A DNA stretch of 27,196 nucleotides from a virus: the IMG/VR virus record IMGVR_UViG_3300033145_001000, positions 1-27,196 of that record. One strand, written 5' to 3'. The notes under the pieces were generated by a model that was not told where the DNA came from, ran no database searches, and was given only the letters and a program-made list of their open reading frames with translations. This document shows positions 1 through 27,196 of this stretch, piece by piece. Made by a program: the position numbers and the translations under genes. Positions within the stretch are counted from its first letter, which is position 1, and each line of letters begins with the position of its first letter.

Positions 1-99
1 AGTAATTTTGCTTGCAGAATGTGTAACTGAAATTGCAAATTTAATTATTAATCCAGCAATTCCATTAAATTGAGAAGAATTGAACTGCCCAGTATTCAC
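1..99 (-). CDS. Partial small tail-tip/structural gene (5' end only)
   Basis: An open frame of 33 codons starts at a GTG at position 99 and runs off the left edge. The GTG shares one base with the TAG stop of the upstream gene, an arrangement that suggests translational coupling. The peptide begins MNTGQFNSSQFNG and continues hydrophobic. Short N-terminal NTGQFN/SQFN repeats of this type are common in small phage tail-tip proteins, which suits its place after the tail genes, but the family is not identified. No good ribosome site precedes it. Only the first 33 residues are visible, so function is open. Confidence 0.55.
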   Translation of the reverse strand, partial: MNTGQFNSSQFNGIAGLIIKFAISVTHSASKIT

Positions 100-473
100 T
101 ATACAGCACTATATGTTATGTTAAATGTTATTTGAAAACTATCGCCGTTCTCTACATTGACTGCTGAAAATACAGAATGTCCATATAAATCGCCAGCTGA
201 TGCTGCGTTCAATATTCCAGCCTCTGTGACAGCAAACGTTGATGTAAAATTAAACGTTTTTGCTAGCGTTAATACTGCTCCTGTGGCTGACGGAGTTACC
301 TGTGCTCTTTCTCCGCCTCCACTTGTAATTTCTGACTCTAACGCTGTATCATTAGATGATGCTGGAGTTGTCCCAATTCCTATTGCTACATAATCAAAAT
401 CGTTCACTGCTGCTGTTCCACCAATTTTCTGGGCTGTTCTGTTGAGCCCAACCGTTGTTACTACATTTGCCAT
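99..473 (-). CDS. Small virion-associated protein, probably tail tip/fibre
   Basis: A 124-residue protein with ATG start preceded by AGGAGG at good spacing. It is rich in Ala, Thr, Ser and Gly with alternating hydrophobic residues, typical of all-beta virion proteins, and has no signal peptide or membrane segment. It lies downstream of the tail fibre gene in the same operon, so a role as an accessory tip or fibre protein is likely. Similar Gly/Thr-rich proteins occur at the end of tail modules in many siphophages, but I cannot name the family. It could also be a baseplate decoration. Confidence 0.75.
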   Translation of the reverse strand: MANVVTTVGLNRTAQKIGGTAAVNDFDYVAIGIGTTPASSNDTALESEITSGGGERAQVTPSATGAVLTLAKTFNFTSTFAVTEAGILNAASAGDLYGHSVFSAVNVENGDSFQITFNITYSAV

Positions 474-545
474 AATACCCTCCTTATTTTATAAAACATT
501 GTTTTTAGCAAAGAAATAAAAGTTGCGGGGTCTTCGCTATAATAT

Positions 546-728
546 TTAATTTGCCCCTTTTTGTTTCTTAGAATCATTGTTCTTTTTATTCTGCTCTTTG
601 TCTTTATTCTCAATTTTTATCAACTCCTCTATTTTTGTATTGTAAATCTGTACTAATTGCTGTTTGCGTGCCTCAAGAATATCTATCTCACGCCTCAATT
701 CAAATAATTCTATTTTTAATTTATCCAT
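546..728 (-). CDS. Small coiled-coil protein
   Basis: A 60-residue, highly charged protein. An alternative upstream start (746) would overlap the fibre gene; the ATG at 728 is chosen because GGGAGG lies 4 bases upstream. Residues 1-38 form a strong heptad pattern (Leu/Ile at a and d positions), then a Lys/Glu/Asn/Gln-rich tail that is probably disordered. No known domain. The place between fibre and tip gene suggests a fibre-associated, chaperone or trimerisation protein, but that is positional inference only. Confidence 0.7.
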   Translation of the reverse strand: MDKLKIELFELRREIDILEARKQQLVQIYNTKIEELIKIENKDKEQNKKNNDSKKQKGAN

Positions 729-739
729 ATAACCTCCCT

Positions 740-3694
740 TTACCATAAATTATGCCAATTAACATTATCTACACTTCCTTGTATGTATCCACCACTATAT
801 CTAAAATAAATAGTATGTGTTCCATCCCAAAAATGAAACTCAGAAGTAGTCCCTCTTATCGCAACCGTATCAAAATAAAGGCTTTTCCCACTTGCTAATT
901 TTAAACTATTATTACACTCTGCTGTATTTTGGCTGGCAAGTTTGACTGTATTCCCAGATACAGTTGTACTTAGACTGGTTATAAGTACTCCATATAAACC
1001 TCCTAAAAGATTCAATGAACCTGTAGCATAAATATCTAATTCAGAACTTGTACCATATCCACGAATATATCCGTATTCAGATGTTCCAGAAACAAAAGAA
1101 AGGTAATCATAGTTGGTGTTATAATAATGTTGCCAATTGCTATTTGGATAACTGGTACTACCAATTTCTAATCTGTGACTATTATTATAACCACCCGTTC
1201 TAATTGCTATAGCATTAGCACTTGAGGAATAATAAAAAGCATTATAACTTCCATTGCTTAAATACATATTCCCAGAACTATCAAAATAGCTTCGCCATCC
1301 ATTATAGTAATATCCCATATATTGCGAAGTCATGTTTAATCCATTTACTGATGGAGAACTACTTACCACACTTCTTAATACGTCATTCCAAGCATAGTCA
1401 GATGTAATAGCGTTATATGCTCGCATTGCCCCTGTAGACACACTTGATGATGGTTGTCCACTAACATGAGCAGTATCATACGCAACATTGGCAGATGTTT
1501 GGTCTGCATTGGCATCTGTGCATTTAGCATCGGAAAGAGTTGTTGGAAGAGAACCTGTAACACCAGAGGAAGATAATACTATTTTTCCTGCACTAATTGC
1601 TGTTGTTAAAACCTTGCCATAAGTTCCATCTGCTATGTCATCTAAATTTCCAGAGACAGAAGAAAGAAGAATATGCCCTGCACTGATGTCTGTGGCGAGA
1701 ACCTTGCCATAAGTTCCATCTGCTATGTCATCTAAATTTCCAGAGACAGAAGAAAGAAGAATATGCCCTGCACTGATATCTGTTTTTAATATTCTTGCGT
1801 AAGTTGCTCCATCGGCTATATTGTCAAGAACTTTATTGACAACTTCGGCTGTGGCTAGGTCAACTGCATTTTTAGTCATAAGTGCTCCACCATCAGTTAT
1901 CCATGCAGCTGGTTGTGGATTTGCACTAGTCTGGTCTGCATTAGCTTCTACGTCAGATATTTGATTACTTGAAATAGATATGCGATTTGCGTCTACTGTT
2001 CCAGTTGTTATTTTATTTGCGTCTAAACTTCCAATACATGCACTTGACGCAGTAATTGTTCCAGATTGAATATGTTTTGCTTGAATAGAGCCTGTGGTAA
2101 TATGGTCTCCACTAATAATTGTTCCAGTGGCTGTGTTGATTGGGTTTATAAGTGCTTTACCATTAACTAAAAATCCGATTGCTAAAACTACTGCTTTTTC
2201 ACTAGTTGGATATGTGGTTGAAACAGACATTGAAACTCCAGATGCTGCATTTGGCTCTCCGTATCCGTCGGCTGTCCAATTAATATAGAAATATGTAGTT
2301 CCAGATATTGTTTGATTTCCAGACGAATTAGTTATATTTACAGTTCCCCAACTTGCTGAATCCTGCCCATCTGTGCTATATGTTGCTTTTGCCACCTTAA
2401 GAGTTCCAGCAGTCCAATATACTACATTATTACTTACTGTGAATACAACATCACATCCCCTATATCTATTTACAAAGTTTGCCTGATACGCCGTAAGTGT
2501 TCCTGCATATATTTTATTCGCTGTAACAGCTCCGACTTTTAACTTTGGAGCATCTACAGAGCCATCTGTCAATCTGTCGTAAAGAGCATCTGCTTCTACT
2601 GATAAGTCTGTTATAAGTACTGGCACTAAAACATCGCTTATCGCAGTCCAATCTGAGTAAACTCCGTTAGTTCCGACAGCTCTAACCCAATAATAATAAT
2701 CTTGAGTGACAGTTAGGTTGTCATCAAAAAAGAATGTTGAATTAGTTTCTGCCACTTTTGATGCATCCCCAATTACGGGAGCTGCTGCTCCGTGTGATAC
2801 ATCTGCTCTATATACTTCATAGGAGAATATCTTGTCGCTAATAGATGCTACCCAAGTTACCACTGCCCCAAGTGGGGGCTGAGTGGATACAGTCAATAAG
2901 GTTGGTGCTTCTATCGTTCCCCCATCGCTAACAGTTATTGGTGTTTCTGTCCACAATGGCGATGTATTTCCTGCTAAATCAATTGCCCTAACTTTTATAT
3001 AATATAATGTGTTTAGTTTTAGGTTATCCCAAACCATATATTCTGCTGAATTAAATTTGGGGTCTGGTAATTCATCGTAATGTAGGTTATCGGATTCAGA
3101 TATATCGCTTTCGTATCCCTGAAGGTCGTTGTGAATTACTCCATTCCAAGTTGCCTTTATGTATCCTATTGGAGTTTGTCCTTTTTCTCCAGCAAGATAA
3201 GTCCCAGTTGACAAGGATAATCCAGTAACATTTGGAGGTGGGTCATTCTCCAATATTTCATCATTATCAGTCCCCGTTGAATCTTCTGGAATGACTGGTA
3301 TTGCATCTTCTAATGCTCCGAGATATTTTTCTGTTCCCTTGCCAGTAATTAAAAGTGGTAAATATCCAGTTATGGGATATGACAACTTATTGGGAAGATT
3401 CGCTGCCCTTACATATATTACAGCCCCCACAAACAAATTGTTATTAGGGTCTTTGAGAAATTCTTTTATTGACATTACAAAGTGAGTTTTATAGAGAGTT
3501 CCATCAGCCGCTAAATAACTCGCAGCTGATATTCCATCTATAACAATTGGTTGGTTATAATATCTATTATTGAATCCAACGGTATATTGTTCTGCATCTT
3601 TACTTTTTAATTCTATGCTAAGATTGATTGTTTCTGTTCTATTTTGTGGAGCTACTTTCTGCTCTTTTTGTTCTCTTCTGTAATTTTTACTCAC
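740..3694 (-). CDS. Large tail fibre / tip attachment protein with fibronectin type III-like domains
   Basis: A protein of 984 residues if translation begins at the GTG at 3694, which has a strong purine-rich ribosome site (GGAGGAGGGGGAAGGA) six bases upstream. The longer ATG version at 3727 lacks one and would overlap the previous gene by 41 bases. After an N-terminal beta domain (about 1-125) come two fibronectin type III-like modules (about 145-255 and 260-360, with YYIKVRAIDLAGN and YYYWVRAVGTNG strands). Next is a J-like segment with repeated GTI/TAxxI turns, an exact 30-residue tandem repeat, and a Tyr/Ser/Gly-rich C-terminus likely to contact the host surface. Family knowledge: such proteins form the central tail fibre of siphophages. 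The role is well supported; the receptor is unknown. Confidence 0.85.
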   Translation of the reverse strand: MSKNYRREQKEQKVAPQNRTETINLSIELKSKDAEQYTVGFNNRYYNQPIVIDGISAASYLAADGTLYKTHFVMSIKEFLKDPNNNLFVGAVIYVRAANLPNKLSYPITGYLPLLITGKGTEKYLGALEDAIPVIPEDSTGTDNDEILENDPPPNVTGLSLSTGTYLAGEKGQTPIGYIKATWNGVIHNDLQGYESDISESDNLHYDELPDPKFNSAEYMVWDNLKLNTLYYIKVRAIDLAGNTSPLWTETPITVSDGGTIEAPTLLTVSTQPPLGAVVTWVASISDKIFSYEVYRADVSHGAAAPVIGDASKVAETNSTFFFDDNLTVTQDYYYWVRAVGTNGVYSDWTAISDVLVPVLITDLSVEADALYDRLTDGSVDAPKLKVGAVTANKIYAGTLTAYQANFVNRYRGCDVVFTVSNNVVYWTAGTLKVAKATYSTDGQDSASWGTVNITNSSGNQTISGTTYFYINWTADGYGEPNAASGVSMSVSTTYPTSEKAVVLAIGFLVNGKALINPINTATGTIISGDHITTGSIQAKHIQSGTITASSACIGSLDANKITTGTVDANRISISSNQISDVEANADQTSANPQPAAWITDGGALMTKNAVDLATAEVVNKVLDNIADGATYARILKTDISAGHILLSSVSGNLDDIADGTYGKVLATDISAGHILLSSVSGNLDDIADGTYGKVLTTAISAGKIVLSSSGVTGSLPTTLSDAKCTDANADQTSANVAYDTAHVSGQPSSSVSTGAMRAYNAITSDYAWNDVLRSVVSSSPSVNGLNMTSQYMGYYYNGWRSYFDSSGNMYLSNGSYNAFYYSSSANAIAIRTGGYNNSHRLEIGSTSYPNSNWQHYYNTNYDYLSFVSGTSEYGYIRGYGTSSELDIYATGSLNLLGGLYGVLITSLSTTVSGNTVKLASQNTAECNNSLKLASGKSLYFDTVAIRGTTSEFHFWDGTHTIYFRYSGGYIQGSVDNVNWHNLW
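1610..1777 (-). repeat. Tandem 90-bp repeat inside the tail fibre gene
   Basis: Positions 1610-1687 and 1700-1777 are identical over 78 bases, giving a 90-bp (30-codon) period. A third, diverged copy lies on the gene's downstream side (about 1560-1609), starting with the same SAGKIVLSS-like peptide. The unit codes for an ISAGHILLSSVSGNLDDIAD-type motif. Perfect DNA identity argues for a recent duplication by slippage or recombination. Repeat number in the fibre shaft probably sets shaft length. Confidence 0.9.
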
Positions 3695-5330
3695 AATGAA
3701 TCCTTCCCCCTCCTCCAATAATGTCATTTTCGTTTGGGGTTACGCTATATATCGGAGATGACTTTTCTATACTTCCATATACAGCGCCGATTTGAAGGCT
3801 GTATGCTACACCATTCGTATATCCATCATAAAATTTATAAATATAAGCATCATCTGTTGGTATAATAGTTTCCTTAAGGACTCCACCTATATAGACCTTG
3901 TATGCGTCTGCTCCAGTTTGTGTGATGAGTATGCTAATTGTTTCGTCACCCCATGCGTATGAAAATTGTGGAGCAGGTTTTGGTATGTCATCAAGATTAA
4001 AAAATGAGAAATCTGCAGTAGTGGTGAATCTTCCTTTGGAATAATTCCAGCTAACATTTTTACAAAAATAATAGGCATCAATTTGTAAGTTTATTATTTC
4101 TTTAAAAATTCCCATATTATATTTTCGGGGCTGAAACTTAACCCAATTTGTGAACGAAATATTTAAATGTCTATATAAATGCATTATTTGAGTCATTACT
4201 ACTTGTCCCATAATTTCTGCAGAATAGAGTTTCGTTCCACTATCGTCTTCTTCGTGAATATCTGGCTCTTTAATAATTCCCAACATCCACTTCTTGTTTC
4301 TCATTAATCTTCCACTATCACCTACATTTTCTGCGATAGAGACACTATCTGCTGTGGTTGTGGTTAAATACCCACGAATATCATTGTCGTCTCTTTTGTA
4401 GTTTATCCCAGTAATTACAATGGGAGTTGTATGCGTTGCTGTTGGTTCATTGAAGTATAATATTTCACTACTCCCGAAGATGTCCGAAGTTCCGTCTGTA
4501 TAGTCTGGAGGTTCAAAATGAAATACTGGACGAGGAACACCACTGACAATGGTATCTTTTACAAAGAATTTGTACCCAGTATAATTAGAGAATCTTTTAA
4601 TAAAATCATACGGATGTATTAAGTTAAATATTTGTTCATCCGACCTTGCGACTGCTGGACTAAAATACATATTAGTAGAGTAGAAGATTACGCCATCTGG
4701 AGTTAAACTTCCAACTGCATTTGTAATAGTTCCGTCTTTATGATAATGCCATACTCCCATCTTATGGAAAACATCATGGACTATTTGCCCTACTGACATA
4801 ACATCTCCATCGACATCAGTTTGTGATGCCCAATTATCTGGAGGATACATCCATACTTCATCGGAGCTACTATATGCAACCCCTCGTATGGCGAATTTCA
4901 TTAAGTCTTGTCCTTTAATGGTGAGTGTTTGTTTTATCATTTTAGCACTGGTTTGGTTTATCCTAAAAATGCCCATGAGTCTTTTTTGTTTCTCTATATC
5001 AGACAAGGCTGTCCATTCTGCATAAGTTCCCTTTCCTACAAAAAACTGTCCATCTGGAACTATATAATTAACCCAATCGCTATTCGTAATTGGTTTCCCA
5101 AAGATATTCGTGCTATTATTTGATACATCTGCATTAAATATATTTCTAGGATTTTTGAGCGTTACTGATATAGTTTTTCCCTGTCCTTGCTCGTAATCGG
5201 AAGCTATTGTTAAAGTTTGTATCATATCGCTTTCAATTACATGAGAGGATAGTTCATCTGGGTTACTAGAATTTGCTGGGTTATAGAATTGGATAAAACA
5301 TCTATCCTCTATTAGTTGCTTAAAACTCAT
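3687..5330 (-). CDS. Tail hub / baseplate protein (Tal-like N-terminal region)
   Basis: A 547-residue protein. ATG with GAGG seven bases upstream; the start overlaps the preceding stop as ATGA. It lies between the small distal tail protein and the large fibre, where siphophages put the tail-associated hub (gp27-like fold). Residues about 30-140 show beta strands with TISVTLKNPRN and LTIKGQDLMKF, like the ring-forming hub domain; a middle domain contains HDVFHKMGVW. The last ~85 residues (after PKPAPQF) look like a fibronectin-type beta sandwich. No catalytic peptidase or lysozyme motif is seen. Product class is inferred from order and size. Confidence 0.7.
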   Translation of the reverse strand: MSFKQLIEDRCFIQFYNPANSSNPDELSSHVIESDMIQTLTIASDYEQGQGKTISVTLKNPRNIFNADVSNNSTNIFGKPITNSDWVNYIVPDGQFFVGKGTYAEWTALSDIEKQKRLMGIFRINQTSAKMIKQTLTIKGQDLMKFAIRGVAYSSSDEVWMYPPDNWASQTDVDGDVMSVGQIVHDVFHKMGVWHYHKDGTITNAVGSLTPDGVIFYSTNMYFSPAVARSDEQIFNLIHPYDFIKRFSNYTGYKFFVKDTIVSGVPRPVFHFEPPDYTDGTSDIFGSSEILYFNEPTATHTTPIVITGINYKRDDNDIRGYLTTTTADSVSIAENVGDSGRLMRNKKWMLGIIKEPDIHEEDDSGTKLYSAEIMGQVVMTQIMHLYRHLNISFTNWVKFQPRKYNMGIFKEIINLQIDAYYFCKNVSWNYSKGRFTTTADFSFFNLDDIPKPAPQFSYAWGDETISILITQTGADAYKVYIGGVLKETIIPTDDAYIYKFYDGYTNGVAYSLQIGAVYGSIEKSSPIYSVTPNENDIIGGGGRIHCE

Positions 5331-5695
5331 TCAATTACCTCAAAAGTTAGGGTTGCTTTATAGGCAGTTCCTTGTGCCACTCTATGTTCTTTTACACTAA
5401 TGTCTAAATATACCGTATAGGTATTAGTATCTATTGTTAATATTCCCCAATGTGGTTTTACCATAAGATAATCAACTATTTTATATGTATCACTTCCATC
5501 GGTTACAGTTTTATTTACCCACTGGCAACTCATTTTAACCTTTTTGAGTTTGGTGAGGTTGTAAAAAAATAGTGGAACTTCATTGTCGGTTAGTTTCCCA
5601 GCATACGTGATATTGGAAGGACTGGTCACGGACATATTTAATACTGGAAAAAGATTTACTTCTACTCCACCATTTGGCGTAAATTTTATTGTCAT
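5327..5695 (-). CDS. Small distal-tail-region protein
   Basis: A 122-residue beta-rich protein directly after the tape measure gene, with ATGA overlaps at both ends and a strong GGGAGGAG site. Position suggests a distal tail or tail-tip adaptor, but it is much shorter than a normal Dit (about 200-300 residues), so it may be only the ring-forming core or a different adaptor. No motif identifies it. Confidence 0.65.
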   Translation of the reverse strand: MTIKFTPNGGVEVNLFPVLNMSVTSPSNITYAGKLTDNEVPLFFYNLTKLKKVKMSCQWVNKTVTDGSDTYKIVDYLMVKPHWGILTIDTNTYTVYLDISVKEHRVAQGTAYKATLTFEVIE

Positions 5696-8007
5696 CCTAA
5701 AGCTCCTCCCGTATTCCCCATTTGAGCGTTATTTGCTTGGTTAATCCCCTCAGTTACAACATCTTGGATAAGAGCCAAGTCTTCTTCGGATGCTTTTCCT
5801 GCAATATTAAATTCATTTGTCAAATATACCGTAGCTCCAGTTAATTGGGAGGCTGTCGGTTTAATTATTGCAGAAGGAATATTAAACCATGTTGCTTTTT
5901 CATTAAGTTTGTCCATTAATTCGTTCAGTCTAGTTAATTGCTCTATACTCTTGGCTAATTCAATGTTTTTATTTTTCCACGCATCTGTCCCTACATTTAT
6001 CATAGAGATTTCTTTCTTCAATTCTTTAATATTTTTCTTTAGTGCAGTGGTTAATAACTCTTTATATTTTGTCATAGCTTGAGTATAAGAGGCGTCTTTC
6101 TTTGATATATTCCCATATATTTCGTACATCTGAGTATAATACTCCAGCCAAGTAATGGGTTTGTCTTCTGCTGCTTCCTCAAATGATTTTGATAATGACT
6201 CAAAGGCTGTATCAAGCATGTCAGAAAAATCTTTTTTAACTTTTTCAATACCCCTACTTCTGTTCTCGATAGCTATTAACAGCAATTTTTCGGCACTAAG
6301 TCTTTGGGTCGCAGTAGAAGCCTCTTCTAATCTTTTTGTAGACGCTTCAATTATGTCGTTATATTTTTCTGTAATTTCAATAAGTGCTGCTGCCGATGCT
6401 GTATCAACTATCTCGTTTTTCCATTTTTTATAAGCCGCAGTAAGTCCATCTACATTTTTAAGGTTGTCTTTAATAGTCTTATTGTGAGCCCCCATTAATG
6501 CATCTAACAATTGTGTTTTTTCATAATCTTCGTCTTTAAACGTAAACAGTTCATGTAAGGCAGCAGACTGTTCTTTAATCTCTTTCACAGTTGCCCTTAT
6601 ATTCCCCGTATAAGATGTCTGAAAGCTCCAATCCCCTCGTGGTGCTGGAGGGGCTATAGGTGTCCATTCCCCAGAACTTGAAAAGATTTTTTTCCAACTA
6701 AATGTCCATTTATCTGCCTTTGCTGCATTTTCTGCTACAACCGAAAAAGCGAGTCCAAGTTTTTCTGCTGGGTCTCTCATTTCGTTAAATTTGTCTGTTA
6801 ATTCTGGAAAATTTTTCGTTATTTTTTCAACTATGTCCGATACTGAGGTAAAAGATGTTTTTAATGTACTCAACGGGTCATTTAATGCCCTAATCTCATC
6901 TCGAAGCTCTCTTGTGTTTTTTCTAGCAGTATTTACCTGCGTATTCATTTGGCTAATCCACTGTATAACGCCTAGAGCCACAGAGACCAGAGCAAGTCCA
7001 GCAATTACTTTCATTCCAGTTCCTGTAAGTGCCCCTCTTATTCCAGCCGTTTCCGCATGTGCCTGTGCCTGTAGGTTTAAAACCTGTGCTTTTCTTTCTT
7101 TGTTTTGAGCTTTTAAAACTGCAAGCATATCTTTTTCTAATATATTTTTCTTTAGTGCATCTTTATATATTTTCTCGTCAATAGCCCCTTTTTCATACAG
7201 GTTCTGCAATTCCTTTTTATCGAATATTAAATTTTGTTTTTTGTTTAATGATATTCTATTTTCTAGTTTGGCTATTGCTGGTTTTATAACATACGCTATT
7301 GTTTTTTGTGCACCTAAACTATGTTGGTATGCAGCATTAGATACTAATATTTTAGACGTTACTCCATCTATTATTTTTGCCATACCAGCATACATATATA
7401 AACCTGCTTGAAAAGCTCTAGTTAGCTTATTTACCTCTCTAACCCATTTAGTTGAATAACCAAAGATATTCTGGAGAGTACCACGAATCATCCAAGATAT
7501 TGACCAAACAGACCAAAAGGATTTTACTACATTCTGCGATTTCTCTGCTATTCCAGCCGTAAGGGTTTGCATTCTCATTAACTCTTGCGTATTTGCTGGG
7601 GAAATAAGACTTAATGTGGACGCCCCCCCTTCTGTCCCCGCTGGAGGGGTGGTGGCTTGTGCAGACACTCCTCGCATAGTTGGGTCGCTATCTACAGCTC
7701 TCTGTATCAACGCAGGGTTCGTTACCCTTCTTCCCCCAAGTATCATCGATTTTGGATACAGAATTTTTCTTACCTCAGCCTCATTGGAGGCTGCTGTTCT
7801 TCTTATTCCACTAGAAACATAATTGGCAAATCTCTTTCCATATTCTTCGGCTTCTTGTTGTTTTACATCGAACAACATTTCGAGTTTAACTTTTCCGACT
7901 TGTCTAGTTCCGCCAAGAACATATGCAGCGAACAATCTTCCTGCTGCTTCAGCTTTTGCCTTATCTACCTCTGGTCTTACTCCAATACCTATGCTAGCTT
8001 CATCCAT
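5692..8007 (-). CDS. Tail tape measure protein
   Basis: A 771-residue, mostly helical, Lys/Glu-rich protein with long coiled-coil stretches (about 240-330 and 365-700). One hydrophobic segment at about 332-351 (MKVIAGLALVSVALGVIQWI) fits the membrane-active part usual in tape measures. GGAGG lies six bases upstream of the ATG; the start overlaps the chaperone frame by 8 bases. Known biology: this protein sets tail length (roughly 1.5 angstrom per residue, so a tail of the order of 110-120 nm is inferred), and is ejected during infection. Being right after a G/GT-type frameshift pair is the expected order. No peptidase domain recognised. Confidence 0.9.
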   Translation of the reverse strand: MDEASIGIGVRPEVDKAKAEAAGRLFAAYVLGGTRQVGKVKLEMLFDVKQQEAEEYGKRFANYVSSGIRRTAASNEAEVRKILYPKSMILGGRRVTNPALIQRAVDSDPTMRGVSAQATTPPAGTEGGASTLSLISPANTQELMRMQTLTAGIAEKSQNVVKSFWSVWSISWMIRGTLQNIFGYSTKWVREVNKLTRAFQAGLYMYAGMAKIIDGVTSKILVSNAAYQHSLGAQKTIAYVIKPAIAKLENRISLNKKQNLIFDKKELQNLYEKGAIDEKIYKDALKKNILEKDMLAVLKAQNKERKAQVLNLQAQAHAETAGIRGALTGTGMKVIAGLALVSVALGVIQWISQMNTQVNTARKNTRELRDEIRALNDPLSTLKTSFTSVSDIVEKITKNFPELTDKFNEMRDPAEKLGLAFSVVAENAAKADKWTFSWKKIFSSSGEWTPIAPPAPRGDWSFQTSYTGNIRATVKEIKEQSAALHELFTFKDEDYEKTQLLDALMGAHNKTIKDNLKNVDGLTAAYKKWKNEIVDTASAAALIEITEKYNDIIEASTKRLEEASTATQRLSAEKLLLIAIENRSRGIEKVKKDFSDMLDTAFESLSKSFEEAAEDKPITWLEYYTQMYEIYGNISKKDASYTQAMTKYKELLTTALKKNIKELKKEISMINVGTDAWKNKNIELAKSIEQLTRLNELMDKLNEKATWFNIPSAIIKPTASQLTGATVYLTNEFNIAGKASEEDLALIQDVVTEGINQANNAQMGNTGGALG

Positions 8008-8239
8008 TTAGTTCCTCCGCAAAAGAAATCATCCTTTCTACACAAAATTGAACCCACATATCTGGTCTATATTTTTTAGATTCATTAATCGATTTATATA
8101 GTGCAGAGAGTTTTTTTAATGTGTTTAGGTTTGCATTGAACTCCTGCACTTTGATTGTGTCTTTTATTGCAATCCATCTTTTATCAAAAACAAACCTAAC
8201 TAAAAAGGGAGTCCAAATCCATCTAACACTCCATTCCAT
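8000..8239 (-). CDS. Tail assembly chaperone, T extension made by -1 frameshift
   Basis: This open frame has no ribosome site before its first ATG (8239) and overlaps the end of the preceding frame by 40 bases, so it is probably not translated alone. It lies in the -1 frame and is entered at CCCTTTT (8203-8209). After slippage the added residues start at LVRFVFDKRW and number 67, giving a G-T fusion of about 286 residues. In lambda and many siphophages the longer chaperone binds the tape measure protein, whose gene follows here with an 8-base overlap. The extension is basic and helical, fitting such contact. Confidence 0.8.
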   Translation of the reverse strand: MEWSVRWIWTPFLVRFVFDKRWIAIKDTIKVQEFNANLNTLKKLSALYKSINESKKYRPDMWVQFCVERMISFAEELNG

Positions 8240-8859
8240 ATATCTAAAAGCTGCGTGTACTCTGGATACGGCAAACCCAATATAGTTTTAAATCCAGTAT
8301 CATCGTCTTTAAAATATGGATTGCCTTCTGTATCTTCTGCTGTTACAACAAGCCAATATATCCTTCTAGATTCTTTTAAACTATGTTCTACGGTTTTACT
8401 ATATAGAAGTGCTTTTACTTCCATATATTCAGTTGCCTTTTTTATGGTTTTATCTGCTAATAGTTTGTCATAAAATCCAGAGTATTGTTTTTTAACATAT
8501 TCTAAATACTTTTCTTTTTCTTCTGCAGGCAGACTATCCACTTCTTCGGGGGTCTTCATAAACCTTTCGTCTGGGGTTTCGCTTACGTCTAGAGAAAGTA
8601 TGATATCCTTTTTTTTCTTTTCTGAGGCATCCATGATTTCATAAAAATCTGGATATGTTTCTAGAAGCTCTTTTTCTGCATCTATCTCGTGATAATTATG
8701 TCCTGCTTTTCTGTATTCATCTAACATTCCCTTACAAAAAGAATCTATCACTCTCTGATTTTTAATAATATCCATTTTAGTTGGGATACGTAAAACAAGG
8801 TTCTCCAAATGAGGGAGACTGATAGGTAGTCTCCCACTTATAATATTATCTAAGTCCAT
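8200..8859 (-). CDS. Tail assembly chaperone, short (G-like) form
   Basis: A 219-residue, acidic and helical protein between tail tube and tape measure genes, the standard place for the first chaperone. Its stop codon TAG directly follows the heptamer CCCTTTT, so most ribosomes would give this short form and a minority the extended one. No strong ribosome site precedes the ATG, which lies 8 bases after the tail tube stop; translation coupling is likely. It is longer than typical G proteins (about 140), with an extra acidic region around residues 105-150 (ETPDERFMKTPEEVDSLPAE). Confidence 0.8.
   Translation of the reverse strand: MDLDNIISGRLPISLPHLENLVLRIPTKMDIIKNQRVIDSFCKGMLDEYRKAGHNYHEIDAEKELLETYPDFYEIMDASEKKKKDIILSLDVSETPDERFMKTPEEVDSLPAEEKEKYLEYVKKQYSGFYDKLLADKTIKKATEYMEVKALLYSKTVEHSLKESRRIYWLVVTAEDTEGNPYFKDDDTGFKTILGLPYPEYTQLLDIWNGVLDGFGLPF
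8203..8209 (-). other. Programmed -1 ribosomal frameshift site CCCTTTT
   Basis: On the minus strand the zero frame reads CTC CCT TTT TAG. The heptamer C CCT TTT fits X XXY YYZ exactly. Slipping back one base turns the next codon from TAG into TTA GTT AGG and opens 67 more codons. Such sites between tube and tape measure genes are a conserved hallmark of long-tailed phages. No obvious downstream pseudoknot is seen, but the immediate stop codon could itself promote pausing. Confidence 0.85.
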
Positions 8860-8866
8860 CTAATCT

Positions 8867-9595
8867 CTAATATTGATATGCTACCATTATGTTGGCAACA
8901 CTAGAATAAGTCCCGTTAAGAGTTATAACTTGTCCAGCAATGCTCCATCCGTCAGTTGCACTCTTGGGGATTATTTCCCCAGTAGCTATATCACAAACAA
9001 AATACGATTGAGTTCCATCAGAGTCCATACCAGCAGGCAACATTTCAACGCCGTTATAAACTACTGGAACTTCAGCTGTATCTGCAGCTGTTCCCGTTGT
9101 TACAGCCAACGTCTCTATGAGGGCTTTGTTTGGTAATCTGATTTTATCGGAGGCTGCTAATGCGTAAGAGATTGTTTTAATCCCTTTAATAGCCTGTGTT
9201 TCTCCATCTGACGTGATGTTGACTTCTGGAAGCCAAAGTGCCGCATATCCTAAATCTGTCTTAATATCTCTCTCGACCAAAAGAATATATAACGGTTCAT
9301 TTATAGCCCTAGTGAGAGAGAACCCATCGAATGTATCCCCAACAGCATTTCCCATTGCTACTGTTTGAAAATCGTTGTTATCTGATGCAATAACATCGAA
9401 CTTACCAGTTACTGGAGTTTCATTCATCTCTGTATAAGACAAAATCGAGTTTACAGAGCCAAAGGCATTAGTATAATTCGCCGATGCTCCAGCAGTTGCA
9501 TCTACTGCCTGTGCTACTTTAATTTGCTTAACTTGTTTTGTATTGGCAACATACACTGCTGTATATTGACCAGTTGTTGCTTTAATTAATCCCAT
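8867..9595 (-). CDS. Major tail (tube) protein
   Basis: A 242-residue, beta-rich, Ala/Thr/Val-rich protein with AGGAGG before its ATG, a strong site fitting a highly expressed virion protein. It sits between the tail terminator-like gene and the chaperones, the usual position for the tube subunit. The central motif TPVTGKFDVIASDNNDFQTV and the absence of any sheath gene point to a siphovirus tube. The C-terminal ~60 residues may be a surface-exposed Ig-like addition. No other gene in the window competes for this role. Confidence 0.75.
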   Translation of the reverse strand: MGLIKATTGQYTAVYVANTKQVKQIKVAQAVDATAGASANYTNAFGSVNSILSYTEMNETPVTGKFDVIASDNNDFQTVAMGNAVGDTFDGFSLTRAINEPLYILLVERDIKTDLGYAALWLPEVNITSDGETQAIKGIKTISYALAASDKIRLPNKALIETLAVTTGTAADTAEVPVVYNGVEMLPAGMDSDGTQSYFVCDIATGEIIPKSATDGWSIAGQVITLNGTYSSVANIMVAYQY

Positions 9596-9596
9596 T

Positions 9597-9995
9597 TTAT
9601 AACCTCCTATATGTTATAATTATGTCATCCATAAATGTTGTTCCAAAGGGAGTATTGAATTGTATATCTCTGGGCATGGATATAGTACATTCAACATCCT
9701 TTACTGCTAAGCCACTAGAAAAATCATAAACAACAAATGGTGTTTCTAGTGGCTCTTTAAATGAAAGATACCTCTCTAATATATCTGCCATTTGCTCATG
9801 GTTTCCAGCCACAATGTGTAATAAAAACTGCATAATGTCTACCTTATAATTGTTATCCATTGCAATTTTATTTTTTGTATATTTGTCTAAAGAAATAACA
9901 GACACAAATTCCGATTTCTCTGGTTGAGAAACAAGAACATCTATATCATTTTCTTTAAACAGTTTTTTGAGGCTCTGTTCTATATTTTTTATCAT
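9597..9995 (-). CDS. Probable tail terminator / head-tail joining protein
   Basis: A 132-residue protein whose ATG overlaps the upstream stop (ATGA). It lies immediately before the tube gene, where the tail terminator is generally found. Mixed alpha/beta with an N-terminal helix (IEQSLKKLFKENDIDVLV) followed by strands; size matches terminators (about 120-160). The assignment is by order and size. Confidence 0.6.
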   Translation of the reverse strand: MIKNIEQSLKKLFKENDIDVLVSQPEKSEFVSVISLDKYTKNKIAMDNNYKVDIMQFLLHIVAGNHEQMADILERYLSFKEPLETPFVVYDFSSGLAVKDVECTISMPRDIQFNTPFGTTFMDDIIITYRRL

Positions 9996-10690
9996 TTACC
10001 AGTCATCTCCCTCAATGCCTTGCTAATTTGCTGCTTCAATAGTTCTCCACCAAAAACATAAGCCTTGAAATTCATTAGCAAACGGTTTATATTATAGGGC
10101 TTAGTTGATTTACCCCAGCTTCCACGACTTGAACCAAAATGAGAAAAGTATCCCCATCCAGTTGATTCAACGTTCTCTGCATATTTTAACGACATAGATG
10201 TATATGGGGGTATTTTATAAAGCAGCATTAGATAGCTCCCAGATATTCCAGTCCTCTGTCTCTTAATAAAGAAACTTGCCCTACTCGTAGCCATACCAGT
10301 TGATACAGCCTCTTTTCTTTGTGCTGAAGATGCTCTTCTCCCTTGATTTAGCATCTCTCCATAGGGTTGTATGGTACTTAAATCCATAGTCCCCGTTAGA
10401 GCTTTTATCTTGGGGTTCATAAATAACCCCCCAAATTTCTCTGCCAAATAACCACCTGTATATACTGGATAATCACCATCAACACTGCCGTTTACGTCTC
10501 TTAGGAAGGCAAACATTCTGACTGCAACTGTGGACATTATTGTTTCTCCGTACTCACTAAACAGCCTGTCTATCAACTCATCTGATTTTCTTTTAGCTAT
10601 TTCATTTGTTATCTTAAGCAGTTGTCTATTATAGTATCCACCCTCTCTGGTTTCAAGAGTGAATTCTACATTAAAGAGCCCCCGTCCCAT
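9992..10690 (-). CDS. Probable neck / tail completion protein (gp10-like position)
   Basis: A 232-residue basic protein. The ATG overlaps the previous stop as TAATG. It is rich in Gly, Arg, Tyr and Ser in the second half (GISGSYLMLLYKIPPYTS, WGYFSHFGSSRGSWG), with an N-terminal helical region. Genes in this position usually encode HK97 gp10-like neck or tail completion proteins. Sequence alone does not identify it, so only the positional role is offered. Confidence 0.55.
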   Translation of the reverse strand: MGRGLFNVEFTLETREGGYYNRQLLKITNEIAKRKSDELIDRLFSEYGETIMSTVAVRMFAFLRDVNGSVDGDYPVYTGGYLAEKFGGLFMNPKIKALTGTMDLSTIQPYGEMLNQGRRASSAQRKEAVSTGMATSRASFFIKRQRTGISGSYLMLLYKIPPYTSMSLKYAENVESTGWGYFSHFGSSRGSWGKSTKPYNINRLLMNFKAYVFGGELLKQQISKALREMTGK

Positions 10691-11307
10691 TACTTACCAG
10701 AAAACGTAAACCAATAATTAGCTTGCTCCCTAAGTCCTTGAGCTACTGCTGGATATTCTCCCCAATTGCTGAATGACATAAACTCTTTTCTAATCATCTG
10801 TGGATTGCTTGCTTTTAATAAAAGCAGTGTTCCTACTGTGTTATACAGGTCTACTGCAATTCCACTAATAATTGGATTGATGGCTGTCATTGTAAACTGC
10901 ATTGTAGTTTCATCAAAAGATACAGTAGATACAATTCCATTATCGTCCTTGATTGTATATCTTACAGGATATTTAGGAATTTCAAAGACATACTTATCTG
11001 TATCCACCTGCTTAAGGCGTTCTTCTATAGATATATATGATGTCATTTGGTTAATAGTTTCATCCGTAAACCAAACACTCCTATATTCTGTTGATAGTGT
11101 TCCAGATTGTGCTGAAGCGAATATAGCCACTCCACTTTCGTTTTTATATGTGGGTGTGATTGTCACAGCATTGACTTTCATTACTGGAGTATCAAACAAA
11201 GGGTAATGAGGAAAAATATAGTAAGTGTCATTTTTCAGGGTTATCCCCGTTTCTTCATGGTAGGTGGGGTTATCGCCTATCATTTTTCTTATTATATCAA
11301 CTACCAT
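10690..11307 (-). CDS. Unidentified head-tail joining protein
   Basis: A 205-residue protein overlapping both neighbours by a few bases. Pattern: N-terminal helix, a beta-rich middle with FEIPKYPVRYTIKDDNG, and a C-terminal region around MSFSNWGEYPAVAQGLREQAN. No recognised domain. Its place between the connector-like gene and the neck-like gene suggests a head-closure or connector-associated part. Confidence 0.55.
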   Translation of the reverse strand: MVVDIIRKMIGDNPTYHEETGITLKNDTYYIFPHYPLFDTPVMKVNAVTITPTYKNESGVAIFASAQSGTLSTEYRSVWFTDETINQMTSYISIEERLKQVDTDKYVFEIPKYPVRYTIKDDNGIVSTVSFDETTMQFTMTAINPIISGIAVDLYNTVGTLLLLKASNPQMIRKEFMSFSNWGEYPAVAQGLREQANYWFTFSGK

Positions 11308-11660
11308 TTTCTCTCATCCTCAGTTTGGTCTAAATTTATATAGGCAATATATCTTCTATCCTTAATCATTGCTATTCCTTCTTTGTATCTTTTATCAAAT
11401 ACGTTGTCTGGACGAACATCTGCAGGGTGGTCTCTTGCAACTAATATTGCAGCCACCCCAGCAGAGTTTATTGAAGACAATAGGCTTTTAAGAGTTGCAT
11501 TGGTTACTGGATATGTATATCCATGCAAAATCAATACACCATCTATCGAAGCAGTTACCTGTTCTGCAATACGGGTTAGAATATCTCGACTTGGTTTAAG
11601 GTGCTTCTCAAAATACTGAGAATTAAGTAATGCCTCTATGTCCTCAACTGTACAATACAT
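11301..11660 (-). CDS. Head-tail connector (gp6/DUF1320-like)
   Basis: A 119-residue protein starting MYCTVEDIEALL, the usual start of head-tail adaptors of the Mu gp36/DUF1320 or gp6 type: a short strand, then DIxxLL helix and a helical bundle (SRDILTRIAEQVTASIDGVL; INSAGVAAILVARDH). Size and place directly after the capsid gene agree. The ATG is just after the capsid stop (TAGTATG) with no ribosome site, so it probably depends on termination-reinitiation. Confidence 0.7.
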   Translation of the reverse strand: MYCTVEDIEALLNSQYFEKHLKPSRDILTRIAEQVTASIDGVLILHGYTYPVTNATLKSLLSSINSAGVAAILVARDHPADVRPDNVFDKRYKEGIAMIKDRRYIAYINLDQTEDERKW

Positions 11661-11661
11661 A

Positions 11662-12585
11662 CTATGTCAGTGTATTGTATAAGAGATATGCAGCATCATG
11701 CTTAATAAAGTTGATGCCCTTGCATTCCCTTGCTATAATCGTTTGCGTTAGATGTTCGCTGTCCATAGGAAGTCTCTGAATAATTGAATCTTCAAGTCTT
11801 GCCTCTACAAATGAAGGATATGTTCCTGCTCCAAGTTTGTCAATGTGTGCAATAATTACATCCTCACCCCAAAGATTTGAGATGACAGGAGATTTTTTTG
11901 CACGTGCAAATGTTGAAACAGAAGGAATAATGACGTTTTCAAATTCAAAGAAATCCTTAAAGAAACTTGCATCAATAAATTCTCTTCCTGTATATACGTT
12001 TTTAAGTTCTGGAGCAAATTTCATTCGCAGATAAACGTGTCTTGGAAGAATAAGGGTATTTGCTCTCAACCCTTTGTCTTCAAGAGCCACTACGCCTGTA
12101 TGAATATCATCTATGATTGTTGTATTGGTAGCCGCATCCCACTTAACTGTGGGCGTTGCTTTGTTTCCAGCTCCGTAAAGTGACTGATTTGTTGCAAGCG
12201 AGTGAAACTCTTTTTCTCTTGCAAGCAAAATCATTCTTTTGAGCCCTTCAAGAGTGTCCCCTTCAGTTGCAGCCTGAATTTCAGGTGCTACTTTAAGTTG
12301 AATCTCTTTTGGTGATATTTTGTCTTTAATTGCAAACCAAGTTGCAGTTAAATTTGTGGTAGACCCCATCTTTTTGTAGAATGTCTGTACATCTGCTCCA
12401 GATACCCATCTTCCATCAAGCTCAAAAATTGGACTTGAAAGGTCGGGGATTACCGTACTGAGTGTTTCTACTGGGGTTACGGGTATAACCCCACTCCCAA
12501 CTACTGTATCTTCGGCGATTGGAGTTGACGTATAAACGTTCTCTAATAGTCTATCTCTGTCTGGAATTGCATTATAATCTATCAT
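11662..12585 (-). CDS. Major capsid protein
   Basis: A 307-residue protein with AAGGAGG before the ATG. Features fit an HK97-fold capsid of the Mu T/phage E type: a long helix with EGLKRMILLAREKEFHSLA, the strand-loop ANTLILPRHVYLRMKF, and C-terminal strands with ECKGINFIKHDAAYLLYNTL. It follows the protease/scaffold and decoration genes, the standard order, and is the right length for a mature capsid with little N-terminal delta domain, in keeping with a separate scaffold. Confidence 0.85.
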   Translation of the reverse strand: MIDYNAIPDRDRLLENVYTSTPIAEDTVVGSGVIPVTPVETLSTVIPDLSSPIFELDGRWVSGADVQTFYKKMGSTTNLTATWFAIKDKISPKEIQLKVAPEIQAATEGDTLEGLKRMILLAREKEFHSLATNQSLYGAGNKATPTVKWDAATNTTIIDDIHTGVVALEDKGLRANTLILPRHVYLRMKFAPELKNVYTGREFIDASFFKDFFEFENVIIPSVSTFARAKKSPVISNLWGEDVIIAHIDKLGAGTYPSFVEARLEDSIIQRLPMDSEHLTQTIIARECKGINFIKHDAAYLLYNTLT

Positions 12586-12596
12586 CTATATCCTCC

Positions 12597-13289
12597 TTAT
12601 TTAGTGTATTCAATGGTAACTAAAACTTTTCCACCTGCTGTTGTTTTTGCAGAGGTAAGTTTATAGTAACCGTCAGCAGCAACTGTGTTGTTAGTTGTTG
12701 GCGATACAGAATATTCTGTATTAAGAGCATCAGATGCTGTAGCAGTAATAACTCCAGTTGCAGAGTCGCCAGTTGCATTTGCCCCAGTAATAGTTCCATC
12801 ATCTGTGCCAGCAATGGCTTTTGTAACAATGCCACGAATTTTAGTAATTGTTACAGCAAATGGGAAATATATTTTGGTTGCTGTTTGTTCATCTGTTTCA
12901 AAACTCATTGGAACTGTTATAACATCTTTTCCAACAGCAGCACTCCAATCAATCCTGCTATCATAAACCATCATTCTAATTTCGTCACCTGCAGCAGCAG
13001 CTGCTTCAAGTGCTATTAGCCTATAGTCCTCTCCTGCGCTTGCTGGTGTAACATCTCCAGCAGTTGTCACAATAAGTCCGTCTCCTGCTGATATAACTCC
13101 TGCGGCATAGCCACGAAGCAATATCCCAGTCATTTCGACGGGCAATAGTTCGTCGGCATCTGCACCCTGAAGTGCCACACCAACAATTTTGTCTGTTGCG
13201 GCAGTTGCAATCTCTACTGTAAAATCACCTGTGAGTTTAACTACTGCTCCCTGAGTGACAGCTGCCCCAGCTTTGAATGTATATCTCAT
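12597..13289 (-). CDS. Capsid decoration/stabilisation protein (DUF2190-like N-terminus)
   Basis: A 230-residue protein. The first ~110 residues have the pattern of DUF2190-type capsid cement proteins (GAAVTQGAVVKLTGDFTVEIA, KIVGVALQGADADE, AGVISAGDGLIVTTAGDVTPA). The second half (about 115-230), with FPFAVTITKIRGIVTKAIAGT, is another beta domain resembling a head fibre or jelly-roll decoration. Thus it may be a fusion of a cement domain with a surface-exposed domain. AAGGAGG eight bases from the ATG. Lies between scaffold and capsid genes, as lambda gpD does. Confidence 0.75.
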   Translation of the reverse strand: MRYTFKAGAAVTQGAVVKLTGDFTVEIATAATDKIVGVALQGADADELLPVEMTGILLRGYAAGVISAGDGLIVTTAGDVTPASAGEDYRLIALEAAAAAGDEIRMMVYDSRIDWSAAVGKDVITVPMSFETDEQTATKIYFPFAVTITKIRGIVTKAIAGTDDGTITGANATGDSATGVITATASDALNTEYSVSPTTNNTVAADGYYKLTSAKTTAGGKVLVTIEYTK

Positions 13290-13727
13290 CTATTTTTCCT
13301 CCTTAGCCATTTTAATTCTGGCTTTTGCAAAAGAAATGTTATTATCTTTGGCAAATTTTCTGATTGCTTTAATGTCGTCCAACATGTTTTCCGCATCATC
13401 TTCTTTGGTATCTTCGCCAGATGTTCCCATTGGAACAATAACCCCCCTTGCATTTATAAACTCCTCAGCAAGTTCTTTATTGTCCAGATACATTTTTGTC
13501 AAAACATCTTTTTCTTTTGGAAGAATTTTGTGGTCAACGAACATTTTTTCGCTCCACTCATTTGCTTCCGTAAGTTTAAGGTTTTTCTCAAGTTTTTCTT
13601 TTTCTGCCTTCAATGTGGCAATCTCTGCATCTTTTTTTGCTATTTTATCATTCTGCTCTGCAAGAGTTTTAGCTTGAGAATTAACCTTCTCTGTCAACTC
13701 TACGACTTCCTTAATTTTGTCGTCCAT
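13290..13727 (-). CDS. Nested in-frame scaffold protein (internal start in protease gene)
   Basis: Inside the protease gene, codon 257 is an ATG preceded at ideal spacing by AAAGGAGGA, the strongest internal ribosome site of the late operon. Translation here gives 145 residues starting MDDKIKEVVELTEK, with a long coiled coil (to about residue 75) and a helical C-terminus. This mirrors lambda C/Nu3 and Mu I/Z, where the scaffold is made in excess from an internal start. The scaffold role is inferred from this arrangement and coiled-coil content. Confidence 0.8.
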   Translation of the reverse strand: MDDKIKEVVELTEKVNSQAKTLAEQNDKIAKKDAEIATLKAEKEKLEKNLKLTEANEWSEKMFVDHKILPKEKDVLTKMYLDNKELAEEFINARGVIVPMGTSGEDTKEDDAENMLDDIKAIRKFAKDNNISFAKARIKMAKEEK

Positions 13728-14495
13728 ACTTCCTCCTTTAAATGCTGTTTTTTTCATCTCTTCTGGGAGATGTTTTTTAATTCTATTTTCTATTGCTGTT
13801 TGTTCGGACTTGTTATAAAAAGACCTGTTCTTTTCTTTACTAAAATATTTATATGCAGCTATTGCCCTGTCCTTTGGTACACAGGGATACATATAATTAA
13901 CTGGGTCTGCAAAATCGCCCTCTGGACAATCTTCATATTCTTTGGGGATTGTTAAATGTCCGTCTTCTCTGACATGTATATGATATTTTTTAGACCTTGC
14001 TTTTGCCTTTTTCTGCAGGTCTTCTTTTACACTGTCAGACAAAGCTATTTTTTCTTGCCCCTCGATATATGGTCGATTGGTAATTGCAAATGCTAAGAGC
14101 GTTGCTCCCAAGCTCTCACCATTCCTCTTACTGGGATAATCCTCGCTAAATTCTACACTAACATATCCGAACTCATCGTTTTGTATATACTCCTTTGCTC
14201 TATCAGTCCACTTTGGAACTGCATACAAACTCTCATTTTCAACAAATAAATCTTCAACCCACCCTGCTGCTAGCGATAATTCTGGGTTTGTTTCCATTGA
14301 CCCATGATTATAGTCTATAACAAGTTTGGTTGGAGGTTCAGGATGCAATCCATTTTTAAAATTGCTTACCATATTTTCCAACATTTCTTTGGTAATTTCT
14401 AGTCCTTCGCCATACCAATCCCATGTTCCTACCCTAATAAGCTCTACGGGCTTTCCAAATTCTTCATCTCTGTATAATTCGCTTAAATATTTCAT
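13290..14495 (-). CDS. Prohead protease fused to scaffold (Mu I protein-like)
   Basis: A 401-residue protein with three parts. Residues 1-155 resemble the Mu I protease family: LVIDYNHGS (H64), AAGWVEDL, and YVSVEFS (S113) are candidate active residues. Residues about 170-250 have the FADPVNYMYPC...AIAAYKYFSK pattern of a DUF6582-type linker domain often joined to phage proteases. Residues 257-401 are a Lys/Glu-rich coiled coil typical of scaffolds. The start overlaps the portal stop by four bases. A strong internal ribosome site allows separate scaffold synthesis. Known role: cleaves itself, scaffold and capsid during prohead maturation. Confidence 0.8.
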   Translation of the reverse strand: MKYLSELYRDEEFGKPVELIRVGTWDWYGEGLEITKEMLENMVSNFKNGLHPEPPTKLVIDYNHGSMETNPELSLAAGWVEDLFVENESLYAVPKWTDRAKEYIQNDEFGYVSVEFSEDYPSKRNGESLGATLLAFAITNRPYIEGQEKIALSDSVKEDLQKKAKARSKKYHIHVREDGHLTIPKEYEDCPEGDFADPVNYMYPCVPKDRAIAAYKYFSKEKNRSFYNKSEQTAIENRIKKHLPEEMKKTAFKGGSMDDKIKEVVELTEKVNSQAKTLAEQNDKIAKKDAEIATLKAEKEKLEKNLKLTEANEWSEKMFVDHKILPKEKDVLTKMYLDNKELAEEFINARGVIVPMGTSGEDTKEDDAENMLDDIKAIRKFAKDNNISFAKARIKMAKEEK

Positions 14496-15691
14496 TCTTT
14501 TTCACCCTCTTGTGTATTATCTTCGCCAGTATTATTCTCACTGGGTTTTTCTTCAGGTTTTTCCTTATCATCTTTTTCAACATCCTTATCTACCTCAACT
14601 GGAATTTCAAAAGCATTCAGCAGATACTCTCTCAGGTCAACTCCCTGCAGTTCATCTCTTAATGCAGCAATTGCATATGCTTTTTCAACAATATCTTTTG
14701 CAGATATCCCACTAGGAACAATGGTTGGATAAATTTCTGTTGTAAAATTTAAATTAACCATTTCCTTTATTAATTCATTCAGAGAACGTGACAAAGCATA
14801 GGATATTGCTGCTACTCTATTATAGAAAGGTGGGGCTAATGTGCCACCGACAGCCCTTGAACCACGATTTGATGTAGACAGGCTTAAAATTCCTGCCAAT
14901 TGCGAATTATTTATATCAGAATTAAGTTTATTAAGAAAGGGAGCTGGGTCTGCAACCTGTCCCTCTACTCCTTGAAACCTAATTTTAACCTCTCCTTTTT
15001 CTATTGCATAAGCAAATGGATTAGAATTTATGCCCTGTAGAAATGTCTTAATTCCTTTTTCGTCCTCTTCGCCTATTGTATCTGGAACTGAAGCTATAGG
15101 AATTCCCATTAAGTTCTTTTTTAAACCATCTGCTGCAGCCACTTCTACCTCTTCACTAAGGACAAAAGCCCTGTAAAGTGGTCTCAATATTGACTGTCCC
15201 TCTGGATTTAGGGTTTGTCTGTTGTTCGATATTATTAGAAGATTTTTATAATCAATTTTTACTGTTTCGTTAGTTGTTATTTGATTAGCACACAATACCT
15301 CTCCCTTTTTAGTATCATAGTCCCAACTGACTATAGTAAATGGCATTCTTGGATGAAGTTTTAAAAAATAGTGCCCCTCTTCCGCTAGCCACTCTTTCTC
15401 AAATGGCATATAACCATATTCTAAGAAATGCAATGCTGTATCTACAAAATCATAAAAATTTTCTCGAACAAAAAAATTCTGATGCACATAATCTACTACT
15501 TTTTGCTCTGCTCCATTAGGGTTTACCTTCCAAATTGCTGTCCTAATTGGGTCTTTAATGGCATTTAAAAGAGAATTTATTGTCGGAGAAGTATTAATCA
15601 TCCTAAATATAGTTACATATTTTGTTGTTCCAGACCATGTGGCATTGCTATCTACACTAGATAGCGTAGTTCCTCCTGCTATTTTACTCAC
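14492..15691 (-). CDS. Portal protein (Mu gp29/DUF935-like)
   Basis: About 399 residues. A TTG at 15694 is possible, but the GTG at 15691 has the better distance (5 bases) to AAGGAGG and is preferred. Features: long N-terminal region with LLNAIKDPIRTAIWKV, the conserved-looking FLEYGYMPFEKEW, HPRMPF, RPLYRAFVLSEEVEVAAADG, and a late LAGILSLSTSNRGSRAVGG segment, all like the Mu-type portal family. The C-terminal 35 residues are an acidic Glu/Asp/Lys tail. It forms the dodecameric DNA channel. No separate Mu F/SPP1 gp7 minor head gene follows it, which is unusual for this portal class. Confidence 0.85.
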   Translation of the reverse strand: MSKIAGGTTLSSVDSNATWSGTTKYVTIFRMINTSPTINSLLNAIKDPIRTAIWKVNPNGAEQKVVDYVHQNFFVRENFYDFVDTALHFLEYGYMPFEKEWLAEEGHYFLKLHPRMPFTIVSWDYDTKKGEVLCANQITTNETVKIDYKNLLIISNNRQTLNPEGQSILRPLYRAFVLSEEVEVAAADGLKKNLMGIPIASVPDTIGEEDEKGIKTFLQGINSNPFAYAIEKGEVKIRFQGVEGQVADPAPFLNKLNSDINNSQLAGILSLSTSNRGSRAVGGTLAPPFYNRVAAISYALSRSLNELIKEMVNLNFTTEIYPTIVPSGISAKDIVEKAYAIAALRDELQGVDLREYLLNAFEIPVEVDKDVEKDDKEKPEEKPSENNTGEDNTQEGEKE

Positions 15692-16944
15692 CAAATCCTC
15701 CTTTTTACTACGGTTGTTTGCCTGTTATTTGTTCGTGATGTAATTATTTTTGAGCTTAATGGCGTAGCAATTCCAGCAACAAGGTATCTTATTGCGTCAC
15801 AAGCATCATCATCATGTTTGTATATTTTGCCATCTTCATAATGGTATGATTTTTTTTCTTCCATAAATTTTGGAGCTGCGTCTATTCCAATTTTCAAAGT
15901 TCCATTATTAAATCTATCTATTACTAATCCTATTCCATATTCTGGCTCATGGTTTGCCATATAAACTCTTAGCTTGTCATTAATGAATTGTTGTCTGACC
16001 TCTGGTCTGTCATGCGATATAAAAAACTTTGCTTTACCAAAATCTTTTACTATTTGCTGTCCAATCTTAGATAGTTGCGATGCTGTTTTTCTTGTTTTTA
16101 CTATTTCCTTACTTACAGTCCATATCCCATTGTAATATATTGCTACTTCGAAGACTGTTGGATGTGCAAATCCATAATCTACTCCCACTGCTACGTCTGT
16201 GTATATTTTTGGAATCGGAGCTAATATTTCTTCATCTTCTATTTTGTATATAGCTCCTTCAAATGAAACAAAATCAGCATAAATTTCCTGTCGTCTTTGC
16301 TTATCATTTTTAATAGAGTCAAGTATTCTGTTTACTTCTTCTACATTTCTAAAGGGATTATCAAACGTTATCCATTTTATTGCAAAATAGTTTCCATCTA
16401 ACGAAACATATTCTCCCTCATCAACGTTTTTCCCTTCTAAAGCTGGCTTTACCATTCTTTTGTAGAACCAGTTATATCCCTTTGGAGTTGTTGCTCCCCA
16501 AACATATCCACCAGCCTCTAGCCCTAATAGGATATTATCTAACGCTTTTGAGTTTTCAAGGAATGCCATTTCGTCAAAATATGCCCAATTTTTGTGTAAC
16601 CCCCTTAGCCTATCTCCCTTATACGCACTCCTTAAAATAATCGTGCTGCCGTTTGAGAATACTATTTTTTTCTTTGTAGTTCTTCTTTTGTTTATAAATG
16701 CTCTTGGTAAAAATTTTTCTACTACGGGAAGAAGGTCATCCTCAATCATATCGGCTGTTGGGCTTATAAAAATTCCATGATTTGGAACGGGTAGTTTTCC
16801 ACAACCATTTAGAGCCATCGCAAATCCTTCATTTACTCCAGCAATCGTTTTTCCTCCAGACCTCCCAGCAACCATAGTGCGGAAGTGGGCTGGAGAATTA
16901 TGAAATCGTCTCTGTTTTAGATGCGGTGTGTATCCGTTGTCCAT
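15688..16944 (-). CDS. terL: Terminase large subunit
   Basis: A 418-residue packaging motor. ATPase half: Walker A AGRSGGKT (26-33), Walker B WAYFDE (120-125, D124/E125), and coupling motif ATTPKG (151-156). Nuclease half: GVDYGFAHPT (D256), ISHDRPE (D312) and the C-terminal DDDACDAIRYL (D378-380, D383) give the RNase H-like acidic cluster. All key residues are intact. ATG with AGGAG upstream. It overlaps the small subunit frame by 47 bases, so its translation is probably coupled to that gene. Confidence 0.95.
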   Translation of the reverse strand: MDNGYTPHLKQRRFHNSPAHFRTMVAGRSGGKTIAGVNEGFAMALNGCGKLPVPNHGIFISPTADMIEDDLLPVVEKFLPRAFINKRRTTKKKIVFSNGSTIILRSAYKGDRLRGLHKNWAYFDEMAFLENSKALDNILLGLEAGGYVWGATTPKGYNWFYKRMVKPALEGKNVDEGEYVSLDGNYFAIKWITFDNPFRNVEEVNRILDSIKNDKQRRQEIYADFVSFEGAIYKIEDEEILAPIPKIYTDVAVGVDYGFAHPTVFEVAIYYNGIWTVSKEIVKTRKTASQLSKIGQQIVKDFGKAKFFISHDRPEVRQQFINDKLRVYMANHEPEYGIGLVIDRFNNGTLKIGIDAAPKFMEEKKSYHYEDGKIYKHDDDACDAIRYLVAGIATPLSSKIITSRTNNRQTTVVKRRIW

Positions 16945-17344
16945 CTTTCTCCTGCCAGCTTAATATTTGTTTTTCTTCTGACTTTATTTTTCCTTCTGGA
17001 ATATCATGGGGAAGAACTTTTAATAGTGCAGTTATATAATCTGCCTCTTTAGACAGGACTGCCATTTTAGCTCTATCTCCCTTGACTGTATCATATATAT
17101 TATGAAATTTTGTGAGAACATCTTGAGCCGCAAGAATTGCGGTATATTGTAAAATTTTAATTTCTTGAGGAGCTTTTTTAAATGCCTTTTCAATAAACTT
17201 TGTTATACTAACATGTGAAATTTTTATATTATATTTTTCCTCGATATACCTCATAGTTTCTCTTGAGGAGTGTTCTTTAAAGTACTCGCCTATATCGTTT
17301 TGCTGTTCTGGGTCGAGCACATCTAGTTTAGACGTCCTACCCAT
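16898..17344 (-). CDS. terS: Probable terminase small subunit
   Basis: A 148-residue protein immediately before the large terminase. The N-terminus (LDVLDPEQQNDIGEYFKEHSS...YNIKISHVSITKFIEKAF) has a helix-turn-helix-like pattern for DNA binding, followed by two long helices that could make the oligomeric ring, and a Lys/Glu/Ser-rich tail that could contact the motor. Position and architecture fit; the sequence family is not recognised. GGAG lies 5 bases upstream of the ATG. Confidence 0.75.
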   Translation of the reverse strand: MGRTSKLDVLDPEQQNDIGEYFKEHSSRETMRYIEEKYNIKISHVSITKFIEKAFKKAPQEIKILQYTAILAAQDVLTKFHNIYDTVKGDRAKMAVLSKEADYITALLKVLPHDIPEGKIKSEEKQILSWQEKDGQRIHTASKTETIS

Positions 17345-17522
17345 CTTGCTCCAGCTCGTCGGCGAAAATTTTTATTTCCGACGCTATCTCCTCAATCATT
17401 TTTGTATTGTCTCCAGACTCGTCTACGCAAAGAACCATCATATCTCTACACCTACTGAAAAGCATATCCAGAATTAAGTCTTTATGAACAGGCATATATA
17501 TCAACAAAGCAACTGTCATCAT
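17337..17522 (-). CDS. Small hypothetical protein upstream of terminase
   Basis: Up to 61 residues. The first ATG (17522) lies inside the previous gene; the ATG at 17495 (MPVHKDLILDML) overlaps the previous stop by only 14 bases and may be the real start, giving 52 residues. No clear ribosome site at either, so coupling is likely. Acidic, helical C-terminal half (MIEEIASEIKIFADELEQDG). No family recognised. Confidence 0.5.
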   Translation of the reverse strand: MMTVALLIYMPVHKDLILDMLFSRCRDMMVLCVDESGDNTKMIEEIASEIKIFADELEQDG

Positions 17523-17796
17523 ATAAATCTGTTAAATGTGGATTTGCTCTAAAGTCTGAAGAACTGGTAGCAGAAAAACCATCGCCATCCGATATGGTTA
17601 TCACGTCTCCAGTTGCGGGTTCACAATACGGGAAATAAACTGGAGTATAGGGATAAATATAAGTCATGTATGGACAAGGGTAAACCCAACATGAACGTTT
17701 AACCTTGATTGTAATTTCGCAATCTTCATCAATTCCATTTATCAAATCTATTAATTCGTCTAACGAAAAATCTTTATTCTCAATTTTAATTTTCAT
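17482..17796 (-). CDS. First gene of the late operon: Cys/Tyr/Pro-rich hypothetical protein
   Basis: 104 residues from the ATG at 17796, chosen because AAAGGAG precedes it; the frame stays open upstream but reaches into the tRNA-like RNA without a ribosome site. N-terminal 30 residues are charged (MKIKIENKDFSLDELIDLI). The middle is very unusual: CWVYPCPYMTYIYPYTPVYF plus YC, with three Cys and many Tyr/Pro, then an acidic Ser-rich tail. It could bind metal or a surface, but no family is known. Confidence 0.65.
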   Translation of the reverse strand: MKIKIENKDFSLDELIDLINGIDEDCEITIKVKRSCWVYPCPYMTYIYPYTPVYFPYCEPATGDVITISDGDGFSATSSSDFRANPHLTDLYDDSCFVDIYACS

Positions 17797-17812
17797 ATTT
17801 TCTCCTTTAATG

Positions 17813-17834
17813 CCACCGATTTTTGGCTCAGTGG
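17813..17834 (-). promoter_or_regulatory. Hairpin just upstream of the first late gene's ribosome site
   Basis: On the minus strand CCACTGA pairs with TCGGTGG around an 8-base loop (GCCAAAAA), 7 bp with one G-T pair. It ends about 8 bases before AAAGGAG of the gene at 17796. It may protect or process the 5' end of the late mRNA after release of the tRNA-like RNA. No U-run follows, so it is not a terminator. Confidence 0.4.
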
Positions 17835-17874
17835 CTAAAGCCTTGAGAGCTTCCTGCCATAGGTAAGAAGTCAC

Positions 17875-17944
17875 TGGTGGAGATGAGGCGAGTTGAACGC
17901 CTGTCTTGCTGTTGTACTAGTAGCAATCTATACCCATCATCCCC
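17875..17944 (-). ncRNA. 70-nt tRNA-like RNA with encoded CCA and no D stem (tmRNA tRNA-domain-like)
   Basis: Minus strand. A 7-bp acceptor stem GGGGATG/CATCTCC, discriminator A and encoded CCA enclose a 5-bp T stem AGGCG/CGCCT with loop TTCAACT. GAC joins the T arm to a 5-bp stem TTGCT/AGCAA with an 11-base loop. The 5' part ATGGGTATAGA cannot form a D stem. The order (GG-containing stemless D loop, GAC linker, TTCAACT loop, ACCA end) resembles the tRNA-like domain of tmRNA rather than a tRNA, but there is no tag-coding or pseudoknot part between the acceptor strands. It could be a minimal aminoacylatable RNA, a decayed tRNA, or an attachment-site copy of a host RNA gene. Confidence 0.5.
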
Positions 17945-18025
17945 GTTTGAGAGGTGGGGGTGGTTTTTCCACAACCATAAAGCAACGTGACGCCCCCGAC
18001 TTACGCTTTACGTCAAAGACTTCAT

Positions 18026-18106
18026 CTTACCCCACCCACTAGGAGCGAACTGTGGAGTTGAACCACTGTCTGTCAATAGACCGTTCTACCGTTGAACTAT
18101 GGTAAG
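18026..18106 (-). ncRNA. tRNA-like element with canonical D and T hairpins but odd geometry
   Basis: Minus strand. A perfect D arm GTTC-AACGGTA-GAAC (18083-18097) is followed by GTCT-ATTGAC-AGAC and a T-type hairpin GTGG-TTCAACT-CCAC (18052-18066). The 5' CTTACC (18101-18106) does not pair with the bases after the T arm but with GGTAAG (18026-18031), about 20 bases further on. The anticodon-like loop has 6 or 8 bases, not 7, and the distance between D and T arms is too short for a tRNA. No CCA. Possibly a degenerate tRNA or a module of a bigger RNA. Confidence 0.35.
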
Positions 18107-18113
18107 CATTTTA

Positions 18114-18224
18114 CTGGGCAGGGGGATTCAAACCCCATTATGGGAGGTTTCTGGGATGTCCGTCATCAAAACCTTCGTCTCTAGGAATAACTCCATCACC
18201 GAGACTCCACGGCATTCTGTCCAG
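18114..18224 (-). ncRNA. Cloverleaf-like RNA element, about 111 nt
   Basis: Minus strand. CTGGACA (18218-18224) pairs with TGCCCAG (18114-18120) with one mismatch, like an acceptor stem. Inside are GTCTC/GAGAC, a nested hairpin in which AGGTTT/AAACCT encloses GATG-ACGGA-CATC, and a T-type hairpin GGGG-TTTGAAT-CCCC (18122-18136) directly next to the 3' strand. The four-way layout is tRNA-like, but the arm sizes are wrong for any standard tRNA and no anticodon can be assigned. Confidence 0.35.
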
Positions 18225-18420
18225 CATTTTGTAGGTTGAGGATGCCTTGTTTACCTTTGCTAGCGTCCTAGACCAAAAGACCGATGAGGCAAAAGCTCTT
18301 CCCTACATATATATATCCGAAAACATGCCTCTAGCCCTGTTAAACACAGGTCGCATTCTGTCAATTTGTTGTTTAAAAACTGCGTATATTACTATAAATA
18401 GCTATAATATAGCTATAAAT

Positions 18421-18459
18421 ATATTATAATATTATTAAAAAACAATAATATTATAATAT
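18421..18459. repeat. Perfect 16-bp A/T inverted repeat
   Basis: ATATTATAATATTATT (18421-18436) and its exact complement at 18444-18459 flank AAAAAAC. All 16 stem pairs are A-T. It is preceded by ATAGCTATAATATAGCTAT (18399-18417), itself nearly palindromic. On RNA it would form a long weak hairpin in either direction; on DNA it would melt or extrude easily. Options: DNA-unwinding part of an origin, or a transcription barrier between the two operons. Confidence 0.75.
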
Positions 18460-18587
18460 TTTTTATAAAAACTAAAAAATATTCTCACCCTTATTGGTAA
18501 ATTTTTTAAATCTTTTAAATCCAAACATCAGCGTCAGCGTCTGCAGACACTATGACAACTGTATGATGCAGGACTAAGACACTTTTG

Positions 18588-18601
18588 CAGACAATTGTCT
18601 G
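18588..18601. repeat. 14-bp perfect palindrome CAGACAATTGTCTG
   Basis: A perfect palindrome in the control region. Another, GTCTGCAGAC (18539-18548), lies 40 bp to the left, after a tandem CAGCGT repeat (18529-18540). Both share CAGAC/GTCTG half-sites, so one dimeric protein may bind both. They are in the dyad-rich stretch and not in any gene. Confidence 0.5.
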
Positions 18602-18612
18602 TGAAGGGGCGG

Positions 18613-18790
18613 CTGTTAAGACAGTGTTAAGGAAACCATATAAGTGCTTTTCTCCCTGCTGCAGTAGGGGTTTCCCCCAACCCCAACCCCGTAGATTTGT
18701 TAAGTTATGGGTAAAGTTTTCCCATGTTTTCGCCAATTTAAATTAACAGCAACAACAGTAGGTAGACACTAGTCCCGTTTAACTTAACAG
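18613..18790. repeat. Dispersed TGTTAAG motifs (iteron/operator-like)
   Basis: The core TGTTAA occurs at about 18614, 18625 and 18698 in direct orientation and, as TTAACA, at about 18744 and 18784 in reverse. Two copies (TGTTAAGTT 18698-18706 and AACTTAACA 18781-18789) form a 9-bp inverted pair. Five copies in under 180 bp of non-coding DNA is more than expected by eye. Likely a protein-binding site set; replication initiator or regulator cannot be told apart. Confidence 0.45.
18707..18725. promoter_or_regulatory. Distal GGGTAAA inverted-repeat site
   Basis: ATGGGTAAAGTTTTCCCAT has 5-bp perfect arms ATGGG/CCCAT and the centre TAAAGTTTT. It shares the GGGTAAA-GTT-CCC pattern with the two abutting copies at 18887-18914, about 180 bp nearer the sigma-54 promoter. 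Likely a binding site of the same regulator. Confidence 0.55.
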
Positions 18791-18791
18791 A

Positions 18792-18807
18792 TATTGCTAC
18801 TGCAATA
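18792..18807. repeat. Short perfect hairpin TATTGC-TACT-GCAATA
   Basis: 6-bp perfect arms with a 4-base loop directly after the AACTTAACA motif. No U-run on either side, so not a terminator. Possible protein-binding dyad or part of a structured RNA. Confidence 0.4.
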
Positions 18808-18868
18808 CCCCGCATCACCAAACAGCGAGGAGTTTCAGGGTGGGGCTATGTTTATTAGATGTGATGGT

Positions 18869-18883
18869 GTGTATAATTTACAC
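18869..18883. promoter_or_regulatory. Dyad GTGTA-TAATT-TACAC covering a possible -10 box
   Basis: A perfect 5-bp inverted repeat that contains TATAAT (18872-18877) on the plus strand. No good -35 lies 16-18 bp upstream, so a sigma-70 promoter is only possible. If real it would be occluded by whatever binds the dyad, giving the early operon a second, repressible start with a ~190-base leader. Confidence 0.35.
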
Positions 18884-18886
18884 GGT

Positions 18887-18914
18887 GGGTAAAAGTTACC
18901 CGTAAAGTTTACCC
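18887..18914. promoter_or_regulatory. Two abutting GGGTAAA inverted repeats, putative activator sites
   Basis: GGGTAAAAGTTACCC (18887-18901) is a perfect 6-bp dyad with centre AAG. It runs directly into CCGTAAAGTTTACCC (18900-18914), whose core GTAAAGTTTAC is a perfect odd palindrome. They end about 120 bp upstream of the -24/-12 promoter, the usual distance for sites of sigma-54 enhancer-binding proteins, and are helically close to each other (about 13 bp centre to centre). Alternatively they are repressor operators. Confidence 0.6.
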
Positions 18915-19036
18915 AATTATGAGTATTTCCAAACAGAATTGAGAGCAAAACACCGAGCAGATTATTTTTAAAAAAATTTTTTAGGCTTGTATTTATCAGG
19001 GTTTCTTTCAATTCTAAAAATAAATTTTAGTCATTC

Positions 19037-19052
19037 TGGCACGAAATTTGCA
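19037..19052 (+). promoter_or_regulatory. Sigma-54 (RpoN) -24/-12 promoter of the early operon
   Basis: TGGCACGAAATTTGCA matches the consensus TGGCACG-N4-TTGCA at every fixed base. GG (19038-19039) and GC (19050-19051) are separated by exactly 10 bases, as required. The predicted start is about 19062-19064, so the transcript would begin at or next to the ribosome site GGAGGTG and have a leader of only about 12-15 bases before the ATG at 19076. A hairpin CTAAAA-ATAAA-TTTTAG (19014-19030) and an A-tract lie just upstream, where DNA bending would help an activator reach the polymerase. Confidence 0.85.
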
Positions 19053-19075
19053 CTTATAGAGTGGAGGTGTAAAAA

Positions 19076-19351
19076 ATGAATGAATTAAAAGAGTACAAGC
19101 TTTACTTTGAAGTAAACAAACAGCAGGACTTGAAAGAAGTACAACAGTTTATATCTACTATTTGCAAGGGTGCAACACTCCAGCAAGCAACGGGCTTATG
19201 GTGTGGTGTATGGTCTCATAGTTTTATTCTAACAGTCATTGGTAGTTGTAAGCTCAATGAGATTAAAGAGCTTGCCATAGCAATTAAAAAGCAATACCAA
19301 CAGCAAGCGGTGTATGTAACAGTTGCAAGTGTAAAGGGTGGTCTATTATGA
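19076..19351 (+). CDS. First early gene: small alpha/beta protein, function unknown
   Basis: 91 residues; ATG with GGAGGTGT. Predicted order strand (YKLYFEV), helix (DLKEVQQFIST), strand, strand (SFILTVIGSC), helix (LNEIKELAIAIKKQY), strand (AVYVTVAS): a ferredoxin-like beta-alpha-beta-beta-alpha-beta plan. Such compact folds are frequent in phage-encoded inhibitors and nucleic-acid binders, but no family is recognised. As the first gene of the sigma-54-driven transcript it should be made earliest and most. Ends with a 4-base overlap with the next gene. Confidence 0.75.
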   Translation: MNELKEYKLYFEVNKQQDLKEVQQFISTICKGATLQQATGLWCGVWSHSFILTVIGSCKLNEIKELAIAIKKQYQQQAVYVTVASVKGGLL

Positions 19352-19596
19352 TAGGAACTAAAAAAGATATATTAAAAAGAACTAAAAAAATGATACTAAC
19401 AGCATGTGAAAGAAAGGCAAATAAAGAGATAAAAGACAATGAAGCTCTTTTACTCCTGCGGTTGTTTACTGCTCTATTGCAGGAATACAAAGAAGCTATA
19501 ATAATAGAACAATATGCAAAAACAAACAATATAAAATTTAATAAAGCAAAAAATGCAATTTATTCTAAAATGATAGAAAGCACAAAGGGGGTGTAA
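19348..19596 (+). CDS. Basic helical hypothetical protein
   Basis: 82 residues, overlapping the previous stop by ATGA. Lys-rich N-terminus (MIGTKKDILKRTKKMI), a central hydrophobic helix (ALLLLRLFTALLQEY), then a basic C-terminal helix. All-helical and positively charged, so it may bind nucleic acid or dimerise. No family recognised. Confidence 0.65.
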   Translation: MIGTKKDILKRTKKMILTACERKANKEIKDNEALLLLRLFTALLQEYKEAIIIEQYAKTNNIKFNKAKNAIYSKMIESTKGV

Positions 19597-19597
19597 A

Positions 19598-19936
19598 ATG
19601 AAGCAGTCAGATATGAAAAAAACCGCAACATACCGTGAGATAGAAAAACTTAAGAGTTGGGGTCGTGAGCGGTCATATAGGTCTGAATTCACTAACTATG
19701 CACCCAATACAGCGTGGAATTTTAAAATCATAACGGGGCGGTATAAGAAAGATAAAAAGCTTTATAGCAAATTCAAGGTACTAACATATAACAGTATAAA
19801 ACGACTTTATAAAAAGTATGGAAATAGGAAATTTAAGATAGCCAGCAATGAGATTAAAATTGAACAATACGGTAGAACGCATTACAGCGTGTATATAAAC
19901 AATGAGCACTTTATATTGGCAGGTCATAGAGTATGA
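19598..19936 (+). CDS. Highly basic hypothetical protein
   Basis: 112 residues; AAAGGGGGTG before the ATG, one base after the previous stop. Very rich in Lys, Arg and Tyr with alternating beta strands in the second half (KFKVLTYNSIKRLYKKYG, KIEQYGRTHYSVYIN). The charge suggests nucleic-acid contact. No domain recognised. Confidence 0.65.
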   Translation: MKQSDMKKTATYREIEKLKSWGRERSYRSEFTNYAPNTAWNFKIITGRYKKDKKLYSKFKVLTYNSIKRLYKKYGNRKFKIASNEIKIEQYGRTHYSVYINNEHFILAGHRV

Positions 19937-20013
19937 AGGCAAGTTATATTGCAATTAGTGGGCTTGTAGGTTATATGATATTTTTTATTTGGTGTTTAAT
20001 ATATCTTATATGA
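19933..20013 (+). CDS. 26-residue single-span membrane peptide
   Basis: ATG overlaps the upstream stop as ATGA. The peptide starts MKASYIAISGLVGYMIFFIW and is almost wholly hydrophobic with one Lys near the N-terminus, so it should insert in the inner membrane. One of four tiny membrane proteins in this operon. No own ribosome site; coupling expected. Function unknown. Confidence 0.5.
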   Translation: MKASYIAISGLVGYMIFFIWCLIYLI

Positions 20014-20030
20014 CAGCACCGAATTTTAAA
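20014..20030 (+). repeat. Intergenic motif copy 1 (AGCnnCGAATTTT)
   Basis: CAGCACCGAATTTTAAA immediately follows a stop codon. Closely related copies follow the next two stops at 20191-20209 (ATAGCCACGAATTTTTAAA) and 20433-20449 (ATAGCTACGAATTTATA). Confidence 0.6.
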
Positions 20031-20059
20031 AAAATAAATAATAATAAAGGGGTGTAAAA

Positions 20060-20191
20060 ATGAACTTTAGAGATGTATTGCAAGAAGCAATTTTAAAAGA
20101 GCAGTTACTGCAAGAGATGCAACGCCAGCAAGAAGTAGATAGCATTGAGGAAATTTGCAAATGGTATGGTATTGATAGCATTGAGGCATAA
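20060..20191 (+). CDS. 43-residue Gln/Glu-rich helical protein
   Basis: ATG with AAAGGGGTG. The first 28 residues make an amphipathic helix (MNFRDVLQEAILKEQLLQEM), followed by a repeated DSIEE/DSIEA element around CKWYGI. Acidic, probably dimeric. No family recognised; gene reality rests on the conserved leader and spacing. Confidence 0.55.
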   Translation: MNFRDVLQEAILKEQLLQEMQRQQEVDSIEEICKWYGIDSIEA

Positions 20192-20209
20192 TAGCCACGA
20201 ATTTTTAAA
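20191..20209 (+). repeat. Intergenic motif copy 2
   Basis: ATAGCCACGAATTTTTAAA directly after a stop, then the standard leader of the next gene. Confidence 0.6.
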
Positions 20210-20226
20210 AAATAAGGGGGTGTAAA

Positions 20227-20433
20227 ATGAAGTATGCAAAAGATGCGTTAAGCTGGCTCTGGACAGGACACCGACTTACAGCCATAAGAAGTTTTCAAAA
20301 ATCCGATATGTCCGACATAGAAGCTATGAAGTTTATAAGAACCTTAAGCCACAAGGAATTGCTGGACTTTGCAATTTTAGGTTATTATTCAAGAAGTGAA
20401 TATATAGAAAACTCAAAGAAATTGATATTTTAA
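20227..20433 (+). CDS. Small helical hypothetical protein
   Basis: 68 residues; AAGGGGGTG before ATG. Helices around KDALSWLWTGHRLTAIRSFQ and DIEAMKFIRTLSHKELLDFAIL, with Trp/Tyr-rich surfaces. No family recognised. Last gene before the internal sigma-70-type promoter. Confidence 0.65.
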   Translation: MKYAKDALSWLWTGHRLTAIRSFQKSDMSDIEAMKFIRTLSHKELLDFAILGYYSRSEYIENSKKLIF

Positions 20434-20449
20434 TAGCTACGAATTTATA
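20433..20449 (+). repeat. Intergenic motif copy 3
   Basis: ATAGCTACGAATTTATA after the stop of the 68-residue gene and just before the -35 box at 20454. Confidence 0.6.
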
Positions 20450-20453
20450 GCTA

Positions 20454-20481
20454 TTGACAAAAAAAAATAAACTGCTATAAT
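20454..20481 (+). promoter_or_regulatory. Sigma-70/SigA-type promoter
   Basis: Perfect TTGACA (20454-20459) and perfect TATAAT (20476-20481) with a 16-base spacer rich in A. Lies in an 83-bp gap between genes, upstream of the gene at 20517. It would transcribe the rest of the early operon independently of the sigma-54 promoter. No operator dyad is evident. Confidence 0.85.
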
Positions 20482-20516
20482 AAAGAAGTAAAAATAAATA
20501 ATAAAGGGGTGTTAAA

Positions 20517-20771
20517 ATGAAAGTATTCAAATTAAATGATGAGTATTCGGTGGCTTGTGAGTTTCACGGAACAAGAAATGGCTTCAAGCATACAGCGGTA
20601 TTACTTCATAAGAATAGAGCTGGGAATAGCGTTGAAGTTGACAGGTGTAAAGTAAACTATTATAATAGAACGTGGGAACGCTACGAATTCAGGACTGTAT
20701 TAATAAAAATGATAGACAAATATTTTAAAAAAGATGATATTTTAAGAGAGTTTTTTCTGGGGGGTGTATAA
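20517..20771 (+). CDS. Small basic hypothetical protein
   Basis: 84 residues; AAAGGGGTGTT leader. First gene after the consensus promoter. Beta-rich N-terminal part (YSVACEFHGTRNGFKHTAVLL) and a C-terminal helix (FRTVLIKMIDKYFKKDDIL). Basic overall. No family recognised. Stop overlaps the next ATG (TAATG). Confidence 0.65.
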   Translation: MKVFKLNDEYSVACEFHGTRNGFKHTAVLLHKNRAGNSVEVDRCKVNYYNRTWERYEFRTVLIKMIDKYFKKDDILREFFLGGV

Positions 20772-21049
20772 TGAAAGTAGATTATAGTAACCTTTATTTT
20801 AACGAAAAATTGCTATGTGAAATCAACGGGAAAAGTTGGAGTTTTAGTATTGAATTAAACGATTTTTATGGAAATCCTGACTGTAAAGTCGGGGATTTTT
20901 CAAACAATGAGTGGTTCAGAACGCCTTATGGAGTTAAGGGGTTAAAATATACTACCGTAAACAGATTAAAAAGAGCAGTTGAAAAGACATTGTTAAGCAA
21001 GAGTAGGTTTTATGTTTGCAATATCCGTTGGGTTTCAACGGATAGATAG
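20771..21049 (+). CDS. Hypothetical protein
   Basis: 92 residues. Mixed beta with aromatic residues (NGKSWSFSIELNDFYGNPDC, NNEWFRTPYG) and a C-terminal basic helix plus strand. Ribosome site GGGGGGTG lies within the end of the upstream gene. No family recognised. Confidence 0.65.
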   Translation: MKVDYSNLYFNEKLLCEINGKSWSFSIELNDFYGNPDCKVGDFSNNEWFRTPYGVKGLKYTTVNRLKRAVEKTLLSKSRFYVCNIRWVSTDR

Positions 21050-21071
21050 CTATAAAAATGGGGGTGTTTAA

Positions 21072-21260
21072 ATGCAAAAATATTACACTGCAAAGCAATT
21101 ATTAAAAAAGTATGATGGGAAATATATTGATACTTATCCACATCATTATGAACGCTGGAACGATAAAACACATCAATATGTAACGGTTTATGAGGTTAGG
21201 GGTGTCTCTAAAACCATAAAAGAGAATTATAATTTGCCACAGGACTGTATTATTGAATAA
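21072..21260 (+). CDS. Small Tyr/His-rich hypothetical protein
   Basis: 62 residues; GGGGGTGTTT leader. Starts MQKYYTAKQLLKKYDGKYID, then a His/Tyr/Trp-rich turn and a strand YVTVYEVRGVSKTI, ending LPQDCII. Compact alpha/beta. Resembles small orphan proteins seen in phage early regions, but no function known. Confidence 0.65.
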   Translation: MQKYYTAKQLLKKYDGKYIDTYPHHYERWNDKTHQYVTVYEVRGVSKTIKENYNLPQDCIIE

Positions 21261-21280
21261 ACAAAAATGGAGGTGTTAAA

Positions 21281-21520
21281 ATGAGAGAGCTTACAAAAAA
21301 GCAAAAAAGGATACTTGATTTATGGTTCAATAAGCATAAAAATGAACTTCAAGCAGGAATATGTTTTTTCCAATTAGACAAATGCGATTTTTTTAGCAAT
21401 GAATTGTATGAAAAATTGGAAAAGATACACGACACGGAGATTTTATATCAAAGCATAAATAGATATATATCCGACAAGGGAATGAATGCGACTTATAACA
21501 ATAAGCCGTGGTTAAGATAA
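21281..21520 (+). CDS. Small helical hypothetical protein
   Basis: 79 residues; TGGAGGTGTT leader. Basic N-terminal helix (LTKKQKRILDLWFNKHKNEL), then helices with many aromatic residues. No family recognised. Confidence 0.65.
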   Translation: MRELTKKQKRILDLWFNKHKNELQAGICFFQLDKCDFFSNELYEKLEKIHDTEILYQSINRYISDKGMNATYNNKPWLR

Positions 21521-21534
21521 AATGGAGGTGTCAA

Positions 21535-21717
21535 ATGATTAAAAAAGACAGTGGAAAAATAGTTTGGGATATGCTTAAATCGCAATATAAGCCACTTGAA
21601 AAAGCATTTTTAAAATTGGTTAAAGATGAGCCAAAGACCATTAAGACATACAAAAAATTGTCTTATATGCAAAAAATAATTTTGTTAGATAAGATAGCTA
21701 CAAAAATAAATTTATAA
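21535..21717 (+). CDS. Small basic helical protein
   Basis: 60 residues from the ATG at 21535, chosen over an upstream in-frame start at 21508 because GGAGGTG precedes it and the longer form would overlap the previous gene. Lys-rich, all helix (KPLEKAFLKLVKDEPKTIKT). No family recognised. Confidence 0.65.
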   Translation: MIKKDSGKIVWDMLKSQYKPLEKAFLKLVKDEPKTIKTYKKLSYMQKIILLDKIATKINL

Positions 21718-21730
21718 AGGGGGTATTAAA

Positions 21731-22036
21731 ATGAAAAAAACAATTAATAGTTATGATTTTCACAAAGGTTTTGAAGAGTTGCGACCTAATAATTTTAGCT
21801 ATAATGGACTTGAGGCACTCTTTAATTTTTTAGAAGAGTGGGAAGAAGATACAGGAGAAGCAACGGAATTTGATGTTATTAGTCTTTGCTGTGATTATTC
21901 GGAGTATAAAAACGCAGTGGAGGCGGTTAAAGATTATTCAGGGGAAGAAATGACAGAGAAAGAGGCATTAGAATATTTGCAAGATAAAACAATAATAATT
22001 GAATTTGATGGCGGTATTATTGTTCAAAGTTATTAA
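21731..22036 (+). CDS. Widespread acidic phage/plasmid protein of unknown function
   Basis: 101 residues; AAGGGGGTATT leader. The pattern INSYDFHKGFE..., EALFNFLEEWEEDTGEATEF, DVISLCCDYSEY, then a C-terminal strand pair is familiar from small proteins found on many gut phages and mobile elements, none with an assigned role. Very acidic, which could mean DNA mimicry, but this is speculation. Two adjacent Cys at the core. Confidence 0.75.
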   Translation: MKKTINSYDFHKGFEELRPNNFSYNGLEALFNFLEEWEEDTGEATEFDVISLCCDYSEYKNAVEAVKDYSGEEMTEKEALEYLQDKTIIIEFDGGIIVQSY

Positions 22037-22048
22037 GGGGGTGTAAAG

Positions 22049-22411
22049 ATGAAAGAAATAAAAAGTTATGATTTACTCGGAAGCGTAGAAGTCTCGTTTT
22101 GGGGCGGTGGCATAGGTTGGATATGGCTTGCCATACATACGACAAAAGAGGGACTTAAAGAAATTGAAAAAGTGCCATTGCAGGATTTCTCACAATTTGG
22201 AGTGGAAAGTGTGGACTATGCAAATTTTGAGGTTTTTGAAAAATCCGAAAGAGTTAAAAATGGAGTATATATAAAAACAGAGACAATTGACCCAATTAAA
22301 ATAATTGAAGCGGGAAAGTCAAAATTAAACAGGGATAGACAGATAGAAAAAGAGGAAATGTTTAATGGCTGTTATGAGGATATATACTATAAATATTGGC
22401 AGGGAAGATGA
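22049..22411 (+). CDS. Hypothetical protein
   Basis: 120 residues; AAGGGGGTGTAAAG leader. N-terminal beta region with a Gly/Trp run (SVEVSFWGGGIGWIWLAIHT), a middle acidic part, and a charged C-terminal helix. No family recognised. Its stop overlaps the next start. Confidence 0.65.
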   Translation: MKEIKSYDLLGSVEVSFWGGGIGWIWLAIHTTKEGLKEIEKVPLQDFSQFGVESVDYANFEVFEKSERVKNGVYIKTETIDPIKIIEAGKSKLNRDRQIEKEEMFNGCYEDIYYKYWQGR

Positions 22412-22656
22412 TGAGTGGAAAAAAACTTTATGAGGTTATTAATGAGGCATTGTGGAGATTAAACTCCGAAGAAATGGAAGACAATTCAGGGCTATATACT
22501 GCTGGAGACATTTTTCAAAACTACACTTGTGATGATATTATGAAAATGCTAACAGACCATAAAGGAGATAAGGGTGCTACTTGGATTTCTCTCAAAAATA
22601 AAAATGGTAAAGAGATATATTTTGCCGAGTATGTTCTCGGCTGGGGATTACTATAA
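22411..22656 (+). CDS. Small protein, paralogue A1 (GKxLYEVINEAL family)
   Basis: 81 residues. Upstream ATGs (22396, 22408) exist, but 22411 aligns exactly with the start of its paralogue at 25607. Shared features: GKxLYEVINEALxxLNS, FQNYT, a short helix with ML, WxSLxNxxGxE and AE near the end. Helix-strand architecture, about 80 residues. Function unknown; duplication suggests a dose or specificity role. Confidence 0.7.
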   Translation: MSGKKLYEVINEALWRLNSEEMEDNSGLYTAGDIFQNYTCDDIMKMLTDHKGDKGATWISLKNKNGKEIYFAEYVLGWGLL

Positions 22657-22669
22657 GGGGAGGTGTGAT

Positions 22670-23218
22670 ATGTATTATAGAGTGAAGGATTTGCAATATT
22701 GGGGATATTTGTCAGATATTTCAGATACGCCGACACTTTTTGGCTCTAAAGAAGAGGTTATAAAGGCATTGGCAGATTATCACAATAGCGATTTCTCTGG
22801 TGTAAGAGATGATGATACTCCATACGAAAACATTTTTGAATTCCTTGCTACACTCAAAAATGAACAAGAACGATTAGAATTCTTGCTGGAACACGGACAG
22901 TGGGAATTAGAAGAGGTGGATATTTTTATAGCAGAGGAAAAAATAAAGGGCTATGATGATAGCTTTTGGTATAATGGATTTATTGCAGAATATAAAAATG
23001 CTAAACTTTATGCTTTAGGAGAAATAAAAGTTGCAGGCAAATATCCGACAACGGAAGACGAATTAGATAAACTGTATGAACTTGGAAAAATTGAGAACAA
23101 TAATTGGTTTGAAATTCTATACACAGATAAAGACGGATATGAGCATAGTCGTGTGTGTGGCTCTGGGTATGAGGGGTCTTTGGCAGAATTGATAGATGTC
23201 GGAAACGGAGAGGTGTGA
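22670..23218 (+). CDS. Acidic hypothetical protein, largest of the early genes seen complete
   Basis: 182 residues from the ATG at 22670, which has GGGGAGGTGTG; in-frame codons upstream lack a ribosome site. Starts MYYRVKDLQYWGYLSD; a middle with many Asp/Glu (QWELEEVDIFIAEEKIKGYD); C-terminal FEILYTDKDGYEHSRVCGSG. Strongly acidic over its whole length, like DNA-mimic antirestriction proteins, but no ArdA or Ocr motif is seen, so this is a guess. Confidence 0.7.
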   Translation: MYYRVKDLQYWGYLSDISDTPTLFGSKEEVIKALADYHNSDFSGVRDDDTPYENIFEFLATLKNEQERLEFLLEHGQWELEEVDIFIAEEKIKGYDDSFWYNGFIAEYKNAKLYALGEIKVAGKYPTTEDELDKLYELGKIENNNWFEILYTDKDGYEHSRVCGSGYEGSLAELIDVGNGEV

Positions 23219-23219
23219 T

Positions 23220-23369
23220 ATGACCTTTTATATTGCCATTATTATTGGAATTGTGGCTATATGGAGTTTTGCTTGGGCTTTGTGTTTTCACTACGTATCT
23301 ACTTGGAAAATTCTTGACAATGTCAGGAACTACCTTGTGGAGACATATATACAAAACAAAATTATATAA
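23220..23369 (+). CDS. 49-residue membrane protein
   Basis: ATG after GGAGAGGTGTG, the start nested at the previous stop. Residues 2-27 are hydrophobic (MTFYIAIIIGIVAIWSFAWA), one membrane span, followed by a charged cytoplasmic or outer tail. Function unknown. Confidence 0.6.
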   Translation: MTFYIAIIIGIVAIWSFAWALCFHYVSTWKILDNVRNYLVETYIQNKII

Positions 23370-23378
23370 GGAGGAGAA

Positions 23379-23636
23379 ATGAAAGGAATTAGAGTTTTTA
23401 AAGCAGAGGAAAATGGATTTGTTGACTACACAGTCATTATTGATGGCAATGCTTATGCTATGGACTTACACCCGTTAAGGTATCGTGGAATAAATCAATA
23501 CTGTGGAACAAAAGAAGAGCTTAATTTGAATAGAAAACTTTGGAAAGAAGTGCGTATCGGAGACCTGTCAGCAGAGATTAAAAAGGCAATATTTATGCGT
23601 TTAAATAATGGGGGAGAAGATGAAGAGCGGAATTGA
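23379..23636 (+). CDS. Hypothetical protein
   Basis: 85 residues; AAGGAGGAG leader. Beta strands (IRVFKAEENGFVDYTVIIDG), a conserved-looking HPLRYRG, then a helix (SAEIKKAIFMRLNN). No family recognised. Overlaps the next small gene by 17 bases. Confidence 0.65.
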   Translation: MKGIRVFKAEENGFVDYTVIIDGNAYAMDLHPLRYRGINQYCGTKEELNLNRKLWKEVRIGDLSAEIKKAIFMRLNNGGEDEERN

Positions 23637-23700
23637 GTTTATCATTGGTTTGTTATTGCTTGGTATTATTGGTTTTATAATAATGACTTATCCAATTTAA
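23620..23700 (+). CDS. 26-residue membrane peptide
   Basis: ATG after GGGGGAG. The sequence MKSGIEFIIGLLLLGIIGFI is followed by a short tail; a single membrane span with one basic residue at the N-terminus. Same size as the peptide at 19933 but different sequence. Confidence 0.5.
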   Translation: MKSGIEFIIGLLLLGIIGFIIMTYPI

Positions 23701-23713
23701 AAGGAGGTGTAAG

Positions 23714-23923
23714 GTGAATAATAGGATTATAGAGTGGAGTAAAAACATTGCAGAGAATTACAATGACGAAACTCAAACAAATATATTGGAAGAATTGAGG
23801 GTGGCATCGGAAGAGATGGGACTTGATTTTGTGGAAATTGACAAACGATGGCAATATTTCACCGCAGGAGAGTATGTTAAATGGGAGGATATAGCATATC
23901 TTTTAACAGGAAAGGAGGTGTGA
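23714..23923 (+). CDS. Small acidic hypothetical protein (GTG start)
   Basis: 69 residues; GTG start with AAAGGAGGTGT. Helical first half (IEWSKNIAENYNDETQTNIL), then FVEIDKRWQYFTAGEYVKW. No family recognised. Confidence 0.65.
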   Translation: MNNRIIEWSKNIAENYNDETQTNILEELRVASEEMGLDFVEIDKRWQYFTAGEYVKWEDIAYLLTGKEV

Positions 23924-23924
23924 G

Positions 23925-24251
23925 GTGAATAAAAAGCTGGTTTTTGTTGAAACGGACAGCCCCGTAGGCGAGTGGGAACTGCCCTCTGTTGTTAAGGTTC
24001 GGAATTGTTCATCGCCGATGAGTGTTGTGGAGTTAAATGAAAGGGTTTATGTTTTCGGAGAATTAGACCCTGATGAGAGAGAACTTGTTAAAAGATGTTT
24101 TACAGGAGAGCTTAAATTGCTTCCTGTCCGTCTTGGTTGGAGGGATTGGGAGTTAGTAAAAGATGGCGTAATGATACACGATGACCACGAAAGAACTTAT
24201 ACTATTTATGTGGAAAAGGATTATACAGCCCCGAAAATAAAAGGAGTATGA
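23925..24251 (+). CDS. Hypothetical protein (GTG start)
   Basis: 108 residues; GTG with AAAGGAGGTGTGAG, one base after the previous stop. Beta-rich, with several Pro and Glu-Leu-Pro turns (SPVGEWELPSVVKVRNC, ERVYVFGELDPDERELVKRC) and an acidic His-containing end (VMIHDDHERTYTIYVEKD). No family recognised. Confidence 0.65.
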   Translation: MNKKLVFVETDSPVGEWELPSVVKVRNCSSPMSVVELNERVYVFGELDPDERELVKRCFTGELKLLPVRLGWRDWELVKDGVMIHDDHERTYTIYVEKDYTAPKIKGV

Positions 24252-24252
24252 G

Positions 24253-24477
24253 ATGAACGATTTATTTTATATGGATATGGGAATTGGACTTAAAATTGCC
24301 CGAACTATATCTCTTATTATGGGTTTTGCTATAATTATAGGATTTATTCTTATTGTTGTCGGAATTATTATTGAACAAATAGTAGAAGAAATAGAGGCAG
24401 AAAGCGGGATAGCGTGGGAAATAACAAAAATGTTTAAGAAAATATATGCAGAATATTTTAAAAATAAGGAGATGTAA
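24253..24477 (+). CDS. Small single-span membrane protein
   Basis: 74 residues; AAAGGAG before ATG. A long hydrophobic stretch at about 14-42 (ISLIMGFAIIIGFILIVVGI) and then an acidic-to-basic cytoplasmic helix (EEIEAESGIAWEITKMFKKIY). Could act at the envelope, for example in superinfection exclusion, but only the topology is seen. Confidence 0.65.
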   Translation: MNDLFYMDMGIGLKIARTISLIMGFAIIIGFILIVVGIIIEQIVEEIEAESGIAWEITKMFKKIYAEYFKNKEM

Positions 24478-24479
24478 TA

Positions 24480-24692
24480 ATGGAAACAGATGAAGAAAAG
24501 AGAAAAGCAGAGTTTCATAAAATGAGAGAGGACTACTATGAGGCATTTATATTTAAAGTTAAATGTGCGTTTAATGATTGTAATTGCACCAATGGAGAAG
24601 AGTTTGAACAGGAGCTTCGGAGAATTTGTATAAACTATGGCATAGACTGGAAGATACTATCCCCTTATTACAATAAGGGAGGTGTAAAGTGA
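24480..24692 (+). CDS. Small Cys-containing helical protein
   Basis: 70 residues; AAGGAGATG leader. Helical and charged; four Cys (CAFNDCNC and RRICINYG) could bind a metal, but spacing does not match a known finger. Its 3' end contains a hairpin over the next gene's ribosome site. Confidence 0.6.
   Translation: METDEEKRKAEFHKMREDYYEAFIFKVKCAFNDCNCTNGEEFEQELRRICINYGIDWKILSPYYNKGGVK
24662..24679 (+). promoter_or_regulatory. Hairpin overlapping a ribosome binding site
   Basis: CCCTTATTACAATAAGGG is a perfect inverted repeat (arms of 6-8 bp). Its right arm contains AAGGG of the site AAGGGAGGTG for the GTG start at 24689. In free mRNA the site would be masked; a ribosome finishing the upstream gene (stop 24690-24692) would open it. 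Confidence 0.5.
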
Positions 24693-24847
24693 AAATCGAA
24701 ATTGAGGATAACCTCATAACCTTGAGGTATAAAGACAAGGAGAAATATAAAGATGACAAAGAGGAGAATAGGGAAATTGTTGACAATACAATAGAGTATG
24801 AAGATGAATATATAATTAATATTATACAAAAAGGAGGTGTCAAATGA
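24689..24847 (+). CDS. 52-residue highly charged protein (GTG start)
   Basis: GTG overlapping the upstream stop; site AAGGGAGGTG. Begins MKIEIEDNLITLRYKDKEKY; more than half the residues are Lys, Glu or Asp. Its end MIIQKGGVK is encoded by the next gene's leader, and the stop overlaps the next start as ATGA. No family recognised. Confidence 0.55.
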   Translation: MKIEIEDNLITLRYKDKEKYKDDKEENREIVDNTIEYEDEYIINIIQKGGVK

Positions 24848-25260
24848 AATTAGAATTAGAAGCCCAAGTATGCAATTTGAAATTGTCAAAGAAATTAAAA
24901 GAGCTTGGAGTTAAGCAAGAAAGTAATTGGTATTGGTATGATATTGTTGGAAAAAGTGAAAAAGAACAAGAAGATAGTGCACATTTAGGCGATGCTGATT
25001 ATGTTCTTGAATTTAAGACATTTAGACCATATTTTGCTACATTTACAGTTGCCCAACTTGGAGAGATGTTGCCAGACGGGATGCAAAGTAATCGCATTGA
25101 TTACCCCGATAAGAAAATATGGCATTCTTGGGCTTGGAATTTTAAACCCTCATTTTTTGCAAAAACCGAAGCCAATGCCAGAGCTAAAATGCTTATCTAT
25201 CTTTTAGAAAACAATTTTATAAAGGAGGTGTCTAATGAAAGTAGTAGAGATTTTTCTTGA
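24844..25260 (+). CDS. Conserved phage protein of unknown function
   Basis: 138 residues; AAAGGAGGTGTC leader. Pattern LSKKLKELGVKQESNWYWYD, then ELGEMLPDG-like QLGEMLPDGMQ, WAWNFKP, and the C-terminal helix TEANARAKMLIYLLENNFI. Proteins of this type, with the same LGVKQES...WY start and AxAKMLIYLLEN end, are common in gut phages and have no assigned role. Overlaps the next gene by 26 bases, because the last nine codons coincide with its ribosome site and start. Confidence 0.75.
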   Translation: MKLELEAQVCNLKLSKKLKELGVKQESNWYWYDIVGKSEKEQEDSAHLGDADYVLEFKTFRPYFATFTVAQLGEMLPDGMQSNRIDYPDKKIWHSWAWNFKPSFFAKTEANARAKMLIYLLENNFIKEVSNESSRDFS

Positions 25261-25387
25261 TGATTTAAAGGATGAAAAGCGAAAGGAGCTTTTAGAGGTA
25301 GTAGGTGTAAAAGAAGAAGATGCTGGAAATTGGGGCGTTGTGCCAATAGCTTCTCTGGAATTTGAGGATGAACGAGATGAAATATAA
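25235..25387 (+). CDS. 50-residue acidic conserved protein
   Basis: ATG with AAAGGAGGTGT. MKVVEIFLDDLKDEKRKELL, then GNWGVVPIASLEFEDE. The short VEIFLDDL-helix-NWxVxPIA plan is seen in many small proteins of phages and conjugative elements, role unknown. Overlaps both neighbours. Confidence 0.65.
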   Translation: MKVVEIFLDDLKDEKRKELLEVVGVKEEDAGNWGVVPIASLEFEDERDEI

Positions 25388-25610
25388 GAGATGTTCTAAT
25401 TGCGGGGCTATTTTAGATAGCATAGACAAGATGGGAATAGCTGCGTATGGATATATGGATGTGGATATAGAAAGCGGCGAAGATGTTGGCTTTCATTTCA
25501 ATGGCAGAGCTGAATACTATTGTAAAAACTGCGATTTCTTGTTAGGTGAAACATACACGGATATGCAAGATTACTGTAATAAACTACAAAACAAGGAGGA
25601 AAGATTATGA
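25377..25610 (+). CDS. Zinc-ribbon protein, paralogue B1
   Basis: 77 residues from the ATG at 25377, which aligns with its paralogue's start; an earlier in-frame ATG (25362) would only add MRMNE. CSNC (C6, C9) and CKNC (C49, C52) make a four-Cys zinc ribbon, with a strand-rich insert between and an acidic C-terminal helix. May bind nucleic acid or a host protein. Same family as the gene at 25856. Confidence 0.7.
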   Translation: MKYKRCSNCGAILDSIDKMGIAAYGYMDVDIESGEDVGFHFNGRAEYYCKNCDFLLGETYTDMQDYCNKLQNKEERL

Positions 25611-25843
25611 CAGGAAAAGAGCTTTATGAAGTAATAAATGAGGCATTGGGGAAACTTAATTCATCGGAAGCAATATATGATGCGAAATTGTATTTCTCCA
25701 AAACAGAATTCCAAAACTATACGGTAGAACAAATCGTAGAAATGTTAAAGAAGAATAAGGGGAGCAATCACAAAAGCTGGCTTTCGTTAGACAATCAAGA
25801 TGGACAAGAAGGCTACTGTGCGGAATTTATCATTATTGAATAA
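25607..25843 (+). CDS. Small protein, paralogue A2 (GKxLYEVINEAL family)
   Basis: 78 residues; AAGGAGGAAAG leader, ATGA overlap with the previous gene. Begins MTGKELYEVINEALGKLNSS and shares FQNYT, WxSLxNxxGxE and AE with the protein at 22411. Lies between the two zinc-ribbon paralogues. Confidence 0.7.
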   Translation: MTGKELYEVINEALGKLNSSEAIYDAKLYFSKTEFQNYTVEQIVEMLKKNKGSNHKSWLSLDNQDGQEGYCAEFIIIE

Positions 25844-25855
25844 AGGAGGTGCAAA

Positions 25856-26140
25856 ATGAAGTATCTTAAATGTAAGCATTGTGGAAAGGTTCTTGACAAT
25901 CTTGATTTAATTGGTTTCTCGGAAAATGGAGACCAAACTTGGAAATTTTTTAACAGCGATGGAGAGATTGTTTGGGAGCGTAATGAATTTTATTCTGGAA
26001 ATGATGCAGGTGTATTTTATTGCAAGGAGTGTGGGAAAGAAATAAGGAAAGATTATAATGATATGGTGGGCTATTTAGATAAACTTGCAGAGGAGGAGGA
26101 AAAACGTGAAAAGGATAGTATGCGAATTAAGGAAAAATAG
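25856..26140 (+). CDS. Zinc-ribbon protein, paralogue B2
   Basis: 94 residues; AAAGGAGGTGC leader. CKHC (C6, C9) and CKEC (C56, C59) zinc ribbon; similar to the protein at 25377 in the first 15 residues and around the second Cys pair (FYCKECGKEIRKDYNDM), with a longer middle loop containing two Trp and a Lys/Glu tail of about 20 residues. Confidence 0.7.
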   Translation: MKYLKCKHCGKVLDNLDLIGFSENGDQTWKFFNSDGEIVWERNEFYSGNDAGVFYCKECGKEIRKDYNDMVGYLDKLAEEEEKREKDSMRIKEK

Positions 26141-26345
26141 GGTATGCCGACATACGTTTTTTGATAATTATGGGAAAAGTTCTCTACTAATCTGGGAATA
26201 CTTGGGTAAATATTACACACTTTACTCAAATTCAAGATGGTCAGAGAAACAGCCGTCAATTTTCTCTACTCTAAAAACTCTAAAAAAATATATAGAGCAA
26301 AGAGGCAGTGGATTTGACAAAAATCAAAAAATCATTATACTATAA
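26106..26345 (+). CDS. Basic hypothetical protein (GTG start)
   Basis: 79 residues from GTG at 26106, chosen because GAGGAGGAGG lies 5-6 bases upstream; the frame is open further back but without a site. Overlaps the previous gene by 35 bases. Basic N-terminus (MKRIVCELRKNRVCRHTFF), middle strand pair (SSLLIWEYLGKYYTLYSNS), basic end. No family recognised. Confidence 0.6.
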   Translation: MKRIVCELRKNRVCRHTFFDNYGKSSLLIWEYLGKYYTLYSNSRWSEKQPSIFSTLKTLKKYIEQRGSGFDKNQKIIIL

Positions 26346-26358
26346 GGAGGTATAAAAG

Positions 26359-26643
26359 ATGAAACAAATAATTAACGGGAAACAATATAACACAGAAACA
26401 GCAATTTTAGTTGCAAGTAATAACTATTGGGATGGTCATAATTGGGAGAGGGGTGGACGAAATACTTTTTTATACAAAACTAAAAAGGGAAATTTCTTTC
26501 TTTATTACGCTACATTGTGGCAAGGGGAAAGAGATTATATAGAGCCAATTTCTACAAATGAAGCGAAATATTATTATGAGAATTTACCTGAACACCCCAT
26601 AAAGTATAAAGAGGTGTTTGGCGTAGAACCTGAAGAGGCATAA
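26359..26643 (+). CDS. Conserved mobile-element protein of unknown function
   Basis: 94 residues; AAGGAGGTATAAAAG leader. Plan: KQIINGKQYNTETAILVASN, then RNTFLYKTKKGNFFLYY, then STNEAKYYYENL and a C-terminal helix ending FGVEP. Small proteins of the INGKxYxTETA...LYxTKxGxFFLY type are common on Firmicutes plasmids, ICEs and phages; none has a known function. Confidence 0.75.
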   Translation: MKQIINGKQYNTETAILVASNNYWDGHNWERGGRNTFLYKTKKGNFFLYYATLWQGERDYIEPISTNEAKYYYENLPEHPIKYKEVFGVEPEEA

Positions 26644-26918
26644 TGTTAGGAGTTATGTATCAGGAGTTGAAAAGGACATTTGACAGCCCCGAAGAATTTT
26701 GTGAGCTGGTTGACGAAGATACTTACAAAAGGATACTTGAGAGGGGTTTTGTTGGAATAGTAAGCTCTACTAATTGGAACTTACTTGACCTTCACGAATA
26801 TATGGCAAGGGAGATTATAGAAAAAATATATGAAAGGAGGAGATATGGAAAGAAGAAGAACGATGCTAATGGGATTACCAAGTTCTGGGAAAACAAGGTT
26901 GGTAGTGAGTCAGTTTGA
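26643..26918 (+). CDS. Hypothetical protein
   Basis: 91 residues; the start overlaps the upstream stop (TAATG). Helical: YQELKRTFDSPEEFCELVDE, then LHEYMAREIIEKIYERRRYG. It overlaps the ATPase gene by 74 bases, so the last ~24 codons (from GKKKNDANG) share DNA with that gene. No family recognised. Confidence 0.55.
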   Translation: MLGVMYQELKRTFDSPEEFCELVDEDTYKRILERGFVGIVSSTNWNLLDLHEYMAREIIEKIYERRRYGKKKNDANGITKFWENKVGSESV

Positions 26919-27196
26919 TTACTACCCTAAACCACTTGCTTTCTTTAGCGAAATGCCAGAGACGGTAATTAGAGAAACTGCAAAATTCTATGAAGCATCT
27001 ATGGAAGGAATAGAAATAATTATGCGAACTCCTACAATAGAGGAATTGCAATCTATGGAGGAAAGAGGATATAAAACTGTTATTGTTGACCATATTTTGA
27101 GAATAAAGAAAATATCTTCATCTAAAACACGAGAGATACTTCAGGAGATGCTTGAAGAATCTTTAATCGAGTGGGTAATTATAGCCCACTTAATGA
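26845..27196 (+). CDS. P-loop NTPase (AAA_24/Sak4-like), 5' part
   Basis: ATG with AAAGGAGG; 117 codons visible, open at the right edge. Walker A GLPSSGKT (residues 10-17) close to the N-terminus, PKPLAFFSEMPE strand, and KTVIVDHI (Walker B-like, ending in Asp) followed by a predicted sensor strand EWVIIAHLM. The short N-terminus and order resemble phage AAA_24/Sak4-type single-strand annealing or RecA-like ATPases, which would place replication/recombination genes beyond the window. It could be another small P-loop protein. Confidence 0.75.
   Translation, partial: MERRRTMLMGLPSSGKTRLVVSQFDYYPKPLAFFSEMPETVIRETAKFYEASMEGIEIIMRTPTIEELQSMEERGYKTVIVDHILRIKKISSSKTREILQEMLEESLIEWVIIAHLM

Follow-up and report, generated by a model that had tools for sequence, protein, structure and literature searches.

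The window, by which we mean the whole stretch of DNA analysed, is a 27,196-base IMG/VR virus record with 36% G+C; it is probably a fragment, and statements about the whole genome are therefore limited. Structural genes (tail, head, protease, portal, and TerL) occupy the minus strand, and a long gap separates them from many small plus-strand genes without known function. Within this 1.2-kb gap, on the plus strand at 19037 to 19052, lies the 16-mer TGGCACGAAATTTGCA, a -24/-12 (sigma-54-type) promoter element that matches all 12 specified bases of TGGCACG-N4-TTGCW without a mismatch; its GG (19038 to 19039) and GC (19050 to 19051) are exactly 10 bases apart, as the -24/-12 core demands. No open reading frame (ORF) of at least 40 amino acids covers the element, which points at the ORF starting at 19076, whose start codon follows at a workable distance of 24 bases and is preceded by GGAGG. 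In sequence, coordinates, strand, spacing, and noncoding position, the element is exactly as the initial annotation described it. It occurs once in the window and is the only site there with fewer than two mismatches, the next best having two. Under a first-order Markov model an exact match would be expected 0.0026 times per window, counting both strands, and 0.00016 times inside the gap; the per-window figure is optimistic, because the motif was chosen by a reader among many possible ones. A search of viral_contigs with the exact 18-base element TCTGGCACGAAATTTGCA gave no match. A sigma-70 promoter overlapping the element (CTGGCA-15-TAGAGT) was considered and rejected as weak.

The first ORF downstream (19076 to 19351, 91 amino acids) matches phrog_16022, a family of unknown function, weakly; the second (19348 to 19596, 82 amino acids) overlaps it by 4 bases and the third (19598 to 19936, 112 amino acids) follows directly, neither with a family match. 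A short candidate ORF (20060 to 20191) precedes a small ORF of 68 amino acids (20227 to 20433); all of these are on the plus strand. No further gene intervenes before the first perfect sigma-70-type promoter, TTGACA-16-TATAAT, whose -10 box is preceded by TG (20454 to 20481, upstream of the ORF at 20517). A second perfect promoter, TTGACA-17-TATAAT, lies within that ORF (20638 to 20666 in 20517 to 20771), and an 11/12 match, TTGACA-16-TATACT, at 26314 to 26341; all three face the plus-strand direction, and about 0.06 perfect sigma-70 promoters would be expected in the window by chance. Upstream of the first early gene no good site resembling TTGACA-16/18-TATAAT was found; the best candidate 5′ of 19076, the rival promoter TTGAGA-18-TATTTT (18939 to 18968, plus strand), matches 9 of 12 positions and ranks about 98th in the window, and the perfect ones occur only further downstream.

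Most of the early genes are probably transcribed from the promoter at 20454 to 20481, and the early region as a whole looks sigma-70 driven. Since near-perfect sigma-70 promoters at 20454, 20638, and 26314 are available to the other early genes, at most about five small genes would need TGGCACGAAATTTGCA, namely those from 19076 to 19936 and perhaps to 20433. A fold after 19936 was not clearly better as a terminator than shuffled sequence (z, -1.8), and read-through is therefore possible. The description of the gene run as an operon of about 33 genes was overstated: the plus-strand run does exist and holds some 28 to 30 plausible ORFs up to the window end, but with two perfect (12/12) and one 11/12 sigma-70 promoters inside it, the proposal that TGGCACGAAATTTGCA drives the whole early operon is not supported. 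A repeated unit, AGC(C/A/T)(A/C)CGAATTT, stands 5′ of successive early genes (20010 to 20037, 20188 to 20215, and 20434 to 20455); the last copy forms a dyad, AATAGCTA...TAGCTATT, which overlaps the -35 box of the perfect sigma-70 promoter and is a possible operator. Homology of TGGCACGAAATTTGCA to the repeated unit AGCNACGAATTT, found upstream of 20060, 20227, and 20517, was rejected, as the stretch they have in common, ACGAA-TTT, is short and in a different register.

Neither TerL nor the ORF at 19076 led to close relatives in viral_contigs, genome_contigs, or isolated phages, and no relative was found in the bacterial species genomes of genome_contigs. Alignments of distant TerL proteins were the only route to relatives, of which G001 (L004/L084/L085, 49.6 kb; TerL, 52%) is the nearest and G003, G004, and G005 are more distant. 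Structural proteins of the window are for the most part 32 to 52% identical to those of G001; on the early side the ORF at 26830 is the sole one with a counterpart. G001 has the same divergent layout, with a gap of 1.4 kb that holds a dyad different from those of the window. As in the window, its promoter for the first early gene lies by the long divergent gap, but it is a perfect TTGACA-16-TATAAT (L004 3016 to 2989, minus strand), whereas the window has a -24/-12 element and no good sigma-70 site there; four further perfect sigma-70 promoters in G001 face the early direction. No exact sigma-54 site occurs in its 49.6 kb, and the sole near match, with one mismatch, lies in the structural region. 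The element is thus not conserved at the corresponding place, a sigma-70 promoter standing there instead, and by the test that the initial annotation itself had proposed (a search for the element in related phages) this counts against a sigma-54 promoter, although the early genes are hardly conserved between the two phages.

At sigma-54 promoters the transcript starts 11 to 14 bases after the -12 GC. From this geometry the start would be predicted at 19060 to 19064, most closely at about 19063, 12 nucleotides after the -12 C, which is the first base of the Shine-Dalgarno sequence GGAGG (19063 to 19067, plus strand). With the ATG at 19076, the leader would be about 13 nucleotides long, in agreement with the earlier proposal of a start on the ribosome site and a very short leader. 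A leader beginning inside the Shine-Dalgarno sequence would be close to the minimum for translation, which counts against the sigma-54 reading. In G001, however, three perfect sigma-70 promoters (L084 2917, 3483, and 8683), read from their sequences, put the start within or immediately ahead of GGAGG, so that the leader measures about 11 bases; because the start falls at the same spot there, the short leader of the ORF at 19076 is no objection. The sigma-70 promoter at 26314 in the window likewise starts at the GGAGG of the ORF at 26359, with a leader of about 11 bases, and short leaders are a habit of this phage group. The GGAGG belongs to a ribosome-site cassette of this phage, (G)GGAGGTGTAAAATG, that recurs nearly unchanged before many early genes of the window from 19063 to 26859.

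The most serious alternative is that the match is due to chance and that host sigma-70 polymerase transcribes the first early genes, as in G001, from the weak promoter at 18939 to 18968 or from another nonconsensus promoter in the AT-rich stretch from 18960 to 19030. We consider this unlikely, though it carries appreciable weight: in G001 a perfect sigma-70 promoter, likewise following an A/T-rich run, occupies the equivalent position, consensus sigma-70 promoters serve other early genes in both phages, and the element was selected at the first stage among many windows and motifs. Against it, the sole sigma-70 candidate 5′ of 19076 is ordinary, as its rank in the window indicates, and a spacing control argues that most of the exact sites with correct placement in viral contigs did not arise by chance. 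For this control, viral_contigs was scanned for CTGGCACG-N3-TTTGCA, the exact form found in the window, and for the same pattern with one spacer base more; gene calls came from a simple script, so that the classification as intergenic is rough. Among the matches listed, 16 of 80 with the real spacing were intergenic and 13 of 80 had a start codon within 200 bases downstream, compared with 3 of 81 and 1 of 81, respectively, for the control spacing (13/80 versus 1/81; Fisher P = 0.0006). With probable host flanks (L171, L213, and L220 were set aside as such) and duplicates removed, 7 remained versus 1 (P = 0.027, again among the matches listed). Genes 3′ of the surveyed sites include those for scaffold and coat proteins (L188), a portal (L232), and a tail fibre and head protease (L179).

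When GGAGG and ATG were required downstream of the element, a further scan found at least 37 stretches, some of which lie within other genes. Loci selected independently of the motif (2.4 Mb) contain eight exact sites at a gap of 4 bases and zero or one at gaps of 1, 2, 3, 6, and 7; about seven of the eight are distinct, four lie in L043, and most are not near a start codon. When one mismatch was allowed, there were 44 sites at the 4-base gap versus 15 to 33 at the others, an excess that is only about twofold. The expectation of 0.0026 for the window, the 13 of 80 versus 1 of 81 among the matches listed, and the preference for the 4-base gap together exceed chance and depend on the spacing, and the recurrence suggests that exact -24/-12 sites in viral contigs are not a single oddity.

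Several other phages carry more than one such site. Three virus-labelled records have some of their sites directly before the ribosome sites of small genes: L444 (record G020), in which consecutive small genes are preceded by three exact sites; L449 (G022), with four exact sites; and L447 (G021), where nineteen sites with no more than one mismatch have the 4-base gap and very few have another. No activator is encoded in the records of these three. Exact matches in the multisite phage loci occur at the 4-base gap only, and a whole-record count over ten such records gave 29 exact sites (13 of which were the bait) versus 0 for the reversed pattern. A 30-kb record (L409/L410; G009) has seven exact and several near sites resembling TTTGGCACGNTNTTTGC, many of them antisense within genes, and their number is too many for ordinary promoters. 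In phiEt88-like environmental phages, sites stand directly before successive head genes (L411 of G008, 5476 and 8945; L412 of G006, 5652 and 5977). The isolated relatives of these head-gene phages (phiEt88, DIBBI, PfAn1, and Meifeng) contain no exact sites, and hence no cultured model was found.

These patterns bear on a second alternative, that the site is bound without being the main promoter, either by sigma-54 holoenzyme or another protein, as a repressing or timing closed complex or an operator, or that it serves as promoter for a factor specific to the phage that recognizes a similar sequence. In its favor, no enhancer-binding protein was found in the phage records with such sites that were searched, numerous sites of G009 and L447 fall within genes or antisense to them, where ordinary promoters would not be needed, and the gaps of about 45 bases around the L444 sites leave little room for upstream activator sites. 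The 12 specified bases with a fixed 4-base gap are, however, the sigma-54 consensus, and many sites are immediately followed by a ribosome site and a start codon, and we regard this alternative as improbable. That the element is a relic acquired with host DNA and now out of use, as its single copy in the window and its absence from G001 might indicate, is very improbable, given that no mismatch has accumulated, that its position relative to the ribosome site is intact, and that no host-like gene adjoins it.

Sigma-54 promoters are silent until a signal-responsive AAA+ enhancer-binding protein remodels the polymerase. Upstream of the element lie the dyad TGGGTAAAAGTTACCCGTAAAGTTTACCCA (18886 to 18915), centred about 155 to 170 bases before the predicted start, and a related dyad, TGGGTAAAGTTTTCCCA (18708 to 18724), about 347 bases before it. 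These GGGTAAA dyads, a pattern picked after the fact, would fit candidate enhancer sites at 155 to 350 bases, or operators or origin repeats. The possibility of a phage-encoded activator, raised in the initial annotation, found no support: a search for AAA+ proteins with PF00158 found none in the window or in G001, G003, G004, and G005, records that are partly fragments and for which the host may supply the factor, and none in another 21 phage records, the majority of them with sigma-54-type sites. The window does not encode rpoN, and no copy was found in the phage records examined. If the promoter works, its activator is most likely that of the host.

Taken together, we consider it probable that TGGCACGAAATTTGCA is a genuine -24/-12 promoter, and this is the best reading because gene-proximal sites are enriched in viral contigs in a spacing-specific manner and because the short-leader geometry fits. 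Of the original proposal, a sigma-54 promoter of the early operon, the first part thus stands as the preferred interpretation, while control of the whole operon is not supported, given the sigma-70 promoters in the window and the one at the first early gene of G001. The element with its position and spacing, its chance expectation, the sigma-70 promoters as sequences, and the recurrence of such sites in other viral contigs are observed directly; from them we infer the use of sigma-54, the start site, a host activator, and a purpose, as follows. Host sigma-54 RNA polymerase would use a functional promoter at 19037 to 19052 and would remain there in a closed complex, to be opened by a host AAA+ enhancer-binding protein that may bind the GGGTAAA dyads; a short-leader transcript from about 19063 would then extend over the first small early genes (19076 to about 20433) and possibly beyond. 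The first gene cluster, rather than the whole early region, would follow a host physiological signal, and the other early genes would be transcribed from their separate consensus sigma-70 promoters.

In its TGGCACG-N4-TTGCW core, GG-to-GC spacing, position 5′ of a start codon, and possible upstream dyads, the element resembles bacterial sigma-54 (RpoN) promoters; it differs from them in lying in a phage early region, in being predicted from sequence, and in a very short leader beginning in the Shine-Dalgarno sequence. It shares the short-leader habit with other early promoters of the group, which are of the sigma-70 type. The nearest precedent in concept comes from phages of Alphaproteobacteria, in which promoters controlled by CtrA and a "lytic deferment" have been shown experimentally (PMC9437464); there, too, phage genes are wired to a global regulator of the host through sites in the phage genome, but CtrA is a DNA-binding response regulator, whereas the window would rely on an alternative sigma factor and is a prediction only. 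The sole phage-borne link to sigma-54 in the literature searched is a sigma-54-like protein proposed for Pectobacterium phage Q19 (HHpred probability, 94%; E value, 0.67; PMC7693777), which is a weakly supported protein similarity and not a promoter; no such protein was found in the window. Other reports concerned host RpoN regulons and rpoN as a host factor, and this search, which was not exhaustive, found no account that treats sigma-54 promoters of phages as a class.

Our observations hint at phages whose gene expression is coupled in part to a stress or nutrient circuit of the host. We put forward tentatively, and with less confidence than the reading of TGGCACGAAATTTGCA itself, that uncultivated tailed phages repeatedly use host sigma-54 promoters as a regulatory class so far overlooked: one to several exact sites would precede small early-type or head genes in unrelated phages that encode no activator, and their program would be partly gated by host enhancer-binding proteins responding to nitrogen, carbon, or envelope-stress signals, as a counterpart of CtrA-based lytic deferment. 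If a gene set does stand behind a sigma-54 promoter, infection would depend on the nutrient or stress state of the host, and such gating would amount to a decision system without lysogeny. The question can be tested in any cultured phage with such a site.

The window also contains tRNA-like pieces on the minus strand. One is an element of 70 nucleotides (17875 to 17944) with an encoded CCA end, a 7-bp acceptor stem with a G3-U70 pair, and a T arm, and with no clear D stem. It scored 39 bits (E value, 1e-13; gathering score, 47) with the Rfam tmRNA model, the 318 positions of the message part being missing; ARAGORN reported nothing for it, and its predicted free fold does not restore a cloverleaf. 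It looks like the tRNA-like domain of a tmRNA on its own. Further pieces lie at 18051 to 18099 and about 18117 to 18231; one gives a weak score of 21.5 bits with the tRNA model and shows D and T arms but a shrunken anticodon arm, and another has the T-arm-like sequence GGGGTTTGAATCCCC. Nothing resembling them was found in the gap of G001, and they may be degenerate tRNA genes or mimics.
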